From Actinotalea sp. Marseille-Q4924 (GTDB taxonomy: Bacteria > Actinomycetota > Actinomycetes > Actinomycetales > Cellulomonadaceae), in NCBI RefSeq assembly GCF_916618755.1, contig NZ_CAKAKB010000003.1, forward strand, positions 806,001-870,000: a stretch of DNA of 64,000 nucleotides, written 5' to 3'. The position numbers and the translations under genes were made by a program. Positions 1-64,000 of this stretch are shown piece after piece; the first letter of the stretch is position 1, and the number at the start of each line of letters is the position of its first letter. Under the pieces are notes generated by a model. That model saw only the letters and a list, made by a program, of their open reading frames with translations. It searched no databases and had not been told where the DNA came from.

Positions 1-33
1 ACGGCGGAGCGGACGGCGCGGGACGACTGCGGG

Positions 34-82
34 CGGGGACGGCGGGCCGGCGGGGACGGCGGGCGGCGGGGACGGCGGGCGG
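34..82. repeat. GC-rich tandem repeat upstream of rpsD
   Basis: Three head-to-tail copies of a 16-17 base unit, CGGGGACGGCGGGCGG, lie at 34-50, 51-66 and 67-82; the first copy differs by one inserted base. The strand is extremely G-rich. The rest of 1-230 holds no gene that I can support, only the putative rpsD promoter and leader. The repeat may be a slippage product or the degraded 3' flank of the preceding gene. Confidence 0.7.
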
Positions 83-101
83 TTGGGGGGTGGGGCTGGG
101 G

Positions 102-107
102 TAGAGT
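102..107 (+). promoter_or_regulatory. Putative -10 box of rpsD promoter
   Basis: TAGAGT fits the actinobacterial -10 form TANNNT and lies about 124 bases before the rpsD start codon. No convincing -35 box is visible in the G-rich repeat upstream. Transcription would begin near 113, at or just inside the hairpin of 112-136. Confidence 0.4.
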
Positions 108-111
108 TGTC

Positions 112-136
112 GGGTTGCCCGCTCGCCGGGCGACCC
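112..136 (+). promoter_or_regulatory. Hairpin in rpsD leader
   Basis: GGGTTGCCCG at 112-121 pairs with CGGGCGACCC at 127-136, with one G-U pair and a five-base loop. It lies at the start of a roughly 120-base leader in front of rpsD. Ribosomal protein S4 represses its own synthesis by binding mRNA leaders in other bacteria, so an autoregulatory role is possible but is only inferred here. Confidence 0.4.
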
Positions 137-230
137 TGGGGACCTCAGCCGCATCACGAAGGTTGGTCCCACACCCGCCGGGAACACACCCGCCGCGGGT
201 CGTGCCACGACAACGACAGGAAGTATCTCT

Positions 231-857
231 GTGTCCTCTGTGACTCGTTCGCGCCGCCAGGTGCGTCTGTCCCGGGCCCTCGGCCTGGCCCTGACGCCCA
301 AGGCCGTCAAGCACTTCGAGAAGCGCCCCTACCCGCCCGGTGAGCACGGCCGTGCCCGTCGCCGCACCGAGTCGGACTACGCGGTCCGTCTGCGGGAGAA
401 GCAGCGTCTGCGCGCCCAGTACGGCCTGCGCGAGAAGCAGATGGCCCGGGCGTTCGACGAGGCTCGCAAGACCCCCGGCCTGACCGGTGAGGTCATGGTC
501 GAGAACCTCGAGACCCGCCTGGACGCCTTGGTCCTGCGCGCCGGCTTCGCCCGTACGATCCTCCAGGCCCGCCAGGTCGTCGTCCACCGTCACGTGCTGG
601 TGGACGGCAAGATCGTCGACCGTCCGTCCTTCCGCGTGAAGCCGGGCCAGACCCTGCAGATCAAGCCGCGCAGCCAGGCGAGCGACCAGTTCCTCGTCGC
701 CGCCGCCGGCGCCCACCGCGACGTCCTGCCGGCCGTGCCGGGCTACCTCGACGTCCAGCTCGAGAAGCTCAGCGCCGTGCTCACGCGCCGCCCGAAGCGC
801 GCCGAGGTCCCCGTGACCTGCGAGGTCCAGCTGGTCGTCGAGTACTACTCGCGCTGA
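231..857 (+). CDS. rpsD: 30S ribosomal protein S4
   Basis: S4 is a primary 16S rRNA-binding protein that nucleates assembly of the small subunit body. The 208-residue product has the usual actinobacterial length and opening (a Ser/Thr/Arg-rich start, then RQVRLSRALGLALTPKAVK). The RNA-binding S4 domain follows at about residues 95-160 (NLETRLDALVLRAGFA, then RQVVVHRHVLVDG). The GTG start is chosen because AGGAAG lies 11 bases upstream and the N-terminus then fits the family. The gene has its own terminator at 868-912. Standing apart from the other ribosomal protein operons is normal for the zinc-free S4 of actinobacteria. Confidence 0.97.
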   Translation: MSSVTRSRRQVRLSRALGLALTPKAVKHFEKRPYPPGEHGRARRRTESDYAVRLREKQRLRAQYGLREKQMARAFDEARKTPGLTGEVMVENLETRLDALVLRAGFARTILQARQVVVHRHVLVDGKIVDRPSFRVKPGQTLQIKPRSQASDQFLVAAAGAHRDVLPAVPGYLDVQLEKLSAVLTRRPKRAEVPVTCEVQLVVEYYSR

Positions 858-867
858 CCCACCCGGG

Positions 868-912
868 ACGCCCCGCAGCCACGACCTCGGTCGGACGGCT
901 GCGGGGCGTTCT
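868..912 (+). terminator. Intrinsic terminator after rpsD
   Basis: ACGCCCCGCAGCC at 868-880 pairs perfectly with GGCTGCGGGGCGT at 897-909, giving a 13-bp GC-rich stem. The 16-base interior can form a further short helix. A short TTCT tract follows. It begins about ten bases after the rpsD stop codon. Confidence 0.8.
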
Positions 913-1063
913 CGTACCCGGGCGCGGCTGGCCGGCGCCGTGGGGCTCCGGCTCTCGCATCGCCGGCGGAGGGCGCACGGCACCCCGATCCCGTCGACCA
1001 TGACGTCCACGCTCGCCCGGTAGGGTCGGACCCGCCGTCCACCCCCGCAGAAAGGCCCCACAG

Positions 1064-1426
1064 ATGTCCCTCGGAGACGTCGCAGGTCTCATCGCGGCGA
1101 TCGCGTTCGTCGCGCTCGTCGGCTTCCTGGCGCTGCCGCTCATCAAGCTGGGCAAGGTCTTCGACGCCGCCACGCAGTCGGTCAAGGACATCACCGACCA
1201 CGCCGTGCCGGTGCTGGACGAGACCGTCACGACGGTCGCGACCACCAACGCGCAGCTGCTGAAGGTCGACACGATGACGACGTCGGCCGCCGAGATCAGC
1301 CAGAACGTCTCCGCCCTCACGGCCCTGGTCTCCGCGACCATCGGTGGTCCGCTCATCAAGGTCGCCGCCTTCAGCTACGGCGTGCGCCAGGCCATGTCCG
1401 GGCTCGCCGAGAAGGTCCGTCGCTGA
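1064..1426 (+). CDS. DUF948 domain membrane-anchored protein
   Basis: This is a 120-residue protein with one N-terminal membrane helix (about residues 6-28) followed by an alpha-helical, probably coiled-coil region (residues 33-95, VFDAATQSVKDITDHAVPVL). That arrangement is typical of the DUF948 family, whose function is unknown. It starts at ATG after GAAAGG and overlaps the next gene by one base (ATGA), so the two are surely cotranscribed. The pair sits directly upstream of alaS, a placement common in actinobacteria. The family assignment rests on sequence style and context. Confidence 0.8.
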   Translation: MSLGDVAGLIAAIAFVALVGFLALPLIKLGKVFDAATQSVKDITDHAVPVLDETVTTVATTNAQLLKVDTMTTSAAEISQNVSALTALVSATIGGPLIKVAAFSYGVRQAMSGLAEKVRR

Positions 1427-1833
1427 TGCGGCGCCTGTTCTGGGTGACCGTCGGCGCTGCGGGCGCCGTCGTCGTCGCCCGGCGGCTCGAGCAGACCGCC
1501 CGGCGCTACACCCCCGCGGGCGTGGCCGAGCGCGTCGAGGTGGCGGGGGAGCGGACCACCGAGGCCGTCGGCAGCGCCCTCCAGCGCTTCCGCACGGCCC
1601 GCGCCGAGCGGGAGCAGGAGCTGCTGACGACGCTCCTGGTCACGCCCGAGGACGGCGACCCGTATGCGGTGCTCGGCCGGGGCCGTCGCGAGCGCGACGC
1701 GTGGGACGCCGCGACGCCGCCGTCGGGGGGCACCGGACGGCGCGCCGCGGCCGGACGCGGCGACGACGGCGCGGCAGCTCCGGCCCGCCCGTCCGGCCGC
1801 GTGGACGAGGCCGAGCCCCTGTACGACTTCTGA
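1426..1833 (+). CDS. Conserved hypothetical protein downstream of DUF948 gene
   Basis: A 135-residue protein with a short hydrophobic N-terminus (residues 4-19) that is probably a membrane anchor, then a basic helical segment, an acidic patch and an Ala/Gly/Arg-rich low-complexity tail ending in YDF. It overlaps the DUF948 gene by one base. Similar small proteins occupy this slot before alaS in many actinobacteria and are listed as uncharacterised (possibly the DUF6167 group). I do not assign a function; translational coupling suggests it works with its DUF948 partner at the membrane. Confidence 0.75.
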   Translation: MRRLFWVTVGAAGAVVVARRLEQTARRYTPAGVAERVEVAGERTTEAVGSALQRFRTARAEREQELLTTLLVTPEDGDPYAVLGRGRRERDAWDAATPPSGGTGRRAAAGRGDDGAAAPARPSGRVDEAEPLYDF

Positions 1834-1941
1834 CGCACTGCGCAGCACGACGCACACCGCACGACGCACACCGTGAAGCGGGGCCCCGACGGCCCCCATC
1901 GACCACCGGGCCCCCGGGCCGCGGACAGACGTGAGGACACC

Positions 1942-4615
1942 ATGCGGACCGCCGAGATCCGACGCCGTTGGCTCAGCTACTTCGAGGGGCGCGGGCACGC
2001 CGTCGTGCCGAGCGCCTCGCTGGTGTCCCCGGACCCGTCGACGCTGTTCACCATCGCCGGCATGGTCCCGTTCATCCCCTACATGCTGGGCCAGCAGACC
2101 CCGCCGTGGAACCGCGCGACCAGCGTGCAGAAGTGCGTGCGCACCCTCGACATCGAGGAGGTCGGCAAGACCACCCGCCACGGCACGTTCTTCCAGATGA
2201 ACGGCAACTTCTCCTTCGGTGACTACTTCAAGGAGGGGGCGATCGAGTACGCCTGGGAGCTCGTCACCGGCCCCCAGGCGGACGGCTTCTACGGCTTCGA
2301 CCCGGACACGGTCTGGGTCACCGTCTACCACGACGACGACGAGGCGGCGCGCCTGTGGCGGCAGGTCGCCGGCCTGCCGGAGGAGCGCATCCAGCGCCGC
2401 GGCAAGAAGGACAACTACTGGCACACGGGCCAGCCCGGACCGGCCGGTCCGTGCTCGGAGATCTACATCGACCGCGGGCCGGCACACGGCAAGGACGGCG
2501 GACCCGTCGTCGACGAGGACCGCTTCCTGGAGATCTGGAACCTCGTCTTCATGCAGTACGCGATCGAGGACGTGCGGTCCAAGGAGGACTTCACGATCAC
2601 CGGGGACCTCGCCCAGAAGAACATCGACACGGGCATGGGCCTGGAGCGCGTCGCGTACCTCCTCCAGGGCGTCGACAACATGTACGAGATCGACGAGGTC
2701 TTCCCCGTCATCACGGCGGCGCAGGAGATGTCCGGCCGCCGCTACGGCGCGGACCACGACGACGACGTCCGGATGCGCGTCGTGGCGGACCACGTGCGCT
2801 CCGCGCTCATGCTCATCGGCGACGGCATCACGCCGTCGAACGAGGGGCGCGGCTACGTGCTGCGGCGCCTGCTGCGCCGCTCGGTCCGGGCCATGCGTCT
2901 GCTGGGCGTCGACGAGCCGGCGCTGCCGCACCTGCTGCCGGTGTCGCGCGACGCGATGAGCGCCTCGTACCCCGAGCTGGCGACCGACTTCGACCGCATC
3001 TCGCGGGCGGCGTACGCGGAGGAGGAGGCGTTCCGACGCACCCTGGTCGCGGGCACGACCATCCTCGACACGGCGGTCGCGCAGGTGAAGGCGTCCGGCG
3101 GGGCGAGCCTCGGCGGCGAGCAGGCCTTCGCTCTGCACGACACCTACGGCTTCCCCATCGACCTGACGCTGGAGATGGCGGCGGAGCAGGGGCTGGCGGT
3201 CGACGAGCAGGGCTTCCGCGACCTCATGCAGACGCAGCGGGAGCGGGCGCGCGCGGACGCGAAGGCCAAGAAGGGCGGTGCTGCGGCGACGACGGCGTAC
3301 CGCGAGCTGCGCGACCAGGGCGCCACCGAGTTCACCGGGTACACCGAGCTGGCGACGCCCTCGACGGTCCGCGGCCTCCTGCGCGACGGTGCCGCCGTGC
3401 CCGCGGCGTCCGAGGGCGACACGGTGGAGCTCGTCCTGGCGCGCACCCCGTTCTACGCCGAGTCCGGCGGCCAGGACTCCGACGCCGGCGTCATCACGGC
3501 GGACGGCGCACGCCTGGAGGTCCTCGACGTCCAGCGCCCCGTCAAGGGCCTCATCGTGCACACCGTGCGCGTCGTCGAGGGCGAGGTCGCCGCGGGTGCC
3601 GAGGTGCTCGCGCAGGTCGACCCGGAGTGGCGCCGCGGCGCGCGCCAGGCGCACTCCGGCACGCACGTCGTCCACGCGGCGCTGCGCGAGGTGCTCGGCC
3701 CGAACGCGCTGCAGTCCGGCTCGTACAACAAGCCGGGCTACCTCCGGCTCGACTTCTCCTGGAACCAGGCGCTGTCGCCGGCCACGCGCAGCGAGGTCGA
3801 GGACGTCTCCAACAAGGCCATCCGCGAGGACCTCGGCGTGAAGTGGCAGTACATGACGCTGCCCGAGGCGAAGGCGTGGGGCGCGATCGCGCTGTTCGGC
3901 GAGACGTACGACGAGCAGGTGCGCGTCGTGGAGATCGGCGGCCCCTGGTCGCGCGAGCTGTGCGGCGGCACGCACGTGGACCACTCGAGCCAGATCGGCA
4001 TCATCGCGCTGACCGGCGAGTCCTCGGTGGGCTCGGGCTCGCGGCGCGTGGAGGCCGTCGTCGGGCTGGAGGCGTTCCACCACCTGGCGCGCGAGCGTGC
4101 CCTCGTCACCGCGCTGACCGACGCCCTCAAGGTGCGCCCCGAGGAGCTCCCCGAGCGCGTGAGCGGGCTCGTGGCGCGCCTCAAGGACGCGGAGAAGGAG
4201 CTCGCCGCGCTGCGCCAGGGGCAGCTCCTCGCCGCCGCCGGCTCCATCGCGGCGCGCGCGGCGGACGTCGCCGGGGTCCGCGTGGTCACGCACGAGGCCG
4301 GCGCCGTCGCGTCGGCGGACGACCTGCGCACGCTCGCGCTGGACGTGCGCAACCGGCTCGGGGAGTCGCCCGCCGTCGTCGCGGTCGCGGGCCTCGCCAA
4401 GGAGCGACCGGTCGTGCTCGTCACGGTGAACCCGGCGGGTCGTGGCGTCGGCCTGCGGGCCGGTGCGCTGGCGAAGGTCGCGGCCGGCGCCCTCGGCGGC
4501 GGGGGCGGCGGCAAGGACGACGTCGCGCAGGGCGGTGGCACGGACGTCACCGCGCTGCGCGACGGCGCTCGCCGCGGTCTCCGCGGCCGTCGCCGAGACC
4601 GTGGGCGGCCGCTGA
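1942..4615 (+). CDS. alaS: Alanyl-tRNA synthetase, with a 3'-terminal frameshift
   Basis: AlaRS charges tRNA-Ala and edits mischarged Ser and Gly. The class II catalytic core opens with RTAEIRRRWLSYFEGRGH; the editing domain carries the zinc-binding HSGTHVVHAAL and the CGGTHVDHSS motif (about residue 675), and a DHHA1 C-terminal domain ends in GGGGGGKDDVAQGGGTD. The ATG at 1942 is chosen because it begins the conserved N-terminus. As given, the reading frame does not stop at the family's usual end: it runs on to 4950 in a nonsense tail overlapping ruvX. Dropping one G at about 4564 restores ALRDALAAVSAAVAETVGGR and a TGA at 4613-4615, one base before the ruvX start, for an 890-residue protein of normal length. 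This is either an assembly or sequencing error or a very recent mutation. Confidence 0.93.
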
Positions 4616-4616
4616 G

Positions 4617-5177
4617 GTGTCGAGCGGCACGGACGGGGCGCGCCTGCCCCGCGGCGTCCGACTGGGGCTGGACCTCGGGACGGTGCGGATCGGCGTGGCG
4701 TCCAGCGACCCCGACGGGCTCGTCGCGACGCCCGTGGAGACGGTCGCCCGGGACGCCTCCGGCGCCGGGGCTGACGTCCGCCACCTCGCGGGTCTGGTCG
4801 CCGAGCGCGACGCCGCCGTGGTGTACGTCGGGCTGCCCCGGCACCTGTCGGGGGCCGAGGGTTCGTCAGCACAGGACGTCCGCACGTACTGTGGGATCTT
4901 GGCGCGCGCGGTCGCACCGGTGCCGGTGCGGCTCGTGGATGAGCGGATGAGCACGGTGACCGCGCATCAGGCGCTGTACGCGTCCGGACGTTCCGGGCGC
5001 CGCCACCGGCAGGTCGTCGACCAGGCGGCCGCGGTGGTGATCCTGCAGTCCGCGATGGACGCGGAGCGCACCACGGGGGCGCGGTGCGGGGAGCTCGTCG
5101 TGATCGAGCACCCGCCCGAGGACGTTCCGCAGGCCGGGGGACCGGCCGCAGGAACGGGCGAGAGGGACGCACGGTGA
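4617..5177 (+). CDS. ruvX: Holliday junction resolvase-like protein RuvX/YqgF
   Basis: This is a 186-residue RNase H-fold nuclease of the YqgF family, implicated in 16S rRNA 5'-end processing and Holliday junction cleavage. The first acidic motif is LGLDLGTVRIGVA, followed by VVYVGLPRHLSG, and the C-terminal helix carries VDERMSTVTAHQAL and DQAAAVVILQ. GTG at 4617 is used because it gives the normal N-terminus and follows the corrected alaS stop by one base. The alaS-ruvX-mltG-aroE run is a conserved operon. The upstream frame is open well into alaS, but that stretch is only alaS in another frame. Confidence 0.92.
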   Translation: MSSGTDGARLPRGVRLGLDLGTVRIGVASSDPDGLVATPVETVARDASGAGADVRHLAGLVAERDAAVVYVGLPRHLSGAEGSSAQDVRTYCGILARAVAPVPVRLVDERMSTVTAHQALYASGRSGRRHRQVVDQAAAVVILQSAMDAERTTGARCGELVVIEHPPEDVPQAGGPAAGTGERDAR

Positions 5178-5199
5178 GGGCGCGACAGGAGGCTGGACG

Positions 5200-6351
5200 G
5201 TGAACGACGTGTTCCTGGACGAGGTGATCCAGCCGGATCCGTCCGAGCAGGGTGGTGACCGCCGGCGCGGCGGCCGCGAGGACCGAGAGCGCAAGCGCCG
5301 GCAGCGGCGGCGCCGCAGCCTCATCGCGGTGCTCATCGCCGTGCTCGTGCTCGGTGGCGCCGCGTACGCGCTGGTCCAGGTCGTGGGGCCGATGGTCACC
5401 TCGCTCGGGGACCGCGAGACGCCGGTCGAGGACTTCCCCGGGCCGGGCAACGGCAGCGTCGAGGTCACCATCGAGGCGGGCGCGTCCGGCGGGCAGATGG
5501 GTGCGGCGCTCGAGGAGGCCGGCGTCGTCGCGTCGGCGACCGCGTTCTCACGGGCGTTCGCCGCGAACCCCGACGCCGCGGGCATCCAGCCCGGCACCTA
5601 CCGCCTCATGCTGGAGATGCGCGCGCAGGACGCCGTCGCCGCGCTGCTCGAGGGCGGCAACCGGGTGCAGACCCGTGTGACGATCCCCGAGGGGCTGCGC
5701 GCCGACCAGATCCTGGAGCGCCTGTCCTCCGTGACGGCGATCCCCGTGGCCGACTTCGAGGCCGCGATGCAGGACACGGCCGCGACCGGCCTGCCGGCCG
5801 AGGCCGAGGGCAACTACGAGGGCTGGCTGTTCCCCGCCACCTACACGTTCGAGCCGGGCACCACACCCGCGGAGATGATCGGGCAGATGGTCGGCGAGAC
5901 GATCCGCCTGCTCGACGAGCGTGGTGTCCCGGCGGACCAGCGCGAGACCGTCCTCACCAAGGCGTCGCTCGTGGAGCGCGAGGCGCGCTCGGCGGAGGAC
6001 CGCCGCAAGGTCGCCCAGGCCATCGAGAACCGCCTCGCGATCGACATGAAGCTCGACATCGACGCCGCCGTCGCCTACGGCCTCGGCAAGTCCGGCACCG
6101 AGCTGACCCGGGACGACACCGCGAACAGCGACACCCCGTACAACCTGTACCGCTACACGGGCCTGCCGCCGACGCCGATCGCGTCCCCGAGCCTGGAGTC
6201 CATCGACGCCGTCCTCAACCCCGAGCCCGGACCGTGGCTCTTCTGGGTGACGGTCAACCTCGACACGGGGGAGACCCGCTTCGCCGAGACGTTCGCCGAG
6301 CACAACGAGAACGTCCAGCTCCTGCGGGAGTGGGAGGCGCAGAACGGGTGA
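5200..6351 (+). CDS. mltG: Endolytic transglycosylase MltG
   Basis: MltG cleaves nascent peptidoglycan strands at the outer face of the membrane and ends glycan elongation. The 383-residue protein has a short, very basic cytoplasmic N-terminus, one membrane helix (about residues 40-62) and the YceG-like domain, with PEGLRADQILERLS, EGWLFPATYTFEPG and the catalytic glutamate in KASLVEREA. The C-terminal NPEPGPWLFWV segment is also typical. GTG at 5200 is preceded by AGGAGG. The aroE start overlaps its stop (GTGA), so translation is coupled. Confidence 0.95.
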   Translation: MNDVFLDEVIQPDPSEQGGDRRRGGREDRERKRRQRRRRSLIAVLIAVLVLGGAAYALVQVVGPMVTSLGDRETPVEDFPGPGNGSVEVTIEAGASGGQMGAALEEAGVVASATAFSRAFAANPDAAGIQPGTYRLMLEMRAQDAVAALLEGGNRVQTRVTIPEGLRADQILERLSSVTAIPVADFEAAMQDTAATGLPAEAEGNYEGWLFPATYTFEPGTTPAEMIGQMVGETIRLLDERGVPADQRETVLTKASLVEREARSAEDRRKVAQAIENRLAIDMKLDIDAAVAYGLGKSGTELTRDDTANSDTPYNLYRYTGLPPTPIASPSLESIDAVLNPEPGPWLFWVTVNLDTGETRFAETFAEHNENVQLLREWEAQNG

Positions 6352-7226
6352 GCGCCGCCGCTGACCGTCCGGGTCGGGCGCCCGGGCGGCGCGCGGCCGT
6401 TCTCGGGCACCCCATCGCCCACTCGTTGTCGCCGGTCCTGCACCGCGCCGCGTACGCCGCGCTCGGGCTGGACGACTGGCAGTACGAGGCCGTCGACGTC
6501 ACCGAGGAGCAGCTGGCCGGCTTCGTCGGGCGGCTCGACGGCTCGTGGGCCGGCCTGAGCCTGACGATGCCGCTGAAGCAGACGGTCATCCCGCTGCTGG
6601 ACCACGTCGAGCCTCTGGCGGAGGTCGTCGGCGCGGTGAACACGCTGCTCGTCCAGGCGGCTCCCGGCCGTCCCGTGCTGGTCGGGGCGAACACCGACGT
6701 GCACGGCGTCGCCGCCGCGCTGCGGGAGGGGCTGGGGGAGCAGCGCCGGATCGGGTCGGCCGTCGTGCTCGGTGCCGGCGCGACGTCGTCGTCGGCCCTC
6801 GCCGCGCTCGCCGAGCTGGGCTGCACGACGGCGCAGATCTACGTCCGGTCCCTCGGCCGGGCCGGCGTGACGATGCGCGCGGCGCACCGCATGGGCGTCG
6901 AGCCGCGGTTCCTCGTCATGGACACGCCGCCGCGGATGCTGGACGCGCTGCGCACGGCCGACGTCGTCGTGTCCACGCTGCCGCCCCGCGCGGCGGACCC
7001 CTGGGCGGAGCAGCTCGGCGACGCCGTCGGCGGCGTGCTACTGGACTGCGCGTACGACCCCCGGCCGACGGCGCTCGTGGCGGCCTGGACCGCGGCGGGC
7101 GGGCGCGCCGTGAGCGGCGAGCGGATGCTCCTGCACCAGGCGACGGAGCAGGTCCGGCTCATGACCGGGCGGCCCGCGCCGCGCGAGGCGATGGAGCGCG
7201 CCCTGGAGGACGCTCTCGCCGGCTGA
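6348..7226 (+). CDS. aroE: Shikimate dehydrogenase
   Basis: AroE reduces 3-dehydroshikimate to shikimate with NADPH. The shikimate-binding motif HPIAHSLSPVLHRAAY is near residue 20, the catalytic Lys/Asp region is LTMPLKQTV with GANTDVHG, and the nucleotide-binding loop is VVLGAGATSSSALAAL. The GTG at 6348 overlaps the mltG stop and gives a 292-residue protein of normal length; open reading upstream is mltG in another frame. It is separated from the rest of the shikimate genes (aroC-aroK-aroB-aroQ at 21.7-25.2 kb) by the type IV pilus locus. Confidence 0.95.
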   Translation: MSAAADRPGRAPGRRAAVLGHPIAHSLSPVLHRAAYAALGLDDWQYEAVDVTEEQLAGFVGRLDGSWAGLSLTMPLKQTVIPLLDHVEPLAEVVGAVNTLLVQAAPGRPVLVGANTDVHGVAAALREGLGEQRRIGSAVVLGAGATSSSALAALAELGCTTAQIYVRSLGRAGVTMRAAHRMGVEPRFLVMDTPPRMLDALRTADVVVSTLPPRAADPWAEQLGDAVGGVLLDCAYDPRPTALVAAWTAAGGRAVSGERMLLHQATEQVRLMTGRPAPREAMERALEDALAG

Positions 7227-7235
7227 TTTCCTCCT

Positions 7236-7262
7236 TCACTCGCCCGGGTGAGGTGCCGATAG
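7236..7262 (+). promoter_or_regulatory. Candidate WhiG/sigma-28-type promoter of pilB
   Basis: TCAC at 7236-7239, a 15-base spacer, then GCCGATAG at 7255-7262. The sigma-28/WhiG consensus is TAAA (TCAA in actinobacteria), about 15 bases, then GCCGATAA; seven of eight -10 positions match. It lies in the aroE-pilB gap, 61 bases before the pilB start. Three similar sites occur at the other transcription-unit starts of the pilus locus. Confidence 0.6.
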
Positions 7263-7323
7263 GTAGGGAGCGAGGTGCCGACGCGCCCCGCGCACCGCGG
7301 CAGACCCCCTGGGAAGGACACCC

Positions 7324-8997
7324 GTGAAGCAGCTCGGCGACATCCTGCTCGAAGAGGGGCTGGTCACGGAGGGCCAGCTCATGGCAGCCCTGGACGAGCA
7401 GGCGATGCGGGGGGAGTCCCTCGGTCGGGTGCTCGTCGAGATCGGGATGCTCACCGAGTCCCAGCTCGTGCGCGCGCTGGCGAACCAGGTCGGCATGGAG
7501 TTCGTCGAGCTGGCCGAGTTCCCGGTCGACCGCGCCGCCGTCGCGCTCCTCCCGGGCACGCTGTGCCGGCGCTACACCGCGCTGCCGGTCGGCATCCAGG
7601 ACGGGTACCTCGTGCTCGCGATGGCCGACCCGGGCAACGTGGTCGCCGTCGACGACGCGCGGACGCTGTCGGGCCTGCCGGTGCGCACCGTCGTCGCGAC
7701 GCACGACGACCTCAGCGCGGCGATCGACCGGTACTGCCGCGCCGACGACGAGATCGACGACCTGGCGTCCGCGTTCGAGGACGCCGCCGGGACGGACACG
7801 ACGGACCTGTCGCAGGTCGGGGACTTCGTCGACGACGACGCCCCGATCGTGCGGTTCGTCAACATCCTGGTGCAGCAGGCGATCCAGGACCGCGCGTCGG
7901 ACATCCACATCGAGCCGGCGGAGACGGACCTGCGCGTCCGGTACCGCATCGACGGCGTGCTGCACGAGATGCAGCGGGCGCCCAAGCAGATCCAGGGCGG
8001 CGTCATCTCCCGCCTGAAGATCATGAGCGACATCGACATCGCCGAGCGGCGCAAGCCGCAGGACGGCCGCATGTCGGTCACCCACAACGGCCGCAAGATC
8101 GACCTCCGCGTCGCGACGCTGCCCACGGTGTGGGGCGAGAAGGTCGTCATGCGCATCCTCGACAACTCCACGGCGAGCCTGGACCTGCGCGACCTGTCGT
8201 TCCTCGACGACAACCTCGAGGTCTACAAGGAGGCCTACACCAAGCCATACGGGATGATCCTCGTCACCGGGCCGACCGGCTCGGGCAAGTCCACGACGCT
8301 GTACGCGACGCTCAACGCGGTGTCCAAGCCGGAGATCAACGTCATCACCGTCGAGGACCCGGTCGAGTACCGGCTCGCGGGGATCAACCAGGTCCAGGTC
8401 AACCCCAAGGCGGGGCTCACGTTCGCCGGCGCGCTGCGGTCGATCCTGCGCTCGGACCCCGACGTGGTGCTGCTCGGTGAGATCCGCGACCACGAGACCG
8501 CCCAGATCGCGATCGAGGCGGCGCTCACCGGACACCTCGTGCTCTCGACCCTGCACACCAACGACGCGCCGAGCGCCGTGACCCGTCTGGTGGAGATGGG
8601 GATCGAGCCGTTCCTCGTCGGCTCGGCGCTGGACTGCGTGGTGGCCCAGCGCCTCGCGCGCCGGCTCTGCACCAAGTGCAAGGACCCGTACCAGCCGAGC
8701 GAGGTCGAGCTCATCTCCGCGCGGTTCCCGTGGAGCCCGGGGGAGGAGATCCCGACGCTGTTCCGTCCCGCGGGCTGCAGCTCGTGCTCGCGGACCGGCT
8801 ACAAGGGCCGGATGGCGATCCACGAGGTCATGCGCGTCACGGAGGACATCGAGCGGCACGCGGTCGCGCAGTCCTCCTCGGCGGACATCGGCCGGACGGC
8901 GCGCGAGCAGGGCATGATCACGCTCCGCAACGACGGCTGGACGAAGGTGCTGCTGGGGGACACCTCCATCGAGGAGGTCCTGCGCGTCGTGTCGTGA
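7324..8997 (+). CDS. pilB: Type IV pilus extension ATPase PilB
   Basis: PilB is the cytoplasmic hexameric ATPase that drives pilin polymerisation through the platform protein PilC. The 557-residue protein starts with an MshEN-type module: two LG...L...G......L...L..Q repeats at about residues 4-26 and 33-55, a module that binds c-di-GMP in MshE and some PilB proteins. The secretion ATPase core follows, with an ASDIHIEP Asp box region, Walker A GPTGSGKSTT (about residue 315), Walker B LLGEIRD and a His box (GHLVLSTLHTNDA). A tetracysteine zinc motif (CTKC near 448, CSSC near 484) separates PilB and GspE from PilT. GTG start after GGAAGG. The first arginine of the MshEN motif is Gln here. Confidence 0.95.
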   Translation: MKQLGDILLEEGLVTEGQLMAALDEQAMRGESLGRVLVEIGMLTESQLVRALANQVGMEFVELAEFPVDRAAVALLPGTLCRRYTALPVGIQDGYLVLAMADPGNVVAVDDARTLSGLPVRTVVATHDDLSAAIDRYCRADDEIDDLASAFEDAAGTDTTDLSQVGDFVDDDAPIVRFVNILVQQAIQDRASDIHIEPAETDLRVRYRIDGVLHEMQRAPKQIQGGVISRLKIMSDIDIAERRKPQDGRMSVTHNGRKIDLRVATLPTVWGEKVVMRILDNSTASLDLRDLSFLDDNLEVYKEAYTKPYGMILVTGPTGSGKSTTLYATLNAVSKPEINVITVEDPVEYRLAGINQVQVNPKAGLTFAGALRSILRSDPDVVLLGEIRDHETAQIAIEAALTGHLVLSTLHTNDAPSAVTRLVEMGIEPFLVGSALDCVVAQRLARRLCTKCKDPYQPSEVELISARFPWSPGEEIPTLFRPAGCSSCSRTGYKGRMAIHEVMRVTEDIERHAVAQSSSADIGRTAREQGMITLRNDGWTKVLLGDTSIEEVLRVVS

Positions 8998-9016
8998 GGC
9001 GCGTCGTACGGCTGCG

Positions 9017-9037
9017 CCGGACGGGTGCACCGTCCGG
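9017..9037. other. Hairpin in pilB-pilT gap
   Basis: CCGGACGG at 9017-9024 pairs with CCGTCCGG at 9030-9037 around a GTGCA loop. It begins 20 bases after the pilB stop and lies just before the candidate promoter at 9067. No T-tract follows, so it may act as a weak terminator or mRNA stabiliser for pilB. Confidence 0.45.
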
Positions 9038-9066
9038 TTCAGCCCGGTCATCCAGCGCCGGTGGGC

Positions 9067-9093
9067 TCAAGCCGGACGCGAAGAGGTCGATGA
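9067..9093 (+). promoter_or_regulatory. Candidate WhiG/sigma-28-type promoter of pilT
   Basis: TCAA at 9067-9070, exactly 15 bases, then GTCGATGA at 9086-9093. The -10 box differs from GCCGATAA at two positions. It lies 47 bases before the pilT start and could drive pilT-pilC separately from pilB. Confidence 0.5.
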
Positions 9094-9139
9094 GCACTGG
9101 GGGACGTCCGTCGGGACGACCACGATCGAGAGGGCCGCT

Positions 9140-10918
9140 GTGAACCAGTTCTTCCCCGAGCCGCAGGGCGGTGACCGCCCGGTTCCTCCGATGCCGCCTC
9201 TCGGCGGGCCGCAGGCCCAGCCCTTCGGTGGTCCGGTCACTGCTCCGGCCGGTGCCGCCCCCGTCGTCCCGACGCTCGAGCCGGCCGGCCCGCCCCCGGC
9301 GGCGCCGTACGGTCACAGCGCACCCGGTGCGGGGGAGGCGCCGTCGGCGTTCCCGACCCGCCGGTCGATGGCCAACGGGGCGCCTGCGGGTGGTGCCGGC
9401 GCGCCGCCCCAACCGCCGACGGCGTCCTTCGCGCCCGGAGCGCCGGTGGCCCGCCCCGTCGGTGCTGCCGGCGGCCAGCCCCCCGCGCCGCCGCGGCCGG
9501 TGGGTCCGCCCGGACCGCAGCCGACGTTCTCCGAGGCGCCCCGCGCCGTGGCCGGTCCGCCGGCACCACCGGTCGTCCCGTCCGCTGCGCGTCCCGCCGC
9601 CGGACCGGCCTCGGTGAGCCAGCTGCAGCGCGCCTCGGGCATCCCGACCGCCGAGGGCGGACCACGGCAGTCGCAGGACATCCCGCAGCGGGCTCCCGCC
9701 AAGGAGCGCAGCTCGCGCCTCGGTGTGGCCCTGTCGCAGGACGGTGACCTCGACCTCGACCTGGCGCTCAAGAAGATGATCGAGGTCGGCGCGTCCGACC
9801 TCCACGTCACCGCCGGTGCTCCGCCGAACGTCCGGCTCGACGGCGGCCTCAAGCCGCTCGAGGGATTCCCGAGCATGCTGCCGGACGCGATCCAGCGGAC
9901 GCTCTACGGGATCATCAGCCAGCGCCAGCGTGAGACGTTCGAGGCGAACCTCGAGCTCGACTTCGCGTACGCGGTGCGCGGCGTCGCCCGGTTCCGCGTG
10001 AATATGTACCAGCAGCGCGACTCGCTCGGTGCGGCCTTCCGCGTCATCCCCTACGAGATCAAGCCGCTCGAGGCGCTGGGCGTGCCGCCGATCGTCGCGA
10101 ACTTCGCCACCATGGCGCGCGGTCTGGTGCTCGTCACGGGCCCGACGGGCTCGGGCAAGTCCACGACGCTCGCCGCGATCATCGACCTGGCGAACCGCAC
10201 GCGGTCGGACCACATCATGACCGTCGAGGACCCGATCGAGTTCCTCCACCGGCACAAGAAGTCGCTCATCAACCAGCGCGAGGTCGGGGCGGACACCCAC
10301 TCCTTCGCCAACGCGCTCAAGCACGTGCTGCGGCAGGACCCGGACATCATCCTCGTCGGCGAGATGCGCGACCTGGAGACCATCTCCGTGGCGCTGACGG
10401 CCGCCGAGACCGGTCACCTCGTGTTCGCGACCCTGCACACGCAGGATGCCGCGCAGACGATCGACCGCGTCATCGACGTGTTCCCGTCCCACCAGCAGGC
10501 GCAGGTGCGCACACAGCTCGCCGGGGCCATCCAGGGTGTCGTCTGCCAGACGCTGTGCAAGCGGGCGGACGGTCCCGGCCGTGCGGTCGCGACCGAGGTC
10601 CTCATCGCGACGCCAGCGATCCGCAACCTCATCCGCGAGGGCAAGACGCACCAGATCTACTCGTCCATGCAGGCCGGTGCCCAGCTGGGCATGCACACGA
10701 TGGACCAGCACCTCGCGGAGCTGGTGAAGAACGGGAAGATCACGTACGAGCAGGGGCTCGAGAAGTGCCACCACGCCGCCGACTTCAACCGCCTGACGGG
10801 CCGTTTGGGTGACGGCGGCGGCGGGACGTCGCTCGGCGCCATGAGCGGCGGAGACCCGCTCGGCGCGGTCAGCCTCGCCGCCGGCAACCAGGCGCAGTAC
10901 ACGATGGGGAGCCACTGA
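9140..10918 (+). CDS. pilT: Type IV pilus retraction ATPase PilT with long Pro-rich N-terminal extension
   Basis: PilT powers pilus retraction. The ATPase begins at about residue 202 (DLALKKMIEVGASDLHVTAG) and contains Walker A GPTGSGKSTT (near 334), Walker B ILVGEMRDLET, GHLVFATLHTQDA and the C-terminal AIRNLIREGKTHQI segment that is diagnostic for PilT. Residues 1-200 are a Pro/Ala/Gly-rich, probably disordered extension not present in the usual roughly 350-residue PilT. GTG at 9140 is the first start after the candidate promoter; an internal start near residue 180 cannot be excluded, but the extension reads in frame with ordinary codon use. The stop overlaps the pilC start by one base. There is no tetracysteine motif, consistent with PilT rather than PilB. 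Confidence 0.93.
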   Translation: MNQFFPEPQGGDRPVPPMPPLGGPQAQPFGGPVTAPAGAAPVVPTLEPAGPPPAAPYGHSAPGAGEAPSAFPTRRSMANGAPAGGAGAPPQPPTASFAPGAPVARPVGAAGGQPPAPPRPVGPPGPQPTFSEAPRAVAGPPAPPVVPSAARPAAGPASVSQLQRASGIPTAEGGPRQSQDIPQRAPAKERSSRLGVALSQDGDLDLDLALKKMIEVGASDLHVTAGAPPNVRLDGGLKPLEGFPSMLPDAIQRTLYGIISQRQRETFEANLELDFAYAVRGVARFRVNMYQQRDSLGAAFRVIPYEIKPLEALGVPPIVANFATMARGLVLVTGPTGSGKSTTLAAIIDLANRTRSDHIMTVEDPIEFLHRHKKSLINQREVGADTHSFANALKHVLRQDPDIILVGEMRDLETISVALTAAETGHLVFATLHTQDAAQTIDRVIDVFPSHQQAQVRTQLAGAIQGVVCQTLCKRADGPGRAVATEVLIATPAIRNLIREGKTHQIYSSMQAGAQLGMHTMDQHLAELVKNGKITYEQGLEKCHHAADFNRLTGRLGDGGGGTSLGAMSGGDPLGAVSLAAGNQAQYTMGSH

Positions 10919-12153
10919 TGGCGACGGCGACGGCCACCAAGACCTTCGAGTACTCCGTCCGGGACCGCGCGGGGAAGGTCGTCAAGGGCCGGATCGAGGC
11001 CAACAACCAGGCCGCCGTCGCGAACCGCCTGAAGACGATGGGCATGGCGCCCATCGCCATCACCGAGGTGGCGTCAACCGGTCTGCAGAGGGAGCTCTCG
11101 ATCCCGGGCCTCACGGACCGGATCGGCCTCAAGGACCTCGCCATCATGGCGCGCCAGATGGCCACGATGATCAACTCTGGCCTGTCGCTACTCCGGGCGC
11201 TGTCGATCCTCGCGGACCAGACCGAGAACAAGGCGCTCGCCAAGATCCTCCAGCAGGTGCGCAACGACGTCGAGACCGGCCTGGCGCTGTCCAACGCCAT
11301 GGCGAAGCACCCGAACGTCTTCCCGCCGCTCATGGTAAACATGATCAAGGCGGGCGAGATCGGCGGGTTCCTCGACCAGGTCCTCCTGTCCATTGCCAGC
11401 AACTTCGAGGCCGAGGTCAAGCTGCGGGGCAAGGTCAAGTCGGCCATGACGTACCCGGTCGTCGTTTTCGTCATCGCGATCCTTGCCGTGACGGGAATGC
11501 TGCTGTTCATCGTGCCGGTCTTCGCGGGCATGTTCTCGTCCCTCGGCGGTGAGCTGCCGATGCCGACGCGCATCCTCATGATGCTGTCGACGGCGATGAA
11601 GTTCACCGCTCCGATCACCGCGATCGCGCTCATCGTCTTCGCCGTCTGGTGGGGTAAGCACAAGAACGACGAGGGCGTCAGACGGCGCGTGGACCCTTTC
11701 AAGCTCAAGGTGCCAGTCTTCGGTTCGCTCTTCCAGAAGATCGCCATCTCGCGTTTCACTCGGAATTTCGGCACGATGATCCACGCCGGCGTGCCGATCC
11801 TTCAGGCGCTCGACATCGTCGCTGCCACGTCTGGGAACTACGTGGTCGAGAGGGCCGTCAGAGCCGTCCAGGAGTCCGTGAGGACAGGTCAGTCGCTCAG
11901 CGGCCCACTGACCCAGCACCCCGTGTTCCCACCGATGGTCGTGCAGATGATGGCCGTCGGCGAGGACACCGGTGCCCTCGACACGATGCTGCACAAGATC
12001 TCCGAGTTCTACGACCAGGAGGTCGAGGCGACGACGGAACAGCTCACGTCGCTCATTGAGCCGATCATGATTGTCGTCATTGGCAGCATTATCGGCGCTA
12101 TGATCATCGCTATGTACATGCCGATCTTCGGAGTGTTCGAACTGATCGGCTAG
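10918..12153 (+). CDS. pilC: Type IV pilus inner-membrane platform protein PilC
   Basis: PilC is the polytopic platform that couples the PilB/PilT motors to the pilus base. The 411-residue protein has two GspF domains (about residues 70-195 and 275-395), each with the MARQMATMINSGLSLLRAL / TRNFGTMIHAGVPILQAL pattern, and three membrane helices near residues 178-200, 228-245 and 380-405. It overlaps pilT by one base and is therefore translationally coupled to it. Base composition in the 3' half is somewhat less GC-biased than in the flanking housekeeping genes. Confidence 0.95.
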   Translation: MATATATKTFEYSVRDRAGKVVKGRIEANNQAAVANRLKTMGMAPIAITEVASTGLQRELSIPGLTDRIGLKDLAIMARQMATMINSGLSLLRALSILADQTENKALAKILQQVRNDVETGLALSNAMAKHPNVFPPLMVNMIKAGEIGGFLDQVLLSIASNFEAEVKLRGKVKSAMTYPVVVFVIAILAVTGMLLFIVPVFAGMFSSLGGELPMPTRILMMLSTAMKFTAPITAIALIVFAVWWGKHKNDEGVRRRVDPFKLKVPVFGSLFQKIAISRFTRNFGTMIHAGVPILQALDIVAATSGNYVVERAVRAVQESVRTGQSLSGPLTQHPVFPPMVVQMMAVGEDTGALDTMLHKISEFYDQEVEATTEQLTSLIEPIMIVVIGSIIGAMIIAMYMPIFGVFELIG

Positions 12154-12619
12154 TCCCCGTGGGATCCGCGCTGACGTCTCGGAGACTTTCTGCCTCGTAA
12201 GTGCGGCGGATGAAGAGACGTGCCGCCGTTGAGACGCGTGGGTCTGCCGCCTTCGCACCGTGGAGCCGCCCGGATTAGTCCGTTCGACATGACCCCCAGC
12301 GCCACTCCCGCTGTGCGAGGCGTCTCGGGCTGCTAGAGCAGCAACCGCTCCGTCACTTCCTGCGTGGATGCAGATCCTGCGGCGGCGCGTGCGGGGGATC
12401 GACCGGACGCGAAGCAGCAATACACGTGCGCGATCGGCAGCACGGTCAGCTACAGCGACCCGGACGCGCCGTGCAGCGAGCGCAAGAGCTGTTCACGTGC
12501 GGCCTCAGCGCAGGGCCAATCGACGCGGCGCTACTTGATGTCTGCTCACAGAAGTTGGACGAACGTCCCATGACGTTGGTCCGCTCGGGTGAAACCCGGG
12601 TGAAGAGTCCGCAATGGAC
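12154..12619. other. Long gap between pilC and the major pilin, no gene supported
   Basis: These 466 bases precede the pilin promoter. Short open frames at 12364-12573 and 12426-12686 give no recognisable protein and cross the promoter region. Visible structure includes CGGCGG...CCGCCG at about 12207-12230, a GCTGC-TAGA-GCAGC hairpin at 12329-12342, and two adjacent hairpins just before the pilin promoter: CGGGT-GAA-ACCCG at 12586-12598 and GAGTCC-GCAAT-GGACTC at 12605-12621. GGGTGAA is repeated at 12587 and 12598. The stretch could hold regulatory sites, a small RNA or a pilin-gene remnant; I cannot tell which. Confidence 0.5.
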
Positions 12620-12646
12620 TCAAGAGCCAGCCGGGCACCCCGATGT
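12620..12646 (+). promoter_or_regulatory. Candidate WhiG/sigma-28-type promoter of the major pilin
   Basis: TCAA at 12620-12623, exactly 15 bases, then CCCGATGT at 12639-12646. Transcription would begin near 12652 and give a leader of about 58 bases containing a GCCGA-gtcc-TCGGC hairpin (12667-12680) and the ribosome binding site GGGGAG. The -35 element overlaps the right arm of the GAGTCC/GGACTC dyad. Confidence 0.55.
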
Positions 12647-12709
12647 ACTTCACGTAGTCACCTACCGCCGAGTCCTCGGCACCTGACACAGCACACGAAG
12701 GGGAGCGTC

Positions 12710-13141
12710 ATGATCGCTCGTATTCACAAGTCCATGCGCGAGAAGGACCAGGGCTTCACCCTGATCGAGCTGCTCGTGGTGATGATCATCATCGGCATCC
12801 TCGCCGCGATCGCCATCCCGGTCTTCCTCAGCCAGCGCGAGAAGGCCCGTGACACCTCCACCAAGGCCGACCTGTCGACCGTCGGCAAGGAGATCGCTGC
12901 TTACTACGTCGAGCCGATCGGCGACCTCGTCGTGACGGCAAACGCCACCACCGTCACGCTGACGAACGGCACAAACGTCTCCACGGTGGACATCAGCGAG
13001 GGTACGGTCTTCGACGCGACGACCACGTACACCCCGGCTCAGTCGACCACGTGGTGTGTTGACGCGATCAACACCAACGGCGACGTCCAGGACTACAGCT
13101 ACGCGGCCAACGCCGGCCTCACGCCTAACGACGTCTGCTGA
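12710..13141 (+). CDS. Major type IV pilin (type IVa-like)
   Basis: A 143-residue prepilin. The class III leader is 15 residues ending in KDQG, cleaved before FTLIELLVVMIIIGILAAIA; Glu+5 and the first hydrophobic helix are intact. A 90-residue globular domain follows, rich in Thr, Ala and Asn, with a C-terminal Cys pair (WCVD near residue 120 and the terminal Cys) that should form the D-region disulfide. ATG at 12710 is chosen over the in-frame ATG at 12614 because GGGGAG precedes it and it gives the normal short leader. It would be processed by the peptidase encoded at 17235 and polymerised by PilB and PilC. Lower GC and richer Thr/Asn use than the housekeeping genes are usual for pilins. 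Confidence 0.95.
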   Translation: MIARIHKSMREKDQGFTLIELLVVMIIIGILAAIAIPVFLSQREKARDTSTKADLSTVGKEIAAYYVEPIGDLVVTANATTVTLTNGTNVSTVDISEGTVFDATTTYTPAQSTTWCVDAINTNGDVQDYSYAANAGLTPNDVC

Positions 13142-13156
13142 TAGGTAGATCCAACC

Positions 13157-13193
13157 CGGGCGGGGTGGGGGCCACTGGCCCCCACCCCGCCCG
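13157..13193 (+). terminator. Long hairpin between major pilin and minor pilin genes
   Basis: A perfect 17-bp stem: CGGGCGGGGTGGGGGCC at 13157-13173 pairs with the complementary arm at 13177-13193 around an ACT loop. It begins 15 bases after the pilin stop codon. No T-tract follows. It may terminate most transcripts, or protect the pilin mRNA 3' end, so that the abundant pilin is made in excess over the downstream minor pilins. Confidence 0.7.
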
Positions 13194-13226
13194 AGCATCC
13201 AGACAGACATCGATGAGAGGTGCAAA

Positions 13227-15023
13227 GTGCGGCATCTTCGGGTGAGCGAGCGGTCCCGCGCAGATGACGGGTTTACGCTCATCGAGGTGCTTCTCGCCAT
13301 GTTCATCGTGGCAGTGGTCATGGTGTCGTTGATCGGTGTCTTGATCTCGAGCCTTTCCACGGTGACGCACGCGCGCCAGCGTCAGACCGCAACGGCTCTT
13401 GCAACCCAGGCGCTCGAGCGACTCCGCGCACTTCCGTACGACGAGGTGACGCAGCCGGCGGCCGGAAGCGTCGACGCTGCGCTCGAGTACGTGGCCACTG
13501 TCAGCGGCGTAGTTCGTTTCCAGCCCACGGCGGTGCTTCCGGGCGTTGACGAGGCTCTCGTGGTCAACAGCCGCTCAGGGCGAGTTCAGACGCAGGCCGT
13601 CGACGGAGTGACCTACAAGATCCAGACCTACGTGACGAAGCCGGCCGCTACGCCTGCCGGGCAACAGACCTTCAATCTGACTGCGCTCGTCTCCTGGTCC
13701 AGCTCGGTCACCAACGGCACGCGCACCACGGCACAACGGTCCGTGACGTATTCGCCGGCTGGCTGCCTCTCGACGGCGCAGAGCCCCTTTGCAGCACCCT
13801 GCCAGGCTTACTTCACCGCCCAGGCAGGCACCGTGCTCGGGGGTATCTCGGTCGCCAATGCTGTCGACTCGAAGCTTCCCGTCGAAGGCTTCGGCAGCGG
13901 CACCCTGCTCGACCTCACGCTGAGCGGGGTGAACTCCAACCTCTTGCTGGAGCAGACGGCGAGCGCGACCTCGAACGCGCAGACTTCAAGTGCCCGGTCT
14001 GACAGTGCGGCGAGCGGCGGCCAGATCGCTGTCGCAGCCGTGGACTCCGACCCGTCGTCCGTCGAGGGTCAGATCTCCGGCAGCGGGACATCCGGACAGA
14101 CGAGTGGAGCCCAGTCCCTCACCGGCGCCGCAGGCACGCTTTCCCTGAAGCCGTCGACGGCGGACTCCGGCCGCGCGGACGCAGCAATCCAGGCCACCAC
14201 AACGGAGTGCATCGGGGCCTCAGGTGTCGCCCTGGCAACCGGTCCGTCGGCGGCACTGCGGCCCTGCGCCTCGTCGCGCATCACTCCGAGCGGCGGCGAT
14301 GCGTCCCTCGATTGGACTCCCCCGAGCGGCGGCGCCATGACCCTCGCTCAGCTGACCGAGACCGGGTCCGTGTGGCGATCTGTTGCGGCCAACCTGACGA
14401 GCTCGAACGCCGGCGCCTGCATCCAGGGCTCCGGGCCAACCGTCCTGGGCTGCGCGCACGCCGCCGCCAGCCGTTCGTATGCAGACGTTCTGGTCGGTGG
14501 CACCGGGACTCCAGAGGCCTTCCCAACGGGCTGGAACACGGCGACCAATCCCGGGGCGATCGTGCGGCTCACCGGCTTCGCAGAGTCGGCGACCGCTGAG
14601 GATGGAACCGGCGCGGGGGCGCCCACGTACTCACGCACAGGCTCCCTGTTGGTCTGGAACGGCAGCACGCACCAGGTCATCGATGTGACTGCCCCCCCGT
14701 CGGTGCCTGTCGACATCCCAGCGACGTCCTTCAAGTACGGGTCCTACTACCTGACGTACGAAGGGACCGTCTCGGTCGAGCCGCCCAGCACGTCGCGCAC
14801 ACCGGCGGCCCGCTCAGGCAACGCCCTCACGGACTGCAAGGCCGAGGCGTGTGTCAGCCGGGTCAGTGGGGGCGCCGGCGTTGTCGTGAACCTTGAGGTG
14901 ACGATCACGGCCGTCCCGTATGACCCGCTGTCTGTCGCCCCACCCCTCGGGCGCTTCTCCATGGGCCTGAACCTCGGTGGGCTCGTCGCGCAGGCGTCGT
15001 ACAAGGCGGCCCCTAATGCGTGA
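13227..15023 (+). CDS. Large PilV-like minor pilin / pilus tip protein
   Basis: A 598-residue protein with a 15-residue leader ending in ADDG, cleaved before FTLIEVLLAMFIVAVVMVSL, with Glu+5 intact. Ordinary PilV proteins are 150-200 residues; here about 560 residues follow the helix. The middle (about residues 235-320) is a Ser/Ala/Gly/Thr-rich repetitive stretch (SNAQTSSARSDSAASGG), flanked by segments that look globular and contain several Cys residues. Such large prepilins usually sit at the pilus tip and may be adhesins; that role is inferred. GTG start after GAGAGG; the stop overlaps the next gene by 8 bases. No domain is recognised in the C-terminal part. Confidence 0.8.
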   Translation: MRHLRVSERSRADDGFTLIEVLLAMFIVAVVMVSLIGVLISSLSTVTHARQRQTATALATQALERLRALPYDEVTQPAAGSVDAALEYVATVSGVVRFQPTAVLPGVDEALVVNSRSGRVQTQAVDGVTYKIQTYVTKPAATPAGQQTFNLTALVSWSSSVTNGTRTTAQRSVTYSPAGCLSTAQSPFAAPCQAYFTAQAGTVLGGISVANAVDSKLPVEGFGSGTLLDLTLSGVNSNLLLEQTASATSNAQTSSARSDSAASGGQIAVAAVDSDPSSVEGQISGSGTSGQTSGAQSLTGAAGTLSLKPSTADSGRADAAIQATTTECIGASGVALATGPSAALRPCASSRITPSGGDASLDWTPPSGGAMTLAQLTETGSVWRSVAANLTSSNAGACIQGSGPTVLGCAHAAASRSYADVLVGGTGTPEAFPTGWNTATNPGAIVRLTGFAESATAEDGTGAGAPTYSRTGSLLVWNGSTHQVIDVTAPPSVPVDIPATSFKYGSYYLTYEGTVSVEPPSTSRTPAARSGNALTDCKAEACVSRVSGGAGVVVNLEVTITAVPYDPLSVAPPLGRFSMGLNLGGLVAQASYKAAPNA

Positions 15024-15699
15024 CAACTGGCGCCGACGTCGACCGCAGGGCGACGCCGGCATGACCCTGACGGAGCTGCTCGTCTCGATGATCGTCTTCT
15101 CGATCGCCATCGGAATGGTGTACTCCGCCGTCATCCTCACCATGCAGTGGAGCCGCGAGACGCAGCAAGCCGCTGATGCCGTCACGGAGTTGCGCCAGGG
15201 TCTCGCGCAGATCGACCGGCAGGTCCGGTCCGGGAACGTGCTCTTCAGCCCAGAGGACGAGGACGCATGGCTCACTACGTGCCAAGACGGCGGCGTCGGC
15301 AGCAACGCGGGCACGTGCATGCGGATCTTCACCCAGTCCAACGGCGACCAGAAATGCGTCCAGTGGCAGATCGGCCCCGATCCCGCTGATGCCACCAAGA
15401 GGGTCCTCCAGACGCGCAGCTGGGAGACCAATTGGCAGACCGGTGGCTCCGTCTCAGCCTGGAACGTCGTCGCCCGGGACATTAACTTCGTGATGGGCAC
15501 GACCCCCATGCCGTTCACTCTTGAGGGCGCGTCAACGCCGTACAAGGAGCGGATGCTTCGCGTTCACCTCGAGGTCATGGACGAACGCCAGAATCTGCCC
15601 GTGGAGATCGACTCGTCGCTGACCGGACGAAACACCAGTTACGGCTATGACAGCGGGCAGTGCGAGCCCGTTCCTGGCGCCACCGTCGTTGTGCCGTGA
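15016..15699 (+). CDS. PilW-like minor pilin
   Basis: A 227-residue prepilin-like protein. The leader is again 15 residues and ends in GDAG, but the first mature residue is Met rather than Phe (MTLTELLVSMIVFSIAIGMV); Glu+5 is present. The globular part has Cys pairs (TTCQDGG with GTCMRIF, and a late QCEPV) and a repeated Trp pattern (WQIG, SWETNW). It starts at an ATG inside the end of the preceding gene, indicating coupled translation. PilW-type proteins prime pilus assembly together with PilV and PilX; this role is inferred from position and N-terminus. Confidence 0.82.
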   Translation: MRDNWRRRRPQGDAGMTLTELLVSMIVFSIAIGMVYSAVILTMQWSRETQQAADAVTELRQGLAQIDRQVRSGNVLFSPEDEDAWLTTCQDGGVGSNAGTCMRIFTQSNGDQKCVQWQIGPDPADATKRVLQTRSWETNWQTGGSVSAWNVVARDINFVMGTTPMPFTLEGASTPYKERMLRVHLEVMDERQNLPVEIDSSLTGRNTSYGYDSGQCEPVPGATVVVP

Positions 15700-15732
15700 C
15701 CACCTCCTCGTCTCAGAAGAAGGGCTAGACCG

Positions 15733-17232
15733 ATGATCGCTACCGTGCGGCGGTACGTCCGGAGTCGAACGGGCGGGGACGACGGCATCGCCATGATCGT
15801 ATCGATTTCATTGATGGGGCTCGTAGCCATCCTGGTCCTGGCTCTCGTTTCCGTGGCAATCGGTGAAGCTCGCGGCACAGGCCGCGACCGCCAGCGCTCC
15901 GTGTCCGTCATGAGCGCGGAAGGAAGGGTGGACTCGCTGCTTTCGGTCATTCAGTCCACCGCGCCTGCTGTTCTCCCTTGCGGTGACCTGGCGGCCGTCA
16001 ACCAGTCCGTGGTCTCGGACCAACTAGCCGTAGGGTCGAAGGTCACCTACTTCACTGACGCCGGGATTGAGGTCCCATGTGCGTCGGTCGCCACCGCGGC
16101 GAATATCCGGCAGGCAAAGATCAGTGCGACGACGAAGGCCACAGCGATTTCTGGGACGCTGCCGGCTCAGCGCACGGTCGAGACGCTCGTGCGGCTCACG
16201 CCCTCCTACGGCAACGACCTCGACAAGGCGATCTTCGGGAACGCCGGCGTGGTCGTCCAGAACAACGGCACCATCACCACCCCGGACGGTCAGCCCAACG
16301 CCGACGTGTACAGCAACGGGAATGTCATCTGCGACGGCAACCAGACGTACCAAGGATCGATTCAGGCGAAGGGGTCCATCACGCTGAGCACAGGGTCGTC
16401 CTGCGTCGTGGCGGTCGACGCCCACGCCGGCCTGGGCATCACGGCCAACGATCCGTCGGCCGTCATCAACGGTCGAGCACTCGCCGCCGGTGGCAACATC
16501 GTCATCAAGGGCCACCTCGGGCAGTACGCCCAGGCGAAGTCGCCATTCACGGCAACGGGTTCCGGGTGCACGCCGGCAACCAAGTGCCAGACCGTGGCGG
16601 ACGTGCCCATGCCGCCGTCCGAGACGTTCCCCGAGATCACCTGGACCAAGGTCGGTTCTGCGTGGCAGAGCGAGCTGGGCTTCACGAACATCGTCACCGA
16701 CCCCGTGACGTGCGGGGTCCCGGGCCCCGGCGACAAGACCGACAAGGTCGGAGAGTGGATCAAAAACAACGCCTCGTCTCTGCCCGGGAACACGGTGCTC
16801 ATCTCGACGTGCGCGAACCCCATCTACATGTCCGGCGTCGACCTGTCGTTCAACGCCAACTTCGCCGTCTTCGCCAAGGGCGGGATCAAGCTCGAGGGGA
16901 ACCCGATCGTCAAGTCCACCTCGACGACCGCGCGCAACCTCTACCTCATGCATCCGTACGACTCCACCTGCACCGCCGGCGTCCCGGGGATCGACATCGG
17001 CAACAACGTCGCCTTCACCACGACGGCGAACGTCATGCTGTACTCGCCGTGCGACATTCAGAAGCGGAATCAGACGGACGTCATGGGGCAGATCTACTCC
17101 GGCGGCACCGCGTACCTCAGCAACAAGACAGCGATGACGTTCGTCATGCTGCCCATGGCCGGGGTCGACGTCGTGACGTCGACCATCGAGTACTACAACC
17201 TCGAGATCCTCTACAAGCGGGAGAACCTCTAA
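15733..17232 (+). CDS. PilX-like pilus assembly protein with repetitive extracellular domain
   Basis: A 499-residue protein. An 18-residue basic leader ends in GGDDG before IAMIVSISLMGLVAILVLAL, in the position of PilX_N-type proteins, which lack the strict FTLIE motif; no Glu+5 is present. After the helix and an amphipathic stretch, residues 160-420 contain short Asn/Gly/Val-rich turns (VVVQNNGTITTPDGQ, ADVYSNGNVICDGN) that suggest a parallel beta-helix or similar repeat fold. It starts at ATG 15733, 34 bases after the previous gene. It is the third minor-pilin-like gene in a row. Surface exposure at the pilus tip is inferred. Confidence 0.72.
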   Translation: MIATVRRYVRSRTGGDDGIAMIVSISLMGLVAILVLALVSVAIGEARGTGRDRQRSVSVMSAEGRVDSLLSVIQSTAPAVLPCGDLAAVNQSVVSDQLAVGSKVTYFTDAGIEVPCASVATAANIRQAKISATTKATAISGTLPAQRTVETLVRLTPSYGNDLDKAIFGNAGVVVQNNGTITTPDGQPNADVYSNGNVICDGNQTYQGSIQAKGSITLSTGSSCVVAVDAHAGLGITANDPSAVINGRALAAGGNIVIKGHLGQYAQAKSPFTATGSGCTPATKCQTVADVPMPPSETFPEITWTKVGSAWQSELGFTNIVTDPVTCGVPGPGDKTDKVGEWIKNNASSLPGNTVLISTCANPIYMSGVDLSFNANFAVFAKGGIKLEGNPIVKSTSTTARNLYLMHPYDSTCTAGVPGIDIGNNVAFTTTANVMLYSPCDIQKRNQTDVMGQIYSGGTAYLSNKTAMTFVMLPMAGVDVVTSTIEYYNLEILYKRENL

Positions 17233-17234
17233 CC

Positions 17235-18041
17235 ATGGGGGTTCTCGACATGGCGGTCGTCTCCGTTGCAGGCCTCGCGGGTCTCGGTGTGGTCGGGCTG
17301 CTCATCGGCTCGTTCCTCAACGTGGTCGTGTGGCGTGTACCCCGCGGTGGATCCGTCGTCGCGCCACCCAGCGCCTGTCCGTCGTGCGACACGCGGATCA
17401 GGCCGCGGGACAACGTGCCCGTCGTGTCGTGGTTGGTCCTCGGTGGCCGGTGCCGGGACTGCTCGACGCCGATCTCCGCCCGGTACCCGCTGGTCGAGGC
17501 CGCCACGGGCGTGCTGTTCCTGCTCGTCGGTCTGCGGTTCGGTCCTTCGTGGGCTCTGCCGGCGTTCCTCTACCTCGCCGCGATCGCCGTGGCGCTGGCG
17601 CTCATCGACCTCGACACGCACCGCCTGCCCGACGCCATCGTCCTGCCCGCGTACCCCGTGACAGCGGCGCTTCTCGTCGTCGCCAGCTGGGGCGAGCAGG
17701 ACTGGCCGGCCCTCCTCCGCACCGGGATCGGGGGAGCGGCGCTGTTCGCCGTCTACTTCGCGCTCGCCGTTGCGAAACCGGGCGGCATGGGTTTCGGCGA
17801 CGTCAAGCTCGCCGGAATTCTCGGCGGTGCACTGGCCTGGGTCGGATGGGGTGCCCTCGTCGTCGGAGGATTCGCCGCCTTCCTGCTTGGCGGGCTGTTC
17901 TCCATCGGCCTGCTCGTCACGAAGCGCGCTGGTCGCGCGTCAGGCATCCCGTTCGGCCCCTGGATGCTCCTGGGCGCCGCCGTCGGTGTTGCCGTCGGTG
18001 AACAGCTCTGGACCGCGTACCTACGCCTCTTGGGCGTCTGA
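17235..18041 (+). CDS. pilD: Prepilin peptidase / N-methyltransferase (A24 family)
   Basis: The enzyme removes class III leaders from prepilins and methylates the new N-terminal residue. The 268-residue protein has the N-terminal methylase domain with two cysteine pairs (CPSC at 48-51, CRDC near 73-76) and the GSFLNVVVWRVPRG motif, then the peptidase helices with both catalytic aspartates, in LIDLDTHRLPD and GFGDVKL. ATG at 17235 is three bases after the preceding stop; the long open frame upstream is the PilX-like gene in another frame. As I recall, Mycobacterium tuberculosis keeps an orphan A24 peptidase next to aroE, which would fit loss of a pilus locus once present at this site. Confidence 0.95.
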   Translation: MGVLDMAVVSVAGLAGLGVVGLLIGSFLNVVVWRVPRGGSVVAPPSACPSCDTRIRPRDNVPVVSWLVLGGRCRDCSTPISARYPLVEAATGVLFLLVGLRFGPSWALPAFLYLAAIAVALALIDLDTHRLPDAIVLPAYPVTAALLVVASWGEQDWPALLRTGIGGAALFAVYFALAVAKPGGMGFGDVKLAGILGGALAWVGWGALVVGGFAAFLLGGLFSIGLLVTKRAGRASGIPFGPWMLLGAAVGVAVGEQLWTAYLRLLGV

Positions 18042-18053
18042 CGCCGGAAGTCC

Positions 18054-18081
18054 TCAAGACGGACCGACGTACACCCGATAA
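18054..18081 (+). promoter_or_regulatory. Candidate WhiG/sigma-28-type promoter of pilM-pilN-pilO
   Basis: TCAA at 18054-18057, 16 bases, then CCCGATAA at 18074-18081, a seven-of-eight match to GCCGATAA. It lies 40 bases before the pilM start, in an 80-base gap after the peptidase gene. Confidence 0.6.
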
Positions 18082-18121
18082 GCCCGATGGGTGCCTTGCG
18101 GCGCCGGGAGGAGGACGGCCA

Positions 18122-19171
18122 GTGGCCAAGTCAGGAGTCATCGGGCTCGACATCGGCACGACCAGTGTCCGTGCGGCCGAGGTCGTGGGCGGCAGGGGTC
18201 GCCAGGGCGGCACGCTCGTGCGGTACGGCGAGGTGGCGCTGCCACCGGGCGCCGTGCGGGACGGCGAGGTCGCCGACCAACCGACCGTGACCGCGGCCCT
18301 CAAGCAGCTGTGGGCGGGAGCGAAGTTCAGCACCCGACAGGTCAACATCGGCATCGGGAACCAGCGGGTCGTCGTCCGCGAGATGGAGCTGCCGTGGATG
18401 CCCCTGCCCCAGCTCAAGGCATCCCTGCCGTTCCAGGTGCAGGAGATGCTGCCCATGTCGACCGACGAGGCGCTGCTGGACTTCTACCCGACCGGTGAGG
18501 TGACGACCGCCGCAGGTCGGATGGTCCAGGGGATGCTCGTCGCGGCGACCAAGGACACGGTGCGTGCCAACGTCATGGCCGTCGAGTCAGCGGGGCTGCG
18601 TCCGCAGCTGGTCGACCTGAGCCCCTTCGCGCTCATGCGCGCCGTGGTCCACGGCGAGATGGCGGGTCGGACCGTCGCCGTGGTCGACATCGGGGCCCGG
18701 ATCACGCAGGTCATCATCGCGGCCGAGGGCACGCCGCGCTTCGTGCGCGTCCTCCCCTCAGGCGGCGGCAACGTCACCGACGCCGTCGCCGGCGCCCTCG
18801 GGTGCTCGGCGCCGGACGCCGAGGCTATCAAGCGCGAGGTCGGCATCGGCTTCGCGGTGCCCCCAGAGCGGACCGCGGCCGCCGAGGCCATCAGCAACGT
18901 CGTGCGTCCTCTCGTCGAGGCCGTCCGCAACACGTTCGTCTACTACGCCAGCAACCACCCCGGCGCCGGCATCGACATGGTCGTGCTCACCGGCGGCGGG
19001 TCACAGCTGCCGGGTCTCGGCCAGTACCTGGCCAGCGCCAGCCGCCTCGCGGTCTCGATGGCGGACCCGCTGAGCATCCTGCGCGTCGGCAAGGGTCTCG
19101 GCATCGACCCGAGCCGCCACGCCACCTTCCCCGCGATGCCTCTCGGCCTGGCCTACGGAGTCGCAGCATGA
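18122..19171 (+). CDS. pilM: Type IV pilus assembly protein PilM (actin-like)
   Basis: PilM is a cytoplasmic actin/FtsA-fold ATP-binding protein that docks on the N-terminus of PilN and links the motor to the alignment complex. The 349-residue protein has the phosphate 1 loop VIGLDIGTTSVRAAEV, the second phosphate loop VVDIGARITQVII and the adenosine motif VVLTGGGSQLPGL. The GTG at 18122 follows GGGAGGAGG. The pilN start overlaps its end by four bases. Confidence 0.94.
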   Translation: MAKSGVIGLDIGTTSVRAAEVVGGRGRQGGTLVRYGEVALPPGAVRDGEVADQPTVTAALKQLWAGAKFSTRQVNIGIGNQRVVVREMELPWMPLPQLKASLPFQVQEMLPMSTDEALLDFYPTGEVTTAAGRMVQGMLVAATKDTVRANVMAVESAGLRPQLVDLSPFALMRAVVHGEMAGRTVAVVDIGARITQVIIAAEGTPRFVRVLPSGGGNVTDAVAGALGCSAPDAEAIKREVGIGFAVPPERTAAAEAISNVVRPLVEAVRNTFVYYASNHPGAGIDMVVLTGGGSQLPGLGQYLASASRLAVSMADPLSILRVGKGLGIDPSRHATFPAMPLGLAYGVAA

Positions 19172-19884
19172 CCGCCACCCTGGAACGGCCCGCCGCCCCG
19201 AGCGGGGGCAAGAAGAACCGTTCGCGCTCGGGTGGCCTGGTGTCGACCCTGCCGCAGGTCAATCTGCTCCCGCCGGAGGTCTACGCCGCCAGGACGCTCA
19301 CCCGGGTCAAGCGTTGGCTCGCCGTCGTCGTCGTGCTGGCCCTGATCATCGCTGCAGGGATCGTGGCGCTCAGCGTCATGACCCAGCAGGCGGTGGACGA
19401 GGAGCTCGCCGCCGAGCAGCTCCGTACCGAAGCGCTCCTGGAGGAGCAGAGGCAGTACGCCGAGGTGCCCGTCGTCCTGTCGCAGCTCGACAGCATCCGT
19501 ACGGCGCGGGAGCTCGGCATGTCCACCGAGGTGCTGTGGCGTGACTACATCTCCGCGATCGCCGCCTCCGCGCCCGACAGCGTCAGCATCGAGACGGTCA
19601 GCATCCTCGCGGCGTCGCCCATGGAGGTGCCGCCGGCACCCTTGACGCCGCTCGACGAGGCCGCCGTGGGGACCATCACCTTCACGGCGAACTCCCTCAC
19701 TGTCCCCGACACGGCCCAGTGGGTCGAGGCGCTCGGCAGCGTCACAGGGCTCACGAACGCATGGTTCAGCTCGGCGACCATCACCGAGGACGAAGAGCTC
19801 GCGTACTACACCGTCACCGGGACGATCCAGATCACCGAGGACGCCCGCGCGAACCGCTTCGCCGCCACCGAGGGAGAGGGCTGA
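19168..19884 (+). CDS. pilN: Type IV pilus assembly protein PilN
   Basis: PilN is a bitopic membrane protein whose cytoplasmic tail binds PilM. The 238-residue protein carries the diagnostic QVNLLPPEV motif at residues 31-39, one membrane helix (about residues 50-72), a coiled-coil (TQQAVDEELAAEQLRTEA) and a ferredoxin-like extracellular domain. ATG at 19168 lies inside the end of pilM, and its stop overlaps the pilO start by one base. The PilM-binding tail is longer than usual because of a basic, Ser/Gly-rich lead of 29 residues. Confidence 0.92.
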   Translation: MTATLERPAAPSGGKKNRSRSGGLVSTLPQVNLLPPEVYAARTLTRVKRWLAVVVVLALIIAAGIVALSVMTQQAVDEELAAEQLRTEALLEEQRQYAEVPVVLSQLDSIRTARELGMSTEVLWRDYISAIAASAPDSVSIETVSILAASPMEVPPAPLTPLDEAAVGTITFTANSLTVPDTAQWVEALGSVTGLTNAWFSSATITEDEELAYYTVTGTIQITEDARANRFAATEGEG

Positions 19885-20693
19885 TGACCGGATCACGCAC
19901 CGTCGGCTGGGTCGTCGGCACCGTCGTCCTCGTCCTGGCGATCCTCGCCGGCACCTGGTTCCTCCTCGCGGCTCCTCGCTTCGAGGCGGCGGCGGAGACG
20001 ATGCTCGAGGTCGAGAACTCCCGCTTCCAGAACGACCTGCTCCAGACGCAGAACGCCCAGCTCAAGGCCGACTTCGCGAACCTCGAGGCGTACAAGGCGG
20101 AGGTGGCGACGCTGCAGCAGCAGATCCCCGGCACCGCCGCCCTCCCGGCCTACGCCCGGACGGTCGCGGATCTCGCAACCGCGAACGACGTCGCGCTCCT
20201 GGAGGTCTCACCGGGCGCCGCCACCGTCTTCACCGTCCCCGTGCCGGTCGTCGAGGCGCCGCCCGCACCCGTGGAGGGTGCGGAGGGTGAGGTCAGCACG
20301 GAGTCGGAGACCGGCACGATCGCCGACGCCGGCCTCGGCTCGAACGAGCCGGCGGCACCCGCCGGCCCGGTCGCGCCCGAGGGGCTCGTCGCCGTTCCCT
20401 TCACCTTCAAGGTGCTCGGGACCTACGACGCGACGAACGCGTTCCTCGCCGCACTCCAGACGGGCACCGAGCGTCTCTTCCTGGTGACCCAGGTGGACGG
20501 CACCAGTCAGCAGGAGGCTGAGGCGACGCCGTCGAAGCCGGCGATCGCGGAGGGCGACGTCGAGCTCACGGTGACCGGGTACACGTACGTGCTCCCCGAG
20601 CTGGCGCCCGTCCAGGCACCGGTCGAGGGCGAGCAGCCTGCGCCCGCGCCCCTGCCGAGCACCACGCGGAACCCGTACGCGCCGCTCGACTGA
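19884..20693 (+). CDS. pilO: Type IV pilus assembly protein PilO
   Basis: PilO pairs with PilN in the inner-membrane alignment complex. The 269-residue protein has a membrane helix (about residues 8-30), a coiled coil (residues 40-76, rich in Gln/Asn/Leu) and a C-terminal ferredoxin-like domain that includes VPFTFKVLGTYDATNAFLAAL. A Pro/Glu/Ala-rich linker interrupts the domain near residues 118-165. It is the last gene of the pilus locus and ends at a strong terminator. No pilP or pilQ follows, which fits a monoderm cell. Confidence 0.9.
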   Translation: MTGSRTVGWVVGTVVLVLAILAGTWFLLAAPRFEAAAETMLEVENSRFQNDLLQTQNAQLKADFANLEAYKAEVATLQQQIPGTAALPAYARTVADLATANDVALLEVSPGAATVFTVPVPVVEAPPAPVEGAEGEVSTESETGTIADAGLGSNEPAAPAGPVAPEGLVAVPFTFKVLGTYDATNAFLAALQTGTERLFLVTQVDGTSQQEAEATPSKPAIAEGDVELTVTGYTYVLPELAPVQAPVEGEQPAPAPLPSTTRNPYAPLD

Positions 20694-20699
20694 GACGTG

Positions 20700-20747
20700 A
20701 ACGACGGTGGGCCCCGACCGGAGCGGTCGGGGCCCACCGTCGTTCTT
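20700..20747. terminator. Strong terminator between pilO and the trypsin-like gene
   Basis: A perfect stem of at least 19 bp, with arms at 20702-20720 and 20724-20742 around a GAG loop, is followed by TTCTTC on the plus strand. It lies between convergent genes. The minus-strand read has a shorter TT after the stem, so it probably also serves the protease gene. Confidence 0.85.
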
Positions 20748-20759
20748 CAGCCGAGAGGC

Positions 20760-21605
20760 TCAGCCCTCGGGGGTCTCCCAGTTCTCGCCGGGGAAGATCC
20801 CGAACGTGGCAAGCCACGCCAGGTCATCAGCGGTGTCGACGCGGTATCCGCCGCCCGTGCCGGCACAGATGGCGTTGAGGCCGTACGACGTCACGGCCGC
20901 GACGACGTTCGAGCCCTCGACGAAGATCGGGCCACCCGAGTCGCCGCTGCACGTGCCGCCGGTGGCCGCGTTGTTCGTGAAGAGCACCGAGTTGCCGGCC
21001 TTCTTCTCACCGAACGCTGCGTCCTGGTTGATGATCTTCAGTGTCGCCTGGCGCCGCTCCAAGGAGCGCTCGGTCAGCCCGGCCCCGGCGGGCATCGAGC
21101 GCTGCAGTCCGTAGCCCACCGCCGTGAAGAGCTGCTTGTTCTGGCCCCGCTTGACGAAGAAGTCGTCGAAGTAGCCCTCCTCGGGGATCACCCCGTACGA
21201 GTCCATGTACACCGGCTCGTCCAGGACGACGACCCCGAGGTCGTTGAGGTAGAACGCCGCGTCGTCGTAGGCGGGGTGGGTGTACGGCGTCCCCTCGACC
21301 GACGTCTCGCCGCCGAGCGGGTAGCCCGACGCCTCACGGTCGTTGACGTCCTCGTCGAACCAGATCGTGACGTTCGCGGCATCGAACGTGCAGTGGCCGG
21401 CGGTCAGGAAGATCGTCGGCGAGATCAGCGTGCCGCTGCATCGCCACATCGGGGTCCCGTCCGCGTCGTCGGCGACCATGATCCCGACGTACGGGTGCTC
21501 CTCGTTGTCGGGCTCGCCGTACCGGATGGCGGCGGCGGGGGAGGCGGAGACTGCTGCCAGGCCGAGTGCGGCCGTCAGTGCCACCGCTGCGCGGGTGAAG
21601 CGCAT
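20760..21605 (-). CDS. Secreted trypsin-like serine protease (S1 family)
   Basis: A 281-residue protein with a Sec signal peptide (basic start, hydrophobic core, SASPAAA before IRYGEP at about residue 27). The chymotrypsin-fold catalytic triad is visible: His in FLTAGHCTF, Asp in NDLGVVVLDEP, Ser in TCSGDSGGPIF. Cys pairs flank the His and Ser. It is convergent to the pilus operon and divergent from aroC. Its substrate is unknown. Its place next to a surface-pilus locus might mean processing of surface proteins, but it could equally be an unrelated secreted protease. The minus-strand leader carries GAGAGAGGAC before ATG. Confidence 0.9.
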   Translation of the reverse strand: MRFTRAAVALTAALGLAAVSASPAAAIRYGEPDNEEHPYVGIMVADDADGTPMWRCSGTLISPTIFLTAGHCTFDAANVTIWFDEDVNDREASGYPLGGETSVEGTPYTHPAYDDAAFYLNDLGVVVLDEPVYMDSYGVIPEEGYFDDFFVKRGQNKQLFTAVGYGLQRSMPAGAGLTERSLERRQATLKIINQDAAFGEKKAGNSVLFTNNAATGGTCSGDSGGPIFVEGSNVVAAVTSYGLNAICAGTGGGYRVDTADDLAWLATFGIFPGENWETPEG

Positions 21606-21753
21606 GGGGGCGTCCTCTCTCGAAGGAGACCTGCGTCATTACAGGATGCGCGGGACGCTACTCCCCGGTACGCCGTGACGGGAGACCCAGCACCACGTCC
21701 GACGCCCGGACGACGACGGTGTCGTGTCAGCACGTCATGGGAGGATCGCGACC

Positions 21754-22974
21754 ATGTTGCGCTGGCTGACCGCAGGCGAGTCCCACGGCGAGGCGCTCGT
21801 CGGCATCCTCGAGGGGCTCCCGGCGGGGGTCCGCGTCACGACCGAGGATGTCCAGGACCGCCTCGCGCGCCGCCGTCTCGGCTACGGCCGCGGCGCCCGG
21901 ATGAAGTTCGAGAAGGACGCCGTCCGCATCCTCGGCGGCCTGCGCCACGGCGTCACCCAGGGCGGCCCGGTCGCGATCGAGGTCGCCAACACCGAGTGGC
22001 CGAAGTGGGTCGACGTCATGTCCGCCGACCCGATCCCTGCCGAGCGCCTCCAGGTCGACGCGGGCACCGGTGACGTCCGCGAGGTCGCACGCAACCGCCC
22101 CCTCACCCGCCCCCGGCCGGGACACGCGGACCTCGTCGGCATGCGCAAGTACGGCTTCGACGACGCCCGCCCCGTGCTCGAGCGCGCGTCCGCCCGCGAG
22201 ACGGCGACCCGCGTCGCGCTCGGCACCGTCGCCGCGCACTTCCTCGAGCAGGCCGCCGGCATCCGTCTCGTCTCGCACGTCGTCGCCATCGGCTCGGTCG
22301 GCGTGCCCGACGACGCCGAGCTGCCGACCCCGGACGACGCCGCCGCCCTCGACGCCGATCCCGTCCGCTGCTTCCACGGCCCGACGTCGGCCGCGATGGT
22401 CGCCGAGATCGACCAGTGCCACAAGGACGGCGACACGCTCGGCGGCGTCGTCGAGGTGCTCGCCTACGACGTGCCGAGCGGTCTCGGTAGCTACACCCAT
22501 TGGGACCGGCGCCTCGACGCGCGACTGTCCGCCGCACTCATGGGCATCCAGGCCATCAAGGCCACCGAGGTCGGCGACGGGTTCCGCACGGCCACCCGCC
22601 GCGGGTCGCAGGCGCACGACGAGATCGAGCGCGACCCCGTGACCGGCCGCATCCGCCGGCGCAGCAACCGCGCGGGCGGTGTCGAGGGCGGCATGAGCAA
22701 CGGCGAGGTCCTCCGGGTCCGCGCCGCCATGAAGCCGATCTCCACCGTCCCGCGCGCGCTCGCCACGATCGACACCGCCAGCGGCGAGCCCACCGCTGCC
22801 CAGCACCAGCGGTCCGACGTGTGCGCCGTCCCGCCGGCCGCGGTCGTGGCCGAGGCGATGGTCGCCCTCGTCCTCGCCGACGCGCTGCTGGAGAAGACCG
22901 GCGGCGACAGCGTCGCCGAGGTCGCCCGCAACCTCCAGGCGTACCTCGACGCGATCCCCGAGCTGCAGCGATGA
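21754..22974 (+). CDS. aroC: Chorismate synthase
   Basis: AroC converts EPSP to chorismate with reduced FMN. The 406-residue protein starts [21 protein letters not shown] and has the family signatures [26 protein letters not shown] and [19 protein letters not shown] at 21754 follows GGGAGG and matches the conserved N-terminus; ten further in-frame codons upstream are not expected to be used. It heads the coupled run aroC-aroK-aroB. Confidence 0.97.
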
Positions 22975-23576
22975 GCGAGACGAGGCCGCCGGCCTCCCGC
23001 CCGGCCGCCGTCCTCATCGGCCCACCCGGATCGGGCAAGAGCACCGTCGCGCGCCTCCTCGCCGACCGGCTCGGCGTCACCTTCCGGGACACCGACGCCG
23101 ACGTCGAGACGGTCGCCGGCAAGACGATCTCCGACGTCTTCGTCGAGGACGGCGAGCCGCGCTTCCGCGAGCTCGAGCGCGAGGCCGTCGCCCGGGCACT
23201 GGCCGAGCACGACGGCGTCCTGTCGCTCGGCGGGGGAGCCGTCCTCGATGAGGGGACGCAGCGCCTGCTCGAGGCGCACACGGGGGCAGGCGGCAGCGTC
23301 GTCTTCCTCGACGTCAGCCTCACGCACGCGGCGCCCCGGGTCGGCTTCAACACCTCCCGTCCGCTCCTGCTCGGCAACCCGCGCGCGCAGTGGCAGGGGC
23401 TCATGAACGCCCGCCGCCCCGTCTACGAGCGGCTCGCCACTCTCAACATCTCGACCGATGGGCTCCGGCCCGGGCAGGTCGCGGACCGCATCGCCGAGGC
23501 GCTGAGCGACACGGCTGCGTCAGCCGACGAGGCGACGACGATCAGCGGGGTCGAGCACGGCGGGGCCCAGGCATGA
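22971..23576 (+). CDS. aroK: Shikimate kinase
   Basis: AroK phosphorylates shikimate at O3. The 201-residue protein has Walker [13 protein letters not shown], the shikimate-binding [16 protein letters not shown] and the [12 protein letters not shown] motif, plus a lid region [18 protein letters not shown]. The ATG overlaps the aroC stop (ATGA). A tail of about 25 residues beyond the normal fold, rich in Ala and Asp, is present. The last codons overlap aroB. Confidence 0.95.
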
Positions 23577-24718
23577 GCGAGGCACCGCGCTCCGATGCCC
23601 CCACGACGATCACGGTCAAGGGTGACCAGCCCTACGACGTCGTCGTCGGCCATCATCTGCTCGGGGAGCTGCCCCGCCTGCTCGGCACGGGCGTGCGGCG
23701 CGTCCTCGTCATCCACCCCGGCGCCCTCGCGACGTCGGCGGAGGCGGTCCGGGAGGACCTCCTCGCCCAGGGGTACGAGGCCTACCTCGCGGAGGTCCCG
23801 GAGGCCGAGGAGTCCAAGACCGCCCAGGTCGCGGCGTTCTGCTGGCAGGTCCTCGGCCAGGCCGAGTTCACGCGCTCCGACGCGATCGTCGGGCTGGGCG
23901 GCGGCGCCACGACCGACCTCGCCGGGTTCGTCGCGGCGACCTGGCTGCGGGGCATCAAGGTGATCCACGTCCCCACGACGCTCCTGGCCATGGTCGATGC
24001 GGCCGTCGGCGGCAAGACCGGGATCAACACCGCCGAGGGCAAGAACCTCGTCGGCGCGTTCCACCCGCCGGCCGGCGTCCTGTGCGACCTCACCGCCCTC
24101 GAGACCCTGCCGCGGCACGACCGCACCGCCGGGCTCGCCGAGGTCGTCAAGACGGGGTTCATCGCCGACCCGCGCATCCTCGAGCTCATCGAGGCCGACC
24201 CCGCAGGCCTGACCGCCGATCAGATGGATGACGACGCCCGGCGCACGCTGCGCGAGCTCGTCGAGCGGTCCATCGCCGTCAAGGCGCGCGTCGTGGGGGA
24301 GGACCTCAAGGAGGCGGGCCTGCGCGAGATCCTCAACTACGGCCACACCTTCGGCCACGCCATCGAGCTCACCGAGCGGTACCAGTGGCGCCACGGCGCC
24401 GCCGTCGCCGTCGGCATGGTCTTCGTCGCGGAGCTCGCGCGCCTCGCCGGACGCCTCGACGACGACGTCGTCGACCGCCACCGCGCGATCCTCACCGCGC
24501 TCGGGCTGCCCGTGACGTACCGCGGCGACCGGTGGGAGAAGCTGCTCACCGCGATGCGCCGGGACAAGAAGAGCCGCGGGGACCTGCTGCGCTTCGTCAT
24601 CCTCGAGGACGTCGGCCGCCCGACCCGTCTCGAGGGCCCGGACCCGGCACTGCTGGCCGCCGCGTACGCCGAGGTCAGCCGCGACCTGCCGACCACCCGG
24701 ACGCCCGTGTCCCTGTGA
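23573..24718 (+). CDS. aroB: 3-Dehydroquinate synthase
   Basis: AroB turns DAHP into 3-dehydroquinate with NAD and a divalent metal. The 381-residue protein has the NAD-binding [48 protein letters not shown] and the metal-binding [11 protein letters not shown] with a later RHG. The ATG overlaps aroK by four bases. The following gene, aroQ, has its own promoter-like box 12 bases after the aroB stop. Confidence 0.96.
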
Positions 24719-24730
24719 CAGCGGCTGCCC

Positions 24731-24736
24731 TAGCCT
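24731..24736 (+). promoter_or_regulatory. -10 box of a probably leaderless aroQ transcript
   Basis: TAGCCT lies 7 bases before the aroQ ATG, so the transcript would start at or next to the start codon. No Shine-Dalgarno is present in the 25-base gap. Such TANNNT boxes close to start codons mark leaderless genes in actinobacteria. Confidence 0.45.
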
Positions 24737-24743
24737 TGCGGCC

Positions 24744-25190
24744 ATGACGCGCGTCCTCGTCCTCAACGGACCCAACCTCGGCCGCCTCGGCGTGCGCGAG
24801 CCCGAGGTCTACGGCTCGGCGACGCTCGCCGACCTCGAGTCCGCCGCGACGGCGTGGGGCTCCGAGCTGGGCCTCGACGTCGTCGTGCGCCAGACCGACG
24901 ACGAGGCCGAGATCATCGGCTGGGTCCACGAGGCGGTGGACAGCGGCGCCCACGTCGTCCTCAACCCCGCCGCCTTCACGCACTACTCCTACGCGCTCCG
25001 CGACGCCGCAGCGCAGATCACGACGGCGGGGCTCCTGCTCGTCGAGGTCCACCTCTCCAACCCCCTCGCGCGCGAGGACTTCCGGCACGTCAGCGTCATC
25101 GGACCGGTGGCGACCGGGACGGTGGCCGGGTTCGGTCTCGAGTCCTACCGGCTCGCTCTTCAGGCGGTCGCCGCCCGTCTCCCAGGCTGA
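24744..25190 (+). CDS. aroQ: 3-Dehydroquinate dehydratase, type II
   Basis: A 148-residue type II (dodecameric) dehydroquinase. The N-terminal [18 protein letters not shown] carries the catalytic Arg and Tyr lid residues; [16 protein letters not shown] and [15 protein letters not shown] with the catalytic His follow. The reaction dehydrates dehydroquinate to dehydroshikimate. With aroC, aroK, aroB here and aroE at 6.3 kb the window holds five of the seven common-pathway steps; DAHP synthase and EPSP synthase are not in the window. Confidence 0.96.
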
Positions 25191-25210
25191 CAGGACACAA
25201 ACCCCCACCC

Positions 25211-25246
25211 TTGTACCACAGGGAACCATGCCCTAGGCTTGTTCCC
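25211..25246 (+). promoter_or_regulatory. Promoter with dyad over the SatD-like gene
   Basis: TTGTAC at 25211-25216, a 17-base spacer and TAGGCT at 25234-25239 form a good vegetative promoter, with the start codon GTG at 25247, i.e. leaderless. A perfect inverted repeat, GGGAAC at 25221-25226 and GTTCCC at 25241-25246, brackets the -10 box and is placed like an operator. The HTH protein it precedes is an obvious candidate to bind it. Confidence 0.55.
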
Positions 25247-25876
25247 GTGCTCGTGATCACCGTCGACCAGCAGGGAAGCCGCCGCGTGGGCGACCGCGTC
25301 GACGACCTCCTCGCGCGACTCGGTTCGTGGCAGGACGGCCGCGCGGGCGTGGTGCGCCGCTTCGAACGCACCGTGGGCGACGAGGTGCAGTGCGTCCTCG
25401 ACGACGCCGACGACGCCGTCGACGTCGCCCTCCGGCTGCTGCGCTGGGGCGGGTGGTCCGTCGGCATCGGTGCGGGCCCCGTGGACGAGCCGCTGCCCGC
25501 GTCGTCGCGCGCCGGGTCGGGGACCGCGTTCGTGCTGGCCCGCCAGGCCGTGGAGCGGGCCAAGACCCGGGGTCGCCCGGTCCCGCTCGCCGTCGACGGC
25601 GCCGGTGCGCTCGAGGCGTCCGACGCCGAGGCCGTGCTGACCCTCCTCGGGGTCGTGACGGAACGGCGGACGGACAGCGGCTGGGAGGTCGTCGACGCGC
25701 TGACCCGCGCCTCCACCACGCAGGAGCGTGTGGCTGAGAGCCTGGGGATCACCCAGCAGGCAGTCAGCCAGCGCCTGCGGGCGGCGCTGTGGGCCGAGGA
25801 GCAGGCGGCGCGGCCGGCGGCAGCGCGTCTGCTGCGCCGGGCTGACCGTCGCGACCACCAGGGGGACGAGGGATGA
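25247..25876 (+). CDS. SatD-like protein with C-terminal helix-turn-helix
   Basis: A 209-residue protein. Residues 1-140 resemble the SatD family (VITVDQQGSRRVGDRVDDLL, then RTVGDEVQCVL and SVGIGAGPV), whose biochemical role is unsettled. Residues 160-195 form a sigma-70 region 4-like or MarR-like helix-turn-helix (TQERVAESLGITQQAVSQRLRAALW). The GTG at 25247 is placed at the expected transcription start; longer upstream frames would run back into aroQ in another frame. It overlaps the next gene by four bases. The name is a family-level guess. Confidence 0.7.
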   Translation: MLVITVDQQGSRRVGDRVDDLLARLGSWQDGRAGVVRRFERTVGDEVQCVLDDADDAVDVALRLLRWGGWSVGIGAGPVDEPLPASSRAGSGTAFVLARQAVERAKTRGRPVPLAVDGAGALEASDAEAVLTLLGVVTERRTDSGWEVVDALTRASTTQERVAESLGITQQAVSQRLRAALWAEEQAARPAAARLLRRADRRDHQGDEG

Positions 25877-26388
25877 CCGAGGCGATCGCCGTCCTCATCG
25901 GACTGGGCGCGCTGCTCGTCAGCGCGATCGGTGGGTGGCCGCTCACCGCGGCCGTCCTGCGCTGGGCGGCGCGTTCGCGGGACGCGGGCACGGACCCGTC
26001 GCCCGCCCAGCCCGAGGACGACGGCGAGCCGACGACCGCTCCGGCGGTGCCCGCGAGCAAGGAGTCACCGGCGACGTCGGCCGCCGCCTCCTCGCCCGCC
26101 GACGCCGCAACCCAGCCCGCGGGCAGCGCCACGACGACGCCCGACCCGGAACGCGCCGTCCTGCGCGGTGGCACGTGGATCGGGATCCTCGAACGCCTCG
26201 CCGTCACCGGCACGCTGGCCCTCGGCTACCCCGAGGGTGTCGCGTTCGTCATCGCCGTCAAGGGGCTCGGCCGGTACCCCGAGCTGCGGGAGCACCCCGG
26301 CCTGTCGGAGCGGTTCGTCATCGGCACGCTCGCGTCGCTGGCGTGGGCAGCCGCACTCGGGGCCGCGGCGCGGGCGCTCGTCGTCTGA
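25873..26388 (+). CDS. Small membrane protein coupled to the SatD-like gene
   Basis: A 171-residue protein with an N-terminal membrane helix (about residues 4-28), a long Ala/Ser/Pro/Thr-rich linker (residues 35-93) and two hydrophobic segments in the C-terminal half (about residues 106-130 and 150-171). Between them is LGYPEGVAFVIAVKGLGRYPEL. The ATGA overlap shows coupling with the SatD-like gene. SatD-family genes are often followed by a membrane protein, so the two probably form a functional pair of unknown purpose. Confidence 0.7.
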   Translation: MTEAIAVLIGLGALLVSAIGGWPLTAAVLRWAARSRDAGTDPSPAQPEDDGEPTTAPAVPASKESPATSAAASSPADAATQPAGSATTTPDPERAVLRGGTWIGILERLAVTGTLALGYPEGVAFVIAVKGLGRYPELREHPGLSERFVIGTLASLAWAAALGAAARALVV

Positions 26389-26441
26389 GTCGCACCCGTC
26401 GGGCCGCACCGCCGTCGTCGGAGCGATCACCTCCGGCCCGC

Positions 26442-26447
26442 TAGACT
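26442..26447 (+). promoter_or_regulatory. Putative -10 box of efp
   Basis: TAGACT lies about 95 bases before the efp start codon. The -35 region is not convincing. The gap 26389-26541 holds no other feature. Confidence 0.35.
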
Positions 26448-26541
26448 GGCCGCCGCTCCACGCGCCCGGGCCGTCCGCACGGTCCCGCGCCGCACCCCGC
26501 GGCCCCGCGTGGCTCCCCGGACGCCGACCCGAAGGACTCCT

Positions 26542-27105
26542 GTGGCCACGACCAACGACCTCAAGAACGGCACCGTGCTGAACCTCGACGGCCAGCTCTG
26601 GGCGGTCGTCGAGTTCCAGCACGTCAAGCCCGGCAAGGGCGGCGCCTTCGTCCGCACGAAGCTGAAGAACGTGCTCTCGGGCAAGACGGTCGACAAGACC
26701 TTCAACGCAGGCACCAAGGTCGAGACGGCGAACGTCGACAAGCGCGACATGCAGTACCTGTACAAGGACGGCAACGACTTCGTCTTCATGGACACCGCGA
26801 CGTACGACCAGCTGCACGTGGGCGAGACCGTCGTCGGCGACGCCGCGAGCTACATGCTCGAGAACCAGACCGCGATCGTCGCCACGCACGAGGGCACGCC
26901 CCTGTACGTCGAGCTGCCCGCGTCCGTGGTGCTGGAGATCACCTACACCGAGCCGGGCCTGCAGGGCGACCGCTCCACCGGCGGTACCAAGCCCGCGACG
27001 CTCGAGACCGGCGCCGAGATCCAGGTCCCGCTGTTCCTCGAGGCCGGCACCAAGGTCAAGGTGGACACGCGTGACGGGTCGTACCTCGGCCGCGTGAACG
27101 ACTGA
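26542..27105 (+). CDS. efp: Translation elongation factor P
   Basis: EF-P relieves ribosome stalling at polyproline stretches. The 187-residue protein has the three OB-like domains: N-terminal KOW-like region with the loop [19 protein letters not shown] (Lys tip), the central [17 protein letters not shown] and the C-terminal [31 protein letters not shown] at 26542 follows GAAGGA and gives the conserved start ATTNDLKNG; eleven in-frame codons upstream do not fit the family. The Pro-rich PilT and PilN regions in this window are the sort of product that needs EF-P. Confidence 0.96.
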
Positions 27106-27108
27106 CGC

Positions 27109-27525
27109 GTGGCCGCACGCACCAAGGCGCGCAAGCGCGCCGTCGACGTCCTCTTCGAGGCCGACCAGCGGGGGACCGCGCCGCTCGACGTCCTGCGCGA
27201 CCGCATCGCGCAGCCGGGCACGGAGGCCGCCCTGCCGCAGTACTCGGTCGACCTCGTCGAGGGCGTCATGGCGCACGCCGAGCAGATCGACGAGATCCTC
27301 ACGACCTACTCGCAGGGCTGGACGATCGCACGCATGCCAGCGGTGGACCGGGCCGTCCTGCGCGTCGGCGTCTTCGAGATCCTCTGGAACGACGACGTCC
27401 CGGACGCCGTCGCCGTCGACGAGGCCGTGGAGCTCGCCCGGTCCCTCTCGACGGACGACTCGCCGTCGTTCGTCAACGGTCTGCTCGGCCGCGTCGTCCA
27501 GCTCAAGCCGACGCTGCTGGACTGA
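27109..27525 (+). CDS. nusB: Transcription antitermination factor NusB
   Basis: NusB binds boxA RNA together with S10 (NusE) in rRNA antitermination. The 138-residue all-helical protein carries TKARKRAVDVLFEADQRG and the C-terminal SFVNGLLGRVV motif; both are typical. It starts with GTG three bases after efp. Its 3' end overlaps the convergent GGDEF/EAL gene by about 20 bases. Confidence 0.95.
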   Translation: MAARTKARKRAVDVLFEADQRGTAPLDVLRDRIAQPGTEAALPQYSVDLVEGVMAHAEQIDEILTTYSQGWTIARMPAVDRAVLRVGVFEILWNDDVPDAVAVDEAVELARSLSTDDSPSFVNGLLGRVVQLKPTLLD

Positions 27526-28981
27526 GCCGGGGGACCGGCCCGCCGCCCATCGACGGCGCGGCGTGCGCGCGCCGCGGGATCGTCCGCGACGGGCGACCCA
27601 GCAGGAAGCCCTGCACGGTCGGGACACCCATCGCCGACAGGGCGGCGAGCTGCTCCGGCTCCTCGACGCCCTCGGCGACGACGTCGAGCCGGTGCGCGCG
27701 CGCCAGCGACACGATGGCCTGCACGACAGCGGCGCCCTCGGTCGTCACGACCCGCTGGACGAAGCTCCGGTCCACCTTGAGCACGTGCAGCGGCAGCGTC
27801 CCGAGCCGCGCCAGCGAGTTGTAGCCGGTGCCGAAGTCGTCGATCGCGACCCGCACCCCGAGGGCGACGAGGCGGCTCAGCGCCCGCTCGGCCACGTCGA
27901 GGTCCTCCAGCGCGTCCGACTCGGTGATCTCCAGCGTGAGCCGGTCCCACAGGCCCGGACCCCACGCCTCCTCGACGGCGGCGACGAAGCCCGGGTGCTC
28001 CACCTGCGACGGCGCGACGTTGACCGCGACCGGCAGGCCGGACCGCTCGGTCACGGCCCGGGCGGCGCGCAGCACCCCGAAGCCGATGGTCGCGACGAGG
28101 CCTTCCTCGTCGGCGAGGTCCCACCACTCCGCCGGCTCGAGCAGCCGGCCGAACCGGTGCCACCGCGCGAGCGCCTCGAGGCCGACGACGTCCAGCGTCG
28201 TCGTGTCCGTCACCGGCTGGAAGACCGCCACGATGTCGCCGTGGGCCACCGCGTCGACGAGGTCCCGGCGCAGCCGCTCCCGGCGGACGACGTCGTCCCG
28301 CAGCGGCGCGTCGTAGAAGGCAGGTGTCGCCGCCTCGCCGGGGCGCCGCGTGCGGCGCGCCTGCCCCAGCGCCAGCTCCGCGTCCGCGAGCACCTGCCCG
28401 GCGTCCGTGCCCTGGCCCGGCGTCCACACGGACGCCCCGACCCAGAAGAGCACCTCCTCGCCGTGCGGGCCGACCGCGGGCGCCCCGAGCTCGCGGGCGA
28501 GCAGGATGAGGTCCGCGTCCGTCACGGGCTCCTCGAGCAGGAGCGTGAACTGGTCGCCCCCCGTGCGGGCGACGTAGGCGTCCGGTCCGGCGACGGCCAC
28601 GAGGTGGTCGGCGGCGAACCGCAGCAACTGATCGCCGCCCGCCCGGCCGTGCCGGCGGTTCACCTCGTGCACGCGCTGCACGTCGCACACGACGACGGCG
28701 AGCCGGCCCATCGTCGCGCGCGCCCGGGCGTGCGCCTCGACGAGCCGCTCCTCGAGCGGCGCGCGGCCAGGCAGCCCGGTGAGCGCGTCCCAGGACGACG
28801 ACGGCGGCGCGGCGAGGGTGCCGGCGACCGGCGTGCGCAGGTGCCGGCGACGTTCCTGCAGCAACGCCACGACGGCCAGGACGGGAAGCAGCACCGCGAG
28901 TCCCACGGTGCCGAGGGCGATGGCGAGCTCGACGCCGGACAGCACGACACCGCTTCCTTCCGCCGGCATGAGAACGATCAC
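27503..28981 (-). CDS. Membrane GGDEF/EAL protein, probable c-di-GMP phosphodiesterase
   Basis: A 492-residue protein: one membrane helix (about residues 18-42), a GGDEF domain (residues 62-215) and an EAL domain (residues 235-475). The cyclase signature is GGDQF at 141-145 instead of GGDEF, and the A-loop is shortened, so cyclase activity is doubtful. The EAL domain is intact: EAL at 269-271 in GLEALARW, Asn in AVNVAPSQ, Glu in LEITESD, IDDFGTGYNSL, Lys in VLKVDRSF, AEGVE and QGFLLG. It should hydrolyse c-di-GMP to pGpG. Start is GTG at 28981 or the ATG four codons later. It ends convergent with nusB. It is the only c-di-GMP turnover gene in the window. Confidence 0.9.
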   Translation of the reverse strand: MIVLMPAEGSGVVLSGVELAIALGTVGLAVLLPVLAVVALLQERRRHLRTPVAGTLAAPPSSSWDALTGLPGRAPLEERLVEAHARARATMGRLAVVVCDVQRVHEVNRRHGRAGGDQLLRFAADHLVAVAGPDAYVARTGGDQFTLLLEEPVTDADLILLARELGAPAVGPHGEEVLFWVGASVWTPGQGTDAGQVLADAELALGQARRTRRPGEAATPAFYDAPLRDDVVRRERLRRDLVDAVAHGDIVAVFQPVTDTTTLDVVGLEALARWHRFGRLLEPAEWWDLADEEGLVATIGFGVLRAARAVTERSGLPVAVNVAPSQVEHPGFVAAVEEAWGPGLWDRLTLEITESDALEDLDVAERALSRLVALGVRVAIDDFGTGYNSLARLGTLPLHVLKVDRSFVQRVVTTEGAAVVQAIVSLARAHRLDVVAEGVEEPEQLAALSAMGVPTVQGFLLGRPSRTIPRRAHAAPSMGGGPVPRLSPAASA

Positions 28982-29082
28982 AACGAGGAGTATCCGGGCA
29001 AATCGGACGCAGGCCTGGGACGCTCGGCCCCCGACACGCCGACCGTCCGTGCGGTGGGGCCGCCGGACGGTGCCGCAGCGCC

Positions 29083-32000
29083 TCAGACCGCCGTCGGCCG
29101 CCGCTCCCCGACGTCCTGGCTCACGTGGCCGAACCGGTGCATCGTGCGGCTCACCGCCTGCTCGCGCACCACCGTGAGCAGCTCGCGCCGACCGCTGAGC
29201 ACCACCGGGGCGTCGAGCACGACGACGTCGCCGACCCGTTCGGCCGCCGCCTCGCGCAGCCCGGGAGCGGTGCCGACGACTCGCACCCGGCCGGAGACCT
29301 CACCGGAGCGGACCCGCGTCGCGAACGCGGCGTCGTCCTCCTCGGCGCGCGTGCTCACCGTGACGGCGACCCCCGCGACCTCCGCCGCCGCCAGCACGCG
29401 GGTGACGTGCCGCCCCAGTGCGCCGTCGCCGACGCGGACCGTGAGGTGGTCGACCGGGCGGTACCGGAAGACGTTGGCCTCGGCGCGCAGCCCGCTCGCG
29501 TCGTGCTCGACGCCGAGGTCGCTCGCCCACACGCGCTCGTCGTCGGCGCGGGCCGCGGCGAGCCACGCGTCGTCGTCAGCGGGGACGCCCGGGGCGTCCT
29601 GCCACCGGCCGAGCTGCGCGACGTAGTTGGGGCCGCCCGCCTTCGCGCCCGGTCCGACCGAGGAGGCCTTCCAGCCGCCGAACGGCTGGCGCTGCACGAT
29701 CGCCCCGGTGATGTGCCGGTTGACGTACGCGTTGCCGACCTCGACCCGCTCGAGCCAGTGCGCGATCTCCCGCTCGTCGAGGGAGTGGATCCCGCCCGTG
29801 AGGCCGAACGGCACGGCGTTCTGCAGGTCGATCGCCTCGTCCAGCGTCTCGACGCGCATGACGCCGAGCACCGGCCCGAAGTACTCCGTGAGGTGGAACG
29901 GCGAGCCGGCTCGCACGCCGTGCTTGACGCCGGGGCGCCACAGCCGGCCCTCGTCGTCGAGGCGTTGGGGTCGGACGAGCCAGCGCTCGCCCTCGTCGAG
30001 CGACGTCAGCGCGTCGAGCAGCTTGCCCGAGGCGGGCTCGGTGAGCGGGCCGACGCCGGTCGACAGGTCCGTCGGCAGCCCGACCCGGAGGGACCGGACG
30101 GCGTCGGCGAGCTGGCGGTGCAGGCGCCGGGAGCGGCCCGCGCCGCCGACGAGGATCAGCAGCGACGCGGCGGAGCACTTCTGCCCGGCGTGGCCGAACG
30201 CGGACCGCACGGCGTCGGCGACGGCCAGGTCGACGTCGGCCGAGGCGGTGACGACGAGCGCGTTCTTGCCGGACGTCTCGGCCAGCACGTCCAGGTCGGG
30301 CCGCCAACGCCCGAACAGCCGCGCGGTCTCGATGGAGCCGGTGAGCAGCACGCGGGCGACGTCGGGGTGCGTGACGAGGTGCCGCCCGATCTCGCCTTCG
30401 GGGGAGTCCACGATCTGCAGCACGTCCCGCGGCACGCCCAGGTCGTCCATCGCGCGGTGCACGGCCGCGACCGCGACACCGGCGCACCGGGGCGTCGGGG
30501 GAGCGGGCTTGATGACGACGGGAGACCCGGCCGCCAGGGCCGCGAGGACGGAGCCGATGGGGATCGCCACGGGGAAGTTCCACGGCGGCGTCACGACCGT
30601 CACGCCGTCGGGCCGGAACTGCGCGTGGCGCACCGTGCCGTCGGCGAGCTCCGCCGCGCGCTCGGCGTAGTAGCGGGCGAAGTCGACCGCCTCGCTGACC
30701 TCCGGGTCGACCTCGGGGACCGTCTTGCCGGCCTCCTGGACGGCCGTCGCGACGAGGTCGCCGCGGGCGGCCTCGAGGTGCACGGCCGCGCGGCGCAGCA
30801 GGGCTGCGCGCTCGGCCGGCGCGACGGCGGCCCAGCGCTCGCGTACCGCCGCAGCGCGGGCGATCACCGCGTCGACGTCGGCGGTCGACCGGATCGCGAT
30901 CGGCTCCGGCACCTCGACCCGCCGGGTCAGCACCTCCCGCGCCCACGCGCGCGACTCGAGCACCGCCGGGTCGGTGTCCGCGGCGTTCTCGAAGCCCTCG
31001 GGCGCCGGGGCGTCGAGGTCCACCGGCGGACGCGGCGTCCGACGGCGCTGCGTGCCCACCGTCGCGGCGTCCCGCACCGAGGCGACGAAGGCCCGCTCCT
31101 GCGCCCCGATCCCGTGCGGCGAGCCCGGCGCGGCGGCGAACATCGCGTGCAGGAAGTTCTGCTCCGCGGCGTTCTCCTCGAGGCGACGGACGAGGTAGGA
31201 GATCGCGACGTCGAAGTCCTCGCGCGCCACGACCGGCGTGTAGAGCAGCACCTGCCCGCCACCGATGGCGACCGTGTCCCGCACCGCGCGGGCCTGCGCC
31301 GGGGCCATGCCCTGCAGCATCTCGACGTCCACGTCGGCGGTCACGCCGCGCTCGCCGGCCAGGAGGTGCGCCAGAGCGAGGTGGAAGACGTTGTGGCTGG
31401 CCACACCGATCCGCACCGACCGGGTGCGCGACGGGTCGAGCGCACGGTCGAGCAGGCGGACGTACGAGGCGTCGACGTCGGGCTTGCCGGCGTACGGTGC
31501 CTGCGGCCAGTCGTGCAGCTCCGCCTCGACCTGCTCCATCGCCAGGTTCGCGCCCTTGACCAGCCGCACCTTGATGCGGGCGCCGCCGGCCTCGACGCGC
31601 CGGCGGGCGAGGTCGGTGAGCTCCTCCAGGGCGTCGTGGGCGTCGGGCAGGTAGGCCTGCAGGACGATCCCCATCTCCTGGTCCGCGAGCTCGGGGTCGG
31701 CGAGCAGCTGCTCGAAGACCGCGACGGTGAGCTGGAGGTCGCGGTACTCCTCCATGTCGAGGTTGAGGAACGTCCCGTGCCGCTTCGCGGTGAGGTACAG
31801 CGGTCGCAGCCGCTCGACGACCCGGTCGCGCGACCCCGTGGTGTCCCACGTCGACAGCTGGCTCGCGACCGAGGAGACCTTCACCGAGACGTAGTCGACG
31901 TCGGGCCGCTCGACGAGCGCGGTCACCCGCTTCAGACGCCCGGCGGCCTCCTGCTCGCCGAGGACCGCCTCACCGAGGAGGTTGAGGTTGAGGCGGAAGC

Positions 32001-32421
32001 CCTCGCCGGTGACGCGGGCGATGTGCGCGCCGAGCCCGGGCCCGGCGTCCGCGACGAGGTGGCCGACGAGCTGTCGCAGCCGCAGCCGGGCCGCCGGGAC
32101 GACGACGCCGGGCAGCACGGGCGCCACGAGCGTGCCGAGGCCGAGCAGCGCCCGGTCGACCGGACCGAGGAAGCCGCCGGCCGCCCGGGTGTAGGGCGCG
32201 AGCGCCGCCAGCTCGGCCGCCGCCGTCCGGTCGTCCTCCGGCCGCGCGACCCGGTCCACGAACCGCAGGGCGAGCTCGAGCCCGGCGGGGTCACCGACGA
32301 GCGACGCCAGCCGACCGGTCGTGCGCCGCTCGTCCGCGGTCTCCCCGGCGGCGGTCGCGTCCAGCCACTCGTGCGCGAGGCGGACGGCGGCGTCGGTGAG
32401 GTCGGTCACGGTGGCGGTCAT
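29083..32421 (-). CDS. putA: Bifunctional proline dehydrogenase / P5C dehydrogenase (PutA type)
   Basis: The enzyme oxidises proline to glutamate in two steps. The 1112-residue protein has an FAD-dependent PRODH barrel (about residues 60-450, with VSVKVSSVASQLS, NLDMEEYRDLQLT, RLVKGANLA and YAGKPDVDASY) and an ALDH domain (about 490-980) with TPPWNFPVAIPIG, catalytic Glu in LAETSGKN (near 715) and nucleophile Cys in GQKCSA (near 749). A C-terminal extension of about 130 residues follows. There is no N-terminal ribbon-helix-helix, so it does not regulate itself as E. coli PutA does. ATG at 32421 is chosen as the start of MTATVTDLTDAAVRLAHEW. A divergent PAS-AraC gene lies 107 bases away. Confidence 0.93.
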   Translation of the reverse strand: MTATVTDLTDAAVRLAHEWLDATAAGETADERRTTGRLASLVGDPAGLELALRFVDRVARPEDDRTAAAELAALAPYTRAAGGFLGPVDRALLGLGTLVAPVLPGVVVPAARLRLRQLVGHLVADAGPGLGAHIARVTGEGFRLNLNLLGEAVLGEQEAAGRLKRVTALVERPDVDYVSVKVSSVASQLSTWDTTGSRDRVVERLRPLYLTAKRHGTFLNLDMEEYRDLQLTVAVFEQLLADPELADQEMGIVLQAYLPDAHDALEELTDLARRRVEAGGARIKVRLVKGANLAMEQVEAELHDWPQAPYAGKPDVDASYVRLLDRALDPSRTRSVRIGVASHNVFHLALAHLLAGERGVTADVDVEMLQGMAPAQARAVRDTVAIGGGQVLLYTPVVAREDFDVAISYLVRRLEENAAEQNFLHAMFAAAPGSPHGIGAQERAFVASVRDAATVGTQRRRTPRPPVDLDAPAPEGFENAADTDPAVLESRAWAREVLTRRVEVPEPIAIRSTADVDAVIARAAAVRERWAAVAPAERAALLRRAAVHLEAARGDLVATAVQEAGKTVPEVDPEVSEAVDFARYYAERAAELADGTVRHAQFRPDGVTVVTPPWNFPVAIPIGSVLAALAAGSPVVIKPAPPTPRCAGVAVAAVHRAMDDLGVPRDVLQIVDSPEGEIGRHLVTHPDVARVLLTGSIETARLFGRWRPDLDVLAETSGKNALVVTASADVDLAVADAVRSAFGHAGQKCSAASLLILVGGAGRSRRLHRQLADAVRSLRVGLPTDLSTGVGPLTEPASGKLLDALTSLDEGERWLVRPQRLDDEGRLWRPGVKHGVRAGSPFHLTEYFGPVLGVMRVETLDEAIDLQNAVPFGLTGGIHSLDEREIAHWLERVEVGNAYVNRHITGAIVQRQPFGGWKASSVGPGAKAGGPNYVAQLGRWQDAPGVPADDDAWLAAARADDERVWASDLGVEHDASGLRAEANVFRYRPVDHLTVRVGDGALGRHVTRVLAAAEVAGVAVTVSTRAEEDDAAFATRVRSGEVSGRVRVVGTAPGLREAAAERVGDVVVLDAPVVLSGRRELLTVVREQAVSRTMHRFGHVSQDVGERRPTAV

Positions 32422-32513
32422 CCGTGCATCCTCGCCCCGGCGGGTCGCGCCGTCTTGTACGCAGTCGACCTGCCACGCGACCGGCCGGGTCAAATCGGGC
32501 CGTGGCGCGCCGG

Positions 32514-32519
32514 TAGGCT
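32514..32519 (+). promoter_or_regulatory. -10 box of the PAS-AraC regulator
   Basis: TAGGCT lies nine bases before the ATG at 32529, so the transcript is probably leaderless or nearly so. The 107-base divergent region 32422-32528 must also hold the putA promoter on the minus strand, where I see no clear -10/-35 pair. Confidence 0.45.
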
Positions 32520-32528
32520 CGCCGCGCG

Positions 32529-33428
32529 ATGAGGCCCTCCGACGACGACGCACCCGGGCGCGACCCGCTCGCGCACCGTGCCGACGCCGAGCCTGTGCGG
32601 TCCGCGGCGCCCGCGCCGTCCCCGGCGCCCACCGTGACGCCGGTCCGCTGGCCGGAGGGGGAGCGGCTGCTCGCCGCCCTGACGCCGGAGCTGGTCCGGC
32701 TCATGGACGGGCTCACCGGGACCATGTTCTGCGCCAAGGACACGACCGGCCGGTACGTCGCCGTCAACCAGGCGTTCGTGGACCGCACCAACGAGACCTC
32801 CCGCCGCGCCGTCGTCGGCCGCCGCGCGGAGGACCTGTTCGTCGGCCACCTCGCCGCGCACTACGCGGCGCAGGACGAGCGCGTCATGACGACCGGCGAG
32901 CCGCTGCGCGACGAGCTCGAGCTCATCCTGCGGCCGGGCGGCTCGCCCGGGTGGTACCTCACCTCCAAGGAGCCGGTCCGCTCGGGCGACGTCGTCGTCG
33001 GGCTCGTCAGCGTCTCCGAGGACCTGCGCACGTCCGACCCGGCGGACGTGGCGCTCAGCTCGCTGTCGCGGGTCGTGGCGCTCGTGCACGAGCGGCTCGG
33101 CGAGCCGGTGACCGTGGCGGAGATGGCCGCCGCGGCCGGGTGCTCCGCACCGGCCCTGGACCGCCGGATGCGCAAGGTGTTCTCGCTCTCCCCGCGCCGG
33201 TACGTGCTGCGCGCGCGCATCGACCGCGCTGCGGCGCTGCTGACGACGACGGACGAGCCCATCGCGGCCATCGCGACGGCGACGGGCTTCTACGACCAGG
33301 CCGTGCTCACGCGCACGTTCGGGCGGCTGACGGGGCAGACGCCCGCGCAGTACCGGCGGTCCTCCCGCGAGGCGGGCGGCCGTCCGCCGGCCGGGCCGCC
33401 GGGGATGAGACCCGACGGCGGCCAGTAG
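32529..33428 (+). CDS. PAS-domain AraC-family transcription regulator
   Basis: A 299-residue regulator. After a disordered Ala/Pro-rich lead, residues 50-165 form a PAS domain ([37 protein letters not shown]), and residues 180-285 the two AraC helix-turn-helix motifs ([20 protein letters not shown] and [20 protein letters not shown]). It is transcribed divergently from putA and is its most likely regulator, with the PAS domain sensing a small ligand or redox state. That link is inferred from position only. Confidence 0.88.
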
Positions 33429-33439
33429 TCGCGGTGCAG

Positions 33440-33445
33440 TAGCCT
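33440..33445 (+). promoter_or_regulatory. -10 box of the pyrimidine operon
   Basis: TAGCCT, about 57 bases before the pyrR ATG. Transcription would start near 33452, just ahead of the PyrR-binding leader. Confidence 0.5.
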
Positions 33446-33454
33446 CGCGGCGTC

Positions 33455-33500
33455 AGACATCCTTTAAGGCCCGTCCTGTGAGGCGGGGAAGGAGGTCGCC
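33455..33500 (+). promoter_or_regulatory. PyrR-binding leader with sequestered ribosome binding site
   Basis: The leader holds a CCCG/CGGG hairpin whose loop reads TCCTGTGAGG, close to the PyrR-binding loop consensus (CCAGUGAGGC). It is flanked by ACATCCTT at 33457-33464, which can pair with the ribosome binding site AAGGAGGT at 33489-33496 apart from one mismatch. This layout fits the translational repression known for actinobacterial pyr operons: UMP-loaded PyrR stabilises the hairpin and lets the anti-Shine-Dalgarno pair. There is no terminator-like T-tract, which argues against Bacillus-type attenuation. Confidence 0.75.
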
Positions 33501-33502
33501 AG

Positions 33503-34156
33503 ATGTCCTCTGGCCCTGCCGTGCCCGGCGCTCCCACGGAGCCCCCCGTCCCGCCCCTCGCGTCGAGCGAGCCCACGCCGCCCGATGCCGCACCGCCCGA
33601 CGACGCCGTCGGCACCGAGGTGCTCGGGCCGGCGGAGGTGCACCGGTCCCTCACCCGCATCGCCCACGAGATCCTCGAGCGCACCAAGGGCGCAGAGGAC
33701 CTCCTGCTGCTGGGCATCCCGACGCGCGGGCTGCCGCTGGCGCGGCGCCTCGCGGAGCGCATCGCCGAGGTGGAGCCGGGCGTCGACCCGGACCAGCTCG
33801 CCGGCTCCATCGACGTGACGATGTACCGCGACGACCTGCACCGGCACCCGACGCGGACGATCGGCCGCACCGAGCTGCCGGCCGGGCGGTCGGTGGACGG
33901 GCAGGTCGTCGTCCTCGTCGACGACGTGCTGTTCTCCGGTCGGACCGTCCGCGCCGCGCTCGACGCGCTCAACGACCTCGGCCGGCCCCGCGCGGTCCAG
34001 CTCGCCGTCCTCGTCGACCGGGGCCACCGGGAGCTCCCGATCCGCGCCGACTACGTCGGCAAGAACCTCCCCACGTCGCTGGTGGAGACCGTTCGGGTCC
34101 TGCTGGCGGAGACCGACGGCGTCGACTCCGTCGTCATCGCGGGAGGCACCCGATGA
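33503..34156 (+). CDS. pyrR: Pyrimidine operon regulator / uracil phosphoribosyltransferase PyrR
   Basis: PyrR binds pyr mRNA when charged with UMP and has weak UPRTase activity. The 217-residue protein has an atypical Pro-rich N-terminal lead of about 38 residues, then the PRTase fold with [17 protein letters not shown], the PRPP loop [19 protein letters not shown] and [19 protein letters not shown], which is typical of PyrR. ATG at 33503 follows AAGGAGG. It overlaps pyrB by four bases and heads the operon whose leader it should bind. Confidence 0.95.
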
Positions 34157-35157
34157 CCGGCCTGCGGCACCTGCTCAGCGCGGCGGACCTCGACCACGAG
34201 ACCGCGATCGCCGTCCTCGACACCGCCGCGCAGATGTCCGCGACGCAGTCGCGGGAGATCAAGAAGCTGCCGACGCTGCGCGGGCGCACGGTCGTCAACC
34301 TGTTCTTCGAGGACTCCACGCGGACCCGGATCTCCTTCGAGGCGGCGGCCAAGCGCCTGTCCGCGGACGTCATCAACTTCTCGGCCAAGGGCTCGAGCGT
34401 GTCCAAGGGCGAGTCGCTCAAGGACACGGCGCTGACGCTGCAGGCCATGGGCGCGGACGCCGTCGTCATCCGCCACCACGCCTCGGGCGCGCCGCACCGC
34501 CTGGCGCACGCCGGCTGGGTGGACGCCGCCGTGGTCAACGCGGGGGACGGGACGCACCAGCACCCCACGCAGGCGCTGCTCGACGCGTTCACGCTGCGCC
34601 GGCACCTGGCCGGTGACGCCGACAACCCCGACGGGGTCGGCCTCGACCTCGCGGGCAAGCACGTCGCGATCGTCGGGGACGTCCTGCACTCGCGCGTCGC
34701 CCGCTCCAACGTCCTGCTGCTCCACACGCTCGGGGCGCGCGTCACGCTCGTCGCCCCGCCGACCCTCGTGCCGGTCGGCGTAGAGGCGTGGCCGTGCGCC
34801 GTCTCCTACGACCTCGACGGCGTCATCGCGGACCAGCAGCCGGACGCGATCATGATGCTGCGGGTGCAGCGGGAGAGGATGGGCGCCGGCGGCGGGGGGA
34901 CGACGGGCGCCACGAGCTTCTTCCCGAGCCCGCTGGAGTACACGCGGACGTTCGGGCTCGACGCGCGGCGCCTGCGGATGCTGCCGGACCACGCGATCGT
35001 CATGCACCCCGGCCCGATGAACCGCGGCCTGGAGATCTCCGCGGACGCGGCGGACTCCGACCGCGCCGTGATCGTCGAGCAGGTCGCGAACGGCGTGGCG
35101 GTCCGGATGGCGGTGCTGTATTTGCTGCTGGCGGGGGAGAGGGAGGCCTGGTCATGA
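34153..35157 (+). CDS. pyrB: Aspartate carbamoyltransferase catalytic chain
   Basis: PyrB condenses carbamoyl phosphate with aspartate. The 334-residue protein has the carbamoyl phosphate motif [39 protein letters not shown] and the C-terminal HPGPMNRG. Ten consecutive residues near 250 are mostly Gly and Thr (GAGGGGTTGA), a small insertion in the aspartate domain loop. No pyrI regulatory subunit is present, as usual in Gram-positives. It overlaps pyrR and pyrC by four bases each. Confidence 0.96.
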
Positions 35158-36494
35158 CCACGTACCTGCTGCGAGGGGCGTCCCCGCTGGGCGGTGACGC
35201 GACCGACGTCCTCCTGGCCGACGGACGCATCGCCGCGCTCGGCACGGACGCCGGTGCCGGTGCTGACACCGACACGGAGACCGTCGACGCGGACGGGCTG
35301 GTCCTCCTGCCCGGGCTCGTCGACCTGCACACCCACCTGCGCGAGCCGGGCCGCGAGGACGCCGAGACCGTCCGCACGGGCACCCGGGCGGCCGCGGCCG
35401 GCGGTTTCACCGCCGTGCACGCCATGGCCAACACCTCCCCGGTCGCGGACACGGCGGGCGTCGTCGAGCAGGTGTGGCGCCTGGGCCGCGACGCCGGCTG
35501 GGTCGACGTCTTCCCGGTCGGCGCCGTGAGCGTCGGGCTCGCGGGCACGCAGCTCGCGGAGCTGGGCGCCATGGCCCACTCCGCGGCGCGCGTGCGGGTC
35601 TTCTCGGACGACGGCCACTGCGTCCACGACCCGGTGCTCATGCGCCGCGCCCTGGAGTACGTCAAGGCGTTCGACGGCGTCATCGCCCAGCACGCGCAGG
35701 AGCCGCGGCTCACCGTCGGCGCACAGATGCACGAGGGCGTCGTCTCCGCGGAGGTCGGGCTGGCTGGATGGCCGGCCGTCGCGGAGGAGGCGATCATCGC
35801 CCGCGACGTGCTGCTTGCCGAGCACGTCGGCTCGCGCCTGCACGTGTGCCACCTCTCCACCGCCGGGTCGGTCGAGATCGTGCGCTGGGCCAAGGCCCGC
35901 GGCATCGCGGTCACCGCCGAGGTCACGCCGCACCACCTGCTGCTGACGGACGACCTCGCGCGGACGTACGACCCGCTGTACAAGGTCAACCCGCCGCTGC
36001 GGACCGCGGAGGACGTCGAGGCGCTCCGCGGCGCCCTCGCCGACGGGACGATCGACATCGTCGCCACGGACCACGCGCCGCACACCCGCGAGGACAAGGA
36101 CTGCGAGTGGGCCGCGGCGGCGTTCGGCATGACCGGCCTCGAGACGGCCCTGCCGATCGTCGTCAGCACCATGGTCGAGACCGGCCGCATGACCTGGGCG
36201 GACGTCGCCCGCGTCCTGTCCTCCGCGCCGGCGCGCATCGGCCGGGTGGACAGCGGGCCGACGGCGCAGGGTCGCCCGGTCGCCGTCGGCGAGCCCGCCA
36301 ACCTCACGCTCGTCGACCCGGCGGCGCGGTGGACGGTCGAGCCGCGCCGGCTGCTCAGCGCGAGCACGAACACCCCGTACGGCGGACGCGAGCTGAGCGG
36401 GCGCGTCGTCGCCACGTTCCTGCGGGGGCGCGCGACGGTCCTGGACGGCGCGCCGGTCGAGCCCGCCGACGCACCCGGGGCAGGTGCGCGGTGA
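35154..36494 (+). CDS. pyrC: Dihydroorotase
   Basis: A 446-residue class I dihydroorotase (cyclic amidohydrolase). Metal ligands are visible in [10 protein letters not shown], in HAQEPRL, in [10 protein letters not shown] and in [10 protein letters not shown]; the substrate-binding [10 protein letters not shown] is also present. It converts carbamoyl aspartate to dihydroorotate. The ATG overlaps the pyrB stop by four bases, and its end overlaps the next gene. Confidence 0.96.
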
Positions 36495-37048
36495 CCGACC
36501 GGACCTGGCTCGCCGTCGGCGTCCTCCTGCTCCTCTTCGCGATCGTCGCCGTGTCGATGGTCCGGTCCCTGCGCGCGAAGGAGCGGTCCTCGAGCGCGTC
36601 CGTGCCGCCGCCGCCCGAGGTGCCCGACGCCGCCGTCCTCGGTGCCGCGCGCACCGAGGCGCTCGAGGCCACGTACGTCTCGACGACGACGGCGCAGGAC
36701 TGGCTCGACCGCGTGCCCGGGCACACGCTCGGGCGCCGGTCCCCGGCCCGCGTGCAGGTGCACGACGCCGGCGTCATCGTGCTGCGGACCGGCGAGCGGG
36801 ACCTCTTCCTGCCGGTGGCGGACCTCGTCGACGTGCACCGCTCGCCGGGTCAGGCCGGCAAGTACCCCGGCGGCGAGGGGCTCGTCGTCCTGCGCTGGAC
36901 GCTGCGCGACGTCGACGCGGACCTCGTCCTCGACACCGGGCTGCGTCTGCGGCACCGCGCCGACGCGGACCTGCTGGTCGACGCGGTCGAGCGTCTCGTC
37001 GCCGATCGCGACGACTCCACCACACCCACGAGCGAGGAGCCCCGATGA
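36491..37048 (+). CDS. Membrane-anchored PH-like protein between pyrC and carA
   Basis: A 185-residue protein with an N-terminal membrane helix (residues 5-25), a basic stop-transfer ([10 protein letters not shown]) and a C-terminal domain of about 120 residues with a beta-rich pattern ([31 protein letters not shown]) that suggests a PH-like fold. It overlaps pyrC by four bases and carA by four bases. An equivalent small membrane protein sits between pyrC and carA in mycobacteria and many other actinobacteria, so it may serve the pathway or the membrane, but its role is unknown. Confidence 0.8.
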
Positions 37049-38317
37049 GCGAGCAGACCGCCGTGCAGACCGCCGCGCGCACCGGGACGCGGGCCGCCGT
37101 CCTCGTGCTCGAGGACGGACGGACCTTCACCGGCCGCGCGTTCGGCGCCCGCGGCAGCACCGTGGGCGAGATCGTCTTCAACACCGGGATGACCGGCTAC
37201 CAGGAGACGCTCACCGACCCCTCGTACCACCGGCAGATCGTCGTCATGACGGCGCCGCACATCGGCAACACCGGCGTCAACGAGGAGGACCCGGAGTCGA
37301 CGCGCATCTGGGTCGCCGGGTTCGTCGTGCGCGACCCCGCCATCCGCCCGTCGAACTGGCGCTCGACGCGCACCCTCGACGACGCGCTGGCGGCGGAGGG
37401 CGTCGTCGGGATCAGCGACCTGGACACCCGGGCCCTCACGCGGCACCTGCGCGAGCGCGGCGTCATGCGGGCGGGCATCTTCTCGGGCGAGGCGCTCCTG
37501 GACGGCAGCGGGCGGCGCAAGGTCGAGCAGGACCTCCTGGACGAGGTCACCGCGGCCCCGGTCATGACGGGCGCGGACCTGGCCCGCGAGGTGACCGTCG
37601 CGGAGCCGTACACGGTGGAGCCGATGCGCGGCCCGGCCAGCGGGACCGAGGCCGTGGCCACGGTCGTCGCGATCGACCTCGGCATCAAGTCGATGACGCC
37701 GCAGCGGCTCGCCGAGCGCGGCGTGCGCACGCACGTCCTGCCTGCCACCGCGACCACCGAGGACGTGCTGGCCCTCGCCCCCGACGGCGTGTTCTTCTCC
37801 AACGGCCCGGGCGACCCCGGTGCGGCGGTGCACGAGGTCGAGCTGCTGCGGGACGTGCTCGACCGCCGCATCCCCTTCTTCGGCATCTGCTACGGCAACC
37901 AGCTGCTCGGCCGTGCCCTCGGCTACGGCACCTACAAGCTCCAGTACGGCCACCGGGGCGTGAACCAGCCGGTCCTGGACCGCCGCACCGGCAAGGTCGA
38001 GATCACCGCGCACAACCACGGCTTCGCCGTGGACGCACCGACCGACGCGGAGTCCACCGCCCCGCACGACGACGGCCGCTACGGCCGCGTCGCCGTCTCG
38101 CACGTCGCCCTCAACGACCAGGTGGTCGAGGGGCTGGAGTGCCTGGACCTGCCCGCCTTCTCGGTGCAGTACCACCCGGAGGCGGCGGCCGGCCCGCACG
38201 ACGCGGACTACCTCTTCGACCGCTTCGTCGACCTCATGACCACCGGGTCCGTCCCCGACCGCGCCGTCGGTGCCACCGGCACCGCGGGCACCGGCGACGC
38301 CACGAAGGAGCCCACCG

Positions 38318-38334
<17 letters not shown>
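37045..38334 (+). CDS. carA: Carbamoyl phosphate synthase small subunit
   Basis: CarA hydrolyses glutamine and channels ammonia to CarB. The 429-residue protein has the N-terminal CPSase domain ([34 protein letters not shown]) and a class I glutamine amidotransferase domain with the nucleophile Cys in [16 protein letters not shown] and the His/Glu pair in [12 protein letters not shown]. The tail of about 25 residues past the fold is rich in Thr, Gly and Ala. Its last 17 bases overlap carB. Confidence 0.96.
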
Positions 38335-41662
<3,328 letters not shown>

Positions 41663-41666
41663 GCCG

Positions 41667-42575
41667 GTGAGCCACAGCACGGGACCCGCCGACGACGGCG
41701 CCGCGGCCACCTTCGGCGCCCGGCTCGCGGGCGCCATGGACCGCCACGGACCGCTGTGCGTCGGGATCGACCCGCACCCGGCCCTCCTGGAGCGGTGGGG
41801 CCTGACGGACGACGTCGACGGCCTGCGGCGGTTCTCGCTCGGGGTCGTCGAGGCGCTGGCCGGTCAGGTCGCGGCGCTCAAGCCGCAGTCGGCGTTCTTC
41901 GAGCGGCACGGCTCGGCCGGCGTCGCGGTCCTGGAGGAGGTCGTGGCGGCGACGCGGGGCACGGGCACCGAGCTCGTCGTCGACGCCAAGCGCGGCGACA
42001 TCGGCTCGACGATGGACGGCTACGCCGACGCCTACCTGCGCGACGGCTCCCCGCTCGCCGGTGACGCGCTCACGGTGAGCCCGTACCTGGGGTTCGGCTC
42101 GCTGGGGCCGGCGGTGGAGGCGGCGAGCGCGTCCGGCCGCGGCCTGTTCGTCCTCGCCCTCACCTCGAACCCCGAGGGTGCCGCCGTCCAGCACGCGCGG
42201 ACCGTCGCCGCCGACGGCGCGCCGGGGGAGTCCGTCGCGGGTGCCGTCGCCGCCGCGGCCGCGCTGCTCAACGCCGCCGAGACGGCGCGCACCGGCGCCC
42301 CGCTGGGATCGGTCGGGCTCGTCGTCGGCGCGACGATCGGGGCGGCCGCCCGCACGCTCGGCGTGGACCTCACCGCTGTCGGCGGCCCGCTCCTGGCACC
42401 GGGCGTCGGCGCGCAGGGTGCGGGCCCGGCGGAGCTGGAGGACGTCTTCGGCGACGCCCGTCGCGCCGTCCTGGCGTCGGTCTCCCGGGGCGTGCTCGGC
42501 GCCGGCCCGGCCCCCGCCGACCTCCTCGCGGCGGCGCGACGGACCGCCGACGACGTCGCGCGCGTGCTGCGGTGA
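41667..42575 (+). CDS. pyrF: Orotidine-5'-phosphate decarboxylase (actinobacterial type)
   Basis: PyrF decarboxylates OMP to UMP. The 302-residue protein belongs to the long subfamily found in actinobacteria: LCVGIDPHPALLERWG, KPQSAFFERHG, the catalytic VVDAKRGDIGSTM and LAPGVGAQGAGP. GTG at 41667 is four bases after the carB stop, in a short direct repeat GAGCCGGTGA. No orotate phosphoribosyltransferase or dihydroorotate dehydrogenase is in the window. Confidence 0.94.
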   Translation: MSHSTGPADDGAAATFGARLAGAMDRHGPLCVGIDPHPALLERWGLTDDVDGLRRFSLGVVEALAGQVAALKPQSAFFERHGSAGVAVLEEVVAATRGTGTELVVDAKRGDIGSTMDGYADAYLRDGSPLAGDALTVSPYLGFGSLGPAVEAASASGRGLFVLALTSNPEGAAVQHARTVAADGAPGESVAGAVAAAAALLNAAETARTGAPLGSVGLVVGATIGAAARTLGVDLTAVGGPLLAPGVGAQGAGPAELEDVFGDARRAVLASVSRGVLGAGPAPADLLAAARRTADDVARVLR

Positions 42576-42676
42576 GGCGCACCCGGCACGCCCCGCGACG
42601 CCTCGCCGCGGCGCGCTCGGGGCCCTGTCGGCGCCCCTGACCTGCAAGACTCGTCCGATCTCGTCGTCGCTCTGCG

Positions 42677-42706
42677 TTGCCCTGAGCGGCACCTCCTCGC
42701 TACTTT
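42677..42706 (+). promoter_or_regulatory. Promoter of mihF
   Basis: TTGCCC at 42677-42682, an 18-base spacer and TACTTT at 42701-42706 form a vegetative-type promoter in the 174-base gap after pyrF. The leader is about 35 bases long and includes GAAGAAGG. Confidence 0.5.
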
Positions 42707-42749
42707 CGAGTGTCCGCCCCCGTCCCTCCCGCGAAGAAGGTGACCCCGC

Positions 42750-43061
42750 GTGGCCCTACCCCCTCTGACCCCCGAGCAGCGCGCCGCTGCACTCGAGAAG
42801 GCTGCCGCCGCTCGCCAGGCGCGAGCCGAGGTCAAGAACCGGCTGAAGTACTCCCAGGGCTCCCTGGCCGAGGTCATCGAGCAGGGCCGGACGGACGACG
42901 TCATCGGCAAGCTCAAGGTGTCCGCCCTGCTGGAGTCCCTGCCCGGCGTCGGCAAGATCAAGGCCCGCGCGATCATGGCGGAGATCGGCATCTCCGAGAC
43001 CCGACGCCTGCGCGGCCTGGGGCCGCACCAGGCGCAGGCCCTCATCGAGCGCTTCGGCTGA
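42750..43061 (+). CDS. mihF: Actinobacterial integration host factor
   Basis: This is the actinobacterial IHF, a small nucleoid-associated protein unrelated in sequence to IHF/HU. The 103-residue protein has a helical N-terminus ([20 protein letters not shown]) and a helix-hairpin-helix with helix-two-turn-helix DNA-binding region ([20 protein letters not shown]). It binds DNA and supports site-specific recombination and chromosome compaction. GTG start; followed by gmk after one base. Confidence 0.95.
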
Positions 43062-43062
43062 G

Positions 43063-43695
43063 GTGCGGGACGACCACGGGACGCGTGACGCCTCCCGCCC
43101 CTCCGGGCAGGAGCCGGACCCGAGCGCGCGCCTGACCGTCCTGGCGGGGCCCACCGCGGTGGGCAAGGGCACCGTCTCCGCCGACGTCCGCGCCCGGTAC
43201 CCCGAGGTCTGGCTCTCGGTCTCGGCCACGACGCGGCGGCCGCGGCCGGGGGAGATCGACGGCGTGCACTACCACTTCGTGGACGACGTGACGTTCGACC
43301 GGATGGTCGCCGAGGGGGAGTTCCTCGAGTGGGCCGTCGTGCACGGCCGGAACCGCTACGGCACCCCGCGCGCCGCCGTCATGGAGCGGCTGGCCACCGG
43401 GACCCCCGCGCTGCTGGAGATCGATCTCGCCGGCGCCCGCCAGGTGCGCGAGGCGATGCCGGAGGCGCGCTTCGTGTTCCTCGCGCCGCCGAGCTGGGAC
43501 GAGCTGGTCCGGCGCCTCGTGGGACGCGGGACCGAGGACGAGGAGGAGCGCGAGCGGCGCCTCGCCACCGCGCGGGTCGAGCTCGCCGCCGAGGCCGAGT
43601 TCGACCACGTCATCGTCAACGACGAGGTCCACCGCGCGACGGACGAGCTCATCGACGTCATGGGCGTCCGGACGCGCTCGGGCGTCGGCTGCTGA
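43063..43695 (+). CDS. gmk: Guanylate kinase
   Basis: Gmk phosphorylates GMP to GDP. The 210-residue protein carries a basic lead of about 23 residues, the P-loop [12 protein letters not shown], the GMP-binding [21 protein letters not shown] with [17 protein letters not shown], and [12 protein letters not shown]. The GTG at 43063 follows the mihF stop by one base; a start nearer the P-loop is possible but no other codon is better placed. Confidence 0.95.
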
Positions 43696-43760
43696 GACCC
43701 TCGCGCGTACGACGAGCGCTGCCGGCGCGCCTCGCGGACGGACCGTTCCGCCGCGGGCGA

Positions 43761-43766
43761 TAGGAT
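43761..43766 (+). promoter_or_regulatory. Putative -10 box of rpoZ
   Basis: TAGGAT, 55 bases before the rpoZ ATG, in the 126-base gap after gmk. The leader contains TTTTGGAG as a ribosome binding site. No clear -35 is seen. Confidence 0.45.
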
Positions 43767-43821
43767 GGCCAGTCGACCACCGACCGACCACCTCCCACGT
43801 CCCCTTTTGGAGCCGCGCCTC

Positions 43822-44085
43822 ATGTCCGGAACCGTCGCCAAGCCCGAGGGCATCACCGACCCGCCGATCGACGACCTGCTCACGGCCACCGACTCCAAGT
43901 ACGCGCTGGTCATCTACTCCGCCAAGCGCGCGCGCCAGATCAACGCGTACTACTCGCAGCTCAACGAGGGCCTCCTCGAGTACGTCGGCCCGCTCGTCGA
44001 GGCGCGCCACCAGGAGAAGGCGCTCTCCATCGCCATGCGCGAGATCAACGCGGGCCTCCTGACGCTCACCAGCAACGAGTCCTGA
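43822..44085 (+). CDS. rpoZ: RNA polymerase omega subunit
   Basis: Omega stabilises the beta-prime subunit of RNA polymerase. The 87-residue protein has the actinobacterial signature [34 protein letters not shown], and a helical C-terminus ending in EINAGLL. ATG at 43822 after TTTTGGAG is chosen over an in-frame ATG at 43765 that overlaps the promoter. Confidence 0.96.
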
Positions 44086-44095
44086 CGCACCTGCC

Positions 44096-45295
44096 GTGCG
44101 CATCCTCCTCGGTGTCGGGGCGGGCATCGCCGCCTACAAGTCGGCCCTGCTCCTCCGGCTCCTGACGGAGTCCGGTCACGAGGTCCGTGTCGTCCCGACA
44201 CGGGCCTCGCTGGCGTTCGTGGGCACCGCGACGTGGGAGGCCCTCTCCGGGCGTCCGGTCACGACGGACGTCTTCCAGAACGTGCCCGAGGTCGAGCACG
44301 TCCGCCTCGGCAAGGAGGCCGACCTCGTCGTCGTCGCGCCGGCGACGGCGGACCTGCTCGCCCGCGCCGCGACGGGTCGGGCCGACGACCTGCTGACCGC
44401 CGCGCTCCTCACGGCGCGGTGCCCCGTGCTGCTGGCGCCGGCGATGCACACCGAGATGTGGGAGCACCCGGCCACCCGCGCCAACGTCGCCACCCTGCGC
44501 TCGCGCGGGGTGCACGTGCTCGACCCCGCCGTCGGCCGGCTCACCGGTGCCGACTCCGGTGCGGGGCGGCTCCCGGAGCCGGAGGAGATCGCGGAGGCGG
44601 CCCTCGCGCTCGTCGGGACACCGTTGCGACAGGACCTCGCGGGACGGCGCGTCGTCGTCAGCGCTGGGGGGACGCGCGAGCCGCTGGACCCGGTGCGCTT
44701 CCTGGGCAACCGCTCGACCGGTCGGCAGGGGTACGCGCTGGCGAGCGCGGCGGCGGCACGGGGTGCCGAGGTCACCCTCGTCGCGGCGAACGTCTCGCTG
44801 CCGGACCCTGCGGGCGTCGCGGTGGTCCCGGTCGAGACGACCGCCGAGCTGCGCGCGGCCGTCCGGGAGCACGCGGCGGCGGCGGACGTCGTCGTCATGG
44901 CCGCCGCGGTGGCGGACTACCGCCCGGCGACGACCGCGAGCAGCAAGCTCAAGAAGGACGGCGACGGCGGGCTCACCCTCGAGCTCGTGCAGAACCCTGA
45001 CGTGCTCGCCGAGCTGGCCCAGGACCGGCTGCGACCCGGCCAGGTCGTCGTCGGCTTCGCCGCCGAGACCGGGGACGCGTCCGGCTCGGTCCTGGAGCAC
45101 GGGCGCGCGAAGGCGCTCCGCAAGGGCGCGGACCTCCTCGTGGTCAACGCGGTCGGTGCAGGGCGCGGGTTCGGCGAGGTCGAGAACGAGGTGGTCGTCC
45201 TGGACCGGGAGGGGACCGACGTCGTCCGCTCGGGCGGCACCAAGGAGCACGTCGCGCACGCGGTGTGGGACGCGATCCGGACGCGCCTCGTCTGA
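44096..45295 (+). CDS. coaBC: Phosphopantothenoylcysteine decarboxylase / phosphopantothenate-cysteine ligase
   Basis: This bifunctional enzyme of coenzyme A synthesis joins cysteine to phosphopantothenate (CoaB) and decarboxylates the product (CoaC, FMN-dependent). The 399-residue protein has the flavin domain first (LLGVGAGIAAYKSALLLRLL, VVVAPATADLLARAATG, PAMHTEMW) and the ligase domain from about residue 180 (VVVSAGGTREPLDPVRFLGN, RSTGRQGYALA, FAAETGD). The GTG start lies ten bases after rpoZ. Confidence 0.95.
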   Translation: MRILLGVGAGIAAYKSALLLRLLTESGHEVRVVPTRASLAFVGTATWEALSGRPVTTDVFQNVPEVEHVRLGKEADLVVVAPATADLLARAATGRADDLLTAALLTARCPVLLAPAMHTEMWEHPATRANVATLRSRGVHVLDPAVGRLTGADSGAGRLPEPEEIAEAALALVGTPLRQDLAGRRVVVSAGGTREPLDPVRFLGNRSTGRQGYALASAAAARGAEVTLVAANVSLPDPAGVAVVPVETTAELRAAVREHAAAADVVVMAAAVADYRPATTASSKLKKDGDGGLTLELVQNPDVLAELAQDRLRPGQVVVGFAAETGDASGSVLEHGRAKALRKGADLLVVNAVGAGRGFGEVENEVVVLDREGTDVVRSGGTKEHVAHAVWDAIRTRLV

Positions 45296-45356
45296 CGGGG
45301 CGGGTGGCGCCGCGGTCCGCACGCAGGTCGGCGACCGGCGCGTCGGTGGCCGGAAC

Positions 45357-45362
45357 TAGGCT
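45357..45362 (+). promoter_or_regulatory. -10 box of a probably leaderless metK transcript
   Basis: TAGGCT ends six bases before the metK ATG at 45369, with no Shine-Dalgarno in the gap. The transcript probably begins at or next to the start codon. Confidence 0.45.
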
Positions 45363-45368
45363 GCGGCC

Positions 45369-46568
45369 ATGACCACCACGCCGCTGCGTCTGTTCACGTC
45401 CGAGTCGGTGACCGAGGGGCACCCCGACAAGATCTGCGACCAGATCTCCGACGCGATCCTCGACAGGATGCTCGAGCAGGACCCGGCCGCACGCGTGGCG
45501 GTGGAGACGATGGTGACGACCGGCCTGGTGCACGTCTCCGGCGAGGTGACGACCGAGGCGTACGTCGAGATCCCGCAGGTGGTCCGCGACGTCGTGCGCC
45601 GGATCGGCTACACCTCGTCGGCCATCGGGTTCGACGCAGACTCCTGCGGTGTCTCCGTGTCCATCGGCCAGCAGTCCCCGGACATCGCGGCCGGCGTCGA
45701 CAAGGCGTGGGAGTTCCGGACGGGGGAGCAGGTCGACCCGCTGGACGCCCAGGGAGCCGGCGACCAGGGACTCATGTTCGGGTACGCGAGCGACGAGACG
45801 CCGTCGCTCATGCCGCTGCCGATCTGGGTCGCCCACCGGCTCGCCGAGCGCCTGGCGTCCGTGCGGAAGGAGGGGACGCTCGGCTACCTGCGCCCCGACG
45901 GCAAGACGCAGGTCACCATCGGGTACGACGGCGACCGGCCGGTGCGCGTGGACACCGTCGTGCTCTCCACGCAGCACGACCCGGGCGTGGCGCTCGACGC
46001 GACCCTCGCCCCGGACGTCGCCGAGCACGTCATCGCACCGGTGCTCGACGAGCTCGGGCTGGACACGACCGGCCACCGGCTGCTCATCAACCCCACCGGC
46101 ACGTTCGTCATCGGCGGGCCCCAGGGCGACGCGGGCCTCACCGGTCGCAAGATCATCGTGGACACCTACGGCGGCATGGCGCGGCACGGCGGGGGTGCGT
46201 TCTCCGGCAAGGACCCCTCGAAGGTGGACCGCTCCGCGGCCTACGCCATGCGCTGGGTCGCAAAGAACGTCGTGGCCGCGGGCCTCGCGCGCCGCTGCGA
46301 GGTGCAGGTCGCGTACGCGATCGGCGCCTCCCACCCCGTGGGGCTTTACGTCGAGACCTTCGGCACCGAGACCGTCCCCGTGGAGCGCCTCACCGCGGCG
46401 ATCCGCGAGGTGTTCGACCTGCGACCCGCGGCGATCGTGCGGGACCTGGACCTGCTGAGGCCGATCTACTCCCGCACCGCCGCCTACGGGCACTTCGGGC
46501 GCGAGCTGGCCGACTTCACGTGGGAGCGGACCGACCGGGTGCTCGACCTGCACAGCGCCCTGTCCTGA
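45369..46568 (+). CDS. metK: S-adenosylmethionine synthetase
   Basis: MetK makes SAM from methionine and ATP. The 399-residue protein starts with [20 protein letters not shown], has the [12 protein letters not shown] loop, and [22 protein letters not shown] (shortened here as three motifs [24 protein letters not shown]). Length and motifs are normal. No SAM riboswitch is seen in the 73-base upstream gap. Confidence 0.97.
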
Positions 46569-46698
46569 CGCCGGGTCGCAGTCGGCAGCCGGGGACCCAG
46601 GATGTCGCCGGCCGTGTCGGCAGCCGTCGCGGCAGCGGTGTCGGCACAGCGTGGTGGGATGTCCGCGTGGAGAGCCCGGCGGACCGGATGAGGGGTCG

Positions 46699-48927
46699 AT
46701 GAGCGAGGCCGTCGCGGGGCAGGGCGGGTCCTCGGGCGACGAGGGTGTGCAGCCGACCCTCACCGGCCTGCCGACGCCCCGCAGGCGTCGCGTGCGCGGT
46801 CCCGTGCCGCTGGCCGAGCGACGCCCGGTCGCCCGGGTGGTCGTCGACAGACCGCTGACGCACCTGGACCGCGTGTTCGAGTACGGGGTGCCGGCGTCGT
46901 TGGACGCCGACGTGCGCGCCGGCGTGCGCGTGCGCGTGCGGTTCGGCGGGCAGGACGTCGACGGCTTCGTCGTCGACCGGGCCGACGAGCCGGAGCACGA
47001 CGGCGAGCTCGTGCCCCTGCGTCGCGTGGTGTCCCCGGAGGTCGTGCTGACGCCCGCGGTGCTCGCGCTGGCGCGGGCCGTGGCCGACCGCTGCGCCGGC
47101 ACGCTCGCCGACGTCCTCCGGCTGGCCGTGCCTCCGCGCCACGCGCGCACCGAGGCCGAGGACGCCGGCCCCGGGAGTGCCGGCGGCACGGCGGACGCAC
47201 CACCCGGCGAGGTCGGTCCCGCGGTGGCCGGGACGACCGCCGGGGGCGGCGCGGGCGCGTTGGGGACCACCGCCCCGCCGACCGACACCACACCCCCCTG
47301 GGCGCCCTACGCCGGCGGCACGGCCTTCCTCCGCCACGTCGTCGACGGCGGGGCCCCGCGCGCGGTGTGGTCCGCGCTGCCGGGCCGGGCGGGGCAGGCG
47401 TGGGCGGACGCGCTCGCCGCTGCTGTCGTGGCCGCCCTGCGGGGTGACCGCGGCGCGCTCGTCGTGGTGCCGACCGCGACGGACGTCGACGTCGTCACCG
47501 CGGCCCTCGAGGCCGCCGGCGTGCCCGCGTGGGTGCCGGGCGCTCCGGTCGACGGCACCGGGTGGGTGCGGCTCGTCGCCGAGGACGGCCCCGCGGCGCG
47601 GTACCGCGCGTTCCTGGCGGCCGTCCGCGGCCACGCCGGCGTCGTCGTCGGCACGCGGGCCGCCGCGTTCGCCCCGGTCGCGCGGCTCGGGCTCGCCGTG
47701 TGCTGGGACGAGGCGGACCCGCTGCACGCCGAGCCACGGGCGCCGTACCCGCACGCCCGCGACGTGCTGCTGCTCCGGTCCCAGCAGGAGGGCGCCGCGC
47801 TGCTCGTCGGGGGCTTCAGCCGCTCGACCGACGTGCAGCGCTGGGTGCGCGACGGGGTCGCCCGTCCGGTCCAGGCGGACCGCGCCGCGGTGCGTCGTGC
47901 CGTCGCCAGGATCGCCGCCCTCGGCTCCGCGGACCTGGCGGTCGAGGGACCGGCGGCCGCCGCCCGCCTCCCCGCGCCCGCCTGGCGCGCCGTGCGGGAC
48001 GGTCTCACGCGCGGGCCCGTCCTCGTCCAGGTGCCCCGGGCCGGGTACGTCCCGGCGGTCGCGTGCGTCCGCTGCCGGGCGACCGCGCGCTGCCCCGCGT
48101 GCCACGGGCCGCTGGGGCTGCCCGGCGCGTCGTCGGCGCCGTCGTGCCGGTGGTGCGGACGGCTCGCGGTCGGCTGGCGGTGCCCCGCGTGCCGGGCGGA
48201 AGGGTTGCGCGCCGTGCGCGTCGGCTCGACCCGGACCGCCGAGGAGCTGGGGCGCGCCTTCACCGGGGTGCCGGTCCGGCAGTCCGGCGCCCAGGCCACC
48301 GACGGCGTCCTCACGACCGTGCCGGACCGCCCCGCCCTCGTCGTGGCGACGCCCGGCGCCGAACCCCGTGCCGACGCCGGCTACGCGGCCGCCGTGCTCC
48401 TCGACGCCGCGGTCGTGTCGTCGCGCGACGCGCTGGACGTCGGCGAGAGCGCGCTGCGGACGTGGATGCGCGCGGCCGCGCTCGTGCGCCCCGCGCCGGA
48501 GGGCGGTGTCGTCGTGCTCGTGGGTGACGGGGCGCCCCGAGCGACCCAGGCCCTGGTCCGCTGGGACCCCGCCGGGTTCGCCGAGCGCGAGCTCGCCGAG
48601 CGGGACGAGCTGCGCCTGCCCCCGGCGGTCCACGTCGTCGCGATCGAGGGTCCGCGGCATGCCGTCGAGGACCTCCTCGTGCGCGCCGCGCTGCCGGGGG
48701 AGTGCGACGTCCTGGGTCCGCTGCCGGTCGCGCCGCCGCTGGAGGGGGAGTCCGCGACCGTGCTCCTCGAGCTGCCGACCGAGGTGGTCGTGCGCGCGCT
48801 CGTCCGGACGCCCTGGCCGCTCGCCCCCGACGTCGTCGCACGCCTGGCCGGTGCGCGGGCCGCCCGCAGCGCCCGTCGCGACCCCGGCCCGGTGCGCCTC
48901 CACGTCCAGCCGCAGGACGTCCTGTGA
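46699..48927 (+). CDS. priA: PriA-like primosomal protein N' without a Walker A motif
   Basis: PriA reloads the replicative helicase at stalled forks. The 742-residue protein has the N-terminal 3'-DNA-binding domain ([38 protein letters not shown]), a helicase-like core and the cysteine-rich zinc region ([33 protein letters not shown]). The core lacks the Walker A GxTGSGKT loop ([11 protein letters not shown] stands in its place) and the DEAH-type box is WDEADPL. Loss of ATPase motifs is common in actinobacterial PriA, so it probably acts as a loader rather than a helicase. ATG at 46699 follows GAGGGG; an upstream frame from 46651 is less likely. Confidence 0.9.
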
Positions 48928-48938
48928 CCTCCGACGCC

Positions 48939-48944
48939 TACGAT
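48939..48944 (+). promoter_or_regulatory. -10 box of a probably leaderless fmt transcript
   Basis: TACGAT lies six bases before the fmt ATG in the 23-base gap after priA. It may add an internal start so that fmt-rsmB is made independently of priA. Confidence 0.35.
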
Positions 48945-48950
48945 CGTCGG

Positions 48951-49889
48951 ATGCGTCTGCTGTTCGCCGGTACCCCCGAGGTGGCGCTGCCGTCCCTCGA
49001 CGCACTGCTCGACTCCACCCACGAGGTGGTCGCGGTCCTCACCCGGCCTGACGCCCCCGCCGGCCGCGGACGACGCCTCACACCCAGCCCCGTGCGGGTG
49101 CGTGCCGAGGAGGCCGGCGTGCCGGTGCTCACGCCCTCGAGCCTGCGCGATCCCGAGGTGGTGGACCGGATCGCCGCCCTCGACGTGGACCTCGCGCCCG
49201 TCGTGGCCTACGGGGCGCTGCTGCCGCCCGCCGTCCTCGACGTCCCCCGGCACGGCTGGGTGAACCTCCACTTCTCGCTGCTGCCGGCGTGGCGCGGCGC
49301 CGCCCCGGTGCAGCACGCCGTCCTGCACGGCGACGAGGTGACCGGGGCCACGACCTTCCGGATCGAGGAGGGGCTGGACACCGGCCCCGTGTACGGCACG
49401 CTCACCGAGACCGTGCGCCCTCGGGACACGTCGGGCGACCTCCTGACGCGGCTCGCCGCGGCCGGCGCGACGCTGCTCCGCGCGACCGTCGACGGCATCG
49501 CCGACGGCTCGCTCCGCCCGCAGCCGCAGTCCACCGACGGCGTGAGCCACGCCCCGCGCCTCACCGTCGACGACGCCCGCGTCCGGTGGGAGCACCCGGC
49601 CCTGGCCGTCGACCGCCGGGTCCGTGGCTGCACGCCGGCCCCCGGCGCCTGGACGACGCTGCCCGACGGCGCCCGGCTCAAGCTGGGCCCGGTCCGTCCC
49701 CGCGACGACCTCGAGCCGCTCCCGCCGGGGGTGCTCCGGTCGACGCGGGCGGGCGTCGTCGTCGGCACCGGGACGCACCCGGTGGAGCTCGGGGAGGTCG
49801 CGCCCGCCGGCAAGCGGATGATGCCCGCCGCCGACTGGGCCCGCGGGGCCCGCCTGCCCGACGACGCGCGGCTCGGCGGGACGCCATGA
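48951..49889 (+). CDS. fmt: Methionyl-tRNA formyltransferase
   Basis: Fmt formylates initiator Met-tRNA. The 312-residue protein has [17 protein letters not shown], the [20 protein letters not shown] catalytic motif with the family's Asn in the preceding [22 protein letters not shown] and a C-terminal OB-like domain. The ATG at 48951 gives the conserved start. It overlaps rsmB by four bases. Confidence 0.96.
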
Positions 49890-51436
49890 GCGCCGGCGAG
49901 GGCGGGGACGGGCGGCCCCGCCGAGGCGCCCGCTCCGGCTCCGGCTCCGACTCGGACCGCTCGGCGTCCGGACGCGACCGCGCAGGCCGCCAGCGTGGCC
50001 CTGCGCGGTCGTCCGGACGGCCCGCACCCCGGACCGCCCAGGCACCGGCGCAGCGACGGCGCGGCGGCGACCCGGCGCGGACCGCCGCGTTCGACCTGCT
50101 GCGGCAGGTCGCGGACTCCGACGCCTACGCGAACCTCGTGCTCCCGCCGCTGCTGCGGGAGCGCCGCATCGTCGGGCGGGACGCCGCGTTCGCGACGGAG
50201 CTGACCTACGGCACGCTCCGCCTGCGGGGGCGGCACGACGCGGTCATCGCCGTCGCCGCCAGCAGGTCGCTGGAGAGCATCGACCCGCCCGTGCTGGACC
50301 TGCTGCGCCTCGGCGTCCACCAGCTGCTCGCGATGCGCGTCCCCGCGCACGCCGCGGTCTCCGAGACGGTGGGGCTCGCCCGGACCGCCGTCGGGACGGG
50401 CGCGTCGCAGTTCGTCAACGCGGTCCTGCGCAAGGTGGGCGCGTCGACGGCGGAGGAGTGGCTCGCGCGCCTCGCCGACGAGGCACCGGACGAGGTCGCC
50501 CGTCTCGCCGTCGTCCACAGCCACCCGGCGTGGGTGGTCCGTGCGATGCGCCAGGCGCTGGTCACGGACGGCCGCGACGTCGCCGAGCTCGCCGAGCTCC
50601 TCGCCGCCGACAACGCGGCGCCCGCGGTGACGCTCGTCGCGCGCCCGGGCCTGGCGGACCGCGCCGACGTGCTCGCGGGCACCCGGGACGCACGGCCCGG
50701 GCGCTGGGCCCCGACGGCGGTCGTCCTGCCCGGCGGGGACCCGGTGTCGGTCGCCGGCGTGCGCGAGGCGCGCGTGGGGGTGCAGGACGAGGGCAGCCAG
50801 CTCGTCGCGCTGGCCCTCGTCGCCGCGGAGCCCGTGCGGGACGGTGAGCGGTGGCTGGACCTGTGCGCCGGTCCGGGCGGGAAGACGGCGCTCCTCGGAG
50901 CCGTCGCGGCGCAGCACGGCGGGCACGTCGTCGCCACGGAGGTGCAGCCGCACCGCGCGGAGCTGGTGCGCCGCTCCACCTCGGCCGTCCCGCCCGGCAC
51001 GGTCACCGTCCGGTCCGCGGACGGGCGCGACGTCGGCGCCGAGGAGCCGGGCGCCTACGACCGCGTCCTCGTCGACGCCCCGTGCACCGGCCTGGGGGCC
51101 CTGCGCCGGCGACCGGAGGCGCGGTGGCGCCGCAGCAGCGCGGACCTGCCGGACCTCGGACGACTGCAGCGGGAGCTGCTCGCGTCGGCGCTCGACGCCG
51201 TGCGCCCCGGTGGGCTCGTCGCCTACGTCACGTGCTCGCCGCACGTGGCCGAGACCCGCCTCGTCGTCGACGACGTCCTGCGGCGCCGGGACGACGTCGA
51301 GCAGCTGGACGCACGGGAGGCCGTGCGGGCCGTCGCCGGCGACATCCCCCTCGGCGAGGGACCGGCGGTCCAGCTGTGGCCCCACGTCCACGGGACGGAT
51401 GCGATGCACCTCGCCCTGCTGCGCCGTCGGGCCTGA
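49886..51436 (+). CDS. rsmB: 16S rRNA (cytosine-967-C5)-methyltransferase RsmB
   Basis: RsmB methylates C967 of 16S rRNA with SAM. The 516-residue protein has a disordered lead of about 60 residues rich in Gly/Ser/Arg, a NusB-like RNA-binding domain (residues 65-200, [20 protein letters not shown]), and the methyltransferase domain with motif [17 protein letters not shown], motif [14 protein letters not shown] and the second Cys in VTCSPH. The ATG overlaps fmt. The lead is longer than in most homologues; internal starts exist but none is clearly better. Confidence 0.94.
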
Positions 51437-51454
51437 CCGCGCGCCGGGACCGGC

Positions 51455-52099
51455 TCAGCCGTCCCGACCGGTGCCGCGTCCGGGCGCGGACATGTCCCCG
51501 GTCCCCGGCGTGCCCTCCGCCAGGCCGTAGCGCAGGAGGACCGCGCCCTTCGGACCGGCGACGGGTGGTTCCAGCAGCGTGAGGCTCGTGGGCACCTCGC
51601 CGCCGTCGAAGACCTTCTTCCCGACGCCGAGCACGATGGGGTGCACCCACAGGTCGAGGCGGTCGAAGAGCCGCTCGTGCAGCAGCGTCTGCACGAGGTT
51701 GAGGCTGCCGACGACCTTCACCTGCTCGTGCCGGTCGCGCAGCTCGCGCACCGCGGCCGGCAGGTCCGGGCCGAGCTGCGACGACCCCGCCCACGACAGG
51801 TCCGGCCGGCCCCGGGACGCCACGTACTTGGGCACGCGGTTGAAGAGGGTCGCGATCGAGGTGTCCTCGCCGCCCTCCTGGTGCGGCCAGTAGGCCGCGA
51901 AGATCTCGTACGTCCGCCGGCCGAGGAGGAGCGCGTCGGTGCCCTCGTACGCGGCGGCGACCTGCTCGCCGCTGACGTCGTCCAGCAGCGGCGCCTGCCA
52001 CCCGCCGAACGGGAAGCGCACCGGGTCCTCGTCCGGGCCCCCGGGCGCCTGCCCGACGAGGTCGAGGGTGGTGAACAGCTCGATGTGGATCTGGCCCAT
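51455..52099 (-). CDS. RibD C-terminal / dihydrofolate reductase family protein
   Basis: A 214-residue protein with the fold of the RibD reductase domain and [49 protein letters not shown] and [20 protein letters not shown]. Proteins of this family are NADPH-dependent reductases of uncertain substrate. ATG at 52099 is used rather than an upstream in-frame start, since GGGAGA precedes it. It is transcribed against the surrounding genes and ends 18 bases from rsmB. It is unlikely to be the essential riboflavin reductase, because a complete RibD is encoded at 53202. Confidence 0.87.
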
Positions 52100-52180
52100 G
52101 GTCGTCTCCCGTCGTGGTCGTCCCGTCACGAGGTAGACCGGTGGGGCCCCGTGAACTCATCGCTGCGTCAGACTGCTGCC

Positions 52181-52846
52181 ATGGACGTCGCGATCTCCCC
52201 GAGCATCCTCTCCGCCGACTTCACGAACCTCGAGGCCGAGCTGCACCGCATCGCGGACGCGGACTTCGCCCACGTGGACGTCATGGACAACCACTTCGTG
52301 CCGAACCTCACGCTCGGCCTCCCGGTGGTCGAGCGGATCGTCCAGGTCTCCCCGGTGCCGATCGACGTCCACCTCATGATCGAGGACCCGGACCGCTGGG
52401 CACCCGGCTACGCCGAGGCGGGTGCCGCGTCGGTGACGTTCCACGCCGAGGCCGCCCGGGCTCCGGTCCGGCTGGCGCGCGAGCTGCGGCGCCTCGGCGC
52501 ACGCGCCGGCGTCGCACTGCGGCCGGCCACGCCCGTCGAGCCGTACCTCGACCTGCTCGCCGAGGTCGACATGGTCCTGATCATGACGGTCGAGCCGGGG
52601 TTCGGCGGGCAGGCGTTCATCGACGGCACCCTGCCGAAGATCCGCCGGACCCGTGCCGCGATCGCCGCCTCCGGCCTGGACGTGTGGGTGCAGGTCGACG
52701 GTGGCGTCTCCACGGAGACGGTGGAGCGGGCCGCCGATGCGGGCGCCAACGTCTTCGTCGCCGGGTCGGCGGTGTACGGCAGCGACGACGCCGCCGCTCG
52801 CATCGCCGAGCTGCGCCGCCTGGCGTCCGCCGCCCACGGCCACTGA
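52181..52846 (+). CDS. rpe: Ribulose-phosphate 3-epimerase
   Basis: Rpe interconverts ribulose and xylulose 5-phosphates. The 221-residue TIM barrel shows [53 protein letters not shown] and [13 protein letters not shown] at 52181 begins this conserved start. Ribulose 5-phosphate is also a riboflavin precursor, used by RibBA in the downstream operon, which may explain the common rpe-rib linkage. Confidence 0.97.
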
Positions 52847-52856
52847 GGCGCGACCC

Positions 52857-52873
52857 GTCCGCCGTCGGCGGAC
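52857..52873. terminator. Possible terminator after rpe
   Basis: GTCCGCC at 52857-52863 pairs with GGCGGAC at 52867-52873 around a GTC loop, 11 bases after the rpe stop. No T-tract follows, so activity is uncertain. Confidence 0.35.
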
Positions 52874-52921
52874 ACGCGGCCGGACGGCGTCGGGCCGTGG
52901 CAGAATTCGGCTCGAACACGT

Positions 52922-53065
52922 ACGTGCTCCGGGGTCGGTGCAATTCCGAACCGGCGGTGACAGTCCGCGACCCGGCCCGTGCAGTCGCCCCAGGGTGACG
53001 GCGGGACGGTTGACCTGGTGGAACTCCAGGACCGACGGTGACAGTCCGGATGGGAGGAAGCACGT
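52922..53065 (+). ncRNA. FMN riboswitch (RFN element)
   Basis: The conserved FMN aptamer blocks are present in order: GGGGTCGGTGCAATTCC, CCGGCGGTGACAGTCC, the GGTTGACCTGGTGGAACTCC block (53008-53027), GACCGACGGTGACAGTCC and GGATGGGAGGAAG. The closing P1 helix is ACGTGCT at 52922-52928 with AGCACGT at 53059-53065. FMN binding should repress the riboflavin operon that begins at 53202. Confidence 0.95.
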
Positions 53066-53068
53066 GGT

Positions 53069-53200
53069 GGTCGTGCACGGTCCTGGTGCGCCTCCTCGGG
53101 GGCGTCCGACCGGCCCTCCGCGGCCGGGCGCGGCAGTGCACGACCGCTGACGCGTCCTGCCGCGTCGTACCCCGGAGCACCTGAGGCTCGGGAGGTGCAC
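53069..53200 (+). promoter_or_regulatory. Expression platform of the FMN riboswitch
   Basis: GGTCGTGCAC at 53069-53078 pairs perfectly with GTGCACGACC at 53136-53145, enclosing a CCGGCC/GGCCGG hairpin. A third copy of the self-complementary GTGCAC lies at 53195-53200, right after the ribosome binding site GGAG and next to the ribD GTG. The copies can pair with one another in turn, so the switch probably works by hiding the ribD ribosome binding site. No T-tract is seen, which favours translational control. Confidence 0.55.
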
Positions 53201-53201
53201 G

Positions 53202-54293
53202 GTGGAGGACGCGGGCACGCGCGCCGCACTCGACGCCGCCATGCTGCGCGCGCTCGAGCTGGCGGGTCGCGGACCCGCCCACGGGCCGAACCCGCGCGTC
53301 GGGTGCGTGCTCCTGGACCGCCGGGGGACCGCCCTCGGTGAGGGCTGGCACGCCGGTGCCGGGAGCCCGCACGCGGAGGTCGCCGCACTGGAGGCGGCCC
53401 GCCGAGCCGGCGCGGACGTCCGCGGCGCCACGGCCGTCGTCACCCTCGAGCCGTGCAACCACACCGGACGCACCGGCCCGTGCACGGAGGCGCTCCTCGC
53501 CGCGGGCGTGACCACGGTCGTCCACGCGGTGGACGACCCCGACCCGGATGCCGCCGGGGGCGCCGACCGGCTCCGCGAGGCGGGCGTCGACGTCGTCGGC
53601 GGCCTGCGCCGCGGCGAGGGGGAGGAGCTCCTGCGGGTCTGGCTGCACGCCGTCCGCAGCGGCCGGCCGTGGGTCACCCTCAAGCTCGCCGCGACGCTCG
53701 ACGGGCGCGTCGCCGCGGCGGACGGCACGAGCCGGTGGATCACCTCCGCCGCGTCACGGCGCCACGCCCACGCCCACCGCGCCCTCGTCGACGCGATCGC
53801 CGTGGGCACCGGGACGGCCCTCGCCGACGACCCGGCCCTCACGGTCCGCCCCGAGGAGGGCGAGCCGCCGGCCCACCAGCCGCTGCGCGTCGTCGTCGGC
53901 CGCAGGGACGTGCCCGAGGGCGCGCGCCTGCGGGAACCGGGCGGCGCCCTCGTCCAGGCCAGGTCGCACGACGTCGGGGAGGTCCTGGCCGTGCTCGCGG
54001 AGCGGCGCGTCCGTCACCTGCTCGTCGAGGGCGGCCCCACCCTGGCGGCCGCGTTCCTGCGCGCCGGCGCGGTCGACGAGCTCCACGCGTACGTCGCCCC
54101 CGTCCTCCTCGGCGCCGGCCCGACCGCCGTCGCGGACCTCGGCATCGCGTCCATCGGCGGGGCGTCCCGCTGGCGCACCGTCGAGACGGTCCGGCTCGAC
54201 GACGACGTCCTCGTCGTCGCCCGCCCGTCGGGACCACGCGCCGGAACCACCACCAGCAGCACGACCAGCAGTCCGAGCACGGAGGAGACCTGA
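53202..54293 (+). CDS. ribD: Bifunctional riboflavin deaminase-reductase RibD
   Basis: RibD deaminates and then reduces the pyrimidine intermediate of riboflavin synthesis. The 363-residue protein has the deaminase domain first (GPNPRVGCVLL, zinc ligands in SPHAEVAAL and LEPCNHTGRTGPC) and the NADPH reductase domain after residue 145 (WVTLKLAATLDGRVAAADG, SRWIT, LLVEGGPTLAAAF). GTG start after GGGAGG. The stop overlaps ribE by one base. Confidence 0.96.
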   Translation: MEDAGTRAALDAAMLRALELAGRGPAHGPNPRVGCVLLDRRGTALGEGWHAGAGSPHAEVAALEAARRAGADVRGATAVVTLEPCNHTGRTGPCTEALLAAGVTTVVHAVDDPDPDAAGGADRLREAGVDVVGGLRRGEGEELLRVWLHAVRSGRPWVTLKLAATLDGRVAAADGTSRWITSAASRRHAHAHRALVDAIAVGTGTALADDPALTVRPEEGEPPAHQPLRVVVGRRDVPEGARLREPGGALVQARSHDVGEVLAVLAERRVRHLLVEGGPTLAAAFLRAGAVDELHAYVAPVLLGAGPTAVADLGIASIGGASRWRTVETVRLDDDVLVVARPSGPRAGTTTSSTTSSPSTEET

Positions 54294-54922
54294 TGTTCAC
54301 CGGCATCGTGGAGGAGGTCGGCGAGGTGCTGGCCGTCGAGCACACCGGCGAGGACGCGCGGCTCCGGCTGCGTGGTCCCGTCGTCACCGCGGGTGTCCGC
54401 CCGGGCGACTCGATCGCGGTCTCCGGCGTCTGCCTGACGGTCACCGCGCTCGGGGACGACGGGACCTTCGCGGCCGACGTCATGCCGGAGACCTTGCGCC
54501 GCAGCACCCTGGGCGGCCTCGCGCCGGGGGACCGGGTGAACCTGGAGCGGGCGGTGCGCGCGGACGGCCGCCTCGACGGTCACCTGGTGCAGGGACACGT
54601 CGACGGTGTCGGCGAGCTCGTCAGCCGCACCCCGGGGCCGCGCTGGGACGACCTCGTCCTGCGGCTCCCCGCGGCGCTCGCCCGGTACGTCGCGGAGAAG
54701 GGGTCGATCGCCGTGTCGGGCGTCTCCCTCACGGTGACGCACGTCGGGGACGACACGTTCGGCGTCTCCCTCATCCCGACGACGCTCGCCGCCACCACCC
54801 TGGGCGGACTGCGCCCCGGTGACCGGGTCAACCTCGAGGTCGACGTGGTCGCGAAGTACGTGGAACGGCTGCTCGGCGCCCGGCCGGGCGCCTCGCCCCA
54901 CGACGAGGAGGCATCGGCATGA
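54293..54922 (+). CDS. ribE: Riboflavin synthase alpha chain
   Basis: The enzyme dismutates two 6,7-dimethyl-8-ribityllumazine molecules to riboflavin. The 209-residue protein is a tandem of two lumazine-binding domains: MFTGIVEEVGEV with IAVSGVCLTVT, then HLVQGHVDGVGE with IAVSGVSLTVT. One-base overlap with ribD and four-base overlap with ribBA show tight coupling. Confidence 0.96.
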   Translation: MFTGIVEEVGEVLAVEHTGEDARLRLRGPVVTAGVRPGDSIAVSGVCLTVTALGDDGTFAADVMPETLRRSTLGGLAPGDRVNLERAVRADGRLDGHLVQGHVDGVGELVSRTPGPRWDDLVLRLPAALARYVAEKGSIAVSGVSLTVTHVGDDTFGVSLIPTTLAATTLGGLRPGDRVNLEVDVVAKYVERLLGARPGASPHDEEASA

Positions 54923-56184
54923 CGGCAGCAGCGATCCGGCTGGGCACGGTCGAGGAGGCGGTCGAGGCGCTGCGCGCCGGGCGGCCGGTGCTCGTGGCCG
55001 ACAGCCCCGACCGCGAGAACGAGGCCGACGTCGTGCTCGCGGCCCAGTCCGCGACCACCGAGTGGGTCGCGTGGACCATCCGGCACTCCTCGGGCTACCT
55101 GTGCGCCCCGATGCCCGGCACGCGGGCGGACGCCCTGGACCTGCCGCTCATGGTGCCGTCGAGCCAGGATCCCCGCCGCACCGCGTACACGGTCACCGTG
55201 GACGCGGCGGCGGGCGTCACGACCGGCATCTCCGCCGCGGACCGCGCCCACACGCTGCGGGTCCTGGCGGACCCCGCGTCGGGACCGTCCAGCGTCATCC
55301 GGCCCGGCCACGTCCTGCCGCTGCGCGCGGTGCCGGGCGGCGTGCTGCACCGGGCCGGGCACACGGAGGCGGCCGTCGACCTCTGCCGGCTCGCGGGTCT
55401 GGAGCCGGTCGCGGGGATCGCGGAGCTCGTCCGCGACGACGGGGCGATGATGCGCCTCGACCAGGCCGCGGTGCTCGCGCAGGACGAGGGCCTCGTGCTC
55501 CTCACCATCGCCGACCTCGTCGACTGGCGCCGGCGTACCGGTGACCTCCCCACGGAGGAGGCGCCTGCCCCCGAGGCACGGGTGCAGCGCACGGGCAGCG
55601 CCCGACTGCCGACCCGCCACGGCGACTTCGCGGTGCACGGCTACCGCGACCTGCGCACGGGTGCCGGGCACGTCGCGCTCGTGCCCGAGGACGTCGAGCA
55701 CCCCGCCGCGGTCCCGGTCGTCCGCGTCCACTCCGAGTGCCTGACGGGCGACGCGTTCGGCTCGCTGCGCTGCGACTGCGGGCCCCAGCTGGACGCGGCC
55801 CTGGAGCGCGCCGCCAAGGAGGGCGGCGCCGTCGTCTACCTGCGCGGGCACGAGGGGCGGGGCATCGGTCTGCTGGCCAAGATCGACGCGTACGCGCTGC
55901 AGGACGCCGGACGGGACACCGTCGAGGCGAACCTCGAGCTCGGCCACCCGGCCGACCGCCGCGAGTACGGCGCCGCGGCCGCGATGCTCACCGACCTGGG
56001 GCTGAGCAGGATCCGTCTGCTCACCAACAACCCCGCGAAGGTCACCGGGCTGGCCGCGTCGGGCGTGGACGTCGTCGAGGTGGTCCCGCACGAGGTCGGG
56101 CGGACCACCGAGAACGCCGCGTACCTGCACACCAAGGCGGTGGCGATGGGCCACCTGCTGACCCTGGAGGAGGACACCCCATGA
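54919..56184 (+). CDS. ribBA: 3,4-DHBP synthase / GTP cyclohydrolase II
   Basis: RibBA makes both riboflavin precursors. The 421-residue protein has the DHBP synthase domain at 1-205 ([46 protein letters not shown]) and the GTP cyclohydrolase II domain at 210-415, with zinc ligands in [18 protein letters not shown] and the substrate loop [12 protein letters not shown]. Both sets of active-site motifs look intact. Confidence 0.96.
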
Positions 56185-56648
56185 GCGGAGCCGGAGCTCC
56201 CACCCTCGAGCTCGACGGCCGCGGGCTGCGCGTCGTCGTCGTCGCCGCGAGCTGGCACGACGTCGTCATGGACGGCCTCGTGGCCGGCGCGCAGCGCGCG
56301 CTCGAGCGCGCTCAGGTCACCGACGTCGCCCTGGTGCGGGTACCGGGCTCGTTCGAGCTGCCCGTGGCGGCGCTGCACGCCGCTCGGACGGGCGCGGACG
56401 CCGTCGTCGCCCTCGGCGTGGTGATCCGCGGCGGGACGCCGCACTTCGACTACGTGTGCCAGGCGGCGACCCAGGGGCTGACCGACGTCGCCCTGCAGAC
56501 GGGCACGCCGGTCGGCTTCGGCGTCCTCACCTGCGACGATGAGGCCCAGGCGCTGGACCGCGCGGGCCTCGAGGGCTCCCGCGAGGACAAGGGTGCCGAG
56601 GCGGCGGAGGCCGCCGTCGCGACCGTCCTGGCGCTGCGCGGGCTCTGA
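56181..56648 (+). CDS. ribH: 6,7-Dimethyl-8-ribityllumazine synthase
   Basis: Lumazine synthase forms the icosahedral or pentameric penultimate enzyme. The 155-residue protein has [51 protein letters not shown] and [15 protein letters not shown]. It overlaps ribBA by four bases and is followed without a gap by the transporter gene. Confidence 0.95.
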
Positions 56649-57356
56649 GTGGGACCCCTCGAGTGGCTCTTCGGCGCGGAGCTGACGATCGCCGGCGCCC
56701 CGATCCTGTGGCGCGAGATCGTCGGCAACGCGTTCGGCCTGGCGTCGGCCGTCGGCGGCATGCGGCGGCGCCTGTGGGCGTGGCCTGTCGGCATCGTCGG
56801 CAACGTCCTGCTCTTCACGGTCTTCCTCGGCGGGGTCTTCGACACGCCCCAGGCCAAGGACCTGTACGGCCAGGCCGGGCGGCAGGTGTTCTTCGTCGCC
56901 GTCGCTGTGTACGGCTGGGTCCGGTGGCGCGAGACACAGCGGTCCGGCGGGCCCGGTGCTGCCGCCGTCGTGCCGCGCTGGGCGGGGGCGGCGGGCTGGC
57001 TGCAGCTGGGCGTGGGCGCCGTCGTCGGCACGGTCGTGTTCGCGCTGGTGTTCCAGGCGCTCGGCTCGTGGGGGCCGTGGGCGGACGCGTGGATCTTCAC
57101 CGGCTCGCTGCTCGCGACGTACGGGATGGCGCGGGGCTGGACGGAGTTCTGGCTCGTCTGGATCGCCGTGGACGTCGTCGGCGTGCCGCTGCTGCTGCGG
57201 GCCGGCTACTACCCCTCGGCGGTCCTCTACGCCGTCTACGGCGTGGTCGTCGCCTACGGCTTCACGGTCTGGCTGCGTGCGCAGCGCCAGGAGGGCGTCC
57301 CGGCACCGGAGCGGGCCGCGGTGGCCGGCACCGGGACCGCCGTCCTGGTCGAGTGA
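56649..57356 (+). CDS. PnuC-family transporter, probable riboflavin importer
   Basis: A 235-residue membrane protein with about seven hydrophobic segments and PnuC-family features (NAFGLASAVGGMRRRLWAWPVGIVGN, then FYLVWIAVDV-like EFWLVWIAVDVVGVPLL and a GYYPSAVLYAVYGV segment). PnuC proteins import nicotinamide riboside, but the RibM/PnuX branch carries riboflavin and in actinobacteria is placed under FMN riboswitch control. The position as last gene of this rib operon, with GTG directly after the ribH stop, makes riboflavin the more likely substrate. Confidence 0.83.
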   Translation: MGPLEWLFGAELTIAGAPILWREIVGNAFGLASAVGGMRRRLWAWPVGIVGNVLLFTVFLGGVFDTPQAKDLYGQAGRQVFFVAVAVYGWVRWRETQRSGGPGAAAVVPRWAGAAGWLQLGVGAVVGTVVFALVFQALGSWGPWADAWIFTGSLLATYGMARGWTEFWLVWIAVDVVGVPLLLRAGYYPSAVLYAVYGVVVAYGFTVWLRAQRQEGVPAPERAAVAGTGTAVLVE

Positions 57357-57435
57357 CGCCGCGGTGCGGCGGGCCGGTCTCCCGGGTGGGCTGCCCGTGC
57401 GCGGGACGCCGCTGCCCGGCTCCGCCACGGGGAAC

Positions 57436-57441
57436 TAGGCT
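57436..57441 (+). promoter_or_regulatory. -10 box of a probably leaderless hisE transcript
   Basis: TAGGCT lies eight bases before the hisE GTG at 57450, with no Shine-Dalgarno between. Confidence 0.45.
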
Positions 57442-57449
57442 CTGACGAC

Positions 57450-57713
57450 GTGAAGACCTTCGACACCCTGTTCGCCGAGCTGTCCGAGAAGGCCCGCACG
57501 CGACCCGAGGGATCCGGGACCGTCGCCCAGCTCGACGCCGGCGTCCACGCGATCGGCAAGAAGGTCGTCGAGGAGGCTGCCGAGGTGTGGATGGCCGCCG
57601 AGCACGAGGGCGACGACCGGACCGCGGAGGAGATCTCGCAGCTGCTCTACCACCTGCAGGTCCTCATGCTCGCCCGCGGCCTCACCCTCGAGGACGTCTA
57701 CTCCCACCTGTGA
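57450..57713 (+). CDS. hisE: Phosphoribosyl-ATP pyrophosphatase
   Basis: HisE hydrolyses PR-ATP to PR-AMP, the second step of histidine synthesis. The 87-residue MazG-like helical protein has [34 protein letters not shown] and [19 protein letters not shown]. It is followed after 105 bases by hisG, the usual actinobacterial pair. Confidence 0.95.
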
Positions 57714-57818
57714 CCCGTCGGCGGCGCAGCCCCTCGGGCGACCGCCGCACCCGGTCCTGCTGCACCCTGAGCCGGACCACCCCGACCGACCGACCGCCTC
57801 GAACAGACCAGGACACCC

Positions 57819-58673
57819 GTGCTGCGCATCGCCGTCCCCAACAAGGGCTCGCTGTCCGAGCCGGCCTCCGCCATGCTGCGCGAGGCCGGGTACAAGCAGC
57901 GACGTGACACCCGCGAGCTCGTGCTCGCCGACCCGGCGAACGACGTCGAGTTCTTCTTCCTCAGGCCACGCGACATCGCCGTGTACGTCGGGGCAGGCAC
58001 GGTCCACGCCGGGATCACCGGTCGCGACCTCCTGCTCGACTCCGGGTCCTCCGCCGTGGAGCACCTGCCGCTCGGCTTCGCGCGATCGACGTTCCGGTTC
58101 GCCGCACCGCCGGCCGAGGGCCTCACGGGCGTGGGGGACCTCGACGGGCGACGGATCGCCACGTCGTACCCGATCCTCGTGGCCCAGCACCTCGCCGACC
58201 ACGGTGTCGGCACGCCGCCCATCGTGCGCCTCGACGGGGCGGTCGAGACGGCCATCCAGCTCGGCGTCGCGGACGTCATCGCCGACGTCGTGGAGACCGG
58301 CTCGACCCTCCGGGCAGCGGGCCTGGAGGTCTTCGGCGACCCGATCCTCCGCTCCGAGGCGGTCCTCGTGCGGGCGGACGGCACCAAGGCGCCGCCGCCG
58401 GGGCTCGACGTCCTGACGCGCCGTCTGCAGGGCGTGCTCGTCGCCCAGCAGTACGTGCTCATGGACTACGACGTGCCGATCGCACTGGTCGAGCAGGCGG
58501 TCGCGATCACGCCAGGGCTGGAGTCCCCGACGGTGTCCCCGCTGCACAACAGCGAGTGGTCCGCCGTGCGCGCCATGGTCCGCCAGGACGAGACGAACCG
58601 CGTCATGGACGCGCTGTACGACGTGGGCGCCCGCGCGATCCTCGTCACGCAGATCCACGCCTGCCGCCTGTAG
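57819..58673 (+). CDS. hisG: ATP phosphoribosyltransferase (long form)
   Basis: HisG begins histidine synthesis and is feedback-inhibited by histidine. The 284-residue protein is the long form: catalytic domains from RIAVPNKGSLSEPA, with YVGAGTVHAGITGRDLL and the PRPP loop ADVIADVVETGSTLRAAGL, then a C-terminal regulatory ferredoxin-like domain (after about residue 210, SPTVSPLHNSEWSAVRAMV). GTG at 57819. Confidence 0.95.
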   Translation: MLRIAVPNKGSLSEPASAMLREAGYKQRRDTRELVLADPANDVEFFFLRPRDIAVYVGAGTVHAGITGRDLLLDSGSSAVEHLPLGFARSTFRFAAPPAEGLTGVGDLDGRRIATSYPILVAQHLADHGVGTPPIVRLDGAVETAIQLGVADVIADVVETGSTLRAAGLEVFGDPILRSEAVLVRADGTKAPPPGLDVLTRRLQGVLVAQQYVLMDYDVPIALVEQAVAITPGLESPTVSPLHNSEWSAVRAMVRQDETNRVMDALYDVGARAILVTQIHACRL

Positions 58674-58675
58674 CG

Positions 58676-59149
58676 ATGAGCACGCACGGCGACCGCCACG
58701 GCGGCGACCCGTACCGGCCGTTCCGACCCCGCGCGGCGCGGTGGGTGTCCACGGTGGTCGCCGTCGTCTTCGCGGTGGTCATCATCGGGCTGTCGTTCGT
58801 CGTGCCGTCCTACGCCACGGTGACGGTCGCGTGGCTCGACCGGCTCGGCTTCGCGCTGGTCGCGGCCGGCGGCGCGTTGCTGCTGCTGCGGCACGCCGCG
58901 GTGCGCGCGGACCCGAGCCCTGAGGGGCTCAGGGTCAGGAACCTGACCAGCACGCGCACGGTCACGTGGGCGGAGATCGTCTCGGTCCGGTTCGGGCACG
59001 GGCACCCGTGGGTGCAGCTCGACCTCGCCGACGGCGAGACGCTCGCCGTCATGGGCATCCAGCGGGCCGACGGCGCTCGGGCCGTCGCGGAGGCGAAGCG
59101 GCTCGCGACGCTCGTGGCGCGGCACTCGGAGACGAGCCGGGACGACTGA
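58676..59149 (+). CDS. Small membrane protein with PH-like domain
   Basis: A 157-residue protein with two membrane helices (about residues 22-45 and 54-74) and a C-terminal PH-like domain (EGLRVRNLTSTRTVTWAEIVSVRF, VQLDLADGETLAVMGIQ), the common actinobacterial PH-domain (DUF2581-like) arrangement found after hisG. ATG at 58676 is two bases after the hisG stop. The function is unknown. Confidence 0.83.
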   Translation: MSTHGDRHGGDPYRPFRPRAARWVSTVVAVVFAVVIIGLSFVVPSYATVTVAWLDRLGFALVAAGGALLLLRHAAVRADPSPEGLRVRNLTSTRTVTWAEIVSVRFGHGHPWVQLDLADGETLAVMGIQRADGARAVAEAKRLATLVARHSETSRDD

Positions 59150-59302
59150 CCCGAGCCTCGAGCAGCCGACGCCGGGATCCTTCGTCGGGCGCACCCGCAC
59201 CGGACACGTGCACCTGCAGGGCCCGGATCGCCGGCCGGGCGTCCCGTCGCCCGACGACGAGCCCCCCTGACGAGGCGGTCTCCACGAGCACGTGGTGGTA
59301 GC

Positions 59303-60484
59303 TCAGTCCGACCGAGCCGCACGCAGCTGCTCGGCGTGGACACCGGCCACCGCGGCGGCGAGGAACGACTCGGGGTCGGAGTCCAGGCCGCGGCCCATCG
59401 TGGACAGCCGCACCGGCGTCTCCTCGAGCGCGGCCATGAGCCCGCGCTCCGCGGGCACCTCGACCAGCCGGTGCCGCCCCCGGGGGGCGCAGAGCTCCAC
59501 CGCCTGACGGTGCACCTGCTCCAGGACCGCGCTCCGCAGGCCCGGGACCGACTCGTGGGAGGGGACCGGCACCGGCACGTCGGCAGGGTGCAGGGCGACA
59601 CGCCCGTAGGCCGTGCGCGAGTGGTGGGAGACACCCAGGTGGCGCTCCCGCGGGTCCGCGCCGGAGACGCGCAGACCGGCCACCGCTCGCCCACCGAGGG
59701 CGCCGATCGCGTTGACAGCCTCCCCGGCTGCGACGCCGGAGAAGCCCCATCGGGTGCCCGTCCCGAGGTTGCCGGGCCCCTGCGCCAGGACCACGAGATC
59801 CACGTCGAGGACGTGCCGGGCGGCGAGCAGCCCGGTGTGCACGGTCACCGCCTCGAGGTCCCCACCGAAGGCCTGGCCCACGGTCACGCACGCGTCCACC
59901 CAGCCGGCGTCGCGCAGGCCGGCGACGCTGCGCGAGAACCAGGCGGGCAGCGCACCGCCGTCGGTCATGAGGTAGGCGACCCGGGGGAGCGGCCGCCCGG
60001 CCGCGAGCGCGGCCCACCGGGCACCGGCGACGACGGCCGGCACGGCGGAGTGCAGGTCCGCGACGACGACGGGCAGCCCGTCGAGGTCGTCCGCGTCCTC
60101 GAGCACGGCGTGGTGCGGCGACTCCTGCTCGTCCACGCCGAGCACCATGGCCTGCAGGGCGGTGTACCGCGCCTTGACGAGGTGGCCGGGGCCCGGCGCC
60201 GGGTCGGCGGGGAGCCGGTCCGGCAGCGCGACGACGAACGCGTACCCCCCGGTCCCCAGCCCCCGCGCCTGCGCGCTGACGTTCAGCAGCACCCGGTCGC
60301 CCACGACCGGCGTCCCGACCAGCTCCGTGTACGCCAGAGCCCGGAGCTCCGGCGCGAGGGACGCCCGGTCGTGCCCGGTCGCGGGACCCGAGATGCCGGG
60401 TGCCGTGATCGCCACACGGAGCTCGACGGCCCCCGGCCACGCCGTCCCGAGGGACACCACGGTTCCCGAACGCCACGTGATCAC
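59303..60484 (-). CDS. DUF3866 family protein
   Basis: A 393-residue protein of the kind annotated DUF3866, found in actinobacteria and Firmicutes next to Pup-proteasome or recombination genes. It has an N-terminal beta-rich region (ITWRSGTVVSLGTAWPGAVE), a central segment GHLVKARYTALQAMVLGVDEQ, a Rossmann-like stretch with YLMTDGGALPAWFS, and LVVLAQGPGNLGTGTRWGFSG. No catalytic motif is recognised. The GTG start lies 34 bases from the divergent pafB start. The 153 bases 59150-59302 beyond its 3' end show only a weak CGGGCG/CGCCCG dyad at 59236-59253. Confidence 0.82.
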   Translation of the reverse strand: MITWRSGTVVSLGTAWPGAVELRVAITAPGISGPATGHDRASLAPELRALAYTELVGTPVVGDRVLLNVSAQARGLGTGGYAFVVALPDRLPADPAPGPGHLVKARYTALQAMVLGVDEQESPHHAVLEDADDLDGLPVVVADLHSAVPAVVAGARWAALAAGRPLPRVAYLMTDGGALPAWFSRSVAGLRDAGWVDACVTVGQAFGGDLEAVTVHTGLLAARHVLDVDLVVLAQGPGNLGTGTRWGFSGVAAGEAVNAIGALGGRAVAGLRVSGADPRERHLGVSHHSRTAYGRVALHPADVPVPVPSHESVPGLRSAVLEQVHRQAVELCAPRGRHRLVEVPAERGLMAALEETPVRLSTMGRGLDSDPESFLAAAVAGVHAEQLRAARSD

Positions 60485-60505
60485 GCGGTCACGCTACCGG
60501 CCCAC

Positions 60506-60511
60506 TAGCGT
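60506..60511 (+). promoter_or_regulatory. -10 box of a probably leaderless pafB transcript
   Basis: TAGCGT lies seven bases before the pafB ATG. The 34-base divergent gap to the DUF3866 start leaves room for little else. Confidence 0.4.
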
Positions 60512-60518
60512 GGACCCG

Positions 60519-61544
60519 ATGCCCGACTCCATCCCCCAGGCGGAGCGCCTGCTCAACCTCGTCATCGCGCTGGTCAACACGACCGCCCCCATGACGAAGG
60601 AGCAGGTGCGCTCGTCCGTGGCCGGGTACGACGACGGCGCCAGCACCGAGGCGTTCGACCGGAAGTTCGAGCGCGACAAGGACATCCTGCGCGACCTCGG
60701 TGTGCCGGTCGTGACCGTCACGGCGGCGGCGCACGGCGACGAGGTCGGCTACCGGATCGACACCGACGCGTATGCACTGCCCGCGCTGCAGCTGTCCGCG
60801 GCGCAGCTCGGCGTCCTGACGCTCGCGGCGGAGTTCTGGAACGACCAGACCCTGCGCGGCGACGCGTCCCGCGCCCTGACGAAGCTGCGCGTCGTCGGGG
60901 ACACGCCGGCCGAGGCCGACGCCGTCGCGGGCCTCGCGCCCCGCGTCCACCCGGCCGGGCCGGCCCTCGCGCCTCTGCTGGACGCCGCCCACGACCGCCA
61001 GGTCGTCGCCTTCACGTACCGGGCCGCGAGCACCGGGGAGGTGCTCACGCGCCACGTCGAGCCGTGGCGGCTCGTCGCGAGCCGCGGCGGCTGGTACCTC
61101 GTCGGACGGGACCGGGACAGGGACGCGCCCCGCGTCTTCCGCCTCAGCCGCATCACGGGCCGGGTCCGCGCGGTCGGTGAGCGCGATGCCTTCGCCATCC
61201 CGGCCGACGTCGACCCGCTCGCGCTCGTCACCAGCGTCCAGCGCGCCGATGCCCGGACCGCCTGGCTCGCCATCGCGCCCGACCGGGCGGGCGCCCTGCG
61301 CGCCCGGGCCGCCGCGGAACCCGACCAGGTACCGGAGGGTGTCGTCGCGCCGGAGGGCTCGGACGTCGTGGCCGTCCCGTACCAGCGCACCTCCGACCTC
61401 GCCGACGAGATCACCGGCTACACCGACGCCGTCGTCGTGCTCGCGCCCCGGACGCTGCGGGACGCGGTGGTGACGCGCCTGCGCGCCGCCGTCGTCATGG
61501 GCGACCGCGTCGGCGTCGGCGCGCCCGAGGCCGACCATGGCTGA
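60519..61544 (+). CDS. pafB: WYL-domain transcription activator PafB
   Basis: PafB forms with PafC the activator of the LexA-independent DNA damage response in actinobacteria. The 341-residue protein has an N-terminal winged helix (AERLLNLVIALVNTTAPMTK, then EAFDRKFERDKDILRDLGV) and a WYL domain with HVEPWRLVASRGGWYLVGRD and a C-terminal WCX region. ATG at 60519 agrees with the conserved start. It overlaps pafC by eight bases. Confidence 0.94.
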   Translation: MPDSIPQAERLLNLVIALVNTTAPMTKEQVRSSVAGYDDGASTEAFDRKFERDKDILRDLGVPVVTVTAAAHGDEVGYRIDTDAYALPALQLSAAQLGVLTLAAEFWNDQTLRGDASRALTKLRVVGDTPAEADAVAGLAPRVHPAGPALAPLLDAAHDRQVVAFTYRAASTGEVLTRHVEPWRLVASRGGWYLVGRDRDRDAPRVFRLSRITGRVRAVGERDAFAIPADVDPLALVTSVQRADARTAWLAIAPDRAGALRARAAAEPDQVPEGVVAPEGSDVVAVPYQRTSDLADEITGYTDAVVVLAPRTLRDAVVTRLRAAVVMGDRVGVGAPEADHG

Positions 61545-62565
61545 CCGGACACCGGAACGGCTCGTCCGGCTCCTCGGGATGGTGGCCTACCTCGACCACA
61601 CGGACGGTGCGACCGTCGAGCAGCTCGCCGCCCGGTTCGGCGTGAGCGCGCGGCAGGTGCTCGACGACGTCGACCTCCTGTGGATGACCGGGACCCCGGG
61701 CTACTTCCCCGACGACCTCATCGACTTCGACGCGGCGTCGCTGGACTCCGGGCTCGTCCGGCTCACGCAGTCCCGCGGGATGGGACGGGCACTGCGCCTC
61801 GGGACCCGCGAGGCGGTCGTGCTCGTCGCGGCACTGCGCGCGCTGCGCGAGTCCGTCGGGCAGGCCCTCGACGAGGACGAGCGCGAGGTCCTCGCGAGCA
61901 CCCTGGAGATCCTCTCGGACGCGACGGGTGAGGCCGCGTCGACGGTCGACGTCCACATCGCGCTCGAGGCCGACCCCGCCGTGCTGGCACATGCCCGTGC
62001 GGCCGTCCGCGGTGGCCGCCGGGCGCACCTGCGCTACGTCGACGCCGCGGACCGCACGAGCGAGCGCGACGTCGACCCGTGGCAGCTGGTGACCGGCGAC
62101 GAACGGTCCTACCTCCAGGCGTGGTGCCACAGCGCGGGTGGCGAGCGCCTCTTCCGGCTCGACCGCATCCTCGCCCTGGAGGTGCTCGACGCGCCCGTCA
62201 CGCACCGGCCCGAGCGGCCGCACGCACCCGCGACCTTCGAGGCCGAGGCGGGGCACGAACGCGTCACCGTGGAGCTCTCCGGTCGGGCACGGTGGGTCGC
62301 GGAGCAGCTGCCCGTGGAGGGCGTGACCGACCTCCCCGACGGCGGCTTCCGCGTCACCCTGCCGATCGCCTCCCGGGCCTGGTTGCGCCGCCTGCTCCTG
62401 CGCCTCGCCGACGACGTCCGCGTGGTCGAGCCCGCTGGTCCGGCCACCGAGGCCGCCGCCGCGGCCGGCCGTGCACTGGCCCGGTACGGCGATGTCGGCA
62501 GCGACGGCGACGGGCGGGCGGACCGCGGTGCCGACGGCGACCGCGACGTTACGCTGCCCGGGTGA
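61537..62565 (+). CDS. pafC: WYL-domain transcription activator PafC
   Basis: The partner of PafB. The 342-residue protein has a winged helix (RLVRLLGMVAYLDHTDGATVEQL, FGVSARQVLDDVDLLWMTG) and a WYL domain (RDVDPWQLVTGDERSYLQAWC, RLFRLDRILALEVL) with a C-terminal WCX domain. WYL domains of PafBC bind single-stranded nucleic acid to sense damage. The tail of about 35 residues past the fold is low-complexity. Confidence 0.94.
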   Translation: MADRTPERLVRLLGMVAYLDHTDGATVEQLAARFGVSARQVLDDVDLLWMTGTPGYFPDDLIDFDAASLDSGLVRLTQSRGMGRALRLGTREAVVLVAALRALRESVGQALDEDEREVLASTLEILSDATGEAASTVDVHIALEADPAVLAHARAAVRGGRRAHLRYVDAADRTSERDVDPWQLVTGDERSYLQAWCHSAGGERLFRLDRILALEVLDAPVTHRPERPHAPATFEAEAGHERVTVELSGRARWVAEQLPVEGVTDLPDGGFRVTLPIASRAWLRRLLLRLADDVRVVEPAGPATEAAAAAGRALARYGDVGSDGDGRADRGADGDRDVTLPG

Positions 62566-62885
62566 TGTGGTTCACGGTCTGGACGCTGCTCGTCCTCGGC
62601 ACCCTCGCCGGTGCCTTCTTCCTCGGTCGCGACCTCTACCGCAAGGGCCGCCGGCTGCTCGCCGAGCTCGACCGGGCGTCGCAGGTGTTCGGCGAGGCGG
62701 CGCAGCGCGGTGAGAGCCGCGCCGACGAGCTCGTCCTCACGGCACCGGCGCCGGTGGACCTGACCGACCCCGAGCCGGCCCGCGCCCGTCGGGCCCTCGC
62801 CGCAGCGGCCACCGGACGCCGCCGCGCCGCGCGGCAGGTCCGCCACGACGCGGCCTACGCCCGCTGGCGGTCGTTCACCCACTGA
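62565..62885 (+). CDS. Small membrane-anchored protein between pafC and tatA
   Basis: A 106-residue protein with one N-terminal membrane helix (residues 3-20) and a basic helical tail ending in RRAARQVRHDAAYARWRSF. The ATG shares one base with the pafC stop. A GTG one codon earlier is an equal alternative. Similar small proteins occupy this place in Cellulomonas-like genomes. No function is assigned. Confidence 0.72.
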   Translation: MWFTVWTLLVLGTLAGAFFLGRDLYRKGRRLLAELDRASQVFGEAAQRGESRADELVLTAPAPVDLTDPEPARARRALAAAATGRRRAARQVRHDAAYARWRSFTH

Positions 62886-62978
62886 CGACCGTCGCGTGAC
62901 CCTGTCGTCAGGTTGCGCGGCTACCATCGGAGGAGCCGACCCCCGTGGGGCCGTGGTGCCGTCGCCGAGAGGACCAGC

Positions 62979-63278
62979 ATGAGACCGACCACCGTGCAGA
63001 TCATCGTCCTGGTGCTGATCATCCTGCTGCTGTTCGGCGCCCGCCGCCTCCCCGAGCTGGCCCGCAGCGTCGGCCAGTCGCTGAAGATCTTCAAGAGCGA
63101 GGTCAAGGACCTCAACGACGACAACGACAAGCCGCGCGCCGTCGAGGGCCGACGGGACGACACCACGACGCAGGCCCCGACGGCCGACGGCGCGACCCCG
63201 GCCGTGAGCGAGTACCCCGCCCGGAACAGGTCGGGCGAGCAGCGCGCCGCCGACGGCGACCGCGGCCCGACCGCCTGA
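62979..63278 (+). CDS. tatA: Sec-independent translocase subunit TatA
   Basis: TatA oligomers form the twin-arginine export pathway. The 99-residue protein has a short N-terminus, one membrane helix (about residues 6-22), the hinge FGARRLPELARSVGQSL and an amphipathic helix followed by a charged tail (VKDLNDDNDK). ATG at 62979 after GAGAGG. It is followed by tatC after three bases. Confidence 0.95.
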   Translation: MRPTTVQIIVLVLIILLLFGARRLPELARSVGQSLKIFKSEVKDLNDDNDKPRAVEGRRDDTTTQAPTADGATPAVSEYPARNRSGEQRAADGDRGPTA

Positions 63279-63281
63279 CCT

Positions 63282-64000
63282 GTGGCCGCCCAACGCCGTC
63301 GGAGCAACCCCGACGGTCGGATGCCGCTGCGCGAGCACCTGCTCGAGCTGCGCCGCCGCGTGGTGCTCGCGACGATCGGCCTGCTCGTCGGCGCCGTCGT
63401 CGGCTGGTTCCTCTACGACCCCGTGATCGCCGTTCTGCAGGAACCCGTCCTGCGGCTGGAGCGTGAGGGCCTGGTCGCGCTGAACTTCGCCGGTGTGGCG
63501 ACGTCGTTCGACCTCAAGGTCAAGGTGTCGCTGTTCCTCGGGGTCCTGCTGTCCAGCCCCTGGTGGATCCTCCAGCTCTGGTTGTTCGTCACGCCCGGCC
63601 TGACCCGCAGGGAGCGGCGGTCGGCCGTGGCGTTCCTCGCCGGCTCCGTCCCGCTCTTCCTCGCGGGCGCGTGGCTCGCGTGGCGGGTCCTGCCGAACGC
63701 GGTCCGTCTGCTGACCGAGTTCACGCCGGACGAGGCCACCAACCTCATCGACGCCCAGCTGTACCTGAGCTTCGTCATGCGGGTCGTCCTGGCGTTCGGG
63801 ATCGCGTTCCTGCTGCCGGTCGTCATGGTGGGGCTGAACCTCGCCGGCCTCGTGCGCGGCTCCACCTGGCTCCACGGCTGGCGCTGGGCGGTCGTCCTGG
63901 TGATGACCTTCGCGGCCTTCGCGACGCCGACGCCCGACGTGGTCACGATGTTCGTCGTGGCGCTCCCGATGCTCGCCCTGTACCTCGTGGCCGTCGGGGT
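63282..64000 (+). CDS. tatC: Sec-independent translocase subunit TatC (3' end outside window)
   Basis: TatC recognises twin-arginine signal peptides. The visible 239 residues show the cytoplasmic N-terminus (GRMPLREHLLELRRRVV), about five membrane helices, SSPWWILQLWLFVTPGLTRRERR and the conserved acidic loop region LLTEFTPDEATNLIDAQLYLSF. GTG at 63282 lies three bases after tatA. The gene is cut by the window edge. Confidence 0.95.
   Translation, partial: MAAQRRRSNPDGRMPLREHLLELRRRVVLATIGLLVGAVVGWFLYDPVIAVLQEPVLRLEREGLVALNFAGVATSFDLKVKVSLFLGVLLSSPWWILQLWLFVTPGLTRRERRSAVAFLAGSVPLFLAGAWLAWRVLPNAVRLLTEFTPDEATNLIDAQLYLSFVMRVVLAFGIAFLLPVVMVGLNLAGLVRGSTWLHGWRWAVVLVMTFAAFATPTPDVVTMFVVALPMLALYLVAVG

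Follow-up and report, generated by a model that had tools for sequence, protein, structure and literature searches.

The closest described system is that of Rubrobacter, where, in the account given in PMC8325347, an (RsiG)2-(c-di-GMP)2-WhiG switch controls type IV pili and transcription starts have been mapped; this puts in print the link between WhiG and pilus genes that an earlier note on this DNA had mentioned. Common to both cases are WhiG-type promoters, here predicted, at the pil units and before genes of c-di-GMP enzymes (here one GGDEF-EAL gene), together with an RsiG-family gene. Unlike what that source describes (PMC8325347), the -35 box here is TCAAG and not TAAA, the motifs of the divergent RsiG relative are degenerate and its own gene has a predicted WhiG-type promoter, K57 of WhiG is replaced, and the promoters are predicted from sequence. 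The WhiG-RsiG sporulation switch of Streptomyces, as far as PMC13232838 describes it, is comparable in WhiG itself, recognized here by its family model and its neighbours, and in a membrane GGDEF-EAL protein that recalls the antagonist RmdB; in contrast, the targets here would be pili and not sporulation, and the RsiG motifs are not conserved. For Actinoplanes missouriensis, a sigma of the FliA family is described as controlling both the pili and the flagella of the zoospores (PMC8325347), and sigma-28-type control of type IV pili is the shared feature. However, that organism sporulates, has flagellated zoospores and has no RsiG (PMC8325347), while the genome studied here gave no match to flagellin.

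The window (the whole stretch of 64,000 nucleotides that was analysed) carries the pilus locus listed in Table 1, which also gives regulatory genes from elsewhere in the genome. For pilB, the best match was TIGR02538, slightly under its cut-off (646.6 vs 675.65), and NF053729 (c-di-GMP_motif) was over its cut-off. Four sigma-28/WhiG-like sites had been placed by the earlier note 40-65 bases before the start codons of this locus. All four are present when the sequence is read directly, their reality being supported by conservation in relatives, and they end 61 (pilB), 46 (pilT), 63 (pilA) and 40 (pilM) bases before the start codons used (7324, 9140, 12710 and 18122). The spacing of 15-16 bases is found at every site. 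Compared with the textbook sigma-28 consensus TAAA/GCCGATAA, the pilB, pilT, pilA and pilM sites show 3, 3, 4 and 2 mismatches, respectively, so each of them is weak when taken singly; the limit used for Rubrobacter promoters is two mismatches (PMC8325347), and the pilM site alone falls within it. The pilB site is atypical, with TCACT where the others have TCAAG.

Table 1. Predicted promoters and genes of the pilus locus (positions in the window), and regulatory genes located elsewhere in the genome (genome:contig:positions)
Feature	Position	Strand	Basis
Predicted sigma-28/WhiG-type promoter of pilB, TCAC-N15-GCCGATAG	7236..7262	+	strict or pilB form in 18/32 loci
pilB, extension ATPase with N-terminal MshEN / c-di-GMP-binding domain	7324..8997	+	PF00437, PF05157
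Predicted WhiG-type promoter of pilT-pilC, TCAA-N15-GTCGATGA (-35 TCAAG)	9067..9093	+	strict motif in pilB-pilT gap, 23/35 loci
pilT, retraction ATPase	9140..10918	+	TIGR01420, 489.6 bits (cut-off 319.1)
pilC, platform protein	10918..12153	+	PF00482
Predicted WhiG-type promoter of pilA, TCAA-N15-CCCGATGT (-35 TCAAG)	12620..12646	+	strict motif in 24/37 loci
pilA, probable major pilin	12710..13141	+	PF07963, TIGR02532 prepilin methylation motif
Minor pilin-like gene	13227..15023	+	PF07963
Minor pilin-like gene	14977..15699	+	PF07963
Open frame, C-terminal part prepilin peptidase PilD, start putative	16077..18041	+	PF06750, PF01478 at residues 405-610
Predicted WhiG-type promoter for pilM (probably also pilN-O), TCAA-N16-CCCGATAA (-35 TCAAG)	18054..18081	+	strict motif in 37/39 loci
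pilM	18122..19171	+	PF11104; TIGR01175, 162.6 bits (cut-off 133)
pilO-like gene 3' of pilM	19719..20693	+	PF04350, weak: 17.8 bits, under cut-off 22
WhiG	G000:C3:299284-300144		NF004935, 365.8 bits (cut-off 343)
Divergent RsiG relative, 139 aa, probable anti-sigma	G000:C1:347079-347495		PF22802
Second FliA-like sigma	G000:C6:368231-368869		TIGR02479, 153 bits, under cut-off 189.6

Related genomes were scanned with fixed patterns rather than with a position matrix, using a strict motif (TCAAG-N15/16-YCGAY) and a pilB form (T[AC][AC]N-N15/16-GCCGATA[GAC]). The genomes are kin to each other and the counts are not independent events. Of 39 pilus loci, 37 have the strict motif within 250 bases of pilM (window included); it was also found upstream of pilA in 24 of 37, being missing in 13, and in 23 of 35 gaps between pilB and pilT. 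Before pilB, the strict form was found in 4/32 loci, and one form or the other in 18/32. Control genes gave the strict form in 1/32 (aroE), 0/29 (aroC), 0/36 (pilC), 0/38 (pilD), 0/39 (pilN) and 0/39 (pilO), that is, 1/213 when pooled and 3/213 with either form, and dinucleotide shuffles gave the motif at 0.05-0.4%. The sites stand above chance because they are conserved in the gaps of the relatives. Moreover, the spacers between the boxes are only 31-35% identical across loci, so the retention of the motif is not mere general sequence conservation.

Regarding the scope of these counts, pilT sites were counted in the gap after pilB, since the PilT N-terminus is long and variable and extrapolated pilT starts, too far upstream for this reason, gave just 3/33. 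Among the 35 gaps are that of the window and those of L074 (WhiG-less), L016 (partial) and L079, L082 and L083 (pilB match overlapping pilT); L026, L035 and L042 are left out, as their stretch starts near pilT. The pilB, pilA and pilM counts leave out L091, L092, L093, L016 and L017, which are not, or not usefully, pil loci, and L013 and L090 stand outside the 39 as they yielded no pilM start. The WhiG group in the motif counts includes the named loci L012-L015 and L018, for which WhiG is presumed. In two genomes that carry a pil locus without WhiG (G026 and G057), the motif was found before pilM in 0/2, and the WhiG-bearing G044 (L081) lacks the strict motif before pilB, pilT, pilA and pilM.

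The genome encodes WhiG outside the window, and its closest match among solved structures is S. venezuelae WhiG (6pfj). In Streptomyces the gene order is xerC-whiG-M23-rpsB. Here, whiG is preceded by a tyrosine recombinase gene (xerC-type, PF00589) and followed by an M23 peptidase gene (PF01551) and then a frame that is rpsB-like by eye, which is its usual neighbourhood; according to PMC4255298, the gene order around whiG is kept across actinobacteria. Among 59 genomes, 36 of the 37 with WhiG also have pilM, against 3 of the 22 without WhiG (Fisher p 2e-11), the WhiG genome that gave no pilM match being G004, whose assembly is fragmented. WhiG also correlates with flagellin, though less than with pilM (32/37 vs 5/22, p 2e-6). 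The RsiG family follows WhiG closely, being found in 36/37 WhiG genomes (G029 is without any RsiG relative) and in 0/22 others.

Matches to the strict motif in the whole genome numbered 88, vs 19 for the control pattern. Inspection covered 49 of the 88 (46 fetched loci and three in the window), including all 23 that end in YCGAT, while the other 39 end in YCGAC; coding and non-coding positions were judged by codon-position G+C and frame reading rather than annotation (L135 as coding by eye). The majority of the inspected matches fall inside coding frames, and since the surplus over the control is mostly coding, the control does not allow for coding bias. Six of the 23 YCGAT matches lie outside coding frames and directly 5' of a gene: pilT, pilA, pilM, a membrane GGDEF-EAL gene, a LuxR-type gene and the divergent RsiG relative. 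The GGDEF-EAL gene has the strict site in 13/14 cases (its own and 13 close matches, positions by tblastn, the miss being G058) and in 1/6 of the more distant matches. Its product retains the GGDEF and EAL signature motifs and is possibly a c-di-GMP cyclase or phosphodiesterase. Concerning the rsiG-like gene, 27 of 30 loci were counted (L199, L201 and L203 were left out because the helix pattern failed), and the relaxed form TCAAG-N15/16-nCGA was found upstream in 26/27 and the strict form in 15/27. As background, the relaxed pattern occurs in 52 of 600 tiles, a figure that counts the true sites as well.

The RsiG-like protein scores 27.2 bits against PF22802 in the genome search and 25.4 as the 139-aa protein, the Pfam cut-off being 27. 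Canonical RsiG had no match in the genome. A search for it by a DNA motif pattern was discarded (5 matches vs 7 for the backward control), with the one match followed up, L021, proving to be a coiled-coil frame that ends in an M23 peptidase. The canonical motif, E(X)3S(X)2R(X)3[QH](X)3D in one or both helices, is absent from helix 1 of our protein, which has R, S, R, R, D in place of E, S, R, Q, D. Across 19 RsiG-like sequences, only R and D are invariant in helix 1, and helix 2 retains E in 2 sequences, S and D in 4 each, and R and Q in none. By direct profile comparison the kinship to RsiG is weak (hhalign E 0.0036, probability 9%; no RsiG match in the PDB at E 10), and it is drawn from the helix and from a bridging sequence of G037. 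At E 0.1, PF22802 also gives weak matches of 15-18 bits in six WhiG-less genomes (G020, G024, G025, G032, G035 and G046), that of G032 (L119) being a 760-codon coiled-coil-like frame; the RsiG-like alignment A1, which leaves out L119 and L121 (G035), found no match at E 0.01 in the 22 WhiG-less genomes. By its co-occurrence with WhiG, the RsiG-like protein is probably the anti-sigma of WhiG. The earlier note's expectation regarding RsiG has to be modified: canonical RsiG gave no match, and the RsiG relative that is present is divergent and has degenerate c-di-GMP motifs, which makes c-di-GMP control by the known mechanism doubtful.

Taken together, these data favour, with a probability of about 0.83, that the four sites are promoters of the pilus locus read by WhiG and that the same type of promoter drives the GGDEF-EAL, LuxR-type and rsiG-like genes, giving feedback. 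The pilus regulon under WhiG that the earlier note had proposed is supported by the WhiG homologue, by the motif kept in the same gaps of relatives and by a genome scan in which three of the six non-coding YCGAT sites before genes are pil sites. WhiG-RNA polymerase would start pilus transcription at four points (pilB, pilT-pilC, pilA and pilM onward) and would also transcribe the GGDEF-EAL, LuxR-type and rsiG-like genes. A WhiG-type promoter before the rsiG-like gene would imply negative feedback, in which active WhiG would lead to the synthesis of its own inhibitor, and the circuit is apparently autoregulated. In the flagellar FliA-FlgM feedback of enteric bacteria, the sigma transcribes the gene of its own anti-sigma. 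The candidate here would share this arrangement but is RsiG-like and not FlgM, and, given that the genome has no flagellin match, export via a flagellum would not be expected. The conserved sites, the divergent RsiG and the replacement of K57 indicate that the Rubrobacter WhiG-pilus circuit recurs here as a variant. In this Cellulomonas-like host and its relatives, the sporulation sigma of Streptomyces appears to switch on type IV pili and its own probable anti-sigma, whose usual site for c-di-GMP seems to be lost. For one family, this would be a concrete and testable answer, with WhiG running type IV pili apart from flagella alongside an RsiG-derived protein whose divergence makes it easy to overlook.

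It is worth considering whether c-di-GMP still bridges the pair. The c-di-GMP contacts K57, G61 and R62 of S. venezuelae WhiG correspond to T, N and R in our WhiG. K57, a guanine contact in that structure, is replaced in 28/28 WhiG genomes without a canonical RsiG and kept in 9/9 with one. Together with the degenerate RsiG motifs, this suggests that the circuit is probably uncoupled from direct c-di-GMP sensing, in which case the RsiG-like protein would bind WhiG without the second messenger. The alternative, a WhiG-driven circuit in which the RsiG-like protein still binds c-di-GMP through an altered motif and the Rubrobacter-type switch stays intact, seems unlikely to us, although several features speak for it: R36 and D44, which occupy the positions of the two guanine-reading motif residues, are invariant in 19/19 RsiG-like proteins, the Gln position is invariably Arg, a Glu shifted by one residue is likewise invariant, R62 of WhiG is retained in 26/28 genomes without canonical RsiG, and the putative regulon includes a GGDEF-EAL gene with both signature motifs. 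The loss of the motif Arg and Gln from the second helix in 19/19 and the uniform replacement of K57 argue against it. A more specific form of the WhiG reading, which we consider somewhat short of an even bet, would be that in this family the ancient WhiG switch has turned into a dedicated, flagellum-independent pilus sigma, restrained in negative feedback by a c-di-GMP-independent, WhiG-controlled anti-sigma of RsiG descent (in a FlgM-like role), whose inhibition may be lifted when the co-regulated membrane GGDEF-EAL protein acts on WhiG in the manner of Streptomyces RmdB. If true, the loss of the RsiG motifs and the replacement of K57 would reflect one and the same rewiring. The system would also serve as a natural experiment on how a c-di-GMP-bridged sigma/anti-sigma pair can lose the second messenger yet stay paired.

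Another possibility is that the sites are read not by WhiG but by the second FliA-like sigma, an apparent orphan after the loss of flagella that is still present in the genome (none of the 12 frames scanned of L092 belongs to a flagellar family). The flagellin promoters of relatives are sigma-28-like and overlap the pil motif, with TCAA in 4/20 (one of them TCAAG) and a GATAG ending, frequent at pil sites too, in 4/20. Nevertheless, they favour another form, TCA[TC] with spacer 15 (13/20). G019 and G022 have WhiG, show no FliA-like match (98-153 bits) among the matches listed and yet keep the strict pilM site, whereas the WhiG-less G021, G035, G048 and G052, with a FliA-like sigma and flagellin, have no pilM match. 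All this makes the FliA-like sigma an improbable reader of these sites.

We give very little weight to a conserved operator, or a promoter read by a sigma of another type. Other sigmas do exist in the genome, as the 24 Sigma70_r4 matches indicate, but two boxes, a spacing of 15-16 bases and a CGAT core 40-65 bases before the start codons fit the sigma-28 consensus as presented in PMC8325347, and the motif is missing before pilM in the two WhiG-less pil loci examined. Chance matches, suggested by the weakness of single sites and by 88 genome matches that mostly proved coding where inspected, are refuted by the conservation in the gaps relative to controls and shuffles, and by the second pattern, TMAN-N15/16-GCCGATA, which has 6 genome matches (one of them the pilB site) vs 0 for its backward control. 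In our genome, this second pattern also matches 5' of an RDD-FHA gene, an AAA-ATPase gene and others, which are not counted among the predicted promoters.

The positions that the earlier note had given for four sigma-28/WhiG-type promoter candidates in front of pilB, pilT, pilA and pilM were confirmed by reading the window sequence, and each of these sites, taken singly, is a fair match at most. According to Pfam and NCBIfam, the genes flanking the sites are type IV pilus genes. The locus is bordered by YceG and shikimate dehydrogenase frames on its 5' side and by chorismate synthase, shikimate kinase and dehydroquinate synthase on its 3' side. A G+C-rich long inverted repeat was seen by eye immediately 3' of pilA (window 13157-13193), and it could keep part of the transcription of pilA from reaching the minor pilin genes.

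Promoter candidates and genes discussed in the text (G000, genome of Actinotalea sp. Marseille-Q4924; C, contig; L, fetched stretch)
Feature	Position	Strand	Remarks
Site before pilB	window 7236-7262		site end 61 bases before start codon
Site before pilT	window 9067-9093		site end 46 bases before start codon
Site before pilA	window 12620-12646		site end 63 bases before start codon
Site before pilM	window 18054-18081		site end 40 bases before start codon
PilB	window 7324-8997		MshEN domain with MshE-type c-di-GMP motif; c-di-GMP-binding N-terminal domain
PilT, PilC, prepilins, prepilin peptidase, PilM			other pilus products at the locus (Pfam, NCBIfam)
GGDEF-EAL gene	G000:C3:763340-765619		strict site upstream
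LuxR-type gene	G000:C3:738270-738824 (L171:1771-2325)	minus	strict site 53 b before start
RsiG-like gene	G000:C1:347079-347495	minus	strict site upstream
FliA-like sigma	G000:C6:368231-368869		within L092 (G000:C6:360000-379500)

The pil loci of relatives were located with PilM in 39 of the 59 genomes, own genome included. Forty stretches were taken, of which 38 were meant to cover pil loci and two to cover flagellar or sigma loci; the comparison also drew on seven named loci identified through the pilin. In the gaps that the earlier note had proposed to compare, the motif is kept: its strict form, TCAAG-N15/16-YCGAY, lies within 250 bases of pilM in 37/39 loci, before pilA in 24/37 and in the pilB-pilT gap in 23/35. 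The exceptions at pilM are locus L026, with a TCAT variant, and L081 (genome G044), without any motif. Before pilB, the strict motif was present in 4 of 32 loci, and either this or a T[AC][AC]N/GCCGATA form in 18 of 32. Control genes of the same loci (aroE, aroC, pilC, pilD, pilN and pilO) showed the strict form in 1/213 cases and either form in 3/213, dinucleotide shuffles gave 0.05 to 0.4%, and the motif spacers are 31-35% identical between loci. The WhiG-less pil loci of G026 and G057 lack the motif before pilM (0/2).

A whiG homologue, which the earlier note had advised looking for, is encoded in the own genome. Its product reaches 365.8 bits to NF004935 (cut-off 343), with S. venezuelae WhiG as the best solved-structure match. 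The gene is accompanied by a tyrosine recombinase, an M23 peptidase and an rpsB-like frame, and no promoter site was found in the 439 bases read before it. With 250 bits to NF004935 as the minimum score (the best match below it has 153), WhiG occurs in 37 of the 59 genomes, 32 of which exceed the curated cut-off. pilM was detected in 36/37 WhiG genomes versus 3/22 WhiG-less ones (G026, G057 and, weakly, G032), and flagellin in 32/37 versus 5/22. Among the five genomes with flagellin and no WhiG, a pilM match appeared in G032 only, whereas four of the five with WhiG and no flagellin have pilM. Hence, the association between WhiG and pilM persists with flagellin held constant.

Genome-wide, the strict motif gave 88 matches in the own genome versus 19 for the control. 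Twenty-three of these matches end in YCGAT; the genes with such a match directly in front of them, outside any coding frame, are pilT, pilA, pilM and the GGDEF-EAL, LuxR-type and RsiG-like genes. A second pattern, TMAN-N15/16-GCCGATA, gave six matches, pilB among them, versus none for the control. The GGDEF-EAL protein presents both signature motifs, and its N-terminal part is hydrophobic; the strict site is found in 13 of 14 cases when its gene is taken together with 13 close matches (at least 719 bits), being absent in G058, and in one of six more distant matches. The LuxR-type regulator gene, read in the own genome alone, is possibly a further regulon member.

The earlier note had also suggested looking for rsiG. 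A divergent RsiG-like gene is indeed present (27.2 bits to Pfam RsiG, PF22802), but its c-di-GMP motif is degenerate. PF22802 reaches at least 46 bits in nine genomes, all outside the own family (G037, G040, G043, G045, G049, G050, G051, G053 and G058), and is weak within it. Those weak matches that carry WRR..(R)ARxD group into a single coherent family of proteins about 125-145 residues long (alignment A1, 19 sequences), and the own member has a Crp-type regulator gene on one side and an endonuclease III-type gene on the other. The A1 profile exceeded 70 bits in 28 genomes, with no match at E 0.01 in any of the 22 WhiG-less genomes. Canonical and RsiG-like genes combined cover 36/37 WhiG genomes, G029 being the exception, and 0/22 of the others. 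The tie to RsiG is drawn because of the helix, a G037 gene that bridges both families (G037:C1:228003-228362; PF22802 49.8 bits, A1 73.9) and an hhalign match that is long (113 columns, E 0.0036) but of low probability (9%). An A1 search of the PDB did not find RsiG, while the canonical alignment A2 does find it there. G037 holds three RsiG-family genes (C1:228003, 418869 and 2743813); one is RsiG-like, and in each of the other two PF22802 matches a second time (twin-motif type). Therefore, both forms can coexist.

Upstream of the RsiG-like genes, TCAAG-N15/16-nCGA was found in 26 of the 27 loci read (strict form in 15/27), and in 18/19 loci the distance from the site end to the chosen start codon is 42-67 b. 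The relaxed pattern had a background of 52 in 600 tiles (330 b each), a count that includes the true sites. The nine canonical rsiG genes lack such a site, save one weak match (L098).

The c-di-GMP motif of RsiG is given in PMC8325347 as E(X)3S(X)2R(X)3[QH](X)3D. In helix 1 of the 19 RsiG-like proteins, R and D are kept in all and the Q place is always R, while the E place is R, K, L or V and S is kept in 2/19; in helix 2, R and Q are absent in 19/19. In S. venezuelae WhiG, K57, G61 and R62 contact c-di-GMP and are reported as conserved in RsiG-binding WhiGs (PMC8325347). All nine genomes that have a canonical RsiG keep K at the K57 position, and the remaining 28 have T (25), S (2, G022 and G034) or A (1, G029) there; R62 is kept in 26/28. 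G044, from another family, also has T. Since the genomes are related, the K57 replacement counts as a single event or a few rather than as 28.

Beyond the sites, their conservation, the presence/absence patterns and the motif decay, all read from the sequences, WhiG would read the four pilus sites, the RsiG-like protein would be its anti-sigma and WhiG would make its own inhibitor, with c-di-GMP no longer bridging the two proteins. The GGDEF-EAL protein could be the release step for WhiG by analogy with Streptomyces, because the GGDEF domain of the GGDEF-EAL protein RmdB binds WhiG there and keeps RsiG off (PMC13232838). A second possible entry point for c-di-GMP into pilus control is the MshEN domain of PilB with its motif, through which the second messenger would still be able to act post-translationally. 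Pilus control by WhiG with RsiG and c-di-GMP is already known in Rubrobacter. The pilin relatives and the earlier note suggest that the own genome is of the Cellulomonas kind. Among the open-access papers covered by the searches, supplements aside, neither a WhiG-pilus circuit in this family, which would be new according to the earlier note, nor an RsiG relative with lost motifs was found reported.

A second, FliA-like sigma of the own genome scores 153 bits to TIGR02479, below the cut-off. No flagellar families were detected in the 12 frames scanned over the 19.5-kb stretch around it, the sigma itself included; the frames around the sigma are metabolic or unmatched, and the sigma is kept though a flagellin search of this genome gave no match. 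Flagellin upstream regions were read in 20 genomes (L240-L259), and 17/20 present a sigma-28-like pair with a spacer of 15. The -35 is TCA[TC] with this spacer in 13/20 and the -10 is GCCGATCA in 6/20. The flagellin promoters of the relatives thus form a second sigma-28-like motif, which tends to differ from the pilus motif yet overlaps with it, since four of the 20 have TCAA, one of them TCAAG. In the own genome, a flagellin-type box pair, TCATC...GCCGATA, lies directly 5' of an M23-peptidase frame (L236, G000:C3:161827-161852), and the FliA-like sigma may act on it.
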